Origin: Phycisphaeraceae bacterium
Lineage (GTDB): Bacteria > Planctomycetota > Phycisphaerae > Phycisphaerales > Zrk34
Assembly (NCBI GenBank): GCA_028282805.1
Contig: JANQHD010000054.1
Coordinates: forward strand, 1 to 64,000
Length of the DNA: 64,000 bases
Direction: 5' to 3'
Each line of letters begins with the position of its first letter. Position 1 is the stretch's first letter. Positions 1 to 64,000 of the stretch are shown here, piece after piece. A model generated the notes under the pieces. It had not been told where the DNA came from and did no database searches. It was given only the letters and a program-made list of their open reading frames with translations. A program made the position numbers and the translations under genes.

Positions 1-11
1 TATACTTCTAT

Positions 12-593
12 ATGGAAAACACTTTAAAAGCTCGAACTGTCGGTCAACGTCCACCTGCTGATCCATCGCCGACGAGTATAACTTACATTGAAAAGCAAAC
101 CGTATATATCAATCCTGAAAGTGAGCACTCGAAAGAAGTGCCTAGCGTAAGCGAACCAGTTGTAGATGAGTTGCTTGGTCAAACTGATGTATCTGACGTT
201 CGGAACCATGATGATATAGAACCACTTGCGGATCAAGATGAATATGCTTCCACGCGCAAATCACTGTCCGAATTGCAGCGTTACATGAATTCAATAAAGA
301 GCATGTTGCCTAGAGAAGCTGTAGATGCACTGATTAGCAGTCACTGTGGGAATATCAAAATCGCGCTGTCTGATCTTCGCTATAAAGAAGCGAATCATAT
401 TTCTAGTCAATTAGAGGATCTTGTTAGCAAATATGAATATTTTGCAAGTCCATTAATTGTTAAAGAGGCTTATCTTGTGCTCGCAAGAGTCGCTACAACC
501 ATGGTCAATAAAGGTATATCGTCAGATAGAGAACGGGATATATTCCGCGCACGGGAGTATTTGAAACGCGCGAAGGGAATTGATGATGGATAA
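12..593 (+). CDS. Hypothetical protein, first gene of the island run (5' end may lie outside the window)
   Basis: Encodes 193 aa from the ATG, but the frame stays open to the left edge, so the true start could lie upstream. I recognise no family. Residues 1-75 are polar and acidic and look disordered. Residues 80-190 are helical and charged, which suggests a small helical partner protein. The next gene starts before this one stops (14-nt overlap), so the two are almost certainly translationally coupled. Base composition is AT-rich like the rest of the island. A role as an adaptor for the following TPR/PIN-like protein is inference from context only. Confidence 0.7.
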   Translation: MENTLKARTVGQRPPADPSPTSITYIEKQTVYINPESEHSKEVPSVSEPVVDELLGQTDVSDVRNHDDIEPLADQDEYASTRKSLSELQRYMNSIKSMLPREAVDALISSHCGNIKIALSDLRYKEANHISSQLEDLVSKYEYFASPLIVKEAYLVLARVATTMVNKGISSDRERDIFRAREYLKRAKGIDDG

Positions 594-3500
594 GCCGAAT
601 AATATAGATAATGAAATTCAGGCACTAGAAGCTTATATAACATCGATCGATAAAGGGGCTGATGAAGGCCTGGAGCAGCTTGGGGATCAAGATAATACCA
701 GTGCTTTTACAAGACGTCTTGCCATCCTCATTGACAGTAAAAAATACAATGATGCCGTAGAAGCTATTAAAGATCGAGAACCAGAAGACCCGTGGTGTCA
801 TCTTGCGATTATAGCGAGCTTGGCCAATAAGAATACAGAGATTGCTGATCAGCTTCTTGCATGGGCGAATGAGCATCTGAAACTCACCGAGCGCGACCGA
901 TGTAGAGTGCTGTATGCTAAGTGGATAGTTAGTATGCTTTTGGGAGATGAAGCATTTATCCCTACAATCACTGACGTTCTTGATACTGATCAAGTTGATT
1001 TATTGCGTAAATCCAGCGCAGCGGTGCAGTCAATTGTTGATGTTGTGGTAGCAAGACAGTCAATCGATACCAATCTAGAACGCATTGCGGTAGAACGACA
1101 GATTACAAACGCGATCGCGTTGGCTGAGCATGAGCGTAGTATTGAGCTGTGCAAGCTGTTGGCTACGCGTCAACCGATCCCAATAGCAGTTGGGGAACTA
1201 GCTCTACGATATGGGTACATGGCATCTGAATCATTGCTACAGCGGCTCCGGACTGAGCACCCAGATGATTTTAGGGCAAAATGGTTAGCTTGTGCTATTG
1301 ACGGCGAGATCCTTAGAAATCCAGGCAGAGCATTTGATGATGCAAATGAGCTCATACCCCTTGCTAATACGCAAGTAGATAGAGAACAACTAGCAGGTCT
1401 GATGTGGGATCTGACTTGGAATGCAGGAAAAGAATATGCTGAAAAATTTAATGCAATTGCGTCATCATTATTGTCAGACAATCCACGAATGTTATCACTG
1501 TATCAGGCAGCGAAGTATGCTCAGTCAGGAGATTCTGAAGAAGCAAATGCTATTCTGACTGAAATTCGGGATCAAAATGATCCAATATGGCTCCAGATAT
1601 CTGCACAGATACTATTGCAACATGGGGATTGGAATGAAGCAATTAATCAACTGCGACGTGCTGCAGACCTAACAAAATCTCCTGACATCCTCAGGCGTCT
1701 TGCTGCTATTGGATATGAGAATGATGATATCAGTACCAGCATTGAATCTTTAGAAAAAGTTATTCGTGTAGATCCGCTCGATATCGAATCAAAACAGATG
1801 TTAGCTCGACTATATGTAGATAAGGAGGATTACCAGAATGCTCTGCCTCATCTTCAGTCATTGTACAAATTAGATTCTGATAATCAAACGCATGCGCTTA
1901 ATCTCGCAACATGTCTAGCGTATTTAGGCGAAGTCCAGGAAGCGCTGAAACTATATGAGGAGTTATGTGCAGTTGATCATCCTCCGCTTCAAGCATTGGT
2001 GGCTCGATCTGAATTACTCAAAGCAGAAAACAAAACTGATCAAGCATTTGAATTGCTTCATCAGCATCGAGATCAATTCTGGGATTCATCGGATTATTTG
2101 CAAGCATACATGATTCATGCTTGGTCAGCACGCAAGAACGAAAAAGGGAGCGAGGCTTTTTCTCAGCTCCTGAAGCTACAGCAAGAAGGCAAAGCGCCAC
2201 CAGATCTGCTTGAAAGCAAGTCATTAGACGATCTTCTTGAACATGCAAAGGCATACAATAAATGGCGTGAGGAGTTAGCAATCAATTTGGCAAACGGCAA
2301 AATGCCTTGGCTGCTAGCTGATAGCATGCTTAATCGTGCTGCTCGTGAAGGTTGGGGGTACCGTACTCAATCAGTTGGATGGGTTTTTGATGAGCCCGCA
2401 AATCGGGCTGAGCTATGTATCTATTCGACAAACAATTTTGCTGTCAGATGCACTGAAGATAAATCAAAGGCACTTGTCAGGTTGACGTGTCCCCAGAAGG
2501 GCACGCCAGTAGTCATTGACCTGTCCTCATTAATGACGTTACATAGCCTTGGTATGCTCGATAGCGTTGCAGCATATTTTGGAAAAGTACTGTATCCAGC
2601 AGTCTATCTCCAAGATGCTCTCCATGAGAAGGGCAAGCTGATCTTGCACCAGCCGTCCCGTCTAGATGAGTTATATGATATTAAGGATCATATTGACCGC
2701 GGCTCAATAACTGTGATTGACGATATTGGTCAGGTTGGTCAGCGCCCTATGCCTTACGTTAATGAATACTCAGGTGAAGATAATGACCCTGAGCACTACT
2801 ATCGTCTATCAGATGTGATTGCTGTTCTTCATGAGTCCGGCCGACTTGATGGTGAACACAAGCAGGCATTGGAGACGTCAGCAAGTAAGCAGTCGGGAAG
2901 TGATGAACAGCATCCGCCTTTAGACCCAATGGCGAAAGTAATCGTAGATCTATCAACACTATTCACACTGTCTTATCATGGCGTTCTTGAAGATGCTGCT
3001 AGAGTTTTGCGTATACACGTCAGCCAAGAGCAACACGAGGAGATCGTAGGTCAGATTCAAGCATACGCTGAACGCGAAAAGATGCGAATAGCATATCATG
3101 AAATGTGGGACCAGGTACGCGCGGATAATAGATATGTGCCAGTCACACATGAGTTTGACACAGACTTAGAGACAAGTCACAAGCAAGCAGATCGCATTGA
3201 TCATTCAGTTGCGGCAGGTTCATTGGCAGAGAATCAGGGCATGCCTCTGATGGCAGATGATCGGGTTAGTCAAATGATGATCTTAAATGCACGCCCGAAT
3301 GACGAGTATGCATCATTTGGCTCAGACTGTCTATTAGAGAGGCTTTACGAGGGTAAAGAGCTTAATTTAGATGATCTGTCCGTAGCATTCAAGCAATTGA
3401 TCGAATGGCGGTATCGCTTTTTGACGCCACATCCTGATTATCTCTACTCTGTAGCATTGAGGCATAAAGCTAAGCTGCCTGGTAAAGAGTTGCAGAGCAT

Positions 3501-3912
3501 CGCCAGTTATATGCATGACTGCATCAGAGACCCTGGTTTATTTGGAGGGGCAGAGCCAACTGAACCTCCGATGTCAATGGCCATGAGGTTAGTTAATGAA
3601 TGGGTAAGTGTGGGGGTAAACTTTTTAATACCCGTTTGGGCTAATGGCGAGTTCGATAAGAATCATTGTCACACCCTTACTTCGTGGGTTACTTCAGAGA
3701 TGCTTCCATCTATACCCAAATCTATGATGCACTCTGCTCATGTAACGGGAATTGTTCCTGTTGCTTTATTTATGGCGAGAGCAATGATTGTGTCACATGA
3801 AATTGAGGACGAAGATAAGGCAAACGAAGCTTTGTCATCCATCCAATGTGGTTTAGGGATGACCCGCAAGGAGTATTTTAGAATACTTGGCGAGGTGGTC
3901 AGTGAGCGCTGA
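580..3912 (+). CDS. Large TPR protein with two PIN-like modules
   Basis: Encodes 1110 aa. The first half is helical with TPR-like pairs, clearest at about residues 340-480. After residue 600 there are two beta-alpha starts of PIN-domain type, VVIDLSSL (Asp647) and VIVDLSTL (Asp790). The second continues to Asp874 and a terminal MADDR (Asp893/894). This spacing fits the acidic active site of a PIN RNase. The first copy has no such C-terminal acidic cluster and looks degenerate. Three ATG codons (580, 583, 586) are possible starts. The layout recalls predicted TPR-PIN conflict systems; I infer a TPR scaffold with a nuclease effector. It overlaps both neighbours, so genes 12-5944 form one operon. 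Confidence 0.75.
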   Translation: MMMDKPNNIDNEIQALEAYITSIDKGADEGLEQLGDQDNTSAFTRRLAILIDSKKYNDAVEAIKDREPEDPWCHLAIIASLANKNTEIADQLLAWANEHLKLTERDRCRVLYAKWIVSMLLGDEAFIPTITDVLDTDQVDLLRKSSAAVQSIVDVVVARQSIDTNLERIAVERQITNAIALAEHERSIELCKLLATRQPIPIAVGELALRYGYMASESLLQRLRTEHPDDFRAKWLACAIDGEILRNPGRAFDDANELIPLANTQVDREQLAGLMWDLTWNAGKEYAEKFNAIASSLLSDNPRMLSLYQAAKYAQSGDSEEANAILTEIRDQNDPIWLQISAQILLQHGDWNEAINQLRRAADLTKSPDILRRLAAIGYENDDISTSIESLEKVIRVDPLDIESKQMLARLYVDKEDYQNALPHLQSLYKLDSDNQTHALNLATCLAYLGEVQEALKLYEELCAVDHPPLQALVARSELLKAENKTDQAFELLHQHRDQFWDSSDYLQAYMIHAWSARKNEKGSEAFSQLLKLQQEGKAPPDLLESKSLDDLLEHAKAYNKWREELAINLANGKMPWLLADSMLNRAAREGWGYRTQSVGWVFDEPANRAELCIYSTNNFAVRCTEDKSKALVRLTCPQKGTPVVIDLSSLMTLHSLGMLDSVAAYFGKVLYPAVYLQDALHEKGKLILHQPSRLDELYDIKDHIDRGSITVIDDIGQVGQRPMPYVNEYSGEDNDPEHYYRLSDVIAVLHESGRLDGEHKQALETSASKQSGSDEQHPPLDPMAKVIVDLSTLFTLSYHGVLEDAARVLRIHVSQEQHEEIVGQIQAYAEREKMRIAYHEMWDQVRADNRYVPVTHEFDTDLETSHKQADRIDHSVAAGSLAENQGMPLMADDRVSQMMILNARPNDEYASFGSDCLLERLYEGKELNLDDLSVAFKQLIEWRYRFLTPHPDYLYSVALRHKAKLPGKELQSIASYMHDCIRDPGLFGGAEPTEPPMSMAMRLVNEWVSVGVNFLIPVWANGEFDKNHCHTLTSWVTSEMLPSIPKSMMHSAHVTGIVPVALFMARAMIVSHEIEDEDKANEALSSIQCGLGMTRKEYFRILGEVVSER

Positions 3913-5944
3913 ACTTATCCAAGATGAATTAAACAAAACACTGAAAGCATTGCGATATAGAACGTTTCGTAATGCGGTCAAGAGCAATGAAGGCATTGAC
4001 ACTAGAAGTTATAATGCACTTTGCATGGCTGGAATACTGAAGGGGGATCAGTTGAAGCCAGTCACGGGTGGCATACTAAAAGCTATACGCAATACTAACA
4101 AGCACCAGCATGATTACTTGCCAGGGCCATACGTGTTTTGGAAGAACAACGGCAATCTTGATGTAATTGAGGTGAGAACATTTCTGTTCGCGCCAAATAA
4201 AAAAGCGCGTAAAGCTGTATTGGTATATCACAAAGAGCTTCCATCCGATGGTGTCATAAGCGTTCTTGGGGCAGGCACTAGGAAAGTATTGGCGGATCAA
4301 AAAGATTCGCTATTGTCAGACGATCAACATGTGTGGCGCAAATCCGCGCAAGTGATTTACGATACGCTAGTCCGAGACTATTTGTTGAATCTTGCTGGTG
4401 TGCGTCAATGTATCGCTCGCCAATTTGATGATGGCATTAACGACCTGATGCATTCTTTGCTGCGTCCAGACATATCAGTCGTCAATTCAATTGTGATGCA
4501 ATTCCCAGATGCTTCAGGGCAAAGGGGCCAAATTGAGAAGTACATTTCAAATGTTGTTAAGCGATCTATCTCACTGCAACAAGCGCTCAATGAGTGGTAT
4601 GAAGTATTAGGGCACTTGCCATTAGAGAGATCACTGTCAATATCGTCGGTTGTACGCGAATGGAGCCAGATAAAAAAAGTACCCCCGAACCTTTGGGAAG
4701 AGTTGTTGGAATGGGCGAAGGAGATTAATAGCCCACTTGCCGACTACCATTTATGCACTCTATTCATTGAGAACGCACGAAATGTACCTTTAGATCTACG
4801 CCAAATGCTCTGGCAAAAGTGCGCCAATGTTATTGCGGCTGGAGCCAATGAAGAGGATCATGATGAGACAGTGATCAAGCGCTGGAAAATAAGGTGTGTC
4901 TTGGCTAAACACTATTGTCAGCACTTAGAATGTCTAATGCCAGCCAGGACTGGTGATGCGCTTGCAGCCGTAGCATGGTGGATGGCAGAGCGGATGGCTT
5001 GTTTATGGGAGGGCTCTGATGATCTCCTCAGTAGATTTATGCGTCAAACCGTTGTAGGCGTCGAACGAGATACACGGTTGTTGCGTCAGCTAATGCATCC
5101 TCATGCTGAACCATCATTGTTACGGTACAGCACTCTGTACCATGAATCAGTATGGGCAGTATCATTGCTTGCTGCTCTACACACTGCGATTCCGTCCATC
5201 GAGCCGGATGCAATGAACGAACAGAATGTGTCTGCTATTAAACGCGGCATTAACCACTATCTGGTGCATGCGTATCCTCATGTGCGTAAAGATGATGGTG
5301 ATAGATTCTATGCCTTCGATGAATCTATTCTATCAACTGCTGAAACATGGCATGACCACATAGCCGAAAATGATGAGAAACGTGTTCTAGGTGCAATGCT
5401 AAGGTTTATTGATGAAAGAAACGAGGAGGGATTTCAAGATCGCTTGCTAGATCTGCTTGCTGATGAAAATGAGCAGCTAGACCAGATCTCTGCATTACAC
5501 ATGTTGCGGTCGTTAGCTTACTGTAACTGTGTAGATACCGAAGAGCTGTGGAAGAAACTATCTGATGATCCTGATTGGCGCGAGAAAGTATTGGCCGGGA
5601 TAGCAAATGAGTTTATTGAAATCCTAGTTGATGCGCTTATTGAGATTGGACTACGGTCGGAAGATAAGTGGTCCTACTACTTGCCGCATTTCTTGGCTTT
5701 ATCCTGTGATAAACACATAGAGGACGAAGGTCGTCGGAACATATTGTTTCTCTCAACATTGTGGGCTTCGCTATGTACAGATACGGTCAGCGCGATTGAG
5801 CGGCTATTGCATGGGAAAAACAGGCATGTGTATGTCGACAATGTGAAACAGTGCCGTGAAATACTAGAGCATATGTCTACATACGCTACACCTTGGATTA
5901 ACAGAAGAATTGGGGCGACACTGGCGATAATGCATGTGTCATGA
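3902..5944 (+). CDS. Large helical protein of unknown function, partner of the TPR/PIN-like protein
   Basis: I start it at GTG 3902, which has a GAGGTGG ribosome site at 3891-3897 inside the preceding gene. A TTG at 3887 is also open but has no good ribosome site. The product is about 680 aa with no signal peptide, no clear membrane segment and no catalytic motif that I recognise. Residues 1-120 mix helices and strands; the rest is almost wholly helical and could be HEAT/TPR-like. Overlap with the upstream stop implies coupled translation. Its function is unknown, and the pairing with the TPR/PIN-like gene is the main clue. Confidence 0.7.
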   Translation: MSAELIQDELNKTLKALRYRTFRNAVKSNEGIDTRSYNALCMAGILKGDQLKPVTGGILKAIRNTNKHQHDYLPGPYVFWKNNGNLDVIEVRTFLFAPNKKARKAVLVYHKELPSDGVISVLGAGTRKVLADQKDSLLSDDQHVWRKSAQVIYDTLVRDYLLNLAGVRQCIARQFDDGINDLMHSLLRPDISVVNSIVMQFPDASGQRGQIEKYISNVVKRSISLQQALNEWYEVLGHLPLERSLSISSVVREWSQIKKVPPNLWEELLEWAKEINSPLADYHLCTLFIENARNVPLDLRQMLWQKCANVIAAGANEEDHDETVIKRWKIRCVLAKHYCQHLECLMPARTGDALAAVAWWMAERMACLWEGSDDLLSRFMRQTVVGVERDTRLLRQLMHPHAEPSLLRYSTLYHESVWAVSLLAALHTAIPSIEPDAMNEQNVSAIKRGINHYLVHAYPHVRKDDGDRFYAFDESILSTAETWHDHIAENDEKRVLGAMLRFIDERNEEGFQDRLLDLLADENEQLDQISALHMLRSLAYCNCVDTEELWKKLSDDPDWREKVLAGIANEFIEILVDALIEIGLRSEDKWSYYLPHFLALSCDKHIEDEGRRNILFLSTLWASLCTDTVSAIERLLHGKNRHVYVDNVKQCREILEHMSTYATPWINRRIGATLAIMHVS

Positions 5945-5977
5945 AATATTGAGCGGGTATAGGGTTCACTCTGGTGA

Positions 5978-6364
5978 ATGATGAACATTGTATGGCCATA
6001 TCTGCTTTCAGTTGTAGGTGGAGCTATTGTGACCTATGTGTTGCATGACGTCTTCAAATATGTAAACAAAAAGTATCCTCCACCATCAGATAGTGACCAA
6101 GATATAATCAGCGTCCGGTGGATATCTATCGTTGTGGGGCTACTTGAAAGAGGCCTAGTGGCCACCATGATTGGTTACGGAGTGCCAGGGACTGCGGCAT
6201 TTATTGGAGTGTGGATTGCAACTAAGGTTTTGTATGGGCAGGGACGTGGAATGAAAGATACCAAGCACGTCAAAGTAAGGGCTTCCTGCCAACTGATAAA
6301 CAGCCTTGTGTCAATGATATTTGCTGTTATTGGAGGGATTTGGCTTAAGGAAGTGGTGAGCTAA
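5978..6364 (+). CDS. Small multi-pass membrane protein
   Basis: Encodes 128 aa with about three hydrophobic segments, near residues 4-22, 48-75 and 103-125, separated by short charged loops. The family is not recognised. It starts 33 nt after the large helical protein and ends the four-gene run. Small membrane proteins are common effectors or anchors in bacterial conflict operons, so a membrane-disrupting or membrane-tethering role is possible, but nothing in the sequence proves it. Two ATG codons lie at the start (5978 and 5981). Confidence 0.65.
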   Translation: MMNIVWPYLLSVVGGAIVTYVLHDVFKYVNKKYPPPSDSDQDIISVRWISIVVGLLERGLVATMIGYGVPGTAAFIGVWIATKVLYGQGRGMKDTKHVKVRASCQLINSLVSMIFAVIGGIWLKEVVS

Positions 6365-6435
6365 TGGCCGGGCCATCCAAGATCAATCACACCCAACTCA
6401 TCGACGCCAGCAAACCTCTTGATGGGTTGTCTTGA

Positions 6436-6510
6436 AGCCAAGACATATGCTCCCGGTCCTTGAGGGACGGACTTCAGGTCTAAGGAAGAAAGATTCTGCC
6501 AGTCGGTCCA
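6436..6510. repeat. Island intergenic element, copy 1
   Basis: This 75-bp stretch aligns without gaps to 7858-7932 with 62 of 75 bases equal, mostly differing by transitions. The core words ATATGCTCC, TTGAGGGACGGA and TTCTGCCAGTCGG are shared. It lies in the gap between the four-gene run and the next gene and encodes no protein. It may be a structured RNA or a recombination site. Confidence 0.75.
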
Positions 6511-6593
6511 AAGTAGGGAGGATGTTAGACTCTAGTAAATTCGTATGACCAGATAATGCCAACTAGCATAAGCTATCCAGTGAAAGTCATACC

Positions 6594-7784
6594 ATGCGAT
6601 TATGGATTGACAATACAAGTCTACACGGTGCTGGGCGTGCCCTTTCAGGACATGGAGAAGGTGAGCCTGATGTGAGCGGACTGCTTCAGCTGGCTAATCA
6701 GATTATATTTTCGGATAAGATAAAATTGTGTTCATACGAAAGCCCCGCAGTCCTAAACCATTCTGTGGCTGTTAGGGACACTCTTCTATCATTGGGGGTT
6801 AGTAAGGCAGTGATTGAATTTCATAACTTCGATCGATCTCAATATGCATTGGCTTGTAATCGAGTATCGAAACGTATTTATGACGATTTGCAATATACAT
6901 CTATCGAAAAGTCTGAACCCAATCGTTCGTTATTGAAAATAGCCCACCCTGATTTGCCTTCGATCATGTCAGACGTTATTGAACAAGTTCACCACCTAAT
7001 TACAGATGACATATCTGAACGTGAACGAACTGATTTAGCCACTCATGCATTAGATAGTATGGCAGCAGGGGCGGATGTATATATAATCGCGTCGTGTCCA
7101 AGCCTCCTAGGACTATTAAAGCAACACGCCTCATCGCTTGATTGGACGCTGCAACACACTGAAGAATTGCAGATATATCTTAGATACTATCTCAACGAAG
7201 AACTCGCCAAATTAAGTAACGCAGATTATTGCCCAGCTGTCGGCAGAGCTAGGATAACAAATAAGCACAACTCGTTGATTCTGAAATCAATATCTGAAGT
7301 CAATGATGTGATTGCTAGTGCCGTAAAGACACTCGAACCATCACGGACGGGTATTCCATCAATTGCAGAAGCTGTTGTAAAACACGCCATGGGCGAACCT
7401 CGTAGTATTATCGAGGTAGCTATAGCATTCCGGGAAAAGGCTAAACCATTCAGAAGACATTTACAATCGATAATGTCGCCAGGCAAAAGTAGTGGCTATG
7501 AAGATCTTCACAACGTCCGGATGGCAACTCGTCATCTAGGACAGGTTCTACTCAATGATCTGGGGCTCAAGCCGGCACCACGCATACGAGATGCTTTTGA
7601 AGTACAGTTCTTAGGGTTAGTTCCGATCCCCAGCATCACTAAATTATTAGACTGGATCGAATACCGAATAGAGCGAAGGCGAATCTCGTTTATGAGTGAA
7701 TTTGCAAAGATTGCGGCTGATCAGAGGTTAGATTTCAATACCTTCAGCCGTTTGCATAGGAAGTGTTGTGCGACGGCCAGTTAA
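6594..7784 (+). CDS. Hypothetical 396-aa protein with PIN-like N-terminus
   Basis: Encodes 396 aa and matches no family I can name. The first strand, MRLWIDNTSL, puts an Asp in the position used by PIN-like nucleases, and the following helix-rich region is compatible with that fold, but I cannot identify the other acidic residues with confidence. Residues 230-390 are helical and basic. The gene is AT-rich and monocistronic, with intergenic repeat copies on both sides (6436-6510 and 7858-7932). It may be a separate effector cassette of the same island. Confidence 0.6.
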   Translation: MRLWIDNTSLHGAGRALSGHGEGEPDVSGLLQLANQIIFSDKIKLCSYESPAVLNHSVAVRDTLLSLGVSKAVIEFHNFDRSQYALACNRVSKRIYDDLQYTSIEKSEPNRSLLKIAHPDLPSIMSDVIEQVHHLITDDISERERTDLATHALDSMAAGADVYIIASCPSLLGLLKQHASSLDWTLQHTEELQIYLRYYLNEELAKLSNADYCPAVGRARITNKHNSLILKSISEVNDVIASAVKTLEPSRTGIPSIAEAVVKHAMGEPRSIIEVAIAFREKAKPFRRHLQSIMSPGKSSGYEDLHNVRMATRHLGQVLLNDLGLKPAPRIRDAFEVQFLGLVPIPSITKLLDWIEYRIERRRISFMSEFAKIAADQRLDFNTFSRLHRKCCATAS

Positions 7785-7857
7785 CAATGCTTGTCTTGTA
7801 TACATCCGATGTATTTGGTTAATGACTCTTTCCTATACACCAGGTTCAATCTCGACC

Positions 7858-7932
7858 AGCCAGGACATATGCTCCTGGCTCTTGAGGGACGGATTTCATA
7901 TCCAAAGATGAGAGGTTCTGCCAGTCGGACCA
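7858..7932. repeat. Island intergenic element, copy 2
   Basis: Second copy of the element at 6436-6510 (83% identical, no gaps). Here CTGGC (7875-7879) can pair with GCCAG (7920-7924), closing a loop that contains the conserved TTGAGGGACGGA word. Confidence 0.75.
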
Positions 7933-8171
7933 GGGGGAAGAAGAGAAGTCAAGCTAATTGAGTGTTCCTTGAAGTGGTGAGCAGGGCAATCAGCTAGATA
8001 ACCTGTTCATCAAGATATAATTAAAGGACAATCTTGTCCGTCCAATAACGCTGCGCTGCGAAGGGTGATGCAGGGGCTAATTCGAGCCGTATCCATTTTC
8101 TGGTCCATGATTGGGTTCAGCAGGACCTATATTTTTCACCTGAGCGTTAAGGATTATTGGCCTACATGCTT

Positions 8172-8201
8172 CTGGCAGGAACACATATGAAATTCTGCCA
8201 G
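8172..8201. repeat. Hairpin related to the island element
   Basis: CTGGCAG (8172-8178) and CTGCCAG (8195-8201) form a perfect 7-bp inverted repeat. The right arm and its flank (ATTCTGCCAGT) match the 3' part of the two 75-bp copies, and an ATGCT word precedes the left arm as in those copies. The resemblance is partial. Confidence 0.5.
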
Positions 8202-8245
8202 TGTCCATTGCACATCAAATAATCTCGGGAGTCTCGGGATATCTG

Positions 8246-8274
8246 TTGATCGTTCTCTGGCTAAATGCTAGACT
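8246..8274 (+). promoter_or_regulatory. Candidate promoter of the XRE gene
   Basis: TTGATC (8246-8251), a 17-bp spacer and TAGACT (8269-8274) lie 48 bp before the start codon. A direct repeat CTCGGGA-GT-CTCGGGA at 8224-8239 sits just upstream and could be an operator for autoregulation. Confidence 0.4.
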
Positions 8275-8321
8275 ACCTAGATTACATCTGTCAGCAACAT
8301 GCATGTGAGTAACTAAGTGCC

Positions 8322-9149
8322 ATGCGTTCTCCAACTACAACATTTGGTGCTTTTCTCCGAGAGCAAAGACAAAATCAGGAGATTAGCCTTACTGATTTCG
8401 GGAATCGTATTAACCGCTCGCGAGCTACCGCTAGCAGGTGGGAAATCGGAGAGGATAAACCAAAGGTAGACGAGCTAGAGCAAATAGCTGCCGCCCTAGA
8501 TATAGAGCCCGGTGTGGTTATCCAGAAATACAAGAGCAATCGGCCCATAGCCGAGAATAGAACTACGGACAGTAATGACATCACTGATCTTGCGCGGCAT
8601 GCACAACAAGCAAGATCTCTCAATGAAATTCTAGACCTAGAGGCTAAGGTTGCAAGGGGCAGCAGTATCATCGTCTTAAGCATGCTTGAGGCTAGAGAGC
8701 GCCAAGTTCCGCGAATTGTTGAGGTCGTAGCACCTAATCTGTTGAGGGGAGTGAGACACATTTATGCGCTTCCGCCAAATGGCGTCTTTAAAAAGGCGAC
8801 TAAAGCTATTGCCGAATGGTTTGATGCGAAGCAAATAGAGATTCCTGAAGATAATCCTCCACTCTACTGCGATTTGGAGGAGTGTCTCAAGACCATTAAA
8901 AGCGCAAACTCCGATTTGTATCAGAGTGCATACAAAATTGTTAACAATGCCGCAGTAATTCTAGATCAGCGAAGCGCAAAAGAGAAAGTCCAATTTGTAC
9001 CACCGATCTTAGGTTATTCGTATGTCGAATACTGCAGAGGCTTTGCGGATGATAACCCGGATCGACTATTTCTCCCAATGGGTGTGGACACTACTCGAAT
9101 TTTTTCTGACTTTATTTATCAGGGGGTTGATCTACAGGGCGCAAGCTAG
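8322..9149 (+). CDS. XRE-family HTH protein with a large unknown C-terminal domain
   Basis: Encodes 275 aa. Residues 7-70 form a classic XRE/Cro helix-turn-helix, including ISLTDFGNRINRSRATASRWE and the usual downstream helices. Residues 85-275 form a mixed alpha/beta domain that I do not recognise; it could sense a ligand or protein. The gene is convergent with the next one and their 3' ends overlap by 38 bp. It is probably a regulator of neighbouring island genes or of itself. The C-terminal domain is not the ImmA-type peptidase: no HExxH motif is present. Confidence 0.8.
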   Translation: MRSPTTTFGAFLREQRQNQEISLTDFGNRINRSRATASRWEIGEDKPKVDELEQIAAALDIEPGVVIQKYKSNRPIAENRTTDSNDITDLARHAQQARSLNEILDLEAKVARGSSIIVLSMLEARERQVPRIVEVVAPNLLRGVRHIYALPPNGVFKKATKAIAEWFDAKQIEIPEDNPPLYCDLEECLKTIKSANSDLYQSAYKIVNNAAVILDQRSAKEKVQFVPPILGYSYVEYCRGFADDNPDRLFLPMGVDTTRIFSDFIYQGVDLQGAS

Positions 9150-9843
9150 GCCGGTCGATGCTAGTTCTCATTAATGAAGTGTATCCACGTTTACTTGCAG
9201 ATGAAAACAACTGTTCTCTATGCATATCGCCGAAGTGATCGCCAAAACTATCGCTTTTGTTTCGAACTCTGCTACTCAACATGTTTTGTATTTCATCAGG
9301 TAATGGTTGCCAGACTTTTGACGCGATTTTTTGATATGCACCTAGACAATGGACATCAATTGTTACGCTCGGTGCAGCGGTACGCAGTTGTTCCTTGCTA
9401 AATCGTGTTGCCATACCAAGTTCCAGCCAAATTGTGCTTTTTGTTCTATATGCTTTATTTTCTATACGGTCAATGAACTCACAACCGAAACCATAGTCGC
9501 AAATAAACCCATAAAATACACCCACTGGTGTAGAAGCTTGGGGGTCTGCAGTAAACATTATTCTTTGACGATCTAAACTGTTTGATTGAGCATATGGATT
9601 CGCATAATCATCTGGTAGGTGCTCATTCGCCACGATTAATTGATTACAAGATTCTTCTAGGTTATCAGGAGTTAGTTTGGGGTACTCAAGCATGAAAGAA
9701 TGGGGGCGAGCGAAAAACACTCTCAAGACATCGCCTGGCTCTAGCTGGGAAACGAGCTTTTCAAGGTGCTCAAATTTTGTTGGATCAAATGTAACAATCT
9801 CTGCCTCCACTATCCCTCCGCAGATGTATTCTGAATCGCACAA
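9112..9843 (-). CDS. Hypothetical protein, convergent with the XRE gene
   Basis: The 243-codon frame starts at TTG 9843, with weak upstream signals; an in-frame GTG near 9811 is another candidate start. No family is recognised. The product is soluble with mixed strands and helices and no signal peptide. The last 13 codons overlap the 3' end of the XRE gene on the other strand, and that tail is basic and unlike the rest, so the natural stop may be recent. No competing ORF on the other strand is convincing, and composition fits the island. Confidence 0.6.
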   Translation of the reverse strand: MCDSEYICGGIVEAEIVTFDPTKFEHLEKLVSQLEPGDVLRVFFARPHSFMLEYPKLTPDNLEESCNQLIVANEHLPDDYANPYAQSNSLDRQRIMFTADPQASTPVGVFYGFICDYGFGCEFIDRIENKAYRTKSTIWLELGMATRFSKEQLRTAAPSVTIDVHCLGAYQKIASKVWQPLPDEIQNMLSSRVRNKSDSFGDHFGDMHREQLFSSASKRGYTSLMRTSIDRPSLRPVDQPPDK

Positions 9844-9900
9844 TGACTATATAAACCTAATGGCTGTGTAAAAACCACTCATATCAAGGGGCAATCAGCT

Positions 9901-10596
9901 ATGAATACACTCCTGTTTCTTTTGCTAATGCTTGTATCTATTGGGGCTGTTTTTCTGGCTTTTCGACATAGTCTTACGGCTTTGTACGTAACCCTTGCCG
10001 TGCTCTATGTCATTACCAATATGACTGCGGGCAAAATTGCGATGGTGAACTTCTATCTGTTTGCTGTTCCGGCAAGCTGCGCAGCCCCGCTATATGCAAG
10101 TATTTTCCTGGGCACTGATATGATTGCCGAAACATTTGGCAAAAAACGAGCTTTCTATGCGATATGGTTAGGATTCGGAAGTATGTTTTGCCTTCTTGCT
10201 TTGGGACTTATGATCAAATGGATTGAGCCAGTACCGGATAACCCTTTGGCAGGAGCACTTGACTCGATATTTTCTTTTGCACCAAGGCTTGTACTCGGTT
10301 CACTAGTGGCATTCATTGTCTCACAGCACTTTGACGTCTATTTTTATCACTACTTAAAAAATGTCCATGGTCGGAAATTACTTTGGCTGAGAAACAATGG
10401 CAGTACCATAATATCACAATTCATAGATAGCTTAATTGTTTTTTCGATCGCGTTTATAGGCGTAATCGATAATTGGTTTACAGTTATGCTGACAACATAT
10501 GTGATTAAGCTGGTGGTTGCTCTGTTCGACACGCCATGGTTATATCTAGCACGCAAGGTTGGAAGCAAAGAAAGGCTAGAACTACAAGATGGATGA
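9901..10596 (+). CDS. Queuosine-precursor-type transporter (YhhQ/VUT family)
   Basis: Encodes 231 aa with six or seven hydrophobic segments. It carries the family's marks: the D-MIAETFGKKRA cytoplasmic loop around residue 80 and RNNGSTIISQFIDSLIVF around residues 162-180. Members import queuosine precursors (preQ0, preQ1 or queuine) or related compounds across the inner membrane. Here it overlaps the following methyltransferase by 8 bp, so both are probably made from one transcript. Such transporters are carried by many mobile elements; the exact substrate cannot be read from sequence. Confidence 0.85.
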   Translation: MNTLLFLLLMLVSIGAVFLAFRHSLTALYVTLAVLYVITNMTAGKIAMVNFYLFAVPASCAAPLYASIFLGTDMIAETFGKKRAFYAIWLGFGSMFCLLALGLMIKWIEPVPDNPLAGALDSIFSFAPRLVLGSLVAFIVSQHFDVYFYHYLKNVHGRKLLWLRNNGSTIISQFIDSLIVFSIAFIGVIDNWFTVMLTTYVIKLVVALFDTPWLYLARKVGSKERLELQDG

Positions 10597-11371
10597 AGTG
10601 CATATCCGTTCAATCTATGACTATCCCGAATATTACCCAGTGACCTCTCCTGGCTGTGATGGAGACATTGCTTTCTATGTAAGCGAGGCACTGCAATCAG
10701 AGGCGCCAGTATTAGAGTTAGGATGTGGTACTGGGCGCACGTTGCTCTCTATGGCTAAAGAAGGCGTGAATGTAATCGGCATTGATAACTCCCGACCGAT
10801 GTTGGCTGTATGTCAGACTGAAATTGGCCGTGGAAGACTGACTAATGCGCAAGCTATCTATGGAGATATGAGGGCACTTAACTATGAAGAGGAATTTAGG
10901 CTTGTAACTATTCCTTATCGAGCTTTTCTTTGTTTGCACACCGTCAGTGAACAAGTTGATGCATTGGCGGGTATTTACAGATCACTGGCGCCAGGAGGTA
11001 AGCTGATTCTCAATGTATTTGATCCGGATGTGAAGACACTAGCAGAATTCGGTTGTCTTGGTGGATCTTGCAGGCGGTTCCGAAGCGGTATGGCACCAGA
11101 TAGTGAAATGTATTTACAAACCTGGGCCGTAACGACATGTGATTTCCAAAATCAGATCATTGATGAAATATGGAAGTATGAATTATTGGCGGATGACGAC
11201 ACAGTGTCTAAGACATTCTACGGAAGGTTTAAGATACGATATGTGTTTCGATACGAGATGGAGCATTTATTGCACAGAACGGGATTTGTTGTGGAGGAGT
11301 TGTATGGTAATTTTGATCGTTCTGAATACAAGGTTGGTAGAGAGCAGATTTGGGTATGCTGTAAAGCTTGA
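10589..11371 (+). CDS. Class I SAM-dependent methyltransferase
   Basis: Encodes 260 aa. Motif I (LELGCGTGRTLLSMA, about residues 45-59) and the acidic end of strand 2 (VIGIDNSRPML) show a Rossmann-fold SAM site. Motif post-I and the APGGKLILNVF strand follow in the right order. The protein resembles small-molecule methyltransferases of the UbiE/MenG-like superfamily, but the substrate is unknown. It is coupled to the transporter gene by an 8-bp overlap, which suggests that it modifies or salvages an imported compound (inference). Confidence 0.85.
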   Translation: MDEVHIRSIYDYPEYYPVTSPGCDGDIAFYVSEALQSEAPVLELGCGTGRTLLSMAKEGVNVIGIDNSRPMLAVCQTEIGRGRLTNAQAIYGDMRALNYEEEFRLVTIPYRAFLCLHTVSEQVDALAGIYRSLAPGGKLILNVFDPDVKTLAEFGCLGGSCRRFRSGMAPDSEMYLQTWAVTTCDFQNQIIDEIWKYELLADDDTVSKTFYGRFKIRYVFRYEMEHLLHRTGFVVEELYGNFDRSEYKVGREQIWVCCKA

Positions 11372-11509
11372 CGGTTTTGGTTGTATTACTCTTGCAAGTG
11401 GTTTACCAATCTGTTCTAGGACAAATGAATAGGCACTTTGGATTGAGTGCCGGTAGTAGTGTTTTATTGATTGAGATTCCGCGTGGAGATTGTTTTAATC
11501 TGAGTTAGA

Positions 11510-11935
11510 TTATTGAAGAATAAACAAGTCCGAGCTTAGATGAAATCTCTCGCACACACGCCTAATGTGTTCTTTGCTAAGCGACCTTTCGCGATTAAGT
11601 ATCCTTGTGCCTAATTCTCTTGATCCGAGCAACTTGCCAAGATCAGAAGCACTCATTCCGTTTTCATCCAACAAGAATGCCAATAAATCAACTGAATCCA
11701 CATCCGGGTTGTAATTGTCGATTTCTTGTTCATGTTTTTCTACAAGATCAGAAAGAACATCAAGGTATTCTTCTTGGTCGTATGTGAGATCATAGCCTGC
11801 CATCAGGTCAATGAGTTCTGTTGCGTTGTCTAGTTCTGCTTCGTCATGAATAGGCCGAAGCATAAACAGTCCAACAAGGCCGTCATAGTCCTTAGGAAGG
11901 TCGCCAAAGCTAGTTATTCCTGTGGCAATACTCAT
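11510..11935 (-). CDS. higA: HigA-type antitoxin with C-terminal HTH
   Basis: Encodes 141 aa. Residues 25-80 are acidic and helical, matching the toxin-binding part of HigA-like antitoxins. Residues 85-140 form an XRE-type helix-turn-helix (DENGMSASDLGKLLGSRELGTRIL). It neutralises the HigB RNase encoded just upstream and should bind the two palindromes at 12243-12296 as autorepressor. The genes overlap by 4 bp (ATGA), the usual toxin-first HigBA order. Confidence 0.9.
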   Translation of the reverse strand: MSIATGITSFGDLPKDYDGLVGLFMLRPIHDEAELDNATELIDLMAGYDLTYDQEEYLDVLSDLVEKHEQEIDNYNPDVDSVDLLAFLLDENGMSASDLGKLLGSRELGTRILNRERSLSKEHIRRVCERFHLSSDLFILQ

Positions 11936-12240
11936 AGTTTGTCCTTCCAGTGGTCTTTGTCGTATTCTGCGTGTGTCATGAATTTCAGGACAAATACTTT
12001 GCTCATGTTGTAGTGGATTGCTGTTATCAGTCGAAATTTATTGCCACAAACATTGAAAACCACTACGTTTTTTCCGCTTCCTACTCTCGCAACATCAGCG
12101 CTGTTAAATGTGTGTTTGACCTCTTGGAAGGTGCTCCATTTAGCCGACCTGGTTAAGCAAAGCCATCTCTCCAGGTTGTTCCGAGCTTCCGGATAGGCTT
12201 GTGCAAACTCCCGAATCCGGCGTGGCTTTATCACCTTCAT
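11932..12240 (-). CDS. higB: HigB-family toxin (ribosome-dependent mRNA interferase)
   Basis: Encodes 102 aa, normal length for the family. It shows the RelE-like fold signature with a FNVCGNKFRLITAIHY core and the terminal FVLKFMTHAEYDKDHWK typical of HigB. Such toxins cut mRNA at the ribosome. The start codon lies 2 nt from an operator palindrome and about 6 nt from a CATAAT -10 box, so the transcript may start at or next to the ATG (leaderless). It is translated ahead of, and coupled to, the antitoxin. Confidence 0.92.
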   Translation of the reverse strand: MKVIKPRRIREFAQAYPEARNNLERWLCLTRSAKWSTFQEVKHTFNSADVARVGSGKNVVVFNVCGNKFRLITAIHYNMSKVFVLKFMTHAEYDKDHWKDKL

Positions 12241-12242
12241 GT

Positions 12243-12296
12243 TGACATTATGTCATCGGCATGAGGAAAGTCAAGCTTGAGCGTGACATTTTGTCA
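12243..12296 (-). promoter_or_regulatory. higBA promoter with twin operators
   Basis: Two perfect 13-bp palindromes lie at 12243-12255 (TGACATTATGTCA) and 12284-12296 (TGACATTTTGTCA), 41 bp apart centre to centre, about four helical turns. On the minus strand TTGACT (12274-12269), a 16-bp spacer and CATAAT (12252-12247) form a promoter whose -10 box lies inside the proximal operator. HigA binding there would block RNA polymerase directly. Confidence 0.8.
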
Positions 12297-12429
12297 TCAC
12301 GGCCTGTATGGAAATATTGTTAAGAACGAGAGTGGACTAAAATCTCAAGAATATCCTTGAGAATCTCTGAGAATATTTGTACGCTGCGCATGTGCCAGTG
12401 AGTTTAAGGCTGCTGACTGGAGGTGTGTT

Positions 12430-12663
12430 GTGAATCTAACAGAGCAAGCTGGGTTGGGCTGTTCGCCCTTGAACGTGGCGAATATCGGGGCAGGTGATTT
12501 AGTCACTCTGAAATTCTTCCGCTTGGTTGGCGAGGGCGGAGCCGGAACAGTTGTCTGCAGGGTGCCCTGTCTTGAGTCCGTTGAAGTCAAAGCTGTTGAG
12601 TTGTCTGCGGAGGGCGGTCTCATCCTCTACGTCGAACGGGACAGGATCAGGGTCGAGGAGTAG
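12430..12663 (+). CDS. Small hypothetical protein
   Basis: Starts at GTG 12430 with a strong ribosome site GGAGGT at 12419-12424. The 77-aa product is beta-rich, with no membrane segment and no recognised family. It is followed after 3 nt by another small ORF. GC content is higher than in the left part of the island. Confidence 0.6.
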   Translation: MNLTEQAGLGCSPLNVANIGAGDLVTLKFFRLVGEGGAGTVVCRVPCLESVEVKAVELSAEGGLILYVERDRIRVEE

Positions 12664-12666
12664 GTG

Positions 12667-12813
12667 ATGGCGAATTCAAGCGATGATTTTAATAGTTGGG
12701 GAGTACTTGAAAATGTTGGCCCTTGGCTGATGCCCGTGAATGAAGGCCAATCGAAACAGTACCCATTCTATGAGGTTAACCTCGATTGGATGGAGCGTAT
12801 CGGTAGTTTCTGA
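12667..12813 (+). CDS. Small hypothetical protein (48 aa)
   Basis: ATG 12667 lies 4 nt after the stop of the previous ORF; the GAGGAG just before that stop is a good ribosome site. The product is acidic and aromatic (MANSSDDFNSWGVL...). Function is unknown. Spacing suggests coupled translation with the preceding small gene. Confidence 0.5.
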   Translation: MANSSDDFNSWGVLENVGPWLMPVNEGQSKQYPFYEVNLDWMERIGSF

Positions 12814-12840
12814 ATAACTCAATCAATCAGGAGCAGAAGT

Positions 12841-13092
12841 ATGGAAGCACCAACAACAAGTGATCTCGTTCAGCGGATAAATATGCCCGCTCAAGAGGAA
12901 GACGCTACTGGGACATTCCACGCATATTTGCACAAAGCATGTGAGCCCGTCCTGGACAAGTTCCGCAGGCGCAAGCCTGGTGAAAACGGAAAGATGGGGC
13001 GTATGCAAACCAATGGCGAAGTGGCCAGTGAATTAATTCTCTGGGCATACGAAGAACTTAAGAAAGATAAAGATTCAAGCACCAAGTCTTAG
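12841..13092 (+). CDS. Small hypothetical protein (83 aa)
   Basis: ATG 12841 follows an AGGAG at 12829-12833. The product is helical and charged with a basic centre (KFRRRKPGENGK) and a helical C-terminus. Family is not recognised. It sits 27 nt after the 48-aa ORF in the same direction, so these small genes probably form one unit. Confidence 0.6.
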   Translation: MEAPTTSDLVQRINMPAQEEDATGTFHAYLHKACEPVLDKFRRRKPGENGKMGRMQTNGEVASELILWAYEELKKDKDSSTKS

Positions 13093-13227
13093 TCTGACTC
13101 TGTCGATGTGGCCATGAAGTGGCTGGAGGACGTGCTTGAACATGCCGAGCGATTGGCCATGTTAGGTGTTTGAAGTGTTAAAAATGGGAATGAAATTGAA
13201 TGCGCTTTGTAAAATAAAGGTCTTGAA

Positions 13228-13554
13228 ATGGCAGGGTTACTTCAGCGTGTAAGAAATTGGTATCGACAAAGACAGTATAAGCCGGGAAGGGTAATTTCGC
13301 AGTTTATCGCTCGTGATGTAAAGAGGGAGATAAGAATTGTTTCCATCGACAGGATCAATGAAGGCTTAATCAAAGGACAAGTGCGCACTCAAAATGTTTT
13401 GTATTTATCAAAAGGATTAGAGGAAGAACAAGACTTCGGTGAAACGCAGGTTCTAGAAGTCTCCAAAATGTGGAAATGGTCTGGGCAACCATGGGGCGGG
13501 CTTCCGGATGGAAGTTCAATCGCAGATCAGGTCAGAGATGAGGAAGTTGACTGA
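13228..13554 (+). CDS. Small hypothetical protein (108 aa), last gene of the island
   Basis: ATG 13228 is preceded by AAAGG. The product has a basic amphipathic N-terminus (residues 1-20) and a strand-rich middle that could be a small beta-barrel, with a WKWSGQPWGG motif near residue 85. Function is unknown. It is the last AT-rich gene; backbone composition begins about 130 bp later. Confidence 0.6.
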   Translation: MAGLLQRVRNWYRQRQYKPGRVISQFIARDVKREIRIVSIDRINEGLIKGQVRTQNVLYLSKGLEEEQDFGETQVLEVSKMWKWSGQPWGGLPDGSSIADQVRDEEVD

Positions 13555-13684
13555 GATATGTTTAGCTGTGCAAGCTGCTAATGGCGCGTAGAATACGAAT
13601 GATCAAGCGACCTTTATGAATATCAATGAGATATTGCAAAGCCGGAACTTCCCAAAATGGAATAATATACAGGCTAATTATTTC

Positions 13685-13715
13685 GGGTGACGGTTCGAAC
13701 GAGTGCCAGTCACCC
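13685..13715. repeat. Inverted repeat at the island/backbone junction
   Basis: GGGTGAC (13685-13691) and GTCACCC (13709-13715) form a perfect 7-bp inverted repeat around a TTCGAA core. Base composition changes from AT-rich to GC-rich exactly here. It may be an attachment-site remnant or a hairpin after the receptor gene; no T-run follows on the minus strand. Confidence 0.45.
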
Positions 13716-13753
13716 CGATTGCCCGCGTCCGGCGTGCGGTGGGGCGGCGCACT

Positions 13754-15823
13754 TTAGAGCCTCAGCGTGGCCTGGACGTACATCGAGCGCGGCGTCTCGA
13801 CGGGGCCGGCGACGATGCTTTCGGTGGCTTCGAGGGTGTCGTGGTCCAGCAGGTTCTGGCCCCAGACCGCGATCTCCAGTTCGTCGCTGACGCGCCACGT
13901 CAGCCCCACGTCGAGGCGGGTGTACGAGCCGATGTCCGGGTCCGGGCGGTGGCTGACGATGTAGGCGGCCGCGTTCAGTTCGATGTCTTCGATCGGTTCG
14001 TAGGTCAGGCTCACCCGCCCCTGGTGTTCGGGTGTGGTTTCACCGAAGCGGACGGTCGAGCCGTCGATGTCCATGTTCAGGTAGCTGTAACTCGCCTTGA
14101 TACGCAGGTTATCCGCCGGGTGCCAGGTGATCACGGCTTCTCCGCCGAAGGTCTCGGCGTCGGCGTCGTTGGTGGTCGTCGACGGGATGGCGGGCGAGAC
14201 GATGAGCTTGTCGTACTCGTTGAGGAACACCGCGACGTCGAGGGTGATTCGTTCGTCGAGCCGCGCGCGGTAGCCGGCCTCGAACGAGAGCAACCGCTCG
14301 GCGTCCACGCCCCGGTCACCGGTGAGGTTCACGGGCATCACGGGGCCCACGATGACCTGCGCCACGGTCTGGATCACGTCGCCGTCGGCGCGCGACGGCG
14401 CACGGATCGGGCGCGACACCGCCGCCCAAAGTGTCTGCCGCTCGTCCGGCGTCCACCACAGCCGCACGCTCGGCTGGACCTCGAACCGCGTCTGGCTGTT
14501 GTACTCGAACTTTGAGCCGACCATCGTGTACCACTTGTCGTCGACCAGCGTCCAGGTGTTCTGCACGAACCCGTCGACGCGGTAGTGGTATTCCGAGGCG
14601 TCGGCGAAGGCGAAGTCGACGCCGTTTTCAAAATCATCGACGTCCGCGTGGTAGCGCAAACCCCACACCGTCTCCTGCTCGTCGCGCTCGCCCCAACGGA
14701 AGTGGTGTTTCCAATCGATGTCGAACGACGTCCGCTCGTACTGCGTCTCGGCGAAGCCCATCTTGAGGAACCAGTCGGCGTACGCCTGAAAGGTCCACCC
14801 CGTGTCTTCACCTTCCTGTTGCAATCTCACCAGCAGGTGGGCGGCGTTGCTGCGGCCGTCGTCGACACGCGGCGTAAAACCACCCCCGGCGGGCGGCGGG
14901 CCCGGGACCGTGATCGCCGTGGTGTCGCCCAGTCGGCCGCTGCTGTACACCGAGCCGTCGATCGTGAGGTTGGTGCCGTCGTCGCCCTCGCGGTCGTAAC
15001 GGAAGCCGCCGCGGAACATGTCCCAGTCGTCGGCGCTGTCGGCGCCCGTGGAAGTATCGAAGTTGTCGTGGTCGATGTACTTGCCCCAGACCCTGAACCA
15101 CGAGTGGTCGTCGATCTGGCCGCCGTAGCGCACCGCGGCGATGCCGTTGATGGACGTGCCGCTCAGGCCGGTGGCGTAGAGGCCCTGCGTGTCTTTGGCG
15201 GACTTGGAGGTGATGTTGATCACGCCGTTGACCGCGTTGGCGCCCCAGATCGTTGCGCCCGGCCCGCGGATGACTTCCACCTGCTGGAGGTCCTCGAAGA
15301 TCACTTCGTGTGCGTCCCAGAACACACCGCCGAACGAGGGGTCGTAGATGTGTCGGCCGTCCATGAGCACGAGCAGCTTGTCGGAGAACAAGCCCTCGAA
15401 GCCCCGGACGTTGACCTGCCAGGTCCGCGAATCGAGCCGCGCCACCGTCGACCCCGGCACCATCCGCATGACCTCCGGCAGCAGCTGGTGCCCGCTGCGC
15501 CGGATGTCCTCGTTGGTGATGACGTAGATCGCTGCGGGTGTCTTGAAGGAATCCTCCGCCACGCCCGCCACGGACGTGACCTGGATCTCCATCAACTGCT
15601 CGATCGACAACATCGCAAACTGGTTGTCGAAGCCCGGGGCCGTCTCGCCGCTGAACGCGAGCGCGGGGATGTCGGCCGGCGGCCCGTCCGTGGCTTGCGC
15701 GTAAACGTTTGCCGGTGTTGCGGCCCACCACACCAATGCGCCGAGAAACAGCGCGTGTAACCGCAACGATGGCCGTGAAGCCCGATGGGTTTGTGATGCC
15801 TGTAATTGCACCGAGGGTCTCAT
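13754..15823 (-). CDS. TonB-dependent outer-membrane receptor
   Basis: Encodes 689 aa with a signal peptide (hydrophobic run at about residues 25-43, ending VYAQA). A plug domain covers residues 75-215, with the hallmark QQVEVIRGPGATIWGANAVNGVINI, followed by a 22-strand-type barrel ending in an aromatic/hydrophobic strand (YVQATLRL). Such receptors import siderophores, cobalamin or glycans using TonB energy. The short plug and VTNEDIRRSGHQLLPEVMRMVPG resemble the CirA/FepA/BtuB type. Ligand is unknown. An AGGGAGA ribosome site precedes ATG 15823. No clear TonB box is seen. Confidence 0.92.
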   Translation of the reverse strand: MRPSVQLQASQTHRASRPSLRLHALFLGALVWWAATPANVYAQATDGPPADIPALAFSGETAPGFDNQFAMLSIEQLMEIQVTSVAGVAEDSFKTPAAIYVITNEDIRRSGHQLLPEVMRMVPGSTVARLDSRTWQVNVRGFEGLFSDKLLVLMDGRHIYDPSFGGVFWDAHEVIFEDLQQVEVIRGPGATIWGANAVNGVINITSKSAKDTQGLYATGLSGTSINGIAAVRYGGQIDDHSWFRVWGKYIDHDNFDTSTGADSADDWDMFRGGFRYDREGDDGTNLTIDGSVYSSGRLGDTTAITVPGPPPAGGGFTPRVDDGRSNAAHLLVRLQQEGEDTGWTFQAYADWFLKMGFAETQYERTSFDIDWKHHFRWGERDEQETVWGLRYHADVDDFENGVDFAFADASEYHYRVDGFVQNTWTLVDDKWYTMVGSKFEYNSQTRFEVQPSVRLWWTPDERQTLWAAVSRPIRAPSRADGDVIQTVAQVIVGPVMPVNLTGDRGVDAERLLSFEAGYRARLDERITLDVAVFLNEYDKLIVSPAIPSTTTNDADAETFGGEAVITWHPADNLRIKASYSYLNMDIDGSTVRFGETTPEHQGRVSLTYEPIEDIELNAAAYIVSHRPDPDIGSYTRLDVGLTWRVSDELEIAVWGQNLLDHDTLEATESIVAGPVETPRSMYVQATLRL

Positions 15824-16169
15824 CGTGGTTCTCCCTGGAGGTAGATATGGTCGGCTTCACCGGTCGTGGAGGACCACGGTCGAATGACCGCGACTATCCT
15901 GCTCGTCGATCTCTCTTAGACCCGACATCGGATTAAATGCAGGATAAGATTATTCCGATTCAGGCGTCACAGGCGAAATAATCGGCAACCTCACACGCCG
16001 GGGTGTCCGCCGGGGGTGCACGAATCGCAACCCAACGTGTTGGAATGGTGTACGATGGGTCCGATTTCGATACGCGGCCGGGCCAACTTTGATTGCTTGC
16101 TGCGCGAGCCCCAATGAAGAACTCATTGTGTGTGTCTCGGCTTTATCGATCGAAGAATTGGAGGTCGGC
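15824..16169. other. Divergent intergenic region without identified features
   Basis: This 346-bp gap lies between the minus-strand receptor and the plus-strand sulfatase remnant, so it must hold or have held both promoters. I looked for a cobalamin riboswitch on the minus strand and did not find its conserved boxes. An open frame reaches back to 16089 but has no ribosome site. Confidence 0.5.
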
Positions 16170-16873
16170 GTGCCTTGCTTAAAAAGCATGATCCCCGTGT
16201 TGCTGGTGGCGTTGTTTGTTTTGCTGATCCCCGCGCCGAGCGTGCTCGCGGGCGAGGATCGGTTCAACGTCGTGGTCGTGCTCGTCGACGACATGGGGTG
16301 GATGGACCTGTCGTGCCAGGGCAGCGCGTATTACGAGACGCCGAACATCGACCAACTGGCGAAAGAAGGCGTGCGCTTCACGAACGGTTACGCGGCGTGC
16401 CATGTTTGTTCGCCGACGCGCGCCGCGTACATGACCGGCCGACACCCGGCGCGCATCGGCATCACCGATTGGATCCGCGCGCGTTGGAACCGTGGCGGCA
16501 AGGAAGCGACCGAAGCCGACCGGCCGCCCGATTACCCGGCGAAGTCGAACCGCAAGCTCATCACGCCGAACAACCCGTATTGGTTAGACCTCAGCGAGCG
16601 GACGCTAGCCGAGGAGCTGCGCGACGCCGGCTACGTCACGGGCCACACTACCGCGGCAAGTGGGGCCCGCAGGCGGCGGTGCGTCAAGGCGATTACAAGC
16701 TCATCCACTGGTTCGAGTCCGGCGAAAGCGAGTTGTACGACCTCGCGACCGACCCCGGCGAACAGCACAACCTCAAGCAAAATAAGCTACTTGAAGCGAA
16801 GGAGCTCGAAGCCGAACTCATGCGATGGTTGCACCGGGTCGGCGCGAAACGACCGAAGCCGAATACGAAGTAA
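16170..16873 (+). pseudogene. Sulfatase remnant (internal deletion and frameshift)
   Basis: GTG 16170 with GGAGG at 16160-16164 starts a signal peptide, followed by a sulfatase N-terminal half. Visible are the metal-binding VVVLVDDMGW and the formylglycine motif CSPTRAAYMTGR. After DAGYVTGH (about 16645) the frame breaks. A different frame continues with a GKWGP-like piece and then jumps to the family's C-terminal VRQGDYKLIHWF...ELYDLATDPGEQHNL. About 250 residues of the middle are missing, so no active enzyme can be made. It could be genuine decay or an assembly collapse. Confidence 0.85.
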
Positions 16874-17180
16874 GCACGGCGCGGCAGGCGGGGCATATGC
16901 CGACGCATGCGCATAACAAACAGCAATTGATTTCAATCTTTTGATCATGCGCCAGCGCAGCACGGTAAATATGCCCCGAAATATTTTTTTACGCATACGT
17001 GTTTTTGTCGCGCTGTAGTCGTTGTTGTGTTAGAATTAAGCCGAACCCGATTTCGTATCCGGCCCAACTAATTTTGCCCCCGGAAGCCCGTGTCGTTCCT
17101 TTCAGGAGCGGCGCGGGTTGTTTTTTTTGCCACCCACCTGCGCGCGGTTCGTGATCGACTTGACCTTCACACCACCGGTG
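16874..17180. other. 307-bp gap ending in a terminator
   Basis: No gene is seen between the sulfatase remnant and the convergent minus-strand gene. The left part is relatively AT-rich; the right part holds a strong plus-strand intrinsic terminator at 17087-17128. A short RNA upstream of that terminator is possible, but I see no clear promoter. Confidence 0.45.
17087..17128 (+). terminator. Intrinsic terminator
   Basis: A 14-bp stem (17087-17100 with 17104-17117, including G-T pairs) closes a 3-nt loop and is followed by GTTG and eight T. It ends transcription coming from the sulfatase remnant side. Confidence 0.85.
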
Positions 17181-19148
17181 TTACTTGAGTTGAGCCAGCG
17201 CTTCACGGAACTCGCACGCGGCGAGCAGGGCCATGGCCGTCGCGCCCAACGGTTGGCGGTTGTCCCACGGCGCCTTGCGCACGCCGCCCACGGTCGCGGT
17301 GAGCTGGTGGGCGTAGTACGCGTCTTCGGCGCGCATCGTCAGCTGCGCGCAGAAGCGCAGCGCCAGCGTCGTGTTGATCATCCACGGCACGCGCCGGTCG
17401 TCGTCGACGAAACCCTTGATGGGTAACGCCGCGGCCAGCGCAACGGTGGGGCCCGCGCTCAACCACGTCGGCTCCGGCAACAACTGGTTGTTCAGCGCAA
17501 AGCCGCCGAGCGTGTCGGGGCTGACGTAGTCGGGCGAGTCGATCCGGTCCGAAGCGGTATCAGAGCCGGGGCGCACCTGCAGCGCCCAAAGGTCGTCGCA
17601 CAGCTTGCGCACGGTGGCCAGGCCCGGCGTGGCGTGCTTGAAGCGCAGCATCTCGAACTCGCACAGCGCGATCCAAGGCATCGAGCTGTTCAGCTGGCTG
17701 GGCTTGACCGTGCGCCAGTAAGCGTCGAGCGCCCGCTTGGCCTGCAACAGGTAATGGTTGTCGCGGGTCTGGTCGTACATGCGGACCAGGCCCAGCACGG
17801 TCAGCGCGGCGACCGACGGCGGGGCGTTGGCCGAGTCGGTGTGGTCGTAGGCCCGCACCGATCCGTCGGCCCGCACCGCCGTGATCAGCACGCCGCCCAG
17901 GCGGTCGCGGCCGGCCTTCAGGTCGCCGGCGTTGGGCAATTCCAGCAGGGCCAGCAGCGTCACCGCCGCGGTCGCGGTCGGGATGTGCACACGCGTCGTG
18001 GGCGCAGCGCCTTCGTCGGGCTTCTCGTCGGGTTGCGTGAGGGGCATGGCCATGTCTTCGAGCAGCGCCACAACGCCCAGCCGCGCGCTGGCGGCGCTGG
18101 CCTTGCGCTGCGCCTCGGGCGTGTGCGCCAGCCGGCTGTGTCGGGCCAGCGCATAGCACGCCAGCGCACAGTCGGTGGCGTTGGCGAACTGCGGTTCGTA
18201 GCGGTGTGAGGTCGGGTGGTAAGTGCCCGCGAAACGGCCCTCGGCGTCCTGCCTGCGGCGCAGGTGCGCCGACCACTGCGCACACATCCCGTCGATCTGC
18301 GACGCGGTCAGCCCGATCGGCGGCAACGGCCGCGAGCCACGGTGCAGCGCGATCACCGCGCCGTCGGCGTTGGGGCGCACGGCGTGGGTCACGCTGAACC
18401 GGTACAGCGTCAAACCCTCGTCGCCGGCGAGCGCGGCGATCTTGTCCGGGCCGAGCTCCTGCGCGTGCAACAGGCGTTGGAGCTGCGCTTGCAGCGAGAG
18501 GTTGCCCGACAGCGCCGTGCCCGGAAAGACCCACGCCCACCGGTCTTCTTGGCGCAGCGCCAGGCCGTGCAACGCGGGCTTGAAGCGGTGCGGCAGCTCG
18601 TCGAGTTTGGTCATGCGGATGCGTTTGGGGACGCGGGCGATCTCGACCTCGAGGCGCAGCAGCGGGGCGATGTCTTTCAACCGGCGCGGCGTGTGGCCTT
18701 GACCGATCCGGTCGGCGATCTGCCTGAGGCCCTTCTCGGCGTCGGCGAATGCGCGCCGCGTGGCGTCGGCCAACAGCGGCATCACGTCGACCGCCCGCTC
18801 GCTTGCCAAGGGTTTGAGCGGGTTGTCGATCGACGCCACCGCGTCGCCCAACGCCACCCCCTCAAACCGCAGTGTCACGTGCACGGCCGCCGCGTCGTCG
18901 ATCTCCAACGGCAGCGACCTCTCCGGCACCCTCATCTGCCGAACCCAGGCCTCGACCACCGTGTACGCCTGCTCGGTCAACGCCGCGTCGAGCGGCTCGC
19001 CGGCCGCCCGGCGGGGCGTGCCCCACGGCAACATGATGACCACGGCAATCGCCGCGAGGGGCCCGATGTTGATCTGACGCAACATCCCGCACAGCGCGCA
19101 CCGGTCGGCGGCACGGGGGGGCAAGTCGGTTAAGTGTGGCTTGGGCAT
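17181..19148 (-). CDS. Hypothetical protein with alpha/alpha-toroid-like C-terminal half
   Basis: Encodes 655 aa. A hydrophobic segment at about residues 28-48 indicates an uncleaved N-terminal anchor or signal sequence. Residues 55-290 are alpha/beta and unassigned. Residues 290-650 show repeated helical pairs with terpene-cyclase/glycoside-hydrolase toroid character (CALACYALARHSRL, VAALTVLGLVRMYDQTRDNHYL, SSMPWIALCEFEMLRF). No catalytic motif is certain. It probably acts in the periplasm or at the membrane. Confidence 0.8.
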   Translation of the reverse strand: MPKPHLTDLPPRAADRCALCGMLRQINIGPLAAIAVVIMLPWGTPRRAAGEPLDAALTEQAYTVVEAWVRQMRVPERSLPLEIDDAAAVHVTLRFEGVALGDAVASIDNPLKPLASERAVDVMPLLADATRRAFADAEKGLRQIADRIGQGHTPRRLKDIAPLLRLEVEIARVPKRIRMTKLDELPHRFKPALHGLALRQEDRWAWVFPGTALSGNLSLQAQLQRLLHAQELGPDKIAALAGDEGLTLYRFSVTHAVRPNADGAVIALHRGSRPLPPIGLTASQIDGMCAQWSAHLRRRQDAEGRFAGTYHPTSHRYEPQFANATDCALACYALARHSRLAHTPEAQRKASAASARLGVVALLEDMAMPLTQPDEKPDEGAAPTTRVHIPTATAAVTLLALLELPNAGDLKAGRDRLGGVLITAVRADGSVRAYDHTDSANAPPSVAALTVLGLVRMYDQTRDNHYLLQAKRALDAYWRTVKPSQLNSSMPWIALCEFEMLRFKHATPGLATVRKLCDDLWALQVRPGSDTASDRIDSPDYVSPDTLGGFALNNQLLPEPTWLSAGPTVALAAALPIKGFVDDDRRVPWMINTTLALRFCAQLTMRAEDAYYAHQLTATVGGVRKAPWDNRQPLGATAMALLAACEFREALAQLK

Positions 19149-19525
19149 GAACTTAGCATATCACAAACTCGCCCCAACTTCGTCTGGCACGCCCATTGAT
19201 CTACTCCGGGTGCCATGATCGCACTTTTGACCAACACGGACCCCCACATCAGCAATCGCTGGCGCATCGCGGTGCTCACGCTCCTGATGTTCGCGGCAAT
19301 GTGTTAAGTGCGGCCTGATCGCCTGGAGCGGAGAAAGAGAACGCAAAGAGGAAGACGCACCACAGACCCCGAGGCAGAAAGACCACGACGCGAGAGACTG
19401 ACGCAGAGAGAGAACGCCTGGTGGGAGAGAGACGGACAGGCTCGAGAGAGAGACGAAGACGAGCAGCAACCCCGGCATAGGCCCATGCCGGGGTTGTTCG
19501 TTGCGCGTTCAAACGCTGTTTCGTA
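19149..19525. other. Gap with a 150-nt purine-rich tract
   Basis: No gene is supported. From about 19319 to 19466 the plus strand is strongly purine-biased with many GAGA runs, and it ends at a perfect hairpin (19467-19496). The ORFs drawn through the tract on either strand are low-complexity (Arg/Glu or Ser/Leu rich) and not credible proteins. Confidence 0.5.
19467..19496. terminator. Hairpin downstream of the REC-GGDEF gene
   Basis: CAACCCCGGCAT (19467-19478) pairs perfectly with ATGCCGGGGTTG (19485-19496) over a 6-nt loop. It lies 30 bp after the stop of the minus-strand gene. There is no T-run on either side, so it is a hairpin of terminator type rather than a proven intrinsic terminator. 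Confidence 0.55.
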
Positions 19526-20536
19526 TCAGACCGTGTAGTTGGGCGTCTTCGGCTCCGCCCCGTGCAGGCGCGTGCGGCCCTTGCCGGCGTCCTTCGCCTC
19601 GTACAACGCCGCGTCCGCCAACGCCACCAACTGGTCGGCGCTGGTCGCCCGGTTCACCGACACGCACGCCAAACCCATCGACATGTTGCACGGCAGCTCG
19701 CCGACCAGCGGTGCGACCGCCTCGATGAACTGCTCACGGATGCGATCGAGCACGCCCATCGCCGTGGGCGGGTCGGTCTGCGGCAACAACAGCACGAACT
19801 CGTCGCCGCCGTAGCGCCCCGCCACGTCCGACCGCCGGCAGTTCGCCGACAGCACACGCGCCGCGGTCTGAAGCAGCTTGTCGCCCGTCTGGTGGCCGAG
19901 CCCGTCGTTGACCTGCTTGAACCCGTCGAGGTCGATCATCGCGCACGCCAGGTCGCTGCCGTAGCGCTCGGCCTCCGCGAAGCTGCGCTCCAGCTGTTGC
20001 TGGATCGATCGCCGGTTGGCCAGGCCCGTCAGCGGGTCGGTCGTCGCCTGCTGTTCCAGCTGCTTGACCAACTCCTCGAGCTGCTGGTTCTTGATGCGCA
20101 CCTCGTCGAGCGTCTGCTCCAGCTTGCGGTGCAGGGTGAGGTTGTCCTGCTTGGTCCGCCACACCGCCAGGTTCTTCTGCACCACCAGCGGCACCGTGAA
20201 CAGGTAGTCGCCGGCCTTGACCACGTAGTCGTACGCGCCGATGCGGATCGCCTCGGTCGCCACGTCCAGCCCCGACTCGCTGGTCACCATGACGATCGGC
20301 AGGTCTGCGCGCTGGGCGAGCATCTGCACGATCAACTCCAGCCCCGTGCCGTCCGGCAGGTTCAGGTCGCTGAGCACCAGGTCGAAGCGGTCAAGGTCCA
20401 ACGCCAACGCCTCGGCCACGCGCGTCACGTGCGTCGTCGTGTCGCAGCCGTAGTGGTCGGCCAACGTCTCTCGCAGCAGCTCGGCCGCGTCGAGGTCGTC
20501 CTCCACGATCAGCAGATTGGGGGGGCGGTTGGCCAT
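19526..20536 (-). CDS. Response regulator with REC and GGDEF domains (diguanylate cyclase)
   Basis: Encodes 336 aa. Residues 7-120 are a receiver domain with acidic pocket Asp13/Asp14, phospho-acceptor Asp57 (VLSDLNLPDG) and the conserved Lys. A coiled-coil linker (about 135-170) leads to a GGDEF domain with an intact GGDEF active site and an RRSD inhibitory I-site exactly five residues before it. It should make c-di-GMP when phosphorylated. The kinase encoded just upstream (83-bp gap, same strand) is the likely partner. The frame stays open much further upstream, but ATG 20536 is where the REC domain begins. Confidence 0.93.
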   Translation of the reverse strand: MANRPPNLLIVEDDLDAAELLRETLADHYGCDTTTHVTRVAEALALDLDRFDLVLSDLNLPDGTGLELIVQMLAQRADLPIVMVTSESGLDVATEAIRIGAYDYVVKAGDYLFTVPLVVQKNLAVWRTKQDNLTLHRKLEQTLDEVRIKNQQLEELVKQLEQQATTDPLTGLANRRSIQQQLERSFAEAERYGSDLACAMIDLDGFKQVNDGLGHQTGDKLLQTAARVLSANCRRSDVAGRYGGDEFVLLLPQTDPPTAMGVLDRIREQFIEAVAPLVGELPCNMSMGLACVSVNRATSADQLVALADAALYEAKDAGKGRTRLHGAEPKTPNYTV

Positions 20537-20619
20537 GCGATACCCACTAAAGCGTGTGTTGCCTCGTGATACGTATCGACGGGTTGCGATCGACGGTTCA
20601 GCCGGGGGGTACTTCAAGC

Positions 20620-22239
20620 CTACGCCTCGGTGGGTTCTAACGGTTGTGCGGGTGATCCGGCCGCCGGCACGTGGTGCTTGCCGATGGTGAAGCGGAACAC
20701 CGCGCCGTCCTCGCCGTCGGGCCGGTTGTCCACCCAGATCCGCCCGCCGTAGCTTTCGACGATGGTTTTGACCGTCGCCAGGCCCACACCCCGGCCCTCG
20801 ATCTCGTAATTCCCCGAGTAGCGTGCCCGCTGGAAGACGTGGAACACGCGCCGGCGGTCTTGCGCGTCGACGCCCCGGCCGGTGTCCGACACGTAAAAAG
20901 TGTGCTCGCCGCGCGTGTGCTCGTAGCCGATGCGCACCTCGCGCTTGTGCCGGTCGGCGGGCAGGTATTTGATCGCGTTCTCGATCAGGTTCATGAACAC
21001 CTGCCGCAACCGGTTGCGGTCGGCGACCACGGTGGGCAGGTCGGTGGCGACCCGCACGTCGACCGCCGCCTGGTCGATCTCGTACGCCAGCGAATCGATC
21101 ACCTGCTGGACCAGCTGGCCCAGCGCCAGCGGCACGTCCTTGCCCGGCCGGTTGCGCACGCGCGACAGTTCGAGCAGGTCGCTGAGCATCTCGGTCTCGC
21201 TCTGCACGTTCGCGGCGATGCGTTCCAGTTTCGCCTGCGCATCGGCGCACATGCCATCGCTGTGCTTGCGCAGCAGCATCTGCGTCATGCCCGCGATGTT
21301 GCGCAGCGGCGCGTTCAGGTCGTGGGTGATCGCGCGGATGAACTGGTCCTTGTCTTCCATCTGGAGCTCGAGCTGCTCGTTGAGCAGCCGCAACGCCTTG
21401 GTCCGCTCGGCGACCTTCTGTTCCAGCTGGCTGTTGGCCGCCAGCAGCTGCGCCTGCGTGGCGGTCAGCTGGGTGGCCATGAGGTTGAACGACCGGGCCA
21501 ACTGGCCGATCTCGTCGCGGCGCGAATCGTCGACCGGCTCGGCCATGCCGTTGACGGTCAGGTTGTGCGCCTCGCGGATCATCTGGCGCAGCGGCCGGGT
21601 CCAACGGCGCGTCAGCCACACCACGGGCCCCACGCTCGCCACGCAGATCACCAGCACGATCGAGAGCGTGGCGATCCGCCCGAACGCGATCAGGTTTTCC
21701 GCCGTCGGGTCGCACATCGCCAGCGTCAGGTACCCCACCAGCTCGGGCATCATCGTGTTGCCGTCGGTCGGCAGCCAGATCGGTTGCGTGAACACGACCA
21801 GGCTGTGCCCCTCGCCTTCGAGGTGGTAGGGGCGGTTGATGTACAACTCGTCGAACGCCTGCGCCCGGCTGACCTTGCTCTCGTACAGCGTCCAGCTGCC
21901 CGGTTCGGTGATGCGCCGGGTCACGGGTCGGCCCAACGGGTCGCTGAGCATGATGAACGACACGCGTTGGTCCACCGTCAGGCCGTCGATCAGGTCACCG
22001 ACCAGCACGCCGCGGTCGGCGTCGACTTTCTGCATCAGGTTCCGCACCGTCGAGTCGGCCAGCAGGCGTGTGTCGCGTTCCATAACCCGGTGCAGCAGCA
22101 GCGCCCCCAGGTGCGACGTGAGGTAACCGCACACGCCCGTCGACACCGCCACCAGCACCACCACCACGCCGATGACCTTCAGTTGCATCGAACGGCGCAG
22201 GCGTCGTCGGGTTTGGGTTGTCATCGCCGGCTCGCCCAT
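20620..22239 (-). CDS. Membrane sensor histidine kinase
   Basis: Encodes 539 aa; an in-frame ATG at 22224 is an alternative start. A first TM segment lies at about residues 20-45 and a second near 180-207, enclosing a roughly 135-residue periplasmic sensor. A HAMP domain, a coiled coil and HisKA follow, with phospho-acceptor His near residue 306 (AITHDLNAPLRNI). The HATPase_c domain shows the N box (NLIENAIKY), DTGRGV and GRGVGLATVK. ITHDLNAPLRN is typical of phytochrome/bacteriophytochrome-type kinases. It probably phosphorylates the REC-GGDEF regulator encoded downstream. Confidence 0.93.
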   Translation of the reverse strand: MGEPAMTTQTRRRLRRSMQLKVIGVVVVLVAVSTGVCGYLTSHLGALLLHRVMERDTRLLADSTVRNLMQKVDADRGVLVGDLIDGLTVDQRVSFIMLSDPLGRPVTRRITEPGSWTLYESKVSRAQAFDELYINRPYHLEGEGHSLVVFTQPIWLPTDGNTMMPELVGYLTLAMCDPTAENLIAFGRIATLSIVLVICVASVGPVVWLTRRWTRPLRQMIREAHNLTVNGMAEPVDDSRRDEIGQLARSFNLMATQLTATQAQLLAANSQLEQKVAERTKALRLLNEQLELQMEDKDQFIRAITHDLNAPLRNIAGMTQMLLRKHSDGMCADAQAKLERIAANVQSETEMLSDLLELSRVRNRPGKDVPLALGQLVQQVIDSLAYEIDQAAVDVRVATDLPTVVADRNRLRQVFMNLIENAIKYLPADRHKREVRIGYEHTRGEHTFYVSDTGRGVDAQDRRRVFHVFQRARYSGNYEIEGRGVGLATVKTIVESYGGRIWVDNRPDGEDGAVFRFTIGKHHVPAAGSPAQPLEPTEA

Positions 22240-22365
22240 CGGCGCACGATCCCCTCACAAAGGGTGGTTCCTGCACCTTTTATCGGGTGATCCGGGCCGC
22301 TTTTTAACTTCAGAATGACCACAATCCCGCTTCCCACCGCCCGCGAGGACCGGTAAACTTCCCGC

Positions 22366-23040
22366 ATGCCACGTCACGCAAGGATCGCGTTGCTCGTTGC
22401 CATGGCCGGCCTGATTCAAACCGGTTGCGCCAGCCGAGCGGTCTCCATCGACAACCCCATCGAGGTCCAGACGGCCGAGTACGACCGCGTGTACGAGGCG
22501 TCGGTCGAGGTGCTGCGGGATTACCGCTTCCGCCTGGCCCGGCAGGACCGGCGGTTCGGGCGGATCACCACCGAGCCGATGACCGCCGCCAGCTCGCTCG
22601 AGCCCTGGCACAAAGACGCGGTCACCAAGGCGCAGACCGACGAGAACACCCTCAACCACCAGCGGCGGACCGTCTCGGTGTTCATCGAGCCCGAGGGCGA
22701 GACCGACCGTTACCGGTTGCGCGTCGTCGCCGAGTGGCAACGCCGCCAACACCCGCCGCAGCTGCTGCACACCGCGGCGTTCGCGCACGCCCGCTACGGC
22801 CGGCACGGCGCCGGGGCGAGGACCGTGACCACCGAGTCCGGCGAGCGGCGCAGCTTCTGGCGCCCCATGGGGCGCGACGCCGACCTCGAACAGCGCTTGG
22901 TGTACGACATCCTCGTCCGTGCCAACCTCATCGATCCCCGCCACGAGACCGAGGCCGGCCAACCGCTGACGCCCGGCGGGACCGAGACGCTGATCGAGCG
23001 CCCCGCCGACGATCACGACACCGACCCGCCGGCCGAGTGA
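22366..23040 (+). CDS. Hypothetical lipoprotein
   Basis: Encodes 224 aa. A short signal peptide ends in a lipobox (GLIQTGC, Cys about 23), so the mature protein is lipid-anchored. The body is a single alpha/beta domain beginning EYDRVYEASVEVLRDYRFRLARQDRRFGRITTEP, a pattern seen in planctomycete lipoproteins of unknown role. Starts divergently from the kinase gene and ends 33 bp before mqnD. Confidence 0.8.
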   Translation: MPRHARIALLVAMAGLIQTGCASRAVSIDNPIEVQTAEYDRVYEASVEVLRDYRFRLARQDRRFGRITTEPMTAASSLEPWHKDAVTKAQTDENTLNHQRRTVSVFIEPEGETDRYRLRVVAEWQRRQHPPQLLHTAAFAHARYGRHGAGARTVTTESGERRSFWRPMGRDADLEQRLVYDILVRANLIDPRHETEAGQPLTPGGTETLIERPADDHDTDPPAE

Positions 23041-23073
23041 CGCCACCCCGCAAAGCGTCTAACATCCGCCGTC

Positions 23074-23949
23074 ATGACCACACCCGACCCCAAGCCGTTG
23101 CGCATCGGCCACTCGCCCGACCCCGATGACGCGTTCATGTGGTACCCGCTGGCCGACCTCGGCGACGGGCCGAAGGTCGACACCGGCGCTTACCGCTTCG
23201 AGCACGTGCTGGAAGACATCGAGTCGCTCAACCACCGCTGCGAAGCCGGCGAGCTCGAAATCACCGCGTTGTCGATCCACCAATTGGCGTACGTGGCCGA
23301 CAAGTACACGCTGACCAACTGCGGTTCATCGATGGGCGACGGGTACGGCCCGATGATCGTGGCCCGCCAGCCGTACGACCTTGAGCAGCTGCCCGACGTG
23401 AAGCTCGCCGTGCCGGGCATCCGCACCAGCGCGTTTTTGTCGACGGGGTTGCTGTACCGCTCGGTCGGCCGCACGCTCGACAACTACGAAGTGGTGATGT
23501 TCGACCAGATCATCGACAAGGTCGCCTCGGGGGAGTTCGACGCGGGCCTGATCATCCACGAGGGCCAACTCACCTACGGCAACGCGGGGCTGGAGCGGGT
23601 CATCGACCTCGGCGAGTGGTGGGGCAACACGCGTGGCCTGCCGCTGCCGCTGGGCGGCAACGCGATCCGCAACGACCTGCGCGACGAGTTCGAGCCGATC
23701 TGCAAGGTGCTGTACGACTCGATCAATTACGCGCTGGAACACCGCGAGCAAGCGGTGAGCTACGCGCTGAACTACGCGCGCGACATGGGCGTGGAGTTGG
23801 CCGACAAGTTCGTGGGCATGTACGTCAACGACTGGACGCTGGACTACACCGACCGCGGGCGTCAGGCGGTGCAACAACTGCTCGCCGAGGGCGCCGAGGC
23901 GGGCCTGGTGCCCGAGGTCGGCCAGATCGCCTTCATTATGCCGGGATGA
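23074..23949 (+). CDS. mqnD: 1,4-dihydroxy-6-naphthoate synthase (futalosine menaquinone pathway)
   Basis: Encodes 291 aa of the MqnA/MqnD periplasmic-binding-protein fold. The N-terminal HSPDPDDAFMWYPLA replaces the SPCPNDT motif of other MqnD proteins and is the form common in deltaproteobacterial and planctomycete homologues. ALSIHQLAY, GYGPMIV and IHEGQLTY line the substrate cleft. MqnD turns cyclic dehypoxanthine futalosine into 1,4-dihydroxy-6-naphthoate. Distinguishing MqnD from MqnA rests on these motifs, so some doubt remains. Confidence 0.82.
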   Translation: MTTPDPKPLRIGHSPDPDDAFMWYPLADLGDGPKVDTGAYRFEHVLEDIESLNHRCEAGELEITALSIHQLAYVADKYTLTNCGSSMGDGYGPMIVARQPYDLEQLPDVKLAVPGIRTSAFLSTGLLYRSVGRTLDNYEVVMFDQIIDKVASGEFDAGLIIHEGQLTYGNAGLERVIDLGEWWGNTRGLPLPLGGNAIRNDLRDEFEPICKVLYDSINYALEHREQAVSYALNYARDMGVELADKFVGMYVNDWTLDYTDRGRQAVQQLLAEGAEAGLVPEVGQIAFIMPG

Positions 23950-24021
23950 CGATCGCTTGACCCGGCCGGACTGGTTCACAACAATGCCCCGAGTGTCAGG
24001 CCCGCTTGATTGGAACCGACC

Positions 24022-24573
24022 ATGCCGCTGCGTGATGAAGACATTTACGTGATCGACCCGCCGAAGATGGGCTTCATGGAAGCCAGCTACATGCCCGAGG
24101 TGGTCAAGGGCCTGGGCACGACCTTCCGGCACATGTTCGGCGTCATCACGGGCAATAAGAAGAAGTACCTCAAAACCATTCAATACCCCGAGGAACGGCG
24201 GGAGGAGATGCCGATCGCCGACGGGGGTATGGAGATGAGCAACTACCGCGGCGTGCACCGACTGAACCGCGACGAAAAAGGCCGCGTCAAGTGCGTGGCC
24301 TGCTTCATGTGCTCCACCGCCTGCCCCGCGAACTGCATCCACATCGAGGGCGAGGAAAGCCCTTGGGACGACCGCGAAAAGTACCCGCGCAAGTTTGATA
24401 TAGACGAGCTGCGCTGTATCTATTGCGGTATGTGCGAGGAGGCATGCCCGGTCGACGCGATCGAACTAACGCCGGAATACGACATTGTGGGCATGAGCCG
24501 TCAGGAAATGATCTTTGACAAGCAGAAACTGCTGTCTGTATACGATCAAACTGTCGGTAAAAAGCCGATGTAA
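24022..24573 (+). CDS. nuoI: NADH-quinone oxidoreductase subunit I (2x[4Fe-4S] ferredoxin type)
   Basis: I start at ATG 24022 rather than the upstream TTG. The product is 183 aa, usual NuoI size. Two cluster motifs are complete: CVACFMCSTACPANCI (about residues 93-108) and CIYCGMCEEACPVDAI (about 133-148). The N-terminal part matches NuoI, which carries clusters N6a/N6b in the complex I arm. No other nuo gene is nearby, so it is a detached subunit gene. Another ferredoxin-like protein is less likely because of the NuoI-specific spacing and flanks. Confidence 0.87.
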   Translation: MPLRDEDIYVIDPPKMGFMEASYMPEVVKGLGTTFRHMFGVITGNKKKYLKTIQYPEERREEMPIADGGMEMSNYRGVHRLNRDEKGRVKCVACFMCSTACPANCIHIEGEESPWDDREKYPRKFDIDELRCIYCGMCEEACPVDAIELTPEYDIVGMSRQEMIFDKQKLLSVYDQTVGKKPM

Positions 24574-24612
24574 AAGGACTTGCGCAAGTCCGAAAAAAAT
24601 GTTGGTTTTTGC

Positions 24613-24640
24613 TTGCGACGATGTCCAGATAGGGTATATT
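24613..24640 (+). promoter_or_regulatory. Candidate promoter of the 24.65-kb RNA
   Basis: TTGCGA (24613-24618), a 16-bp spacer and TATATT (24635-24640) form a plausible housekeeping promoter. Transcription would begin near 24647, just before the structured segment. Confidence 0.5.
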
Positions 24641-24646
24641 TCCCAT

Positions 24647-24768
24647 ACGACAAGCGAAGATCAGCCGCGCTTGAGAGAGAGTGGCTAAGTAGGGAAGACG
24701 CGGCTGAGGCGATACTCTCTCTCTCTTCCCACCAGCACCGCTGCTTCACGGCACGGTGCTGTTTTTTT
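24647..24768 (+). ncRNA. Candidate structured small RNA with pseudoknot potential
   Basis: Between nuoI and the SDR gene lies a segment with its own promoter and a strong terminator and no ORF. TCAGCCGCG (24661-24669) pairs perfectly with CGCGGCTGA (24699-24707). GAGAGAGAGT (24673-24682), inside that loop, pairs perfectly with ACTCTCTCTC (24714-24723), outside it, an H-type pseudoknot layout. GGGAAGA (24692-24698) can also pair with TCTTCCC (24724-24730), offering an alternative fold. It could be a free sRNA or a terminating leader of the SDR gene. I recognise no known RNA family. Confidence 0.6.
24733..24768 (+). terminator. Intrinsic terminator of the candidate small RNA
   Basis: CAGCACCG (24733-24740) pairs with CGGTGCTG (24754-24761), followed immediately by seven T (24762-24768). 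It lies 140 bp before the SDR start codon. Confidence 0.88.
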
Positions 24769-24908
24769 ACCCTCACTTTTATAGCCCATAGTTTCTGGCT
24801 TTATTCAACGCCGTTTTTGGCGTCATTTTTTCGGGCACGCGGGGGGGCGGTTTTGCGTCCGGCAAACGGTATACTGACCGGCCCTTAACTTTCGGCAGGA
24901 GCAGACGC

Positions 24909-25643
24909 ATGCCCGACAGCCCCGTGGCGATCGTCACCGGCGCCTCCAGCGGCATCGGCAAGGCCCTGGCCAAGCGGTTGGTCGACGCCGGCTACCGCGT
25001 GGCGCTGGTCGCCCGCAGCGAGTTGAAGCTGCGCGCGGTGGCCGACGAACTGGGCGAGGAAAGAACTTACGTCTGGCCCTGCAACCTGAAGATCGCGGAG
25101 GACGCCTCGGCGATGGTCAACGGCATCGTCAGCGAGATGGGGCGGCTGGACGTGCTGGCCAACGTTGCGGGCATCGCGCTGCTCAAGCCGTTGGCCGAGA
25201 CCGGCCTGGACGAGTGGCAGAAGGTGATGCGCGTGAACTTGACGAGCGTGTTCATCACGACGCGGGCCGCTTGGCCGGCGTTCAAGGCCCAGGGCGGGGG
25301 GATGATCGTGAACATCTCGTCGATGGCCAGCCGCGACCCGTTCGAGGGCTTCGGCGCTTACGGCGCAGCGAAGGCGGGGGTGAACCTGCTGACGCTGATG
25401 GCGGCACGTGAGGGGGCGGCGTTTGGCTTGAAGGCCGTGTGCATCGCGCCGGGCGCGGTGGAGACGCCGATGCTGCGGAGCATGTTCAGCGAAAGCGTGA
25501 TCACCCCGAGCAAGACCCTCTCGCCCCAGCAGGTGGCCGAGCTGATCACCGATTGCATCGAGGGCAAGCGGCCGTTCGAGTCGGGCGAGACGCTGTGTGT
25601 CAGCCAGGAGGGCGGTTGCGCGGGGCTGTTCAAGTTCGATTGA
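24909..25643 (+). CDS. Short-chain dehydrogenase/reductase
   Basis: Encodes 244 aa of classical SDR type. The cofactor motif TGASSGIGKALA lies at residues 10-21, an NVAG variant of NNAG follows near residue 85, and the catalytic triad is Ser (NISSM) with YGAAK near residues 152-156. The basic residues after strand 2 (ARSELKLR) suggest NADP(H). Substrate cannot be inferred. An AGGAG lies 10 nt before the ATG. The terminated RNA upstream may control it. Confidence 0.88.
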   Translation: MPDSPVAIVTGASSGIGKALAKRLVDAGYRVALVARSELKLRAVADELGEERTYVWPCNLKIAEDASAMVNGIVSEMGRLDVLANVAGIALLKPLAETGLDEWQKVMRVNLTSVFITTRAAWPAFKAQGGGMIVNISSMASRDPFEGFGAYGAAKAGVNLLTLMAAREGAAFGLKAVCIAPGAVETPMLRSMFSESVITPSKTLSPQQVAELITDCIEGKRPFESGETLCVSQEGGCAGLFKFD

Positions 25644-25689
25644 CGGGATGCGGGACCGGCTTATATTGGCCGGCTAAGGAGAACCTGCC

Positions 25690-26451
25690 ATCGGCGATTC
25701 GATCGCGATTATTTCCGATATCCACGGCAACCTCGAGGCGCTGAAAACGGTGTTGAGCGACATCGACCAGCGTGGCATCGAGCGGGTCGTCTGCTTGGGG
25801 GACATCATCGGCTACGGCCCGAACCCGCGCGAGGTGCTGGACCTGGTCGCCGAGCGGTGCGAGTGGTCGCTCTTGGGCAACCACGACTTCGCGGTGCTGT
25901 ACGAGCCGACCAACTTCAACGCCGGCGCCGAGGCCGCGGCTTTCTGGACCCGCCGGCAACTCGAGACCGAGCCCGACGAATCGGCCCGCGCCGCGCGGTG
26001 GAACTTCCTCGGCTCGCTGTTGATCCGTCAGACGTTCGACGGCATCCTGTGCGTGCACGGCTCGCCGCGCCGGCCGATCAACGAGTACATCTTCGCCGAC
26101 GATGTGGCCACCGCGCCGGCGAAGATGAGCCAGATATTCGACCGCATCGACCGGGCCTGCCTCGTGGGCCACACCCACGTCCAGGGCCTGTTCACCGACG
26201 AGCCCGACTTCTACCCGCCGAGCGAGCTGGGCGCCAAGTACCAGATCAACTCGTGGGAGAAGGTCGTGGTCAACGTCGGCTCGGTCGGTCAGCCACGCGA
26301 CCGCGACCCGCGGGCGGCGTACACGATCCTCGACGAAGACCAGGTCGAGTTCATCCGCCTCGAGTACGACATCGCCAAGACCATCAGCCAGATCGAGGCC
26401 ACTGCCGAGTTGAACGACTTTTTCGGCCAACGCCTGCTGGAAGGGCGCTAG
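25690..26451 (+). CDS. Metallophosphoesterase, apparently starting at ATC
   Basis: About 253 aa. Motifs of the calcineurin-like phosphoesterase fold appear in order: SDIHGNLEAL, CLGDIIGYGPNP, LLGNHDF, VHGSPR and VGHTHVQG, plus NVGSVGQPRDRDPRAAY, which marks the YfcE/diadenosine-tetraphosphatase-like group. The frame has a stop at 25675-25677, and the first ATG, GTG or TTG is GTG 25750, past the essential DIHGN motif. A perfect AAGGAG (25676-25681) sits 8 nt before ATC 25690, the likely non-standard start. The stop codon lies in a repeat shared with mnmE. Confidence 0.85.
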   Translation: MGDSIAIISDIHGNLEALKTVLSDIDQRGIERVVCLGDIIGYGPNPREVLDLVAERCEWSLLGNHDFAVLYEPTNFNAGAEAAAFWTRRQLETEPDESARAARWNFLGSLLIRQTFDGILCVHGSPRRPINEYIFADDVATAPAKMSQIFDRIDRACLVGHTHVQGLFTDEPDFYPPSELGAKYQINSWEKVVVNVGSVGQPRDRDPRAAYTILDEDQVEFIRLEYDIAKTISQIEATAELNDFFGQRLLEGR

Positions 26452-26468
26452 CCGCTTGCGGCTTAGCG
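26450..26468. repeat. Palindromic repeat at the phosphoesterase stop codon
   Basis: The 19-mer AGCCGCTTGCGGCTTAGCG is identical to 29019-29037 inside mnmE. Its first two bases complete the TAG stop of the phosphoesterase gene. Confidence 0.75.
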
Positions 26469-26579
26469 CGGGGCGCCTGAATCACCCGCGATCCGCGGCC
26501 GACTAAACCACGCTGGCCGTGGGTCGCGCCCAGTCGTATACTGCCCCCTTTTATCGATACTTACGGTAAGGAAACCGCC

Positions 26580-28859
26580 GTGCGTCGCACGTTGATCACC
26601 ATGTTGCTGGTCGCCAGTTCGCTGGCGGTCGTCTTTGCGCTCAGCCAATACGGCAAAGACCCCAAGCCCGACGGCGAGCAGCCGCCCGAAACCAAGCTCC
26701 CGGTCGCCACCGGCCAGGCCGAGACGCCCACCGCTGCGCCCGCCGAGGTGGACACCCAAGCCGAGCAACCCCCCGCGCCGCAACCGGCCCCCGCGCCGAC
26801 CGAGACCCCCGCAACCGACAACGCTTCGCAAGAGATCGGCAAGCTGATCGCGATCGACCCCGGCGACCAGCCGGAACCGGTCATCGGCTCCAGCGACGAG
26901 CAAGACAACCCCTACAAGATGCGCGTGGAGTTCAGCAAGTGGAACGCCGGCATCGCGCACCTCGAATTGGCCGACTACTCCGACGACGCGCTGGAACACA
27001 TACCCTACCCCGTGCAGTCGAAACTGCTGGTTAAAACCACCAGCGAAACCGACGGCTATTACTATTACCCGTTCGGCGCCAAGAGCGTCACGATCAACGA
27101 CCAGACGCTCGTGCTCAACTACAAACAGTGGGAGCTGCTGACCGACCCGCTGGCGCAAAACAACGACGGCGAGGTCCGCTACCAGCTGACCATCGCCGAG
27201 TCGGCCCCCGAGGGCGAGCAACCCAAGCCGTTGCTCCGCTTGGAGCGCACGTTTCGCGTGCTGCCCGGGCGCTACGACCTGCAACTCGAGCAGAAGGTCG
27301 TCAACCTCACCGACCGGCCGCTCGTCGTGCAGTTCGAGCAGTACGGCCCCGGCGACATGGCCTACCGGCCGAGCTACATGGGCGACCGGCGCGGCATGAA
27401 CGTCGCTTACGCCGACCCGGAGTACGACCCGAACCGCATGGTCAAGAACTTCAAGCTGATGCCCGGCGGGCAGGGCACGCCGCGCAAGAAGCTCATGGCC
27501 GAGCAGCCCGAAGGCCTCTGGCCCAACAAGAAGTTCGAGCAGCGCGCAGAAGAGGTCCTCCAGGCCCGCCGGTCCGGCGACGTGGTGCCGGAGCAATACG
27601 AGGTGGCGTTCGTGGCCATGACCAACCGCTACTTCGCCGCCGCGGCGATCCCGCTCATGGCGCCGGCGCCCGAGGGCCAGCCCACCACGTTCAAGGCGCT
27701 CAACGAGGTCTTCCCCACCGTCGGGCGCGTCACCTGGGGGCAGGGCGAGCGGGCCACGCTGCTGCTGACCATGGAGTCCAAACGCTTGAGCCTCGCCGCC
27801 GGCGGAGAAGCCTCGCTCGACGTGGCGCTGTTCGCCGGGCCCAAGAGCCAGAAGGTCTTCGACGCCGACCCCGTCTACACCCGCCTCGGCTTCGAGCACC
27901 TGGTCGTCTACGAGACCGGCTGCTGCCTGTCGTTCAACGGCATCGCCAAGTTCATGCACTGGCTGCTCGACCTGTTCCACGTCGCGGTGCGCGACTGGGG
28001 CCTGGCGATCATCGTGCTGACCCTCATCGTCCGCGCGATCCTGCACCCGATCACCAAGAAGTCGCAGCTGAACATGATGCGCTTCGCCAAGCAGATGCAG
28101 ACCCTGCAACCGGAGATCGAGAAGCTCAAGAAAAAGCACAAGGACGACTCGCAGAAGCTCAACCAGGAGATGATGAAGCTCTACCGCGAGAAGAACGTCA
28201 ACCCCGCCGGCATGGCCATGGGCTGCCTGCCGATGTTCCTCCAGACGCCGATCTGGATCGCGCTGTGGGCGATGCTCTTCTACGCGATCGACCTCCGCCA
28301 CACCCCCGCCTTCTTCGACTTCTTCCACCGCACCGCCGAGAACCTCGGCTACGTGGGCTGGCGCTTCCTCACGGACCTCGCCGATAAGGACCGCTTCATC
28401 CCGCTGCCCGAGAGCGTTCACTTCTCGCTGCCCGTGATCGGCAAGTTCGAAGCGATCAACCTGCTGCCGATCATGCTGATGTTCACCTACTGGGCCCAGC
28501 AGAAGTTCATGCAGCCGCCGCAGACCACCGAGCTGTCCGACCAGGCCAAGACGCAGCAGAAAATCATGAAGTTCATGCTGCTCAGCTTCCCTGTCATCCT
28601 CTTCAACGCGCCCAGCGGTTTGACGCTGTACATGCTCGCCTCGTCGATCAGCGGCATCATCGACGGCAAGATCGTCCGCAAGAAGCTCAAGCAGATGGAA
28701 GAGCGCGGCGAGTTCGACAAGCCCCGCCCACGCAAGGCCCCCAAGCCCGGCGGGTTCCTCGACCGCATGCAGAAGGCCGCCGAGGCCAAGCAGCGCGAGA
28801 TGCAGGAGATGCAACGCCGGCAGGCCGGCGGGGGCAAGGGCAAAAAACGCCGCCGCTAA
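26580..28859 (+). CDS. yidC: Membrane protein insertase YidC
   Basis: Encodes 759 aa from GTG 26580. It has one N-terminal TM helix (residues 1-22), a Pro/Ala/Glu-rich linker to about residue 85, a large periplasmic beta domain (about 100-440) and the conserved YidC/Oxa1 core from about residue 475. The core has DWGLAIIVLTLIVRAILHPI, a charged cytoplasmic loop, MGCLPMFLQTPIWIALWAMLF and later TM helices. YidC inserts and folds inner-membrane proteins with or without SecYEG. It is 3 nt from mnmE, a conserved pairing. The long linker makes it longer than most YidC proteins. Confidence 0.95.
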   Translation: MRRTLITMLLVASSLAVVFALSQYGKDPKPDGEQPPETKLPVATGQAETPTAAPAEVDTQAEQPPAPQPAPAPTETPATDNASQEIGKLIAIDPGDQPEPVIGSSDEQDNPYKMRVEFSKWNAGIAHLELADYSDDALEHIPYPVQSKLLVKTTSETDGYYYYPFGAKSVTINDQTLVLNYKQWELLTDPLAQNNDGEVRYQLTIAESAPEGEQPKPLLRLERTFRVLPGRYDLQLEQKVVNLTDRPLVVQFEQYGPGDMAYRPSYMGDRRGMNVAYADPEYDPNRMVKNFKLMPGGQGTPRKKLMAEQPEGLWPNKKFEQRAEEVLQARRSGDVVPEQYEVAFVAMTNRYFAAAAIPLMAPAPEGQPTTFKALNEVFPTVGRVTWGQGERATLLLTMESKRLSLAAGGEASLDVALFAGPKSQKVFDADPVYTRLGFEHLVVYETGCCLSFNGIAKFMHWLLDLFHVAVRDWGLAIIVLTLIVRAILHPITKKSQLNMMRFAKQMQTLQPEIEKLKKKHKDDSQKLNQEMMKLYREKNVNPAGMAMGCLPMFLQTPIWIALWAMLFYAIDLRHTPAFFDFFHRTAENLGYVGWRFLTDLADKDRFIPLPESVHFSLPVIGKFEAINLLPIMLMFTYWAQQKFMQPPQTTELSDQAKTQQKIMKFMLLSFPVILFNAPSGLTLYMLASSISGIIDGKIVRKKLKQMEERGEFDKPRPRKAPKPGGFLDRMQKAAEAKQREMQEMQRRQAGGGKGKKRRR

Positions 28860-28862
28860 CGC

Positions 28863-30263
28863 ATGGCCGACCAAGCCGACAGCCCGGACACGCTGATCGC
28901 CGTCGCCACGCCGCCCGGCCGCAGCGGCCGCGGCATGGTCCGCCTGTCAGGCCCGGCCGTCGACCCGGTGATCGCACGCCGCTTGCCACAACCACTGCCC
29001 CCGCGCCAACCGACCCCCAGCCGCTTGCGGCTTAGCGACGGCGCGACCATCCCCTGCCTCGCCCTCCGCTTCTTTGCTCCCCATTCGTACACCTGCGACG
29101 ACGTGCTCGAGCTCCAGGTGCCCGGCAACCCCGCGCTGCTCGAACGCGTGCTGCACGACCTGCTCGCCGAGCCCGGCGTGCGCCTCGCCGAGCCCGGCGA
29201 GTTCACCCGCCGCGCTTTCTTCGCCGGACGCATCGACCTGACCCGTGCCGAGGGCATCGCCGCCACGATCAGCGCCGTCTCCGACGCCCAGCTCGAGGCC
29301 GCACGCTTACTGCGCCACGGCCGGCTCGGGCAGTGGTCGGTCGAACTCGTCGAACAGCTCGCGCAGGTGCTGGCGCTGGTCGAAGCCGGCATCGACTTCG
29401 TCGACCAGGAAGACGTCGTGCCCATCGCGCCGCGCGACCTGCTCGCCCGGCTGCGTGAGATCGACACGCGGTTACACGAGCTGACCGACCGCAGCCGGAC
29501 CTGGGCGCAGCTCGAAGCCCTGCCTCGCGTGGTGCTGGCCGGCCGGCCGAACGTCGGCAAGAGCACGCTTTTCAACGCCTTACTCGGCCACGAACGCGCG
29601 GTGGCCAGCGACGTCGCCGGCACGACCCGCGACGTGCTCGCCGAGCCGCTCCGCATCGACGGGCCCGACGGCGAGGCGGAGGTGATGCTGGTCGACGTCG
29701 CCGGCCTCGACGAGGCCGCGGAGACGCTGGAAGAATCGATGCAATCCGCCGCCGGCGAAGCGATCGCCTCCGCCGACCTCGTGCTGCTGCTCGACGACGG
29801 CGTCGCCGCTGACGGGGCGGCCAATCATTCTAATGTTCTTGAGAACATTAGAATCACCTTCCCCGCGCACGCGGCGGTGGTGGCGGTGCGGACGAAAGCG
29901 GATACGGGGCCGCCGAGGGCACCGGGGGCAACGGACGTGGCGGTCAGCGCGGCCACGGGCGAGGGGCTCGGCGCGTTGCGTGCGGCGATAGCCGATCGCT
30001 TGGCCGGCCGCGCGGTGAGCCTCAGCGGGCAAGCGTTGGCGCTGCAACCGCGCCACACCCATGCGCTGCGTGAAGCGGGCGACGCGGTCGTGCGTGCGCT
30101 GCGGTGGGTCGAGCCGCAGGCGGACCGGTCGGCGCTCGACGACGTCGAGTTGATCGCGCTGGAGATGCGCGTGGCGCTCGACCACCTCGGCCAACTCGGC
30201 GGCCGGGTCAGCCCCGACGACGTGATCGGCCGCGTGTTCGCCACGTTCTGCGTGGGGAAATAG
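28863..30263 (+). CDS. mnmE: tRNA modification GTPase MnmE
   Basis: Encodes 466 aa. The N-terminal tetrahydrofolate-binding domain begins DTLIAVATPPGRSGRGMVRLSG. The G domain holds GRPNVGKST (G1, from residue 227), a DVAGTTRD switch, DVAGL (G3) and an RTKAD-type G4. The protein ends in FCVGK, matching the catalytic C(I/L/V)GK tail. With MnmG it modifies wobble U34 of certain tRNAs. Oddities: TCDD replaces the usual TGED, and two repeat-derived segments interrupt the frame (29019-29037 and 29827-29854). Confidence 0.94.
   Translation: MADQADSPDTLIAVATPPGRSGRGMVRLSGPAVDPVIARRLPQPLPPRQPTPSRLRLSDGATIPCLALRFFAPHSYTCDDVLELQVPGNPALLERVLHDLLAEPGVRLAEPGEFTRRAFFAGRIDLTRAEGIAATISAVSDAQLEAARLLRHGRLGQWSVELVEQLAQVLALVEAGIDFVDQEDVVPIAPRDLLARLREIDTRLHELTDRSRTWAQLEALPRVVLAGRPNVGKSTLFNALLGHERAVASDVAGTTRDVLAEPLRIDGPDGEAEVMLVDVAGLDEAAETLEESMQSAAGEAIASADLVLLLDDGVAADGAANHSNVLENIRITFPAHAAVVAVRTKADTGPPRAPGATDVAVSAATGEGLGALRAAIADRLAGRAVSLSGQALALQPRHTHALREAGDAVVRALRWVEPQADRSALDDVELIALEMRVALDHLGQLGGRVSPDDVIGRVFATFCVGK
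29019..29037. repeat. Palindromic repeat inside mnmE
   Basis: Identical 19-mer to 26450-26468, followed here by ACGG to give the TTAGCGACGG word of the repeat family at 30297 and 49645. In frame it encodes part of SRLRLSDG. Confidence 0.75.
29827..29854. repeat. AT-rich perfect palindrome inside mnmE
   Basis: Two 13-bp arms (ATTCTAATGTTCT and its complement) surround TG. This 28-bp, AT-rich hairpin sits in very GC-rich coding sequence and keeps the frame, adding about 10 residues (SNVLENIRIT) between the G3 and G4 regions. Confidence 0.9.
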
Positions 30264-30296
30264 CCGACGGCCGTCGCTCATCGCTTGATCGCAATG

Positions 30297-30321
30297 TTTA
30301 GCGACGGCCCGCAGGGCCGGG
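30297..30321. repeat. TTTAGCGACG-headed palindromic repeat
   Basis: Identical over 25 bp to 49645-49669. The 20-mer at 30301-30320 also recurs inverted at 30450-30469, so this gap contains a 20-bp perfect inverted repeat with a 129-bp centre that carries no gene. Confidence 0.85.
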
Positions 30322-30449
30322 GGGAAGTTCTAAGCCATAAGCTGTTAGCCAACAGCCAACAGAGTCATGGCGACCGTAAGTCGTAAGTTTACTCCCACAC
30401 CGTTCGCAACGCCTCATCGCACATCACTCATCGCTGATTGCTTCGGCTA

Positions 30450-30469
30450 CCGGCCCTGCGGGCCGTCGC
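30450..30469. repeat. Inverted copy of the TTTAGCGACG-headed repeat
   Basis: Exact reverse complement of 30301-30320. It lies 53 bp before smpB. Confidence 0.85.
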
Positions 30470-30522
30470 TCAACGGGCCCGCGTGACTTGGCACCCCGGG
30501 GGCGCGTCCGTAACATCTGGCG

Positions 30523-31002
30523 ATGGCCAAGGGCAAAGCCAACACGACACCGCGGGTCACCAACCGCAAGGCGCGGCACGACTACCACATCCTCGAGTCC
30601 GTCGAGTGCGGTGTCGTGCTCACCGGCAGCGAGGTCAAGTCGATCCGTGACGGCAAGGCGTCGATCGCCGAGGGCTACGCCGCGATCGACGCCAAGCGGA
30701 TGGAGCTGTGGCTGCACGACGTCGACATCGCCGCGTACGCCAACGCCCCGGTCGATGCGCACCTGCCTAAACGCAAACGCAAGCTGCTCGCCCGCAAGCG
30801 CGAGATCGAGCGTTTGTTCGGCCTGACCACCGCCAAGGGCACCACGCTTATCCCGCTGACGCTCTACTTCAGCGAGCGCGGCATCGTGAAGATCGAGCTC
30901 GGCGTGGCCCGCGGCAAGCAGAAGGGCGACAAACGCGAGTCGATGAAGAAAGACGACGCCCGCCGCGAGATGCAGAAGGCCATGACCCGCAAGCGGCTGT
31001 GA
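30523..31002 (+). CDS. smpB: SsrA-binding protein SmpB
   Basis: Encodes 159 aa, normal for SmpB. N-terminal NRKARHDYHILESVECGVVLTGSEVKSIRDG and GYAAI, then NAPVDAHLPKRKRKLLARKREI and TLIPLTLYFSERGIVKIELGVARGKQKGDKR, are the diagnostic stretches. The basic C-terminal tail (KRESMKKDDARREMQKAMTRKRL) enters the mRNA channel during trans-translation with tmRNA. No tmRNA gene was recognised nearby. It is convergent with sodN, 19 bp away. Confidence 0.96.
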   Translation: MAKGKANTTPRVTNRKARHDYHILESVECGVVLTGSEVKSIRDGKASIAEGYAAIDAKRMELWLHDVDIAAYANAPVDAHLPKRKRKLLARKREIERLFGLTTAKGTTLIPLTLYFSERGIVKIELGVARGKQKGDKRESMKKDDARREMQKAMTRKRL

Positions 31003-31021
31003 TTGCCGCGGTGGCAGAGCG

Positions 31022-31522
31022 TTAGCGGTGGGGCACGTAATGCGGGTCCCAGATCGGTTGGAGGCGTTGGATGGCTTGGCCGAGCGCCTTGGCGTGGGTC
31101 GGATCGGCGTTCTGCTTGCACTTCATCGCGGCGACGAGCACGGCGTGGTGGGCTGCGAGCTGATTCAGGTAGGCGTTGTAGCCGTCGGCGTCGTGTGCGA
31201 CGGGCTTGAGTTTTTGCGTGAGGAAGTACTCGCTGACCGTGGTGATGATGTGCGATGCGTGCTGCTCCTTGGTATTCGTCCACCGTACGAACTGTTGATG
31301 GTCTTGCGCATCGTGTGACCCGGCGAGCTTGGCCATTTCATTCATGGCTTTGATAATAGTGGTCACGTCCTCGGACATCTGCTTGAGGCGCGCCGCGTCG
31401 TCGTAGATGCCGCACGGCACCTGGCAGTGGGCGTCGGCGCGTGGGGCGGTTTGGTTGACGACGGCAAGTCCGGCGGCGACGGCGGTCAGCGCACACGCGA
31501 TCACGGCGTAACGGGTCAGCAT
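31022..31522 (-). CDS. sodN: Nickel superoxide dismutase with Sec signal peptide
   Basis: I start at ATG 31522, with AAGGAG seven bases upstream; the frame is open further back. Residues 1-31 are a signal peptide ending in ADA. Cleavage there would expose HCQVPCGIYDD, the nickel hook HCxxPCxxY, whose free N-terminal His, Cys2 and Cys6 bind Ni. The rest (VTTIIKAM, QFVRWTNTKEQHA, A-KCKQNAD) fits the four-helix NiSOD fold. It dismutates superoxide, here probably in the periplasm. Usual cytoplasmic NiSODs are processed by a dedicated protease (SodX); none is encoded beside it. Confidence 0.92.
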   Translation of the reverse strand: MLTRYAVIACALTAVAAGLAVVNQTAPRADAHCQVPCGIYDDAARLKQMSEDVTTIIKAMNEMAKLAGSHDAQDHQQFVRWTNTKEQHASHIITTVSEYFLTQKLKPVAHDADGYNAYLNQLAAHHAVLVAAMKCKQNADPTHAKALGQAIQRLQPIWDPHYVPHR

Positions 31523-31616
31523 GGTCAGCTCCTTGGTTTTCGGCGTACCCAACGCGCACATGGTAGGGGCGATGCGTGTGTGTGTGCAATGAAAAACGCG
31601 GCGTTCGCCGCGTTTG

Positions 31617-31643
31617 AACGCGACAAAGTCGCGTCGCTAAATG
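31617..31643. repeat. Palindromic repeat after the SIMPL gene, copy 1
   Basis: Matches 32498-32524 in 25 of 27 bases, same orientation. It contains CGCGAC/GTCGCG and the word CGTCGCTAAA, the complement of the TTTAGCGACG head of the repeats at 30297 and 49645. It lies 12 bp downstream of the SIMPL stop. Confidence 0.8.
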
Positions 31644-31654
31644 GACCGGGGGTG

Positions 31655-32398
31655 TCACTGGATGGCGTATTCGAGGGTGACGACGGCGCGGATTTTTTTG
31701 TGGATGCTGGACGTGTCGCTGAAGCCGGAGTTGCTGACCTCGTTGGAGTAGGCGGGGGTGATCTGGAAGACGCCCTGGCTGGCCGAGCGCAGCGCACCGA
31801 GGGTGTTGGACGAGGCGGAGACGAGCTTCTCGGCGCGCTGGCGGGCGTTGGCGGTGGAGCGGGCGAGCATCTCGAGCTTGAGGTCGTTGAGCTTCGTGTA
31901 CAGGTAATCGGGCGGGTCGGCTTCGAGGTTGATGCCCTCGGCGATGAGGGCCGCGGCCGCGTTGGCGACGGCGGCGACCTCCTGCACGTCGGTCGACTCG
32001 ATCGTGAAGCGCTGGCTGACGGTGTAGTACTCGATCTCGTTGGTGCGGTTGCCCTTGGCGTCGCGCTTGATCAGCTCGTAGATCCCCACGGGCGTCGCGT
32101 GGACGACCTCGGGCTCGAAGCCGTGTGACGTGAGGAACGCCAGCAGCGCGGCGCGGTCTTTCTGCAACTGGTTGTACGCGGCGGTGCGGTCGACGCCGCG
32201 CCGGCTGATCGAGGCCGACCACTGGGCGCGGTCGGAGACGATGGACTGCTCGGCGTAGCCCTTGACGCGGATGGTCTGGTCGCGGAGCTTGACCTTCTCG
32301 AAGCTCCGCCGGGCCAGGTGGGTCGACAGCACCACGCCCAGGGGCAGGGTGACGCCGAAAATAATGAGCCAGAACAAATTGATGCGCGCGTTGGTCAT
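31655..32398 (-). CDS. SIMPL domain protein (DUF541 family)
   Basis: Encodes 247 aa. One N-terminal TM or signal anchor (residues 7-27) is followed by a SIMPL domain: IRVKGYAEQSIVSDRAQWSASIS at the start, internal helices (LNDLKLEMLARSTANARQRAEKLV), and a closing KIRAVVTLEYAIQ. Members form oligomeric periplasmic or membrane-bound assemblies and are linked to stress resistance, but no biochemical activity is firmly assigned. It is flanked at both 3'-side gaps by the same palindromic repeat. Confidence 0.88.
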   Translation of the reverse strand: MTNARINLFWLIIFGVTLPLGVVLSTHLARRSFEKVKLRDQTIRVKGYAEQSIVSDRAQWSASISRRGVDRTAAYNQLQKDRAALLAFLTSHGFEPEVVHATPVGIYELIKRDAKGNRTNEIEYYTVSQRFTIESTDVQEVAAVANAAAALIAEGINLEADPPDYLYTKLNDLKLEMLARSTANARQRAEKLVSASSNTLGALRSASQGVFQITPAYSNEVSNSGFSDTSSIHKKIRAVVTLEYAIQ

Positions 32399-32497
32399 GT
32401 GCCTGAACCTCCTTGTTCAGTAGCAGTGAAAGATGCGTCTCCACGCCACCACAGCGTCGGATGGGCCACGCGATCGGGTCGCGTGGTTTTGGAATTA

Positions 32498-32524
32498 AAC
32501 GCGACGGAGTCGCGTCGCTAAATG
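32498..32524. repeat. Palindromic repeat after ftsK, copy 2
   Basis: Second copy of 31617-31643, 21 bp downstream of the ftsK stop codon and just before the SIMPL gene's promoter side. Confidence 0.8.
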
Positions 32525-32545
32525 TTCCGCGTCCCCCGGGGGCGG

Positions 32546-35260
32546 TTACTCTTCGTCTTCTTCCTCGTCGTCGTCGACTTCCTCTTCGACGTACTCGTAC
32601 TCGTATTCCTCGTCGTCGTCGAGCTCCGCGGCTTCGGGGTCGTCCTCGTAGACGTACTCGACTTCGAGTTCCTCTTCCTCTTCTTCGTCGGCTTCTTCTT
32701 CGAGTTCAGGTTCGACGTCGACTTCCGTCGCGGCCTGCTCCTCGGGTTCGTACGCCGCGTCGTCTTCCTCTTCCTCTTCAACGGCGGGCTGGGCATACAG
32801 TTCACCCTCGGCTTCGTCGGCGGCGACTTGGGCCTGCATCGCCTCCCACTCGTCGGTGGTGATCATGACCTCGCGGGCCTGGCTGCCCTTGTGGTTGCCG
32901 AGGATGCCCGCGGCGGCCATGGCCTCGATCAAACGCGACGACCGTGAATAACCGATCGTCAGCCGGCGCTGAAGCAGCGAGACCGACCCGCGCTGGGTCT
33001 CGAGTACGACCTTGACCGCCTGCTCGAACAGCGGGTCCTTGGCCGCCTCGTCGTCAACGTCGACCTGGTCGGCGCTGCGCAGCTGCACCAGTTGCGGCTC
33101 GAAGCTCTGCGCGGCGACCTCCTTGAGGAACTTGACCGTCCGGCGGATCTCGGTGTCGTCGACGAGCGTGCCCTGAGCGCGCGTCAGGTCCGACGAGCGC
33201 GGCGAGAGGTACAGCATGTCCCCGTGGCCCAGCAGCAGCTCGCCGCCCTTGCTGTCGAGCACGATCCGGCTGTCCATGCCCGAGGCGACCTTCATGCACA
33301 CCCGGCAGGGCATGTTCGACTTGATCAGGCCCGTGACCACGTTCGCCTGCGGGCGCTGCGTGGCGAGGATCAGGTGCAACCCCACCGCGCGCGCCTTCTG
33401 CGCGATCCGAACGATGTGGTGCTCGACGTCCTTGTTGGTCATCATCAGGTCCGCCAGCTCGTCGATCACGAACACCATGCGGTAGAGCTTGGACGGTATC
33501 TTGGCTCGCTCGGCCTCGGTCTCGGCGTCCATGCGGTCGTAGAGCTCGTCCTCGCCGAGCTTGTTGTAGGCGTCGACGTCGCGCACGCCCGCCTCGGCCA
33601 GCAGCTCGTAGCGCTCGTCCATCTTGGTCACCGCCCACTCGAGGATCGCCGCGGCCTTGCCCATGTCGGTCACCACCGGGCACATCAGGTGCGGGATGTT
33701 GCGGAACTGCGCCATCTCCACCATCTTCGGGTCGACCAGCACCAGCTTCAGCTCGTCGGGCCGGCGGCAGTACATGAACGACATGATGATCGAGTTCATG
33801 CACACGCTCTTGCCCGAGCCGGTGGTGCCGGCGATGAGCATGTGGGGCATGGTCGCCAGGTCCGCGATCAGCGGGTTGCCCGACGCGTCCTTGCCCAGGT
33901 ACATCGGCAAACGCATCGAGTCGCGCAGCTTCTCGCCGCCGATGCTCATCAGCTCCTTGAGGCGCACCTTCTCCTTCTTGCGGTTGGGCACCTCGATGCC
34001 GACCGTCGACTTGCCGGCCGTGTTGGGCACGACGCGGATGTTCTGCGCCTTCAGCTCGCGCGCGATGTCCGAGGCGACGTTGTTCACCGCGGCCACCTTC
34101 GTCCCGGGCGCCAGCTGCACCTCGTACAGCGTGATCACCGGCCCGGCGTCGATCGCCACCACCTCCGCGTCGATGCGGTAGGTCTGAAGCGCCGTTTCCA
34201 GTATCTCCGCCTGCTCGCGCACGACCTTGGCCATCTCGTCGGTGAAGTTCGACGCCGGCTCGGCCAGCAGGTCCATGGTGGGGAACTTGTAGCCCGACAG
34301 GTCCTGGATCGGCGCCGGCGGCGGGGCGGCCTTGGCCGGCTGGGCGATCGAGATCGGCAAGGCCTTGATCTTCTCACGCAGCGCCTGCGGGTCGACCGGC
34401 CGCTTCTCGGCAGCCGCCTCGTCCTCGGCGTCCTCCGCGTCGGGCTCCTCGTACTCCAGTTCCTCTTCTTCCTCCTCGTCTTCCCATTCTTCTTCGTCGT
34501 CGTATTCCAGCGCTTCGTCCGGGTCTTCTTCGTATTCGTATTCTTCTTCGTCCTCTTCTTCCTCGTCGACCGGGCCGTGGCGCACGGGCACACGCTTGGG
34601 CTTCAACTCGGTAACGGCCTGTCGCCGGCTGAACAGGCGGCCGGGCAGCCCGGCCAGCGCGGGCACGCCGCGACGCAGCACGCCGGCCTTCTTCAGCGCG
34701 GCCAGCAGATGGTTGGGCAGGGCGAGGACGACCTCGTCGATGGCGACGACCGCGCCGATGCCGAACATGGCCATGAGCACGAGCATGGTGCCCGCCGTGG
34801 CGAGGTGACCGGTGAGCAGGTCAACGAGGCCGATCGCGAGGATGCCGCCGGCGCCCTCGGGCATCGAGCCGGCGTCGGGCCATTGCAGGGCGACGAAACC
34901 GCTGGCGGCGACGGCGCACACGACCGCGCCGATCGCGCGCAACACCAACTGGTCGACCATCCGGCCGCGCGAGGTCATGTACAGCAGCACCGCGTAACCG
35001 GCGAGCAGCACCCACACCCCCGGCCCCAGCGTGAAGTACAGCTGGTATGCGGTGGCCGCGCCGACCGGGCCGCACCAGTTGCTCACGGGCCAGCCCTGCG
35101 GCGAGACGGCGTGGCTGGGCCAGTCGGTGGGGTGGTAGCCGACCAGTGAAACGACCGCCAGCAGCCACAAGCCGGTCATCACGATCCACGCGATGCGCTT
35201 GAGCAACAGCTTGTGGCTGCGGGGCTCGTCCGAATTGTTTGCGTCTTTCTTTTTCGCCAT
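32546..35260 (-). CDS. ftsK: DNA translocase FtsK/SpoIIIE
   Basis: Encodes 904 aa. Four or five TM helices occupy residues 20-185. A Glu/Asp-rich linker (about 228-285) replaces the usual Pro/Gln linker. The motor has Walker A GTTGSGKS (about 476-483), Walker B LVLVDPKM and FVIDELADLMM. A gamma winged-helix domain follows (LLQRRLTIGYSRSSRLIEAMAAAGILG). It pumps chromosome DNA at the division septum. After gamma there is a roughly 100-residue acidic tail, almost all Glu, Asp and Tyr, which standard FtsK lacks. Confidence 0.95.
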   Translation of the reverse strand: MAKKKDANNSDEPRSHKLLLKRIAWIVMTGLWLLAVVSLVGYHPTDWPSHAVSPQGWPVSNWCGPVGAATAYQLYFTLGPGVWVLLAGYAVLLYMTSRGRMVDQLVLRAIGAVVCAVAASGFVALQWPDAGSMPEGAGGILAIGLVDLLTGHLATAGTMLVLMAMFGIGAVVAIDEVVLALPNHLLAALKKAGVLRRGVPALAGLPGRLFSRRQAVTELKPKRVPVRHGPVDEEEEDEEEYEYEEDPDEALEYDDEEEWEDEEEEEELEYEEPDAEDAEDEAAAEKRPVDPQALREKIKALPISIAQPAKAAPPPAPIQDLSGYKFPTMDLLAEPASNFTDEMAKVVREQAEILETALQTYRIDAEVVAIDAGPVITLYEVQLAPGTKVAAVNNVASDIARELKAQNIRVVPNTAGKSTVGIEVPNRKKEKVRLKELMSIGGEKLRDSMRLPMYLGKDASGNPLIADLATMPHMLIAGTTGSGKSVCMNSIIMSFMYCRRPDELKLVLVDPKMVEMAQFRNIPHLMCPVVTDMGKAAAILEWAVTKMDERYELLAEAGVRDVDAYNKLGEDELYDRMDAETEAERAKIPSKLYRMVFVIDELADLMMTNKDVEHHIVRIAQKARAVGLHLILATQRPQANVVTGLIKSNMPCRVCMKVASGMDSRIVLDSKGGELLLGHGDMLYLSPRSSDLTRAQGTLVDDTEIRRTVKFLKEVAAQSFEPQLVQLRSADQVDVDDEAAKDPLFEQAVKVVLETQRGSVSLLQRRLTIGYSRSSRLIEAMAAAGILGNHKGSQAREVMITTDEWEAMQAQVAADEAEGELYAQPAVEEEEEDDAAYEPEEQAATEVDVEPELEEEADEEEEEELEVEYVYEDDPEAAELDDDEEYEYEYVEEEVDDDEEEDEE

Positions 35261-35344
35261 GGGCGCGTACGTCCTCCCGGGCCGTTATCGGCGATTTCGG
35301 CTCGATATCGCCAACTTGCCGCTCACGGCGGGATTCGCACGCCC

Positions 35345-37327
35345 TCAGGGGGCCTGGGCGTTGCCCTGCTCGATTTTCAGCGCGTTGATCAGGGCCGTGC
35401 GCGACCGGGGCGGGGTTTTTTCGTGGTCGCGCAACGCCGTCAACATCCGGCGGGCCCGTGGCCCCTGGCCGACGCTGTTCATCACACCCACCCAACGCTT
35501 GAGGCGGTACTCGAGGCGGGCGGTGTTGGTGAGAAACCGCACCAGCCGGGGCAGGCTGCGCGTCGCTTCGAGGTGTTGGCCGGCTTCGATCTGTGCGTCG
35601 AACCGCTCGATCGCGTGGTCACGCGCCACGGCAAGCGCGATGGGGTGGGCCTTCACCAGGTCGGCGTCGAGGCCCGCGATCAAATCCGAGCGGCCTTGGC
35701 GTTGCAACAGGTACGCCACCCGCGCCAACTGGTCCGCCGTGAGCTGGTCGGCCTGCGCCGCGAGTGTTTCGAGCAACTCGACTTCGACCGCGCGCCCCAG
35801 CGCCAGCGCGGCGCGCAGCCGATCGATCGGCGGCGCTTCGGCGTCGTACACCACAAGCTCGGCGCCCTCGGGCGGCGTGCCGGCGACGCGCTCGGCCGGC
35901 TTGTCGCGCCACGACCACAGCGGGTCGCCGACCACCATGAGCTTCCACGGCTTCGAATCCGGCAGGTGCGGCGGCTGGCGCACGGCAAAGGCGACGGGCG
36001 TGCCGCGCTTCGCCCGCGCGGCGGCGGCGGTGGGGGTGACGAACGCCGTGAGGTACGGCTCGTGCATCGAACCGAGGTGCCAGTACGCGCCGCCGTGCAG
36101 CAGCCGGCCGCCGACCGTGTTCACATCCCACGGGCTCTGCAGCGAGTAGCTGTGAATCATGTGCACCGCGGCGGCGTGGCCGATCGGCAGGTGCTCGGGG
36201 AAGGCCCGGCCGCTCAGGTCGAAGTGGTCGACCATGCCCGAGGTGTTCAGCCAGATCATGTCGTACCGCCGCGGGCCCCGGGTCAGCTCGGCGAAGCGAT
36301 CCGGCGTGGTGTTCGAGTCGTTGACCAGCGTGATATCGAAGCGCGGGCGCAGCAGTTGGGCGGGCGTGCGCAGCGCCCACGGCCGGAAGTTTGCGCCGCG
36401 TGTGGCGTAGCCGTCGAACATCAGCGCCCGGCGCGGCGTGAGAAACAAGCTGGCCATCGCCTGGTAGTTGGCCATGGTGGTATCGCCCGTCAGCCGGCCG
36501 CACACGCCGTACCGCAACTCGCCTTCGTGATGGCCGAGCAGGTCGTCTAACGCGCTGAGGTAGCCCTGTTTTGCGGGCACCTTGTACCGGTAGGGGTAGT
36601 CGCCAGCGAGCGTCAGAGCGATCCAATAGTCGAACCCGCCCACGTTGTTCTGGGTCAGGTGAAACAGCACCTGCGAACACATCAACTTGGCTTGCTGGGC
36701 GGTCAGCGGCGACTTGAGCGGGGCGGGCGAATCGACCAGGGCGATCGGTTGGCCGTACGCCGCGGCCAGGGCCACCCCGGCGATGCGCTGCGGTGAATCG
36801 GGCTCGATGATCACCATGCCCGGCGGGTTGTCGACCGTGGTTTTATGTCGCAAGCCCCAGTGCGCGATCTGCTTGGGCGTGACCGCGCCGCGGTCTTTCG
36901 ACCGCCAGCGCACCACGCGTTTCGGTTGGTACGACGCGATGAACATTGGCGCGAACCACGCGTCGTCGATCAGCACGGGGAAGATCGCGTCCTTTTCCCA
37001 CAGCTGGATCGCCTCGAACAGCGAACGCTCGTCCGGCACCAGCACCACGACGTCGGCGAACTTGCGTTGCCGGAACGCGCTCAACCGATCGGCGGATCGG
37101 CCGGTCAGTTGGCGGTGCAGGATCGTGGCGGTGTTGCGCAGGGCGGGGTTGTCGGCGGAGCGGGCGAGGGCTTCGAGGCCCGCCATCGCCCGGTCGACCT
37201 GTCCGGTATCGATCTGCCGCAGCAGGCCCGCGTAGGCACGCAGGTCGGCGTCGACCTCGGCCCGTGTCGGCCGGCCCGCCGCCAGGCAGGTGACCGCGAT
37301 GATTGGTAACAGCGTGAACATGCGCAT
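35345..37327 (-). CDS. Secreted protein of unknown function
   Basis: I start at ATG 37327, where a signal peptide begins (FTLLPIIAVTCLAAGRPTRA); the frame extends further but without a better start. The product is about 660 aa and soluble after cleavage. Residues 80-330 look like a Rossmann-type alpha/beta domain (FADVVVLVPDERSLFEAIQLWEKDAIFPVLIDDAWFAPMF). Residues 330-480 resemble caspase/gingipain-like or DUF4347-type folds in the pattern of strands (DMIWLNTSGMVDHF, HMIHSYSLQSPWD), but no catalytic His/Cys pair is certain. The C-terminal third is helical. Family unknown. Confidence 0.75.
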   Translation of the reverse strand: MRMFTLLPIIAVTCLAAGRPTRAEVDADLRAYAGLLRQIDTGQVDRAMAGLEALARSADNPALRNTATILHRQLTGRSADRLSAFRQRKFADVVVLVPDERSLFEAIQLWEKDAIFPVLIDDAWFAPMFIASYQPKRVVRWRSKDRGAVTPKQIAHWGLRHKTTVDNPPGMVIIEPDSPQRIAGVALAAAYGQPIALVDSPAPLKSPLTAQQAKLMCSQVLFHLTQNNVGGFDYWIALTLAGDYPYRYKVPAKQGYLSALDDLLGHHEGELRYGVCGRLTGDTTMANYQAMASLFLTPRRALMFDGYATRGANFRPWALRTPAQLLRPRFDITLVNDSNTTPDRFAELTRGPRRYDMIWLNTSGMVDHFDLSGRAFPEHLPIGHAAAVHMIHSYSLQSPWDVNTVGGRLLHGGAYWHLGSMHEPYLTAFVTPTAAAARAKRGTPVAFAVRQPPHLPDSKPWKLMVVGDPLWSWRDKPAERVAGTPPEGAELVVYDAEAPPIDRLRAALALGRAVEVELLETLAAQADQLTADQLARVAYLLQRQGRSDLIAGLDADLVKAHPIALAVARDHAIERFDAQIEAGQHLEATRSLPRLVRFLTNTARLEYRLKRWVGVMNSVGQGPRARRMLTALRDHEKTPPRSRTALINALKIEQGNAQAP

Positions 37328-37485
37328 CGGGGCCGTCTCCGTGGTGCTCGCAGTGGCGAGTATAGCAACGCCGGCAGAGGCCCCGGAAAAAGTTGCCAAA
37401 AAGCGTTTGCGTCCGGCCGGGTTATATCGAACTGTCTACCCGGATCGAGGAACACAACCCTGTTTGAAGAGCAGAGGGGAATACG

Positions 37486-37665
37486 ATGCACACCGCACTG
37501 AAACTGATCGGATGGACGGCCGCGACCGTCATCGCGTTGATCGCCTTGTTCAAGCCCGAGGTGGGCCTGATCCACGCGGGCCCCGGTGCGGCGTTGGGCG
37601 TCGGCCTGCTGGGGGCGGCGATGCTCGCCCACGCCCGGCAGCAGGCGGCCGCCGATCAAGCCTGA
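37486..37665 (+). CDS. Small two-helix membrane protein (59 aa)
   Basis: ATG 37486 follows an AGAGGGGA ribosome site. The product has two hydrophobic stretches (GWTAATVIALIALF and GPGAALGVGLLGAAMLA) joined by a short loop and ends in a polar tail. An intrinsic terminator follows 63 bp later, which supports a real transcription unit. Function is unknown. Confidence 0.65.
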   Translation: MHTALKLIGWTAATVIALIALFKPEVGLIHAGPGAALGVGLLGAAMLAHARQQAAADQA

Positions 37666-37728
37666 ACTTATCGACCAAACTCTCGCGTTCCACGGCGCGA
37701 ACACCCCATGACCACCTGCGTCCCTTGG

Positions 37729-37762
37729 CCCGGCCGATCCCCTGACGGCCGGGTCGCTTTTT
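37729..37762 (+). terminator. Intrinsic terminator
   Basis: CCCGGCCG (37729-37736) pairs with CGGCCGGG (37746-37753), followed by TCGC and five T. It ends the small membrane protein unit. Confidence 0.85.
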
Positions 37763-37915
37763 GTTTGCACGGTGGCCCGCGAAAACGCCGACGAGGAAGT
37801 ACGGATTTATAACCGCTACGTCGCACCGGCGGTGGTCGCGTTTGGTGAGTCTGTATACAATCCGGCGATTGTCGTATCGGTGCCGTAAAACTTACTTGCC
37901 TTGGGAGCTGACCAG

Positions 37916-39871
37916 GTGACCGCCGTTCAGAAGCAAACGCAGCGGGTCAACGCCGCGACGGTTCGTTTTGCTGGTGACTCGGGTGACGGGATGCAGATCG
38001 CGGGGATGCAGTTTACCGACGCATCCGCGGTCTTCGGCAACGACATCGCCACCCTGCCCGATTACCCCGCCGAGATCCGTGCCCCCGCCGGCACGGTCGC
38101 GGGTGTCAGCGGCTTTCAGATCAACTTCGCCTCCAGCGACATCCACACCCCCGGCGACACCGTCGATGCGCTGATCGCGATGAACCCCGCCGCGTTCAAG
38201 GCCAACATCGGCGACGTCCGCTCTGGCGGGACCGTCATCGTCAACGAGTCGGAGTTCAACAAGGTCAACCTCCGCAAGGCCGGCTACGACGAGGGCTACA
38301 ACCCGATCAACGACGAGGTGCTCACCGGCCAGTACAACATCTTCGCCGTGCCGATCACACGCATGACCGAAGAAACCCTCGCCGACACCGGCATGAGCGC
38401 CAAGGACATCGGCCGCTGCAAGAACATGTACGCGCTGGGTTTGGTGTACTGGGTGTTCGATCGCCCGCTCGAGCCAACCGTGCGTTTCCTGCACAACTTC
38501 TTCGGTGAGAAGAAGAACCTGCCGCAGATCGCCGAGGCGAACGAGACCGTGCTCAAGGCGGGCTACCACTTCGGCGAGACGGCGGAGATATTCGTCCACC
38601 GTTACCAGGTCGCCAAGGCCGACATCGCCCCCGGTAAGTACCGGCGCGTGACCGGCAACGAGGCGACGGCGCTGGGCTTGATCACGGCGTCGAAACTCGC
38701 CAGCAAAGACCTGATCTATTGCAGTTATCCGATCACGCCCGCCAGCGACATCTTGCACAACCTCGCCGCGATGAAACAGTATGGCGTGAAGACCGTGCAA
38801 GCCGAGGACGAGATCGCCGCGGTGTGTGCCGCTATCGGCGCCTCGTTCGCGGGCCAGTTCGCCGTCACCGGTACGTCTGGCCCGGGCCTTTGCCTAAAGA
38901 GCGAAGCGATCGGTCTGGCGGTCATGACCGAACTGCCTATGGTTATCATTAACGTGCAGCGCGGCGGCCCTTCGACGGGGCTTCCCACGAAGGTAGAGCA
39001 AAGTGATTTACTGCAAGCGCTGTTCGGCCGCAACGGCGACAGCCCGTTGATCGTACTTGCGCCGCAGAGTCCGGCGGATTGTTTCGACATCGCCATCGAA
39101 GCCGCCCGCCTCACGCTCGGGGCGATGACGCCGGTGATCATCCTCTCCGACGGCTACATCGCCAACGGCGCCGAGCCCTGGCGCATCCCCGACGCCGCCG
39201 CGCTCGACGCCATCGACGTCAACCACCCCGCCCCGCGCGACCCGGCAGACGATGGCGACGGCAACCCCACCTTCCTGCCCTACGACCGCGACGAAAACCT
39301 CGCCCGGCCCTGGGCCCACCCCGGCATCAAGGGCCTCCAGCACCGCATCGGCGGCCTCGAAAAAGCAAACCTCACCGGCAACGTCTGCTACACACCCGAA
39401 AACCACCAGGCCATGACCGACCTCCGCCACGACAAGGTCGCGCGCATCGCAGACCGCATCCCGCCCATCGAAGTCCAGGGCGACGCCTCTGGCGACGTCC
39501 TCGTCCTCGGCTGGGGCGGCACCTTCGGCGCCATCACCACCGCCGTCGAACAGGTCCGCGACAAAGGCCTCCGCGTCTCCGCCGCACACCTCCGCCACCT
39601 CAACCCCATGCCCAAAAACCTCGGCGACATCCTCGCCAACTTCAATAAAATCCTCATCCCCGAACTCAACACCGGCCAGCTCCGCATGCTCGTCCGCGAC
39701 AAGTTCCTCGTCGACGCCAAAGGCCTGAACAAAGTCCAAGGCCAACCCTTCCTCGTCAACGAGATCGTCCAAGCCATCGAGCTGATCGAAAGCGGCAACT
39801 GGCCCGACGACCGACTGTCCCTCAGCCCCATCCACCACGAAGTGTCCGCCGAGCCCCAGCGCCAGACGTAA
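37916..39871 (+). CDS. korA: 2-oxoacid:ferredoxin oxidoreductase, fused gamma-alpha subunit
   Basis: GTG 37916 has GGGAG at 37902-37906; the upstream TTG at 37901 is inside that signal. About 651 aa. Residues 12-190 are the gamma domain (RFAGDSGDGMQIAGMQF), followed by the alpha subunit (CSYPITPASDILHNLA, QAEDEIAAVCAAIGASFAG, TSGPGLCLKSEAIGLAVMTELP). With KorB it converts 2-oxoglutarate and CoA to succinyl-CoA, reducing ferredoxin. Fused gamma-alpha architecture and the QRGGPSTGLPTK stretch support the KorA/OorA type over pyruvate oxidoreductase. It is 24 bp before korB. Confidence 0.92.
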   Translation: MTAVQKQTQRVNAATVRFAGDSGDGMQIAGMQFTDASAVFGNDIATLPDYPAEIRAPAGTVAGVSGFQINFASSDIHTPGDTVDALIAMNPAAFKANIGDVRSGGTVIVNESEFNKVNLRKAGYDEGYNPINDEVLTGQYNIFAVPITRMTEETLADTGMSAKDIGRCKNMYALGLVYWVFDRPLEPTVRFLHNFFGEKKNLPQIAEANETVLKAGYHFGETAEIFVHRYQVAKADIAPGKYRRVTGNEATALGLITASKLASKDLIYCSYPITPASDILHNLAAMKQYGVKTVQAEDEIAAVCAAIGASFAGQFAVTGTSGPGLCLKSEAIGLAVMTELPMVIINVQRGGPSTGLPTKVEQSDLLQALFGRNGDSPLIVLAPQSPADCFDIAIEAARLTLGAMTPVIILSDGYIANGAEPWRIPDAAALDAIDVNHPAPRDPADDGDGNPTFLPYDRDENLARPWAHPGIKGLQHRIGGLEKANLTGNVCYTPENHQAMTDLRHDKVARIADRIPPIEVQGDASGDVLVLGWGGTFGAITTAVEQVRDKGLRVSAAHLRHLNPMPKNLGDILANFNKILIPELNTGQLRMLVRDKFLVDAKGLNKVQGQPFLVNEIVQAIELIESGNWPDDRLSLSPIHHEVSAEPQRQT

Positions 39872-39895
39872 ACCCACACGCCACGAGGCAAACCG

Positions 39896-40909
39896 ATGTC
39901 ACCCGATACCGAACTGCCCATCCTCAAGCCCACCGACTTCGCCTCCGACCAGGACATCCGCTGGTGCCCCGGCTGCGGCGACTACGCCATCCTCAACCAG
40001 ATGAAGAAGGTCTGCGCCAAGCTCGGCGCCACCAAGGAAAACACCGTCTTCGTCTCAGGCATCGGCTGCTCCTCACGCTTCCCCTACTACATGGACACCT
40101 ACGGCTTCCACACCATCCACGGCCGCGCCCCCGCCATCGCCACCGGCGTCAAGGTCGCCAACCCCGACCTCGACGTCTGGCTCGTCACCGGCGACGGCGA
40201 CGGCCTGTCCATCGGCGGCAACCACCTCATCCACGCCCTCCGCCGAAACATCAACGTCAAGCTTCTCCTGTTCAACAACCGCATCTACGGCCTGACCAAG
40301 GGCCAGTACTCCCCGACCTCCGAAGAAGGCAAAAAAACCAAGTCCTCCCCCCTCGGCTCGGTCGACATGCCCATCAGCCCGATCTCCATGGCCGTCGCCG
40401 CCGAGGCCTCCTTCGTCGCCCGCGCCGTCGACGTCGACAAACGCCTCGGCGACATCCTCACCGAAGCCGCCAAACACCAGGGCTCCGCCTTCGTCGAGAT
40501 CTACCAGGACTGCAACGTCTTCAACCACTTCGCCTTCAAGCACGCCACCGCCAAGGACATGAAAGACGACTGCACCCTCTGGCTCGAACACGGCAAGCCC
40601 ATGATCTTCGGCAAGGATCGCGACAAGGGCATCCGCCTCACCGGCAACAAGCCCGAGGTCGTCGAACTCGGCTCCGGCATCAGTGAAGACGACCTGCTGT
40701 TCCACGACGTGCACGACGAGGCGCAAGCGTTCATGCTCAGCCGCATGAAGCACCCGCGCTTCCCCGAACCGATGGGCGTGTTCTACCAGATCGAAGACGA
40801 CGTCTACGAGAACCTAGTGGCGGCCCAAGTCCAACAAGCCCGCGACCAACGCGGCGAAGGGACGTTGCAACAACTCTTCGAATCCGGCGACACGTACACG
40901 GTCGAATAA
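39896..40909 (+). CDS. korB: 2-oxoacid:ferredoxin oxidoreductase, beta subunit
   Basis: Encodes 337 aa. It has the cluster-binding WCPGCGDYAIL start, VSGIGCSSRFPYYM, and the thiamine-pyrophosphate motif GDGDGLSIGGNHLIH through FNNRIYGLTKGQYSPTS. It completes the KorAB enzyme, binding TPP and the single 4Fe-4S cluster of the short beta type. It closes the operon, with a perfect hairpin 21 bp after the stop. From about 39.1 to 40.6 kb codon use is strongly C-ending. Confidence 0.94.
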   Translation: MSPDTELPILKPTDFASDQDIRWCPGCGDYAILNQMKKVCAKLGATKENTVFVSGIGCSSRFPYYMDTYGFHTIHGRAPAIATGVKVANPDLDVWLVTGDGDGLSIGGNHLIHALRRNINVKLLLFNNRIYGLTKGQYSPTSEEGKKTKSSPLGSVDMPISPISMAVAAEASFVARAVDVDKRLGDILTEAAKHQGSAFVEIYQDCNVFNHFAFKHATAKDMKDDCTLWLEHGKPMIFGKDRDKGIRLTGNKPEVVELGSGISEDDLLFHDVHDEAQAFMLSRMKHPRFPEPMGVFYQIEDDVYENLVAAQVQQARDQRGEGTLQQLFESGDTYTVE

Positions 40910-40930
40910 GGTAACCCGCGCATAGAACCC

Positions 40931-40960
40931 AAAGCCCACCCATAGCCATGGGTGGGCTTT
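40931..40960. terminator. Bidirectional intrinsic terminator after korB
   Basis: AAAGCCCACCCAT (40931-40943) and its exact complement (40948-40960) enclose AGCC. The arms end in A/T triplets on both sides. A second hairpin, CCGCGGAT/ATCCGCGG (41016-41034) followed by CTTTAT, lies further on. Confidence 0.8.
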
Positions 40961-41071
40961 CCTCCGCGCGCTCCACGTGATTAATCACAAAGCCGCGAAT
41001 GCCATTCACGGCCGGCCGCGGATACCATCCGCGGCTTTATGTTCACACCATGTTCGCCCGCCCCCGGCCCC

Positions 41072-41150
41072 CGGAACCCCCCGGTAAAACCGGGGGCTAA
41101 CGGTCAAATGACGACGCGCCCATTAGCCCCCGGTTTTACCGGGGGTTCCG
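41072..41150. repeat. Composite GC-rich palindromic repeat, copy R0 (inverted)
   Basis: A near-perfect 28-bp inverted repeat (41072-41100 and 41123-41150) built of CCCCGGTAAAACCGGGG and GGCTAA words around a 22-nt centre. The same unit, in opposite orientation, recurs at about 41846-41960 and 42604-42770. Confidence 0.9.
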
Positions 41151-41227
41151 AGACGGCTGTGCGCACGGATCGGGCGGGTCCCGCGGGTGCCGTGCGATCA
41201 CGCGATGTACGAATCAAGATTTACGTT

Positions 41228-41827
41228 TCACTCCGGCCGATCCGTGGCGCCCGGCACCATCCCGATCAACTCTATACGGAACCTGCCACGACAGAGGTTG
41301 TCAAAACTACTCGTCAGGTCGTGACCTAAGCGGTACACAGGCAGGGTGGAGCCTTGTTTGCAGATCGGGAACTTCCGCCTGATGAAAGGCGATATGTACT
41401 TGATGGCCGGGGTAAGCGAATGCTCGATAAAACAATAAACTTCACCCTCCGATCCCATGGCAAACCAATTCTCATCGTCCCATGTGCTTCCAATGTACGT
41501 GCAACGGCCAACGATCGCTTGGTATCCGGTTGCCTGCGAGTATTCCAACATCGACGGGATACATTCTGGATGACAGCTTATGGCGACATGTTTGGGAGGG
41601 TAATCTCCTTGCAGGAGGCCTCGCCTTGGTTTTGCTAATGGGATCAAGGTCCCCCAGAACTCATGCAAGAATTGTTCTGCCAAGCCTTCGACCTTCCAGC
41701 CGGCACTTCGAAGCAGGGCGATCTCCTCGTCTTTGGCCTTAGCTCTCGTCGGATCGATCCAAACCCGCTCAAGGCGCGATCGGGACTTTCGCGATAGTTG
41801 ATGGATCTGAACCGATTTGTAGCTCAT
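41228..41827 (-). CDS. SUKH-3-type immunity protein (candidate)
   Basis: I start at ATG 41827. The 199-aa product contains the SUKH-like pattern LLRSAGWKVEGLAEQFLHEFWGTLI, then GRCTYIGSTWDDENWFAMGSEGEVYCF, ending in a basic strand. SUKH-3 proteins are immunity proteins for polymorphic toxins. The match rests on pattern only, so confidence is moderate. The gene is less GC-rich than the backbone and sits between inverted copies of a composite repeat; no cognate toxin gene is in the window. Confidence 0.55.
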   Translation of the reverse strand: MSYKSVQIHQLSRKSRSRLERVWIDPTRAKAKDEEIALLRSAGWKVEGLAEQFLHEFWGTLIPLAKPRRGLLQGDYPPKHVAISCHPECIPSMLEYSQATGYQAIVGRCTYIGSTWDDENWFAMGSEGEVYCFIEHSLTPAIKYISPFIRRKFPICKQGSTLPVYRLGHDLTSSFDNLCRGRFRIELIGMVPGATDRPE

Positions 41828-41845
41828 GCCCGGCAATCATATCCG

Positions 41846-41960
41846 GAACCGATCCCAGAGGGACCGGCTATATACCCGACCCCCGGAACCCCCGGGTGGA
41901 ACCCGGGGCTAATGGGCGTGTGCCGATTACCCGTTAGGTTTTACCGGGGGGTTCGGGTGC
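41846..41960. repeat. Composite GC-rich palindromic repeat, copy R1
   Basis: Begins with CCGATCCCAGAGGGACCGG (41849-41867), then CCCCCGGAACCCCCGGGTGG and GGGGCTAATGGG, and ends in GTTAGGTTTTACCGGGGG. The last part runs into the GNAT gene: its stop codon and final residues (PEPPGKT) are encoded by the repeat. Confidence 0.85.
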
Positions 41961-42551
41961 TTCGGGCGACGCGCTCGCGATCCGGCGGCCCATCATCACC
42001 AGCGGCATCTTCGGCATGTCGATCTCTTTCTCGACTTCGAACCCCTCGCTCTGGTAGAAGCCGAACGCGGGGGTGTCCTTGGCCACCTCCAGGGTCACCG
42101 TGTCGTAGCCCTTGCGGCCGGCGAACGCGTACACGTGTTGAAGCATGATGCGCCCCAATCCCTGGCCCTGGTGCTCGGAGCGCGTGCCGAGCAACAGCAG
42201 TTCCAGGCGGCGCTCGCCCGCTTCGTGCTTTTGGGACATTGCGCGCACGAGCGTGCGAAACTGGCGCGGGCCGAACGCTCGGAGCATCTGAAACATCAGC
42301 CCGGCCGTGGCCAGCTTGCCGGGCTCGTAGCCGTCGGCGAACACGAACGCGGCGCACGCCAGGCGTCCGTCGCGGTGGATGCCGAATGTCTGCGCATCGG
42401 GGGCGTTGCGGAACACCTTGAGGAGGGTGCCGAGCATCGTGCGCGTGCGCCAGCCCCGTGGGTCCGGCGGCATCATCGGGTGGTCCTTGAACGCCGCGGC
42501 CAGCACCCCGATCGCCTGGTCACGGTCGGTCACTTCGATCACTTCGTTCAT
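41934..42551 (-). CDS. GNAT family N-acetyltransferase
   Basis: Encodes 205 aa. The acetyl-CoA motif A is clear: LELLLLGTRSEHQGQGLGRIMLQHV (R/Q-x-x-G-x-G/A form QGQGLG near residue 132), followed by YDTVTLEVAKDTPAFGFYQSEGFEVEKEIDMP typical of motif B. Substrate is unknown; the layout resembles small-molecule resistance acetyltransferases. The C-terminus reads into repeat R1. It is flanked by R1 and R2, as a cassette would be. Confidence 0.85.
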   Translation of the reverse strand: MNEVIEVTDRDQAIGVLAAAFKDHPMMPPDPRGWRTRTMLGTLLKVFRNAPDAQTFGIHRDGRLACAAFVFADGYEPGKLATAGLMFQMLRAFGPRQFRTLVRAMSQKHEAGERRLELLLLGTRSEHQGQGLGRIMLQHVYAFAGRKGYDTVTLEVAKDTPAFGFYQSEGFEVEKEIDMPKMPLVMMGRRIASASPEAPEPPGKT

Positions 42552-42603
42552 GGCGGCGATCCCTCGTTCGATGGTTGTTTCGCGTGTTCATCGATCGTAC
42601 CGG

Positions 42604-42770
42604 AAACCGGTCCCAGAGGGACCGGCGACATACCCGCCCCCGGACCCCGGACCCCGGCCCCCGGCCCCCGGAACCCGGAACCCGGCTCCCCCGGAAACCC
42701 CGGGTGGAACCCGGGGCTAATGGGTGCGCCGTCGTTTGACCGTTAGCCCCCGGTTTCACCGGGGGGGCGG
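42604..42770. repeat. Composite GC-rich palindromic repeat, copy R2
   Basis: Begins with CCGGTCCCAGAGGGACCGG (42607-42625), contains a run of CCCCGGACC-type short tandem units, then the GGGTGGAACCCGGGGCTAATGGG and GTTAGCCCCCGGTTTCACC words. Its right part is the reverse complement of R0. It lies just before the HTH/zinc-ribbon gene. Confidence 0.85.
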
Positions 42771-42810
42771 GTACGGTTGTGCGCACAAAACATGCGCCTC
42801 TCCCAAGGGT

Positions 42811-43806
42811 ATGGACGCACTCGATCGCGCATTGATGATGAATTGGAACAAACGTCGGCGGCCTAAGTTGCGCGTCAGCCGTAAGGGCGACCGCAAAGAC
42901 GGGGCGCTGTACCTGCTGGAACCCAAGGGCGGGAGCACGCGGGAAATCCGGGCGGTGCCGGGGTTGACGAAGATGTTGCGCAAACCCTTGCGGAGTTTTT
43001 GCTTGGTGGTGCGGGCGGGGGACCTGCGTGCGCCGGGCGGGTGCGATGGGGCGCTGTGGGAAGACTGGTGCGCGGCGGCGGGGCGGCCTTACACCGAGCC
43101 GCCGAAGGCGCCCGGCGGGACGAAGCCGCGGGAGGTGAGCATGGAGGCGATGGAGTTCGACGCGCGGTTGGTGAAGAGCTTGTGCGCACCGATCTCCATC
43201 GGGTACCCGGGCGTGCCGCTGACGGTGGCGTGTGAGATGTTCGGCGTCCGCCACGGCACGGTGTACCGGTGGGAGAAGCGGGGGTTGGTGCACATCCGGC
43301 GGATGAAGAAAGACCCGAAGCACGGGCAGGATTTGACGTGGCCTTGCGAGAAGACCAAGCGTTTGGGCAAGTGTGCGCTGGTGACGACGAACGGTTTGAT
43401 CGACCCGGGGGGCGAGGTGTGGTGCGGGCCTTGGGGCGACTGGCGGCGGGCGATGGTGGACCGCGTGCCGGGGGACTGGGGGCAGTGGGTGTGGCGTTAC
43501 TGGTCGAGCGCGGGTCGGCACGGGATGTGGCGTTGGATATGCCCGCGGTGTGGCGGGGGTGCGGTGAAGCTGTATTGGCCGATGCCGGTGATGACGGTGG
43601 CGAAGTTTTTCGGCGACGAGCCGCGCGGCGATATGACGGGGCTGGGGGAGTTTGTGTGCCGGGGGTGTGCGGGGTTCATGTACGACAGCGAGGAGATGAA
43701 CCCGGGCTACGAGGCGCACGAGGACAAGGTGTGGGACTGGTTCGTGCGTCGTTTGACGGAAGGGCGGATGCGCGGCAGCGATTTGGTATTGACGGGGGAG
43801 GGTTAG
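42811..43806 (+). CDS. HTH and zinc-ribbon protein of unknown function
   Basis: I start at ATG 42811; the frame opens in repeat R2. About 331 aa. A central helix-turn-helix fits GVPLTVACEMFGVRHGTVYRWEKRGLVHIRR (about residues 145-175). A Cys-x2-Cys pair (CPRCGGG, near 250) and another (CRGCAG, near 286) suggest a zinc ribbon. The N-terminus is basic. It is tryptophan-rich and lacks transposase or nuclease motifs I can recognise. Its position among copies of a palindromic repeat family suggests a repeat-associated DNA-binding protein, but this is inference. A hairpin related to the repeats follows at 43867-43887. Confidence 0.65.
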   Translation: MDALDRALMMNWNKRRRPKLRVSRKGDRKDGALYLLEPKGGSTREIRAVPGLTKMLRKPLRSFCLVVRAGDLRAPGGCDGALWEDWCAAAGRPYTEPPKAPGGTKPREVSMEAMEFDARLVKSLCAPISIGYPGVPLTVACEMFGVRHGTVYRWEKRGLVHIRRMKKDPKHGQDLTWPCEKTKRLGKCALVTTNGLIDPGGEVWCGPWGDWRRAMVDRVPGDWGQWVWRYWSSAGRHGMWRWICPRCGGGAVKLYWPMPVMTVAKFFGDEPRGDMTGLGEFVCRGCAGFMYDSEEMNPGYEAHEDKVWDWFVRRLTEGRMRGSDLVLTGEG

Positions 43807-43866
43807 GGCAAGCGAGGTAGGGTGCGTCGGGTCTTCGAGACGAACCACTAAACACCATACCCACCA

Positions 43867-43887
43867 ACCGGTCACTTTGGGACCGGT
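43867..43887. repeat. Hairpin related to the R1/R2 head
   Basis: ACCGGTC (43867-43873) and GACCGGT (43881-43887) resemble the CCGGTCCC/GGGACCGG heads at 41849 and 42607, with a changed loop. It lies in the 3' gap shared by the HTH gene and the next, convergent, gene. Confidence 0.6.
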
Positions 43888-43905
43888 TCTGAAAGTGGCG
43901 GTTGC

Positions 43906-45273
43906 TCACTTGGTTTGCTGTGGTCGGACCACCAGCTTCTGGATCGGTGAGCGGGGGATGAACAGGTGCGCATCGTACCCCTTGAGCCCTTCGCGCAGCG
44001 CGCCGAGGTCCAGGTTTGCGTTCGGCAACACCTTGGCCGCCATCTCGATGCCCTTGTAACTGATGTGGGTCACGCGCACGGCGTCGGCCTGGCTGGCCGC
44101 GGCGATGTCGACGAGCACCTGCTGGTAGAGCTCGATGGGTTCGAGGCTGACCGGCTCGTCCCGGGTGATCTTGCCGGACTTGTGGGCGGCGCGGAGTCGC
44201 TTGACGGCGCGCATGTAGCCGCTGCCGTGCCCGGCGCAGCGGGCCGGGTCGCGGTCGGCCATGTCGCCGAGGCTGTAGGCGATGGCGAGGCACCGGATCG
44301 CGTAGGTCTTGCCGCGTGTCGGCGGGTGGTCGTGTTGCAGGTAGCTGCCCTCGTGGAGGAAGTTCAGCCCGTCGGGGTAGTCGATGTCGGTGCGCATGTG
44401 GTACGAGCCGCCGTGCAGCATGAACTTGCCGCGCCCGAGGCGCTCGCCGAGGAAGCGCGGGTCGGTGAGGTTGCGCACGATCGCGCGCTGGCGGTAGATG
44501 TTGAACGCGTTGGCCCGGAAGTGGTACGCGTTGTGGGTGTCGCGCAGGTTCTCCAGCACGGCGAGGTAGTAGTGGGCGTCGGTCGTGGGCAGCGGCCCGG
44601 GCACGTTGCGACGCCTGGCGTCTTCCAGCCGGCGCTTGAGCTCGGGGTACTGCGCGTGGAACTGCGCGTAGCTCGGGCGTTCGGCGACGGGCTTGAACTG
44701 CGGGTCGGCCTTGCGCAGGTACGCGAAGAGCGGCCCGGTGCTCAGGCCGTGCTCGATGTCGGAATACGCCACGCTCAACGGCTTGTCGGGGTGCGCCTTG
44801 TTCCACCGCCGCACGTGCATCAGCAGGTTGACATCGTCTTCGGTCGACACGAACGTCCGCGCAAAAACCTCGGCTTCCGCGTCGTCTTCGATCGCCAGGC
44901 AGTGGTCGGCGTACGCGGTCGCCGAGAAGTTGCCCTCGAGCACGATCGTCGGGTAATGGTCCCACGTGTTGAGCGCGAAGAACACGCGGTGACGCAGGTG
45001 GTGGACGTACTGGTAGTAATGGTTCTCGCCCAACAGCACGGCCCGGTTGGCCTGCGCCGGTTCCTTGAGCCAGGCCAGGTCGTCGATGTTGTCGAACGCC
45101 TCGTTGATGTCGTCGGTGACGAACGGTTCGACCTGCACCGCGCCGCTGGCGAGCAGGGCGTTGGAAAACGGGCTTGGCTCGGCAAACCGGTGGATTTGGG
45201 CCCCGGCCGAGGCGACAGCGATGAAAACGCCCAGCAGCGAGAGGGGGGCGGCCGCGGAATGATGCTTCGACAT
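43906..45273 (-). CDS. Secreted erythromycin-esterase/ChaN-like (TIKI superfamily) protein
   Basis: ATG 45273 with GAGGA upstream gives 455 aa; the frame is open far beyond but out of register with the next gene. A signal peptide covers residues 1-25. The domain start AVLLGENHYYQYVHHLRHRVFFALN has the LGExxH pattern of the EreA/ChaN/TIKI fold, with later TIVLEGNFSA, SVAYSDIEHG and GRGKFMLHGGSYHMRTD giving more conserved Glu/His. Members include metalloprotease-like and haem-binding proteins; a hydrolase role in the periplasm is likely but unproven. Confidence 0.7.
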   Translation of the reverse strand: MSKHHSAAAPLSLLGVFIAVASAGAQIHRFAEPSPFSNALLASGAVQVEPFVTDDINEAFDNIDDLAWLKEPAQANRAVLLGENHYYQYVHHLRHRVFFALNTWDHYPTIVLEGNFSATAYADHCLAIEDDAEAEVFARTFVSTEDDVNLLMHVRRWNKAHPDKPLSVAYSDIEHGLSTGPLFAYLRKADPQFKPVAERPSYAQFHAQYPELKRRLEDARRRNVPGPLPTTDAHYYLAVLENLRDTHNAYHFRANAFNIYRQRAIVRNLTDPRFLGERLGRGKFMLHGGSYHMRTDIDYPDGLNFLHEGSYLQHDHPPTRGKTYAIRCLAIAYSLGDMADRDPARCAGHGSGYMRAVKRLRAAHKSGKITRDEPVSLEPIELYQQVLVDIAAASQADAVRVTHISYKGIEMAAKVLPNANLDLGALREGLKGYDAHLFIPRSPIQKLVVRPQQTK

Positions 45274-45458
45274 GTCGTGGTCCTCGTCCGCCCGGCCCAG
45301 GCGGGGGTGCAGTTTATCGATTCTGTGTAGACGTGCGCGGGTGCTGCAAGTTTCACGTGACGAACCCGCATCGCTGAAACCCGCACCGCTGAAGCGGTGC
45401 TCGCCTTGGGCATGAAAAACGCGAGGTTGGGGCCGCGCGTGGGGTGTGGCGGCTCGGT

Positions 45459-46415
45459 TTAGTGGAAGTGGTGGGTCCAGCGGAAGTTCAGGCGGAAGGC
45501 CTGGCTGCGCTGCTCGACCTCGGTTTCCCAGTAGGCGTTGACGAAGACGTGGTTCTCCTTGGAGAACGACCACATCGCGCCGGGGCCGACGGCGATGACC
45601 TGCTCGCGCCAGCCGGAGTCGGCGCCGTCGATCTGCGAGTCGGTCAGCTGCTCGAGCCAGTAGCCATTGACGCCGGCGCGGAGCTTGTTGGGGATCAGCT
45701 CGACGGAGGACGCGAAGTTGACGTGGATGGCCTGGCCGGGTTGGGTGGAGTCGGTGGGCAGCGGGTAGTCGGGGTGCGCGAAGTTGGGGTCGTCGTTCTT
45801 GTCGATCCAGATGTAGTGGGCGCGCCAGGAAGCGGTCCACCGCGGGGTGATCCAGTACGTGCCGGCCCAGTAGGGCGAGATGGCGAAGACGTTGTCGCCG
45901 GGGTTGATGGAAGTGGCGTTGTCGTACTCGCCGGTGGGCAGGAGGAAGTCGAGCTCGATGCGGTGGACGAACTTGGGTCCGTTCTCGCCCATGACCGGGT
46001 CCCACTGGAGGTAGGGGCCGATGACCAGGTCGCCGATGCCGTCGTCGGTGGTGAAGCCGAGCGAGTCGGGGTCGACGTCGGCGAAGACGATCGGCACGAG
46101 CACGTCGATGCCGGGGCGGGCGTTGAAGATCAGCGGCTCGTCGTGCTCGTAGATGAACTGGTTGAGCGAGATGAGGATGTCGAAGTCGGGCGCGGTGGGC
46201 AGGGCGAGGTTGTTGCCGTCGGCGTCCTTGACGTTGTTGGCGGAGATGTAGTGCAGGTACTGCTGGTAGTAGAAGCCGGGGCCGGCGGGGGCGATGCCGT
46301 CCATGAAGCTGGTGAACCCCAGATTCAGCGAGGCCGGCAGCGGTTGGGCGTGCGCCGGGGCGGCCACGATCAACGACAACAGCGCAGCAATGCACAGCGG
46401 GGCGTAACGATTCAT
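45459..46415 (-). CDS. Outer-membrane beta-barrel of the phenol MetA-pathway transporter family
   Basis: ATG 46415 starts a signal peptide (about residues 1-24, ending AHAQ); the frame upstream lacks a good start. About 318 aa of alternating strands with NLGFTSFMDGIAPAGPGFYYQQYLHYISA near the N-terminus and aromatic-ended strands to the last one (FRLNFRWTHHFH). This is the COG4313/MetA-pathway phenol degradation family, barrels found in aromatic-degradation clusters and elsewhere. Substrate here is unknown. Confidence 0.8.
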   Translation of the reverse strand: MNRYAPLCIAALLSLIVAAPAHAQPLPASLNLGFTSFMDGIAPAGPGFYYQQYLHYISANNVKDADGNNLALPTAPDFDILISLNQFIYEHDEPLIFNARPGIDVLVPIVFADVDPDSLGFTTDDGIGDLVIGPYLQWDPVMGENGPKFVHRIELDFLLPTGEYDNATSINPGDNVFAISPYWAGTYWITPRWTASWRAHYIWIDKNDDPNFAHPDYPLPTDSTQPGQAIHVNFASSVELIPNKLRAGVNGYWLEQLTDSQIDGADSGWREQVIAVGPGAMWSFSKENHVFVNAYWETEVEQRSQAFRLNFRWTHHFH

Positions 46416-46810
46416 ATGAGGGTTCCTCGTGCGCGATCGAACCGAGGTGGGGGTGATGGTGGATCGCAAAGGCGAAGCTTAACGCCACGGCGAACGGGTC
46501 GCCAGCTTGCGCCAAACGGGCCGGTTTGAATCGTGGGGACGAGAGGTGTTGGGTGTCCCCTTTAATCAGAGGGATGAGCGATTGGCTCATCCCCCCGGTC
46601 CACCGGACTGCGCGAGCGGGGTCGGGGGTCGGGTCGTACGCTCACGCGGGCAACTAAGCCGCCCGGCGGAAGAATCTTGATATGACATAGTGTCTATCGG
46701 CTTGGTTGTGCGCAAAAGATTAATCATTGGTGTGACAATGGTATGACACAGCCAGAAAAAAATTACCGGTGTTCCCGGGCAGTGGTTATCGGGCGAATGC
46801 GCAGTGCCGG
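46416..46810. other. 395-bp gap, no gene seen
   Basis: The part from about 46675 to 46770 is AT-rich against the backbone, with repeated TGACA words. It lies upstream of the barrel gene and downstream of ricT on the minus strand, so the barrel promoter should be here. No ORF with a ribosome site or convincing RNA fold was found. Confidence 0.4.
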
Positions 46811-48244
46811 TCACTCGTCGGTTGGGCCGGGGTTGGGCGGCCCGTCGCTGGACGGCCCGCCGCCGCCGCGCCGGCGTCGCCGTCGCCGGCGCTTGCGTTT
46901 GCCCTGCGGCTGGTCGCCGCCCGACGCGTTGGCTTGGTCGGGCGGGTCGATCGCCGCGGCGTTGTCGCCCTCGCGGTTCTGCACTTCGTGATCGTCCAAC
47001 GGCCGGCCCGGTTGCGGGCGGCGCGGTTCGCCCGCCTCGCCTTGCGCCGGCGCGCCGGGCGTTTGGGGTTGAGCGTTGGCTTGCCCCTCGCCGGTGGGCT
47101 TGCGGCGTCGGCGCCGGCGGCGACGCTTGCGCGGCGCACCGTCGGCATCGGTTTGATCGTCGCCGGCCTGTTCGCCGCGCGGCTTGGTTTGGCCGCCGTT
47201 GTTTTTCGGTGGCGCGGGCCTGCGGCGGCGCTCGCGCCGCTCGGCGGCGGCGGCCTCGGCGGCCCGCTCCCGCGCCGCCTCGCGCTCGGCGACGACCTGC
47301 TGCTCGCGCTCCTTGTCGACCTTCTCGATGTTCTCCACCGGGTACGCGGCGCGCTGGCGGTTCTCGTCGAGCTCGATGAGCACGAGCTGCGTGAGGATCT
47401 GCGTGTTGATCACGGTGCCCAGGCCGTCTTCGGTCAGCACCCGCGCGTTGCGGTTGGGCAGGCGCTTGCGCAGGTCGTCGTAGGTCGCCTCCTCGTAGCG
47501 CAGGCAGCACATCAGCCGCCCGCACCGGCCGGAGATCTTGGTCGGGTCGAGCGTGGCCTTCTGGATCTTCGCGTTCTTCATGGAGACGGGCTTGAGCACC
47601 TTGAGGAACTGCTTGCAGCAGCAGCGCTGGCCGCACTTCTCGAAGTCGGCGACGAGCCGGGCCTCGTCGCGGGCGCCGACCTGCCGCATCTCGATGCGGG
47701 TGTGGAAGTCGCCGGCGAGCTTCTTGACCAGCTCGCGGAAGTCGACGCGGTCTTCGCTCATAAAGTAGTAGATGATGCGTTCGCCGCCGAGCAGCGCCTC
47801 GACGTCGACCAGCTTCATCTCCAGGTCCAGCTCGCGGATGTACTGCTTGCAGGCCTTGGTGTACTTGGGCTTGTCGGCGTCGATGTGCGCCTGCTCGCGC
47901 ACGTCTTCGGGGGTCGCCACGCGCACGACCTTGCCCTCGGTGTTGAAGGGGTACTGCTTGCCGCCGGAGCGGTCGAAGTAGTCGAGCATCTGCTTGCGGG
48001 TGATCGAGCTGCCGCACCCGCTGTTGGTGCAGGTGGTGGTGAGCATCTCCGCGATCTCGGTGCCGCGCGGCGTGCGGATCACCAGGCGCGTGCCGCAGCC
48101 GGGGATCTCCTGGCCGTTGTAACGGAACTCGCCGATCTGTTTCATCCGGCCGTAGCGCACCACCATCGACTCCGGCGGCTTGAGCCGGTTGAGCGCTTTT
48201 TCTTCTTCCTCATCGCTGAGAACGGGCAGGGGGTGGATGGGCAT
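46811..48244 (-). CDS. ricT: RicT/YaaT-type PSP1 domain protein with polybasic tail
   Basis: ATG 48244 gives 477 aa; the frame extends upstream without a start. Residues 25-275 match the PSP1/RicT family: VVRYGRMKQIGEFRY, RLVIRTPRGTEIAEML, RIIYYFMSEDRVDFRELVKKLAGDFHTRIEMRQVGARDEARLV, and the Cys-rich CGQRCCCKQFLKVLKP and GRCGRLMCCLRYE. In Bacillus RicT works with RicA/RicF in RNase Y mRNA processing and carries Fe-S clusters. A 190-residue Lys/Arg-rich disordered tail is added. holB lies upstream and tmk beyond, as in Firmicutes. Confidence 0.88.
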   Translation of the reverse strand: MPIHPLPVLSDEEEEKALNRLKPPESMVVRYGRMKQIGEFRYNGQEIPGCGTRLVIRTPRGTEIAEMLTTTCTNSGCGSSITRKQMLDYFDRSGGKQYPFNTEGKVVRVATPEDVREQAHIDADKPKYTKACKQYIRELDLEMKLVDVEALLGGERIIYYFMSEDRVDFRELVKKLAGDFHTRIEMRQVGARDEARLVADFEKCGQRCCCKQFLKVLKPVSMKNAKIQKATLDPTKISGRCGRLMCCLRYEEATYDDLRKRLPNRNARVLTEDGLGTVINTQILTQLVLIELDENRQRAAYPVENIEKVDKEREQQVVAEREAARERAAEAAAAERRERRRRPAPPKNNGGQTKPRGEQAGDDQTDADGAPRKRRRRRRRRKPTGEGQANAQPQTPGAPAQGEAGEPRRPQPGRPLDDHEVQNREGDNAAAIDPPDQANASGGDQPQGKRKRRRRRRRRGGGGPSSDGPPNPGPTDE

Positions 48245-48470
48245 GCCGTGTGTTTCCTTAAGTCGACAACCGGTCGCTCGCACGACGCGCAGCGCGGGCT
48301 CGTCACAAGCCCCGCTCAACAAACCGGGTTGTCGCCAGGTCGGTTTTTTCATGCACCGCACGGGCCCTGGCGCCCGAGCGGTTCCAAACACACGGCGGAC
48401 CGAAGTTCCAATGTTCAACGCCCAAACCCCAATCCCGTGATTGGTGATTGAGCATTGGTCATTGGTTTTT

Positions 48471-48502
48471 CGCGTCAGCCGCGGCTTGCCGCGGCTGACG
48501 CG
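48471..48502. repeat. Perfect palindrome overlapping the holB stop codon
   Basis: Two 14-bp arms (48471-48484 and 48489-48502) enclose CTTG. The TGA stop of holB (48475-48477) is inside the left arm. On the minus strand A-rich rather than T-rich sequence follows, so it is not a standard intrinsic terminator. Confidence 0.85.
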
Positions 48503-49560
48503 CCCCATTGTACGGCCAGGTTGTCGAGCAGCAAAGCCACCGCCACGTTCGACGCCAGTTGTCGGTCGGCCTGCTGGATCAGCTCGATGCCGCGCAACCA
48601 CGGCGACAGGGCCGCCTCGCCGGCGATCGGGTCTTGCGGGTCGAGGGCGGGCGTCGCCGCGTCGATCCGCTCGCGGCAGAGCTGGCCGAGCATGCCCAAC
48701 AGCAACCGCACGGCCCGCTTGTTCGCCGCGTCCTTCGAGGCGTTCTTGTGCGAATCCACCCACGCCTTGGCAAACCCGTCGGCCAACTCCGCCAGCGTCG
48801 TGCCCAGGTCGTCGGCCGGCCGGCCCTGGCCGATCGCGTCCACGGTCGGCTCGACCTGCCGCAGCCAGCCGTCGAGCTCGTAATCGATCGCCAGCTGCGC
48901 CCGCCCCAGGCTGCCGCGCGCAAAACGCACCAGCCAACCGCGCCGGTCGGCCGCCACGTCGTCGCGCTTGGTCAGCCATTGCTCGATCACGTCGTTCGGC
49001 AGCTCGTTAAACGCCACGCGCTGGCACCGGCTGCGGATCGTCGGCAGCAGCCGATCGTCCTGCGACGTGACCATGACCAGGTACGTGTTGGCCGGCGGCT
49101 CCTCGAGCGTTTTCAGCAGCGTGTTCTGGCCGTTAAGGTCCAGCAGCTCGGCCTCGTCAATGATGAACACCTTGCCGTGGTTCAGCTGCGGCTTGCGCGC
49201 GACCGGCTCGACCAGGTTCTCGCGCAGCACCGGCAGCGGGATCGTCATCAGCTTGCGTTGGCGGGTCTGCGCATCGTCGCTGAACAGCGCCAGCTCTTTG
49301 GTGATCACGTGCAGGTCCGGGTGGGCCGCGTCTTCCGCTTCGATGAGCGAGCACGACTCGCACCCCCCGCACGCGCTCATCTCGCCCGACAGGTCGGCCT
49401 GCGCCGCGGGGCAGAGCAGCACCTTGGCGAACGCCTTGGCCGCAGTCGCCTTGCCCACGCCCGCCGGGCCGTGAAAGACCCACGCGTGGTGCACCCGCCC
49501 GCTGGCCAGCGCCTGCCGCAACGTGGTGAGCGCGTTGTCTTGTCCGATGATGCGATCCAT
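48475..49560 (-). CDS. holB: DNA polymerase III delta-prime subunit
   Basis: Encodes 361 aa of the AAA+ clamp-loader family. It shows a Walker A-like GPAGVGKATAAKAFA, a Cys-rich zinc module (CGGCESCSLIEAEDAAHPDLH), Walker B-like VFIIDEAELLDLNGQNTLLKTLEEPP and the SRC motif (LLPTIRSRCQRV). Part of the clamp loader that places the beta clamp at primed sites. The neighbours ricT and tmk give the known tmk-holB-ricT linkage. The last residues come from a palindromic repeat. Confidence 0.93.
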   Translation of the reverse strand: MDRIIGQDNALTTLRQALASGRVHHAWVFHGPAGVGKATAAKAFAKVLLCPAAQADLSGEMSACGGCESCSLIEAEDAAHPDLHVITKELALFSDDAQTRQRKLMTIPLPVLRENLVEPVARKPQLNHGKVFIIDEAELLDLNGQNTLLKTLEEPPANTYLVMVTSQDDRLLPTIRSRCQRVAFNELPNDVIEQWLTKRDDVAADRRGWLVRFARGSLGRAQLAIDYELDGWLRQVEPTVDAIGQGRPADDLGTTLAELADGFAKAWVDSHKNASKDAANKRAVRLLLGMLGQLCRERIDAATPALDPQDPIAGEAALSPWLRGIELIQQADRQLASNVAVALLLDNLAVQWGASAAASRG

Positions 49561-49644
49561 GCGTGCGATTCTAGCCGATCGGGTGGGGCGACGCGTGATG
49601 CGCGATGAGCTATCGAGTTATCCAGTCACCTGCCCGCACCCTCG

Positions 49645-49669
49645 TTTAGCGACGGCCCGCAGGGCCGGG
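49645..49669. repeat. TTTAGCGACG-headed palindromic repeat, third copy
   Basis: Identical over 25 bp to 30297-30321, 19 kb away. Confidence 0.88.
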
Positions 49670-49768
49670 CTTCCCGCGTGGCGTTTTATCGTGCGGTTCG
49701 GCCAAGCACCACCGCCCACGCCACCACTCACACCGCCGCCCACGCCCGCCCGTGCAAGCCTCAGCAAT

Positions 49769-49786
49769 ATAGTTTATAGACTATAA
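49769..49786. repeat. AT-rich palindromic element, short copy
   Basis: ATAGTTTATAGACTATAA shares the ATAGTTTATAG and CTATAA words with the 33-bp palindrome at 50373-50405. Both are AT-only islands in GC-rich DNA, one on each side of the lipoprotein gene. Confidence 0.7.
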
Positions 49787-49929
49787 GCGATAAGCCATTT
49801 TGCGCTCCGTACCGCGTGTCGGGTTTTCGTGGGGATGAATCCGTTGGTTCGGTGGCTTTTTGCTTGACGCGGTGGTGCCCCCGCGTGCAACATGGCGGGG
49901 TCGCCACTCAAAACCACGGAAGGTGCCGC

Positions 49930-50319
49930 ATGCATTTGAAATCAAGCCTCACGCTCGCCGCGTTGGCCGCGCTGCTGGTCGGCTGCTCGACCTACGACAC
50001 GCTCAAGTGGGAGTACCGCTCGGCCAAGCCGCTCGAGGCCGACGAAGGCCCGCAGGTCGTGTACATCTTCAGCCAGCCCCCGGGCCCGACGCGGGCGTTT
50101 TGCGACGCCCACAACGTCGACCACCTCGGCGACGCGGTGATCAACTACCCGTACAACTCGGCCGGCGTGAAGCGGTTCGGCGCCGACAAGGGCGCGGACG
50201 TGGTGATCGTCTACGAGCCGGTCAAGTTCGACGGCTTCCCCGGCGAAACCGACAAGGCCGTCACCGTGCGGCTGCTCAAGCACCGCACGCACGACGAAGC
50301 CCAAGCGGTCGACCTTTAA
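49930..50319 (+). CDS. Small hypothetical lipoprotein
   Basis: ATG 49930 gives 129 aa with a lipobox LLVGC (Cys about 20). The mature part has a single alpha/beta domain (QVVYIFSQPPGPTRAFCDAHNVDHLGDAVINYPYNSAGVKRFGADKGADVVIVYEP), resembling small envelope-stress lipoproteins but not assigned. It is flanked by AT-rich palindromes on both sides, so it may be a separate unit. Confidence 0.75.
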   Translation: MHLKSSLTLAALAALLVGCSTYDTLKWEYRSAKPLEADEGPQVVYIFSQPPGPTRAFCDAHNVDHLGDAVINYPYNSAGVKRFGADKGADVVIVYEPVKFDGFPGETDKAVTVRLLKHRTHDEAQAVDL

Positions 50320-50372
50320 CACCTGCCGCGACCACCGATCGGCACGAAGCCCGGCCTGCGCCACGCCCGAGG

Positions 50373-50405
50373 TGTTGATAGTTTATAGTCTATAAACTAT
50401 CAACA
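50373..50405. repeat. 33-bp perfect AT-rich palindrome
   Basis: Two 16-bp arms around one T (50389); left arm TGTTGATAGTTTATAG. It lies 53 bp after the lipoprotein stop. No T-run follows. Confidence 0.9.
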
Positions 50406-50523
50406 GGAAGCGCGCCATGCACGCCGATACAGCGGGCGCTACGGGCCGGGGGCGTCGCGACGGGTCGGCGGGGTAGGGTTGTGCGGGCCCCCGGGGTTCG
50501 CGGGGCTCACCCCGGGGCTTGGG

Positions 50524-51174
50524 TTATTGGGTGAGCTTGGTTTGCAGGCCGGTGCACAGTTCGGTGAACACGGTGTCTACGTCACGGCGGGCGTCGACGA
50601 CGAGGTAGCGGTCGGGGTCTTCGCGCGCTTGTTCGAGGTAGCCGGCGCGGACGCGGGCGTGGTACTCGACGCCTTTCTGTTCCATGCGGTCGAGCAGGGG
50701 GTTGAGGCGCTTGGCGGCGGTGGCCTGGTCCACGTCGAACACCACCACCAACCTCGGCCAGCACTCGCCGATGGCGACCTGGCCCACGCGTAAAATGTCG
50801 GCCACGCTCACGCCGCCGGCCGTGCCCTGGTAGGCGAGCGTCGACGAGATAAACCGGTCGGCCAGCACCAGGGCCCCGCGACCCAGCGCCGGGCGGACCT
50901 TCTCGGCGACCAACTGGGCGCGGCTGGCCATGTAAAGCATCATCTCGCAGCGCACGTCCATCGCGTGTTCGCGTTCGACTTCCGGGTCGAGCAGCACCGC
51001 GCGGATGCGCTCGCCGACCTCGGTGCCGCCCGGCTCGCGGACCTCGCACACCTCCAGCCCGTCGGCCTCGGCCAGCTCGCGCAGCATGCGGAATTGCGTG
51101 CTCTTGCCCGAGCCGTCCGGCCCGTCGAACACGATGAACTGACCCGCTAACGTCCTTGTCCACGGCTGTGACAT
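50524..51174 (-). CDS. tmk: Thymidylate kinase
   Basis: ATG 51174 gives 216 aa. P-loop FDGPDGSGKST lies near residues 15-25, followed by the DR-type motif (LADRFISSTLAYQG) and the LID with EQKGVEYHARVRAGYLEQA. It phosphorylates dTMP to dTDP. REPGGTEVGERIR is diagnostic. It is encoded on the same strand as holB and ricT, with a lipoprotein gene inserted on the other strand between. Confidence 0.95.
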   Translation of the reverse strand: MSQPWTRTLAGQFIVFDGPDGSGKSTQFRMLRELAEADGLEVCEVREPGGTEVGERIRAVLLDPEVEREHAMDVRCEMMLYMASRAQLVAEKVRPALGRGALVLADRFISSTLAYQGTAGGVSVADILRVGQVAIGECWPRLVVVFDVDQATAAKRLNPLLDRMEQKGVEYHARVRAGYLEQAREDPDRYLVVDARRDVDTVFTELCTGLQTKLTQ

Positions 51175-51335
51175 GGCCGCATTGTACAAACCATCGAAAA
51201 TTAATCATTGACGCGCGGGCGCGATTTTTTTTATCGTTCCCCGTTGAAACCGGGGCGGCTGTTCAACGTCTACTGGGGTGTGGTAGACGCGGCTTTCGAG
51301 CGGGGAAGCCCACAACTCATCGATGGGAGTCGATT

Positions 51336-51815
51336 ATGCACAAGTCCATGATCGTGGTCGCGGCCTGCCTGGCGCTGGCGGCCGTCGGTTGCAACGGCAA
51401 CAAGAACGAACCGGCCACCGACGAGCTGGCCCGCCTCGACGCGTACAAGCCGATGGGCGGCACCGACACGCCGCTCGACGACGAGCTCACCGCCAAGTCG
51501 CAGAACGGCTCGCTCGTCACCTTCGACACCGGCGACGACCTGACCGTCGAGTTCGCCACCGACACCGACCTGGCCGAGCTGGTCCACCGCACCAAGCTGC
51601 GCGTGCGCCGGCCGTTGGTCATGCGCTTCGTCGCCGGCCGGATCGAGCTGGTTGACGTGCCGGACCAGCCGGGCAAGGAGCCCACCGTGTACGGCCGGTT
51701 CGAGTGTGCGTTCAAGATGGACCCGGTCCGCCACAAGAACGTCGTCGTGCTCACGCTCAAGCGGGCCGAGCCGCAGGAACAGAAAGACAAGGGCTTGTTG
51801 GGCTGGTTGAACTAA
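51336..51815 (+). CDS. Hypothetical lipoprotein (159 aa)
   Basis: ATG 51336 follows GGGAG. Signal peptide with lipobox LAAVGC (Cys about 19). The mature part is strand-rich (GSLVTFDTGDDLTVEFATDTDLAELVHRTKLRVRRPLVMRFVAGRIELVDVPD), maybe a small beta domain. Family not recognised. A strong terminator follows 74 bp downstream. Confidence 0.78.
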   Translation: MHKSMIVVAACLALAAVGCNGNKNEPATDELARLDAYKPMGGTDTPLDDELTAKSQNGSLVTFDTGDDLTVEFATDTDLAELVHRTKLRVRRPLVMRFVAGRIELVDVPDQPGKEPTVYGRFECAFKMDPVRHKNVVVLTLKRAEPQEQKDKGLLGWLN

Positions 51816-51889
51816 GCCCCCGTTCGATCAGGCCCCCATACGGCGGCGGTCTACGTACCGAATACGCCTGAACGCCGCCGGTAGAGCCC

Positions 51890-51930
51890 GGCCCACCCCC
51901 GGAAGCCTCCGCTGGGGTGGGCCCTTTTTG
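51890..51930 (+). terminator. Intrinsic terminator
   Basis: GGCCCACCCC (51890-51899) pairs with GGGGTGGGCC (51914-51923), followed by CTTTTTG. It ends the lipoprotein transcript. Confidence 0.87.
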
Positions 51931-51933
51931 TGG

Positions 51934-52078
51934 GAAACTCGAAGGACGAAACTCGAAGCTCGAATCAAATCCCAATAATCAATGACCAAATCCCAAACGC
52001 ACCCGGCGCGGCGGTTTGAGCATTGGTCATTGGCGTTTGGTCATTCATTCGAGCTTCGAGTTTCGTCCTTCGAGTTTC
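51934..52078. repeat. 145-bp inverted repeat with perfect 32-bp arms
   Basis: The arms 51934-51965 and 52047-52078 are exact reverse complements; inside are further partial complements and CATTGGTCATTGG words, also present at about 48449-48466. The right arm abuts the pgsA stop codon (52077-52079), which it supplies in part. Confidence 0.9.
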
Positions 52079-52697
52079 AAGGCGTTGCTCGCAACGCCTT
52101 GTACGCCCCCGCGAGGTACGGCAGGCCGCTGACGATCGTCACCACCACCGTCGACCACACCGCGACGTCGCGCACCCAACGCACCCACTCGTGTCGCGTC
52201 GGGTCCAGCCACACCGCGGCGATCAGCACCGGGACCGCGATCACCTGAAAGATCATCTTCAGCTTGCCGCTGCGCTGGGCGGAGAAATCGATGCCCATGC
52301 CCTCCAGCGCCCCGCGGATGCTCGTCACGCCCAGCTCGCGCAGCAGGATCACCACCACCATCCACGGGTACACGCCCGTCACCAGCTCGCCGCTCGAACC
52401 CGGCGCCAAAAACCGCGGCCCCGCGAGGTAGATGAACGCGCCGAGCACCAGGATCTTGTCGGCCACCGGGTCCACGATCCGCCCGAACGGCGTGACCGCG
52501 TCCCACCGGCGCGCCAGGTAACCGTCGAGCCCGTCGGTGATCGCCGCCACGATGAACAGCACGAACGCGCTCAGCAACAGCCAGGTCTGCCGATCGCCGG
52601 CGGCCCCCTCGTAGCGGTATTGGTTGAGCACCACGAAGAACGCCCCGGCCAGCACGAGCCGGCTGAGCGTCAACAGGTTGGGGATCGACTTGCGCAT
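52077..52697 (-). CDS. pgsA: CDP-diacylglycerol-glycerol-3-phosphate 3-phosphatidyltransferase
   Basis: ATG 52697 (MRKSIPNLLTLSRLVLAGAFF) gives 206 aa with several TM helices. The CDP-alcohol phosphotransferase motif is intact: DGLDGYLARRWDAVTPFGRIVDPVADK (D-G-x2-A-R-x8-G-x3-D-x3-D). It makes phosphatidylglycerophosphate, precursor of phosphatidylglycerol and cardiolipin. N-terminal PNLLTLSR is typical of PgsA. The C-terminus ends at a 145-bp inverted repeat. Confidence 0.93.
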   Translation of the reverse strand: MRKSIPNLLTLSRLVLAGAFFVVLNQYRYEGAAGDRQTWLLLSAFVLFIVAAITDGLDGYLARRWDAVTPFGRIVDPVADKILVLGAFIYLAGPRFLAPGSSGELVTGVYPWMVVVILLRELGVTSIRGALEGMGIDFSAQRSGKLKMIFQVIAVPVLIAAVWLDPTRHEWVRWVRDVAVWSTVVVTIVSGLPYLAGAYKALRATP

Positions 52698-52734
52698 GGC
52701 CGGATTGTAACGCATCACGCCCGGCCGTGGCCCG

Positions 52735-54894
52735 TCACCTGCGCCGGCGAAGCAGCGTCGGCGCGCCGAGCAAGAGCAGGGCGAGCGCCGCCGGCTCGGG
52801 CACGGACGGCGCGAAGACGCCGCCGATGGGCGCCGTGGCGCCGAAGTGTGCGCCCAGCGTGTTCAGGTCGAGCAGCGACACCTCGCCGTCGTAGTTGAAG
52901 TCGCCGTACTGCCAGCGGGCGTCGGCCGCGCCGAAGTTCGCGCCCAGCGCGTTGAGGTCGAGCAGCGAGACCGCGCCGTCGCCGTTGGCGTCGCCCTTGG
53001 CGGTCCACACCAACCGGAGCGTGTCGGGCAGCGCGTCGGGGTCGTCGGAGTCTTCGTAGAGCACCGCGATCGCGTGGCCGGCGTCGATCTCGTAACCGGT
53101 GACCAGCGCGTTGTCGAACACGCCGATGAACTGGCCGGCGGTCATCGCGGTGCGGACCGTGCCGGGGTCGAAGCCGAAGGTGTCGATCTGGAAAGCGCCG
53201 GCGAGGGTCGCGTCGCCGCCGACGTGGATCTGGTCGACGCCGAGGAAGCTGTTGCCGTCGAAGTCGACGACGGCGGTGGCGCTGAGCGTCAGGTCGCCGT
53301 CGATCTGGATCGTGCCGGCCACGGAGTTGCCCACGCCCGCCGAGAGCGCGCCGTCCATCTGCACGTCGCCCGCGATGAGGCTGTCGCCGATCAGCGAGGC
53401 GCCGTCGAAGACGATCACCTTGCCGTCGTGAGTCGGCGAGGCGGCGGCGTTGTCGGCGTGCAGCGTGCCGGCGCGCACGATGGTGTTGCCGACGAACGTG
53501 TTGGCCCCGGTCAGGCGCAGCACGCCCGCGCCGTGCTTGTCGATCGAGCCGACGCCCGTGAGCGCGCCGCTGAGCGTCAGGTCGCCGTCGCCGTGGAGCG
53601 TGAGGTTCTGGAAGACCATGCTCACGCCGCCGCTGATCGTGTGTGCGCCGAGGGCGAGCTCGACGTCGCCGCCGTTGATCGTCACGTCGTTGGTCAGGTC
53701 GACGCCCGTTTCGCCGACCGGCGCCCAGAACCCGAGCGTGCCGCCGGCGTTGACCGTGAATGCGCCCGAGCCGGTCGAGGTGACGTCTTTTTCGATCTGC
53801 AGCTTGCCGTCGTTGATGTTGACGTCGCCGTTAACGATCAAGGTCACGTCGTTCCAACTGACCTGGTTGGCGCCGGTCTTGTTGAGCGTGGCGCCGGCGC
53901 GGACGCGGACGGCCCCGCCGTTGCGCACGTCCCACCGCGCGGCGCCGGTGATGGTGCTGGTGTTCTCGACGGCGTCGAGGAAGCGCAGGGCGTTGATCTG
54001 GCTGGACCCGGTGTTGGTGATCGTCCCGCCGCGGAGGTAGAAGTAGTCGTCGCCCTGGCTCTGGCCGTTGATGTTCTTGGTTTCGCCGGTGTCGTAGATG
54101 GTGTGGATCCACCCTTCGCCGGCGGTGGTGGGCAGCTCGGGGTCGCCGTTGACGATGCGGGTGTCGTTGTTCCACTGGAACGGCGCGTAGCGCGTGACGT
54201 AGCTCCGCGCGTCGAGCCCGGCCTGCACGGTTTGGTAGAAGATGCGGTTGGCTTCCTGCATCTCGGCTTCGGTGTAATTGCCGCCCCAGTCGATGATGCC
54301 GAACTCGGTGACCCACACGGGCAGGCCGAACGTGTTGTGGTACCAGTCGACGCGGTTGAGCATGTTGTTGGCCGCGCCCGTCGGGTTGTTCGGCGTGCTT
54401 GCGCCGTACCAGTGGAAGGCGACCTCGTCGACCACGAGGTTGTTGGCCGCGGCCTGGTTCATGAAGTCGGTGATCCACGCCCGCCCGTCGGTGGTGTCCG
54501 ACACCGCGGGGCTGACCATCTTGATGCCCGCGGTCGACAGCGCCTGCAGCGTGGTCCACTTGTTGATCGCGGTGGCCACCGACATGTTCGCCTGGTCGGC
54601 GCGCTCCGGCTCGTTGAACCCGAGCACGTAGGTCGCGCCGCTGGCGATGACGTTGTTGATGTTGGTGGTGTTGATCCCGAAGTTGCCCCAGAACATCGGC
54701 ACGCGTTCGGCCGACGAGTTGGGCGTGGTGTTGAGGTTGAGGCCCCAGCCGTAGAACCAGCTGGAGTTGGTGGCGACGATCTTGTCGGTGTCGGAGCCGG
54801 CGAAGCCGCGCTTGGGCGCATCGTTCGCCGCCCACGCGAGCGCGGGGAACCACAACGTTGCGGCGATCACGGCGAAGGTGCGGCGGGTCGGCAT
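52735..54894 (-). CDS. Secreted glycoside hydrolase with dockerin-like repeats and PEP-CTERM signal
   Basis: Encodes 719 aa. A signal peptide (residues 1-22) is followed by an Asl1/GH128-like catalytic domain (about 28-270). GFNEPE holds the likely acid/base Glu and WVTEFGIIDW the likely nucleophile. Residues 290-640 form beta-helical autotransporter-like repeats. Two EF-hand/dockerin-like motifs follow (GDANGDGAVSLLDLNALGANFG and GDFNYDGEVSLLDLNTLGAHFG). The end VPEPAALALLLLGAPTLLRRRR is a PEP-CTERM sorting tail for an exosortase. GH128 members cut beta-1,3-glucans; activity here is inferred. Confidence 0.88.
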   Translation of the reverse strand: MPTRRTFAVIAATLWFPALAWAANDAPKRGFAGSDTDKIVATNSSWFYGWGLNLNTTPNSSAERVPMFWGNFGINTTNINNVIASGATYVLGFNEPERADQANMSVATAINKWTTLQALSTAGIKMVSPAVSDTTDGRAWITDFMNQAAANNLVVDEVAFHWYGASTPNNPTGAANNMLNRVDWYHNTFGLPVWVTEFGIIDWGGNYTEAEMQEANRIFYQTVQAGLDARSYVTRYAPFQWNNDTRIVNGDPELPTTAGEGWIHTIYDTGETKNINGQSQGDDYFYLRGGTITNTGSSQINALRFLDAVENTSTITGAARWDVRNGGAVRVRAGATLNKTGANQVSWNDVTLIVNGDVNINDGKLQIEKDVTSTGSGAFTVNAGGTLGFWAPVGETGVDLTNDVTINGGDVELALGAHTISGGVSMVFQNLTLHGDGDLTLSGALTGVGSIDKHGAGVLRLTGANTFVGNTIVRAGTLHADNAAASPTHDGKVIVFDGASLIGDSLIAGDVQMDGALSAGVGNSVAGTIQIDGDLTLSATAVVDFDGNSFLGVDQIHVGGDATLAGAFQIDTFGFDPGTVRTAMTAGQFIGVFDNALVTGYEIDAGHAIAVLYEDSDDPDALPDTLRLVWTAKGDANGDGAVSLLDLNALGANFGAADARWQYGDFNYDGEVSLLDLNTLGAHFGATAPIGGVFAPSVPEPAALALLLLGAPTLLRRRR

Positions 54895-55314
54895 GGGCGG
54901 TGGGTCCTGTGGCGCCGGCGTGGCGGCGCGGTTGGGTTTGCGTGATGTCTTTACATAGCACTATTCCCCCTTAAAGCGGTTGAATCAAGTGCATTTTGCG
55001 ATTTATTCGATGCGGACGCCAGACCTGGGCTGCGGTGATCGGTTCGTTCGCTCCGCTGGTGCAGGAACGGCAAAGCCCTTTGGTTTGACGCATGCGCGCG
55101 TGCCTCTGCCGTACGCGGCGGGTTTGTCACGCGGCGTTGCGGGCGCGATAACCGGTGGCCGAGGCACACAAATATGTTCCTTGAACCATGCTTGGCAACG
55201 GGTTACGATCGGGTTCGTGTCGGGTGTTGCCGCTCGTTGGCTTGGGGTCATAAGCCGCCGCTTCAATTCGATTCGCGAGCGGGACACAGAGAAAAACTGA
55301 GCAAGGAGCATGCG
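54895..55314. other. Divergent gap without recognised features
   Basis: Lies between the minus-strand hydrolase and the plus-strand TPR/barrel gene and should contain both promoters. An open frame runs back to 55174 but lacks a ribosome site. I found no riboswitch or clear operator. Confidence 0.4.
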
Positions 55315-56868
55315 GTGCGTGTCAGAGGATTACCCCTCAGCGCGATGGCGTTGACCGTGGTTTGGCTGTCGGCAGACCTGTCGGCCTCACCGGAATCCGA
55401 TCGTCTGGTCGAGCGGGGCGCAGCGGCGCTGGAAGCGCGCGACGCGGCCGGCGCGTTGGCGGCGTTCGACCGCGCCATCGCCGCCGACGCCAGCGACCCG
55501 CAGGCGCACTTGTTCCGCGGCGCAGCGCTCAACCGCCTGCAACGGTTCGACGAGGCGCTCGCTTCGCTCGAACAGGCCCGCCGCCTGCGCTCGGCCAACC
55601 CGCAGATCGACTTCGAGACCGGCTGGGCGCTGATGGCGCTGCAACGCTACGACGAAGCGATCGCGGCGCTCAAACAATACAACCAGCGCAAGCCCGAGCA
55701 CGGCCAGGCGCACGAGTTTCTCGGCCGATGCTACCTGGCGACCGGCGACCTCGATTCGGCCGAGCGCCAGATGCACAAGGCGATCGAGTTCGACCCGCAG
55801 CTGCGCCCGACGGTCGAGCTATCGCTGGCGACGATCGAGGCGCGGCGGGGCGAGCAGGCGGCCGCCGAGCGGCGCTTGCGCAACCTGGTCACGCAGATGC
55901 CCGCGGCCGCGCCCAGCCGGGTGCTGCGCGACCGCATCGGTGTGGCGGCGCCGCGCCGGCCGGTGGGCTTCGGGCCCGCCGAGGCCAAGCGCTGGCGCCT
56001 GACGCTGACCTCGGGCTTCGGTTACACCGACAACGTCATCGCCGCCAGCGACAGCGTGCCGCTGCCGACCGACGTGTCGGGCACCGACTCGGCGTTCGGC
56101 CGGTTCGGCGCGGTGCTCAGCTACGACCTGGTGCGCGAAGACAAGTACCACATCGTCGTGGGTTACGCGTTCGGCGCCGACGAGTACGAGGGCAACTTCG
56201 ACACGTCGGACTACCAGTCGCACTACTGGTGGGCCGACTACACCCGGCGGCTGAACGACACGACCACGCTCACCTTCCGCCTGGCCGACGAGTACCTGAA
56301 CATCGGCGGCAGCAGCTTCCGCAACGCGGTGACGGTGCGCCCGGGCGTCGTGTTCCAGGTCACCGACGACCTGGCGGTGGAGCTGGCGTACACGTTCAAC
56401 ACCGCCGAGTACTACACGGCGCCCACGCTGGCGACCGACCGCGACGGCCACTCGCACACCGGCTCGGTGACGACGTACTGGCGCCTGCCGAAGACGGACT
56501 TCACCGGGCGGGCGGGCGTGTACTTCACGCGCAGCGACACCGACGGCAGCGACTACGACGCCGATTTCGTCGCGGGGTTCATCTCGGTGGCGCACCCGCT
56601 GGCCTGGGACGTGCGCGGCGAGGTGACGTTCTCACACATCGACGCCGACTACGACAACAACAACACGTTCACCGGCTTTGCGCTGCCGCGTAACGACGAG
56701 ATCAACATCGTGTCGGTCGAGCTGACCAAGCCGATCGACATGCCCGGCCTCGACGAGCAATCGGCGAGGGTGTACCTGCGGTACGACTTTACGGATAACG
56801 ATTCGGACGTGCCCGCGTTCAACTACGACCAGTACGTCATCAGCGGCGGCGTGGTCGTCGAGTTTTAA
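55315..56868 (+). CDS. TPR plus outer-membrane beta-barrel protein
   Basis: GTG 55315 has AAGGAG seven bases upstream and starts a signal peptide (RGLPLSAMALTVVWLSADLSA). About 517 aa. Residues 25-190 contain about four TPRs (ALEARDAAGALAAFDRAIAADASDPQAHLFRGAALNRLQRFDEALASLEQA). Residues 225-517 form a beta-barrel of about 14 strands, ending in F. Resembles surface-lipoprotein-assembly-modifier-like architecture. It heads a three-gene run with the dockerin protein and a lipoprotein. Confidence 0.8.
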   Translation: MRVRGLPLSAMALTVVWLSADLSASPESDRLVERGAAALEARDAAGALAAFDRAIAADASDPQAHLFRGAALNRLQRFDEALASLEQARRLRSANPQIDFETGWALMALQRYDEAIAALKQYNQRKPEHGQAHEFLGRCYLATGDLDSAERQMHKAIEFDPQLRPTVELSLATIEARRGEQAAAERRLRNLVTQMPAAAPSRVLRDRIGVAAPRRPVGFGPAEAKRWRLTLTSGFGYTDNVIAASDSVPLPTDVSGTDSAFGRFGAVLSYDLVREDKYHIVVGYAFGADEYEGNFDTSDYQSHYWWADYTRRLNDTTTLTFRLADEYLNIGGSSFRNAVTVRPGVVFQVTDDLAVELAYTFNTAEYYTAPTLATDRDGHSHTGSVTTYWRLPKTDFTGRAGVYFTRSDTDGSDYDADFVAGFISVAHPLAWDVRGEVTFSHIDADYDNNNTFTGFALPRNDEINIVSVELTKPIDMPGLDEQSARVYLRYDFTDNDSDVPAFNYDQYVISGGVVVEF

Positions 56869-56883
56869 ATGGGAGTACGAGCC

Positions 56884-59037
56884 ATGAAGATCAAGCCATG
56901 CGCAACCTGCTTGGCCGGCCTGCTGGTGGCAGCGGCGGCCGGCGCGGCATCCGGGCAGACCACCACCTACGTCATCGCCGACGGCCCGGGCAACGGCAAC
57001 ATGATCATCGTCAGCGGCACGTCCGTGATCGGCGGGCCGGGCGCCACGTCGGGCTCGATCCAGAGCCACGGCGGCGCCTGCCCCACGGCGGCGATCATGT
57101 ACAACGGCAACATTGTCAACACCGACTCGCACTTCCACGGGACGCTCAACGGTGTTGCGGACCCGTTCCCGATGGCTTGCGGCTGGGGCCGCGCGGCGCC
57201 GGTGTCGCTGTTCATGAGCAGCGGCGGCGGCGGGGCCACGCCGACGTTCAACGGCCCGACCAACTCGAACGAGTTGGTCGACCTGACCCAGGGCAGCACG
57301 CCGGGCTACACGTTCTACGGGCGCTACGGCGGTTACCCCGGTTCCGGGGCCGACAACCGCGAGCCGCTCGGCACCACGTGGGGGACGCGGTACCTCAACG
57401 GCGGGGCGTTCGGGGGCAACCCGATCTCTCAAACGCCGACGAACAACCAGCTGTGGGGCGATTACTTCCACGTACAGAACGCCGACCCCACGGTGCAGGG
57501 CGATCGTATACCCGGCGACTTTGACGGCGACGGCGTCGTGGGCGCGGGAGACTACACGGTTTGGCGCGACAACATCGGCCAGAGCGGCGAAGGCCTCAAC
57601 GCGGACGGCAACAACGACGGGACCGTGGACGCCGACGATTACGCGCTGTGGCGCGAGAACTTCGGCTCGACCGGTTCCCCGCCCAACTTCAGCCCGCCCT
57701 CGTTTGTCACCCATGTCCCGGTACAAAACGTCGGCGGGCAGGGGCCGGTCGTGACGATCACCTTCCAGGATGCCGCGGGCAACCCCGTCGACGGCTGCTA
57801 CCCCGGCACGCCGCAGGACTTCGGCGCCACGCGCACGTCGATGTTCCTGCGCGGCACGTTCGAGGCCGAGTTTGTGGACGATGTCTTCGCCGGCGACCTC
57901 GACGGCTACCTGCTGATCGGCAACCCGGCAAATACCAGCGTCGACGGCGCGTACCTGCCACGGAACTACGACATGCCCGGGCAGGAGGCGGACCTGCCGC
58001 TGTGGCGTGGCGACCCCGGCGGCACCGGGCCGGGCGCCGACCGGCTGCGCACCGAAGCGCCCGCCGACACGATCGACGATGTGGCGTTCGGCGGCCGCGT
58101 GCGGCTGAACTTCGACACCAGCTTCACCGGCGCCGACCGGCTGCGGGTGCGGCTGACCGACTCGACGATCGGCAACAACACCGCGCAAGACGGTGGGGGC
58201 GGTATCTTCAACGAAGGCGGCACGCTCAGCCTCAGTGACGCGATCAACAACGCCGCGAACAACCAGAACCAGGGCAGCCTCGACAACCTGGCCGACAGCC
58301 TGCAACAGAACGGCATGGGCGACCTGGGCACGTTCCTCCAGCAAACGGTCAAGGCGCCCGACGCCAACGGCGGCACGGGCGATGCGCCCTCACGCAACCA
58401 GGTCGAACAGACCCTTCAGGGCCTCGGCCACGCCCAGCAGTTCCAGGGCGAGCGCGAGCTGAACAACACCCAACAGGTCGTCGCGCAGGACGGGCGGCAA
58501 GAGCTCAAGAACGCGATCAACAACGCCGACCTGCCCGAGGACACCAAGAGGCTGCTCGAAGCGGGCGTGGACGTGTTCATCCAACCCGGCGGCTCGCAGC
58601 CCCGCGCCCAGGGCAACCAGAACGACGCGAACAACGCCGCCACCGGCACGGCCAACGCCGGGCGGGGCAACCAGACCACCACCCGCACCAACGGCGCGCA
58701 AGTCACCACCACGCCCAACGGCCCGACCACGGTGACCAACCGCAACGGCTCGACGGTCACCACCTACCCCGACGGGCGGGTCACCACCACCAACGCCGCG
58801 GGGACGACCACCACCACGCACCCCAACGGCGCGGAAGTGGTCACGACCTACACCACGAACGCCAACGGCGCCAAGACGGTCGAGACGCGGACCACCACCT
58901 TCCCCGACGGCCGCTCCTCACGGTTGGGCAAGGACGGCAAGATCACGGTCCGTTACCCCGACGGGCGGCGGACGATCCAGACGCCCGATGGCAACGGCGG
59001 GTACACCACCCAGTACCGTGGCAACTGGAACAACTAA
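56884..59037 (+). CDS. Secreted protein with dockerin-like domain and Thr-rich repeats
   Basis: ATG 56884 follows GGGAG; ATG 56869 is an alternative 1 codon after the upstream stop. About 717 aa with signal peptide (residues 1-24). Residues 25-200 are Gly/Asn-rich. A dockerin-like pair follows at about 212-262 (GDFDGDGVVGAGDYTVWRDNIG and DGNNDGTVDADDYALWRENFG). Residues 270-440 are unassigned. The C-terminal 130 residues are imperfect Thr/Asn/Gly repeats (PNGPTTVTNRNGSTVTTYPDGR type) that recall beta-hairpin YD/RHS-like repeats. Probably a surface or matrix protein. Confidence 0.78.
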   Translation: MKIKPCATCLAGLLVAAAAGAASGQTTTYVIADGPGNGNMIIVSGTSVIGGPGATSGSIQSHGGACPTAAIMYNGNIVNTDSHFHGTLNGVADPFPMACGWGRAAPVSLFMSSGGGGATPTFNGPTNSNELVDLTQGSTPGYTFYGRYGGYPGSGADNREPLGTTWGTRYLNGGAFGGNPISQTPTNNQLWGDYFHVQNADPTVQGDRIPGDFDGDGVVGAGDYTVWRDNIGQSGEGLNADGNNDGTVDADDYALWRENFGSTGSPPNFSPPSFVTHVPVQNVGGQGPVVTITFQDAAGNPVDGCYPGTPQDFGATRTSMFLRGTFEAEFVDDVFAGDLDGYLLIGNPANTSVDGAYLPRNYDMPGQEADLPLWRGDPGGTGPGADRLRTEAPADTIDDVAFGGRVRLNFDTSFTGADRLRVRLTDSTIGNNTAQDGGGGIFNEGGTLSLSDAINNAANNQNQGSLDNLADSLQQNGMGDLGTFLQQTVKAPDANGGTGDAPSRNQVEQTLQGLGHAQQFQGERELNNTQQVVAQDGRQELKNAINNADLPEDTKRLLEAGVDVFIQPGGSQPRAQGNQNDANNAATGTANAGRGNQTTTRTNGAQVTTTPNGPTTVTNRNGSTVTTYPDGRVTTTNAAGTTTTTHPNGAEVVTTYTTNANGAKTVETRTTTFPDGRSSRLGKDGKITVRYPDGRRTIQTPDGNGGYTTQYRGNWNN

Positions 59038-59062
59038 ACAAGCGATACCCGGAGATAGAGCC

Positions 59063-59632
59063 ATGCAAGGTTTGAACGATCAAGCGAACACGTGGGTCAG
59101 GTCGGTGTTGCTGCTGTTGCTGAGCGCGCTGGGCGTGGGTTGCGGCGGGGCTTTGATGGACACCGACGCCCGGGAGCAGGCGGAGCTGGAAGCGATCCGC
59201 GCCGAGCACCGGGCGTTGATCGCCGAGGCCGACGCGACGCGCGCTTTGCCGGCGGTGGAGCCCGAAGGCCTGACCTCGGCCGAGCGGCGTCGCCACGCGG
59301 TGTTCACCCAGTGGGCGATGCAGCAGCAGGCCCGGGCCAGCGAGTACGCGGCCACCGCGGACGACTGCGACCTGTACGCCGGGCTGACCCAGGACCCGCA
59401 GCACAAGTTCGTCTGGCAGGAGCGGGCGAACTTCTGCCGAATCAAGGCGATCGGGGCCAAGCGCCGGGCGCTGCACTACGCCGAGTTGGCCAACGGCCTG
59501 ACCGACCGGGGTCGGATCACCCGGGCGGTGGCGGAGGCCGACGCCGACGCGGCGATGCGGGCCAACCCGCCCCGGCAGTCGCCCCAGGCGGCGGTGCTGC
59601 CGTTGGAAGACAACCTGGCGGCGCTGGATTAA
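59063..59632 (+). CDS. Helical lipoprotein closing the surface-protein run
   Basis: ATG 59063 follows GGAGA. About 189 aa with lipobox LGVGC (Cys about 22). The mature part is helical with a coiled-coil-like beginning (DAREQAELEAIRAEHRALIAEADATRA) and two conserved-looking Cys (DDCDLYAG, ANFCRIKA). Function unknown. It starts 25 bp after the dockerin gene, so the three genes probably share a transcript. Confidence 0.75.
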   Translation: MQGLNDQANTWVRSVLLLLLSALGVGCGGALMDTDAREQAELEAIRAEHRALIAEADATRALPAVEPEGLTSAERRRHAVFTQWAMQQQARASEYAATADDCDLYAGLTQDPQHKFVWQERANFCRIKAIGAKRRALHYAELANGLTDRGRITRAVAEADADAAMRANPPRQSPQAAVLPLEDNLAALD

Positions 59633-59677
59633 TCGCGTTTTGGAGGGTTTAAATACCGGGAATGTAGGTTTTCGCCC

Positions 59678-59706
59678 TTGACGTGGGCGAAAGCCGGGGT
59701 GACAAT
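59678..59706 (+). promoter_or_regulatory. Sigma-70-type promoter before the multi-hairpin RNA
   Basis: TTGACG (59678-59683), a 17-bp spacer and GACAAT (59701-59706). Transcription would start near 59713. Confidence 0.55.
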
Positions 59707-59712
59707 GCCTTG

Positions 59713-59995
59713 TTCAACGCCGGGCCCGTTTTTGAGCGGGTCGCGGTGTTGGCCCATATAGGGTTTGATTGGAGCCGGATGAGTATGAATGTTTTGGTCC
59801 ACGAGAACGGCACGCACCGATGAGCCGCCACGCGACTCATCACGATCTGTGGCGTGCGGCGCGGGGTCATCGCCTCGGTTTGGGGGAGGAGGACGCGATG
59901 ACCTGACGGTCTGTTTCAGACCGTGCGTTCAACCCCTGGGCAGGGGTTCTCGTGGGCCACGGGCGCGGAAGCGCCGCCGTGGCCTTTTCTTTTTT
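59713..59995 (+). ncRNA. Candidate multi-hairpin structured RNA upstream of nusA
   Basis: About 283 nt without a credible ORF, between a promoter and a terminator. Hairpins visible: GCCGCCACGC/GCGTGCGGC (59824-59833 with 59852-59860, one bulge), GGTCATCGC/GCGATGACC (59865-59873 with 59895-59903), ACGGTCTG/CAGACCGT (59906-59913 with 59917-59924), AACCCCTG/CAGGGGTT (59931-59938 with 59941-59948) and the terminator stem. GATGAG (59819-59824) can pair with CTCATC (59836-59841) in competition with the first. A further imperfect stem lies at 59715-59751. It lacks the marks of tmRNA, RNase P RNA and SRP RNA. Confidence 0.65.
59955..59995 (+). terminator. Intrinsic terminator before nusA
   Basis: GGCCACGG (59955-59962) pairs with CCGTGGCC (59977-59984); inside, GCGC-GGAA-GCGC has a GNRA loop. 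The T-run TTTTCTTTTTT follows at once. It lies 102 bp before nusA and separates the RNA from the nusA-infB operon. Confidence 0.9.
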
Positions 59996-60096
59996 AAGGC
60001 CGTCGAACGAACGATGGATCACGCACGCCGACCGGGCGTGAGGCACAACTAAATAAGCCGTCAGGCGGCGGCGACAACCAAGGGATACCCAGGCTT

Positions 60097-61656
60097 ATGA
60101 ACCCACAGGAAATGCTCCGCATCATCGATTCGATCTCGCGTGACCGCAACGTGGACAAGGAAGCGCTGTTCGCCGACATCGAGCAGGCGATGGTGTCGGC
60201 CGCGCGCAAGCACTTCAACGTGGAAGACACCGAAGAGTTCACCAGCGAGGTCGACCGCCTGACCGGCGCGATCCACCTGTACCGCCACGAGGTGGAGATC
60301 CCGCTGGCCGAGCTCGGCCGCATCCCCGCGCAGACCGCCAAGCAGGTGATGATCCAGCGGTTCCGCGAGGACGAGCGGGCGAGCATCTTCGAGGAGTTCT
60401 CCGGGCGGGTCGGCGAGATCACCACGGGCACCGCGCAGCGCTACGAGGGCGGGGCGTTGGTCGTGCAGATCGGCCGGGCCGAGGGCTTCATGCCCCGCAG
60501 CGAGCAGATCCCCGGCGAGACGCACTCGCCCGGCGAACGCGTGCGCTGCATGATCCTCGACGTCCGCGACACCGGCAGCCAGGTGAAGATCGTGCTCTCG
60601 CGCGCCGCGCCGGAGTTCATCCGCCGGCTGTTCGAGGTCGAGGTGCCGGAGGTGTCGGAGCGCATCATCGAGATCAAAGCGCTGGCCCGCGAGCCGGGTC
60701 ACCGCACGAAGGTCGCGGTCAGCTCGATCGACTCGAAGGTCGACGCCGTGGGCGCCTGCGTGGGCGTGCGCGGCAGCCGCATCAAGAACATCGTCGACGA
60801 ACTCGCCGGCGAGAAGATCGACATCGTCCGCTGGAACGAGTCGTCGCAGGTGCTGATCGCCAACGCGCTTCGGCCGGCGGAGGTCGTGGAGATCTCGCTG
60901 TGCTTCGAGCTGGGCCGGGCGACCGTGGTGGTCAACGAAGACCAATTATCGCTGGCGATCGGCAAGCGCGGCCAGAACGTGCGCCTCGCCGCCCGGCTGA
61001 CCGGGTGGGACGTGGACATCCTCACCCCCAGCGAGTTCGCCAAGGGCCTGGACATCCTCGACGAGACGCTCAAGAGCATCGACGGCATCACCGAGGAGAT
61101 GGTCGACCGCCTCGCGGCGCTGGGGTTCATCACCGTGTTCGACCTCGAAGAGGTGGGCGCCGAGACGCTGGTCGAACAGCTCGGCGAGTTCGGCTTGGCG
61201 CTGGAGATCGCCCAGACCGCGGTGGACACCTGCTCGGAGAAGGCGAAGGTCGTCGCCGAGCAGCAGCAGCGTGACAAGGAAGAGGCCGAGCGCCGGAAGA
61301 TCGAAGAGGAAGCCGCGGCCGCGGCGGGCTTGGCGATCGACGACACCGTCGCGTCGATCCTCGGCATGCCCGGAGACGAAGACGCCGCCGAGGGCGAGGC
61401 GCCCGCCGCCGACGCCGGTGGCGACATCATCGACATGCTGCAACAGCAACAGCCCGAGGAAGACGACGAGCCGTCGGCCGACGAGGAGTCGACCAACGGC
61501 GAGCCGCTGGACGTGGCGATCGCCGAGGAGGCCGCGGAGGCCGAGGCGCCGATCAGCCCCGCCGAAGCGGAGATCGTCGCCTCGCAGGACGAATCGGAAG
61601 TCGCGCAGCTGGCGCAAGGCGAGCAGCTAGAAGACGAAGAAGAGCCGAAGGAATAG
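60097..61656 (+). CDS. nusA: Transcription termination/antitermination factor NusA
   Basis: Encodes 519 aa. The N-terminal RNA-polymerase-binding domain (residues 1-125) begins MNPQEMLRIIDSISRDRNVDKEALFADIEQAM. An S1 domain follows (about 130-200, GALVVQIGRAEGFMP), then two KH domains (about 205-340, GVRGSRIKNIVDELAGEKIDIVRW and AIGKRGQNVRLAARLTGWDVDI). A helix-hairpin-helix pair and a long acidic disordered tail (from about 400) end it. It controls pausing and termination. rimP, usually just upstream, is absent; infB follows. Confidence 0.96.
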   Translation: MNPQEMLRIIDSISRDRNVDKEALFADIEQAMVSAARKHFNVEDTEEFTSEVDRLTGAIHLYRHEVEIPLAELGRIPAQTAKQVMIQRFREDERASIFEEFSGRVGEITTGTAQRYEGGALVVQIGRAEGFMPRSEQIPGETHSPGERVRCMILDVRDTGSQVKIVLSRAAPEFIRRLFEVEVPEVSERIIEIKALAREPGHRTKVAVSSIDSKVDAVGACVGVRGSRIKNIVDELAGEKIDIVRWNESSQVLIANALRPAEVVEISLCFELGRATVVVNEDQLSLAIGKRGQNVRLAARLTGWDVDILTPSEFAKGLDILDETLKSIDGITEEMVDRLAALGFITVFDLEEVGAETLVEQLGEFGLALEIAQTAVDTCSEKAKVVAEQQQRDKEEAERRKIEEEAAAAAGLAIDDTVASILGMPGDEDAAEGEAPAADAGGDIIDMLQQQQPEEDDEPSADEESTNGEPLDVAIAEEAAEAEAPISPAEAEIVASQDESEVAQLAQGEQLEDEEEPKE

Positions 61657-61695
61657 GGTCGCGTTTTCCCGGTTGGACGTTCGGCTGGGCAATTT

Positions 61696-61709
61696 AAGGA
61701 GCAGGGTTT
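61696..61709 (+). promoter_or_regulatory. Ribosome binding site deciding the infB start
   Basis: AAGGAG (61696-61701) with a 7-nt spacer points to TTG 61709; no ATG or GTG near by lies in the frame of the conserved N-terminus. Confidence 0.75.
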
Positions 61710-64000
61710 TGGCCAAGGCCAAACGTGTATTTCAGATCGCGAAAGAGTTGGGCGTCAGTTCCAAGGACATCCTCGCCAAGTGTCAGGCCGAGGGTTTGGA
61801 GCAGATGACCAACCACATGTCCACCGTCTCGGTGGGCCTTGAGCAGACCATCAACCAGTGGTTCAGCGAGGGTAGCGGGGACACCGGCGGCGGCACCGCG
61901 GTGGAGACCGCCGAGAAGGTCGACCTGACCAAGGTCAAGGCCAAGGCGCGCAAGAAGGCCAAGCCCGTCGAGGCCGAGCCGACCGAGCCCGCCGAGCCGA
62001 CCGAGGCGCCCGCGGAAGCGACCGAGGCCCCCGAGCCGGCGCAGGCCAAGGCGAAAGCCAAGGCCAAGCCGCGCCCCAAGCCCAAGGCCGAACCCGCGCC
62101 CGAGCCGGTCGTCGACGCCGCGCCCACCGCGCCCCCGGCCGAAGCGCCGGCCGAGCCGACCGCCGACCGGTTGGACGTGGCCGCCGAAGCGCCGGCGGCA
62201 ACCACCGACGACGGCGCCGCCGCGGAGGTCACCGACGAGGCGGACTCGGGCGTGGCGCAGCCGAACGTGCCGACCCGCCCGGACGTGATCAAGCCCGCCG
62301 GCCCGCAGCTGGAGAAGCCCAAGCCTTCCGTGCTCAAGGGCCCCAAGCTCATCCGCCAGGAAGCGCCCGATCACCTGCCGGCCCCGCGTCAGCGCCGCCC
62401 CGCGCCGCAGCAGGAGGTGCCGCAGGACCAGATGATCCGTTCGCGCGGCCCGCAGCGCGGCCGGGGCGCCGGCGCAGGACCCGTCGACGAAGACCCCAAC
62501 AAGCGCCGACGCAGCCGCACCTCGCGCCGCGGGCGCAGCGGCGACGCCGACATGTTCACCGGCGGCCGGCACCGATTCAGCGAACAGGACATCCGCGAGC
62601 GCGAGGAACGCCTCAACCGCGCCGGCGGCTTCCTCAAACGCCGACGCCGCGACATGACCCGCCGCGCCGCCGGCGGGCCGCAGACCGAGATGCCCGTCGA
62701 CGTCGGCGGCAAGGTCGAGATCGCCGAGCCGTTCACCATCAAGGACCTGTCGGCGACGACCGGCATCAAGGGCGCCGAGATCGTCGGCTTCCTGTTCAAG
62801 GAAAAGGGCCTGATGGTCAACATCAACCAGGGCATCAGCGTCGAGCTCGCGCAGGAAGTGTGCCTGGAGTACGACATCGAGCTGGTGGTGAAGGAAGCCC
62901 AGTCGGCCGAGCAGAAGGTCGAAAAGCAGATCGACGACCGCCAGCGCACCGACGTGCGCCGCCGCCCGCCGGTCGTGGCCGTGCTCGGTCACGTCGACCA
63001 CGGCAAGACGTCGCTGCTGGACAAGATCCGCCAGGCCGACGTCGCCGCGGGCGAGGCCGGCGGCATCACCCAGCACATCGGCGCCTACCGCGCCACCATC
63101 CCCGGCTCCGACGGCAACGAGCGCACGGTCGTGTTCCTCGACACGCCGGGCCACGAGGCGTTCACCACCATGCGCGCCCGCGGCGCGAACCTGACCGACG
63201 TGGTGGTGCTGGTCGTGGCGGCCGACGACGGCGTGATGCCGCAGACCATCGAGTCGATCAACCACGCCAAGGCGGCCGGCGTGCCGATCGTCATCGCGCT
63301 GAACAAGATCGACGTGCCCCAGGCGACCGACGAGAACATCAACAAGATCTACGGCCAACTCGCCGAGCACGGCCTAAACCCCCTCGAGTGGGGCGGCGAC
63401 ACCGAGATCATCAAGACCTCGGCCGAGACCGGCCAGGGCATCACCGAGATGATCGAGATGCTCGACTACCAGGCCGACCTGCTCGAGCTGACCGCCGACT
63501 ACGGCGGGCGGGCGTACGGCCAGGTGATCGAGGCGGAGCTGAGCGAGGGCCGCGGCCCGGTGGCGCGCGTGCTGCTGCGTGAGGGCCAGCTGGCGATCGG
63601 CGACTTCATCGTGATCGGCCGGGCGTTCGGCCGCGTGCGCGACATGATCGACGACCGCGGCAACAACATCGAAGAGGCCGGCCCGGCGACCCCGCTGGAG
63701 CTCAGCGGCATCGACCAGGTGCCCGACGCCGGCGACAAGTTCTACATCACCGACTCGCTCAAGCAGGCCGAGGAGATCGCCAACGACCGCCGCGACCTCG
63801 AGCGCAAGGCGGAGCTGGCGTCCAAGAGCAAGGTCACGCTCGACAACGTGTTCGAGCAGATGCAGACCGCCGACGTCAAGGAGCTGCGCATCGTGCTCAA
63901 GGCCGACGTGCAGGGCTCGGTCGAGGTGCTCCGCAAGAGCCTCGCGGAGGTCGGCGAAGACAACGAGGAGGTCACCGTCAACGTGCTGCACGCGGCGGTG
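61709..64000 (+). CDS. infB: Translation initiation factor IF-2 (3' end outside window)
   Basis: Starts at TTG 61709 and stays open to the window edge (764 codons seen). An IF2_N-type domain ([25 protein letters not shown]) is followed by a long Ala/Pro/Lys/Glu-rich disordered region (about 55-330), a second IF2_N ([21 protein letters not shown]) and the G domain with GHVDHGKTS (from residue 427), DTPGHEAF and NKID. Domain II then begins. It brings initiator tRNA to the 30S subunit. The extra N-terminal length is common in GC-rich bacteria. It is 52 bp after nusA. Confidence 0.96.

Follow-up and report, generated by a model that had tools for sequence, protein, structure and literature searches.

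Organization of the leader upstream of nusA

In this analysis, we mainly focus on the DNA preceding the nusA-infB operon of a Phycisphaeraceae bacterium (Planctomycetota); the window, i.e., the whole stretch that was analysed, comprises 64,000 nucleotides (contig JANQHD010000054.1, positions 1 to 64,000). A leader containing two short upstream open reading frames (uORFs) lies between a promoter and an intrinsic terminator, followed by nusA and infB. One of these, uORF1, has 14 codons, and the other is a minimal ORF (a start, 0-2 codons and a stop). Each is preceded by a Shine-Dalgarno sequence (SD). The features are as follows:

59678..59706, + strand: sigma70-type promoter TTGACG-N17-GACAAT (TTGACG 59678-59683; GACAAT 59701-59706), 9/12 consensus matches
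59715..59751, + strand: 5' hairpin CAACGCCGGGCCCG/CGGGTCGCGGTGTTG, from sequence and fold; a covarying 5' hairpin also occurs in cluster A1 (helix 1), the two not being aligned
59771..59823, + strand: uORF1 with SD GGAG (59771-59774), ATG at 59779 and TGA at 59821-59823, 14 codons (59779-59823), peptide MSMNVLVHENGTHR and stop; conserved
59796..59808, + strand: candidate antiterminator strand GGTCCACGAGAAC inside uORF1, 13 bp complementary to 59946-59958, the terminator foot
59819..59841, + strand: hairpin GATGAG..CTCATC with the uORF1 stop in its 5' arm; conserved and covarying in family f1 (helix 1)
59865..59903, + strand: hairpin GGTCATCGC/GCGATGACC, its 3' arm holding the minimal-ORF start and its loop the SD of that ORF; from sequence and fold
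59885..59906, + strand: SD GGAGGAGGA (59885-59893) and two-codon minimal ORF ATG-ACC-TGA (59898-59906), from sequence; conserved in relatives
59906..59924, + strand: hairpin ACGGTCTGTTTCAGACCGT, immediately 3' of the minimal ORF; from sequence and fold
59931..59948, + strand: hairpin AACCCCTGGGCAGGGGTT, from sequence and fold; competes with the candidate antiterminator for 59946-59948
59955..59995, + strand: intrinsic terminator GGCCACGG...CCGTGGCC-TTTTCTTTTTT (stem 59955-59984, T-run 59985-59995); conserved stem
60045..60085, + strand: CA-rich stretch, poor in G and containing ACAACTAAATAA and GACAACCAAGGGA; downstream of the terminator and upstream of nusA
60097..61656, + strand: nusA (ATG 60097), first gene of the operon and presumed controlled gene
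from about 61673, + strand: infB, next after nusA

A first-pass annotation of this DNA had reported the promoter (TTGACG-17 nt-GACAAT), the hairpins and the strong terminator before nusA, all of which are found where it placed them. Its description of the element as being without an ORF was mistaken, since both the 14-codon, SD-led uORF1 and a conserved SD-AUG-ACC-UGA are present, the latter reading GGAGGAGGA CGCG ATG ACC TGA in full (59885-59906; also written as GGAGGAGGACGCG ATG ACC TGA). The 286-nt RNA of the window has a predicted folding energy of -133.8 kcal/mol, with a z of -3.06 relative to dinucleotide-shuffled sequences. Related leaders (n=53) gave a mean structure z of -3.57, and of -2.51 when the terminator was removed, compared with -0.55 for control DNA.

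Conservation of the leader and its linkage to nusA

Because the element diverges too fast for DNA similarity, related loci were collected through the NusA protein, and the DNA upstream of nusA was gathered from 110 Phycisphaerales loci. Dereplication kept 100 loci from the 107 of sufficient length, and the set was extended by 41 loci of other Phycisphaerae and by 19 of other planctomycete classes; the counts given below cover related loci, not independent events, and many loci come from metagenome-assembled genomes (MAGs). MAGs of Phycisphaerales also provide the best matches to the nusA of the window. A DNA similarity search found the leader as a single copy in its own genome and returned only one weak match, of 38 nt, across 60 relatives. 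That match (G034:C30:15864-15901, L002) is 84% identical to window positions 59840-59877 and belongs to another Phycisphaerales genome, where it lies on another contig, away from nusA.

The position upstream of nusA, which the first-pass annotation had proposed for a conservation check, is retained in nearly all relatives. At the start of the leader, a promoter with at least 9 of the 12 sigma70 consensus positions (the threshold for a call, promoter and terminator calls both being consensus based) is present in 50/71 relatives, against 2.4 expected, and in relatives with a promoter the median distance from it to the minimal ORF is 218 nt. Between terminator and nusA, a sigma70-type promoter was called in only 2/71 leaders, a frequency equal to chance (2.0 expected). 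With a promoter before the leader and none above chance after the terminator, nusA would be fed by read-through, unless a promoter of another type is used. If the element were instead a separate small RNA that adjoins nusA by chance or history, its own promoter, its strong terminator and its strong fold would be accounted for. We consider this reading very improbable, given the nusA synteny, the single copy, the SD-led ORFs and the lack of a promoter after the terminator; the same synteny, copy number and promoter distribution do not support the earlier suggestion of an independent housekeeping RNA. A control role for the nusA-infB operon, also suggested at that stage, is probable for a structured leader in this upstream position.

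The description of the RNA as new was likewise borne out by searches of RNA families. Rfam, at gathering and relaxed thresholds, yielded nothing credible in the window and 35 related loci. 6S RNA (RF00013) had no match in the window and only a weak one elsewhere in the genome, and tmRNA was rejected as well (no ARAGORN prediction in the window and no Rfam match). The weak 6S-RNA-like match (G000:C51:10847-10966, L113; 28.7 bits, below the gathering score) is a candidate 6S RNA of this organism.

Conservation of the stems, on which the RNA interpretation had been made to depend, was confirmed in part. The individual hairpins show no sequence conservation; among near relatives, the terminator and the hairpin that holds the uORF1 stop are the only two that keep their position and show compensatory changes. 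A single order-wide RNA alignment fails; only clusters are alignable, and in two of them (family f1 and cluster A1) covarying helices were found. In cluster A1, 0/500 shuffles equalled the real alignment in covariation score or in percentage paired. From sequence comparison, the element is best described as a leader that attenuates transcription of nusA-infB and is kept across Phycisphaerales in sequence-divergent form.

A minimal ORF and a longer uORF in the leader

A recurrent feature of these leaders is the minimal ORF. A search from -350 to -100 before nusA, requiring a strong SD, a 4-10 nt gap, ATG, one codon and a stop, identified SD-AUG-NNN-stop with exactly one middle codon in 55/100 dereplicated leaders, where 0.8 were expected under a Markov model and 0 were found in control DNA from the same loci. 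Two middle codons occur in 6 of the 100 Phycisphaerales loci and three to five in 0. When GTG/TTG starts, weaker SDs and two-codon forms were allowed, a minimal ORF was recognized in 88/100 leaders, with ATG (71), GTG (11) or TTG (6) as the start and TGA (58), TAG (18) or TAA (12) as the stop; the middle codon specifies Thr, Gly, Arg or Ala in most loci.

An alternative is that SD-AUG-NNN-stop serves as an untranslated sequence motif, e.g., a protein-binding site. It often lies inside a hairpin, as in the window and in cluster A1, where the minimal ORF is likewise within a covarying hairpin (helices 3 and 4), and the predicted openness of its SD-AUG stretch does not exceed that of the remaining leader, both of which would suit such a motif. 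What varies is the start (ATG, GTG or TTG), the stop (all three), the spacer and the number of middle codons, while the frame and the stop stay. The persistence of an SD, a start and an immediate stop through this variation favours translation and argues for a minimal ORF that is translated rather than a fixed RNA motif, which leaves the untranslated motif quite improbable.

In other Phycisphaerae, an ATG-started ORF of 0-2 codons is present in 18/41 loci, against 1.4 expected. True start-stop ORFs (an SD followed by ATG-TAG) were observed upstream of nusA in five loci from other orders of this class (L167, L169, L141, L134 and L142). For the remaining planctomycete classes, AUG-stop occurs in 4/19 loci, with 0.6 expected if only ATG is considered; with GTG/TTG counted, the same statistic for other Planctomycetota is 4/19 versus 3.1 expected and not significant, so that the case for extending the minimal ORF to these classes is weak. 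In Escherichia coli K-12, the metY-rimP interval contains no minimal ORF with the same pattern, and a search of the open-licence literature found no paper that describes a leader of this kind with a start-stop or two-codon ORF.

uORF1 precedes the minimal ORF by about 75 nt. A search of the 200 nt that precede the minimal ORF in the 88 loci found an SD-led ORF of 5-25 codons at the place of uORF1 in 59/88 relatives (10.8 expected, maximum 17), with lengths peaking at 9 (22 ORFs) and 14-16 codons. The 9-codon form frequently ends in His-x-Arg or His-x-Gly, and the peptides otherwise differ between species. Both uORF1 and the minimal ORF are translated-looking in their sequence, and the two are the best-conserved features of the leader.

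The terminator and a candidate antiterminator

A terminator lies 3' of the minimal ORF in 85/100 leaders, at a median of 101 nt before nusA (71 analysed), and in Phycisphaerales its stem has the conserved sequence GGCCACG/CGTGGCC. Together with the conserved ORFs upstream, it makes an attenuator with uORFs a well-supported, though sequence-derived, interpretation. A possible switch is offered by the strand inside uORF1, which could pair with positions 59946-59958, a segment that reaches into the start of the terminator stem. In 50 loci, pairing between the uORF1 region and the terminator foot of the same leader beat that of mismatched arms (0/2000 permutations as good), and the uORF1 region gave the best pairing with the terminator arm among six leader segments; the 5' part, the minimal ORF and the segment that follows uORF1 all paired with that arm at near-chance levels. 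Controlled for composition by shuffled segments, the signal is modest (mean z -0.46 +- 0.21; 8/51 loci below -2); in the window, 10 of the 13 antiterminator bp are compatible with the terminator, and in a thermodynamic model a ribosome blocking the minimal ORF did not consistently shift the predicted terminator. The uORF1-terminator foot switch is accordingly regarded as a candidate.

Downstream of the terminator, the interval before nusA carries CA-rich repeats: the motif ACAACYNRA is found there in 48/100 Phycisphaerales loci and in 0 at -400..-150. The repeats, which are possible NusA, Rho or S1 sites, presumably resemble the boxC ligand of Mycobacterium tuberculosis NusA. They are often tandem and were seen from -130 to -12 before nusA (L080, L107, L010 and others).

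Loss of RimP and relationship to the rimP-leader

The first-pass annotation had also remarked that rimP is missing. RimP (PF02576), a ribosome maturation factor, is absent from this genome and 12 relatives (13/13), with 10/14 control genomes positive, which points to a probable lineage-wide loss.

Naville and Gautheret (2010, PMC2965389) described the rimP-leader (the rimP family of Rfam, RF01770) as a terminator that acts prematurely, ahead of rimP-nusA-infB, and has a conserved GGGc...gCCC stem; an antiterminator was not visible, and they suspected NusA as the regulator. Feedback by NusA on the operon in E. coli and a terminator-only attenuator preceding rimP-nusA-infB are both documented (PMC2965389; PMC4448216), and work in Streptococcus agalactiae, like that in E. 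coli, points to NusA feedback. As in the rimP-leader, an operon containing nusA and infB is preceded in Phycisphaerales by an intrinsic terminator that is premature and has a conserved stem. Unlike the rimP-leader, the Phycisphaerales leader is long and structured with two uORFs, nusA is the first gene of the operon with rimP absent, and the stem reads GGCCACG...CGTGGCC, GTGGG..CCCAC being found in 0/100 loci. A GTGGG...CCCAC-TTT terminator directly before nusA occurs in 12/19 loci of other classes (L115-L133) and 11/41 of other Phycisphaerae (several of L134-L173), and in 0 of the controls. As these sister lineages carry the rimP-leader terminator before nusA, the Phycisphaerales element may be viewed as a variant of that attenuator in which the stem sequence appears to have been replaced. 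The covariance model RF01770 had no match in the genome analysed (G000) or in two relatives (G007 and G005), and in other planctomycetes it gave sub-threshold matches only, none at the listed nusA places. The 'rimP-leader' is hence uncoupled from RimP, planctomycetes retaining such a terminator before nusA despite the loss of rimP.

These parallels bear on an alternative explanation, in which NusA alone reads the conserved terminator stem as feedback and the uORFs only retain ribosomes on the leader against Rho or decay, with no sensing. The conserved stem and the lack of an obvious universal antiterminator parallel the argument made for the rimP-leader (PMC2965389), and the CA-rich repeats before nusA could bind NusA or Rho. 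Binding of NusA to this RNA, as proposed in the first-pass annotation, may occur, in view of these repeats and of the NusA feedback suggested for the rimP-leader. Such a mechanism leaves unexplained both the limit of 0-2 codons on the second ORF and the two preferred lengths of uORF1, and we regard it as possible, if somewhat doubtful.

A proposed model of attenuation by ribosome loading

Our preferred interpretation, with a probability of roughly 0.6, is a transcription-attenuating 5' leader of nusA-infB in which two short ORFs are loaded with ribosomes and the loading reports initiation capacity. Transcription would start about 390 nt before nusA and produce the folded leader, which would be translated at two very short ORFs, the 14-codon uORF1 and AUG-ACC-UGA. 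RNA polymerase would then meet the intrinsic terminator, and read-through would yield the nusA-infB mRNA. A ribosome at the minimal ORF would only initiate and terminate; since it would have nothing to elongate, loading of this ORF and uORF1 may report initiation capacity, that is, the supply of IF2, the product of infB. Efficient loading would keep the uORF1 segment from the terminator foot, allowing the terminator, aided by NusA, to end the transcript, and a shortage of initiation or of NusA would increase read-through and thereby restore IF2 and NusA.

An ORF of 0-2 codons can report initiation, termination or recycling, not amino acids or a peptide, and with infB in the controlled operon, the simplest idea is an autogenous control that senses initiation. 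We infer that the signal sensed is translation initiation (IF2) and/or NusA, IF2 being the logical candidate. A stricter form, a start-stop attenuator in which the leader of the operon for IF2 and NusA uses ribosome occupancy of the conserved 0-2-codon ORF to sense initiation or termination, with IF2 activity as the main input, is put forward tentatively. If true, it would represent a class of attenuators reading initiation rather than elongation. The conservation of the minimal ORF before infB makes this idea directly testable, and hardly a simpler probe of initiation and termination can be conceived than an ORF with one codon, or none, between start and stop. The findings bear on how bacteria set NusA and IF2 levels and on the signal to which the widespread attenuator of this operon responds, beyond the NusA feedback of E. 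coli.

Leader-peptide attenuators of the trp, tna and erm type share with this leader an SD-led short upstream ORF, a stop codon that lies within or next to a hairpin, and a terminator ahead of the first gene with no promoter after it. They differ in that the second ORF here, with its 0-2 codons, is too short for a peptide sequence or elongation to be sensed, and in that the uORF1 peptides vary among species apart from their length and the frequent end of the 9-codon form. Minigenes offer another comparison, and the two-codon ORF of phage lambda bar is presumably one example. In the axe-txe minigene, a very short SD-led ORF acts on expression (PMC8708949), a role that is here proposed from sequence. 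Compared with minigenes, the ORF described here is conserved over an order and its class, before a housekeeping operon and upstream of a terminator.
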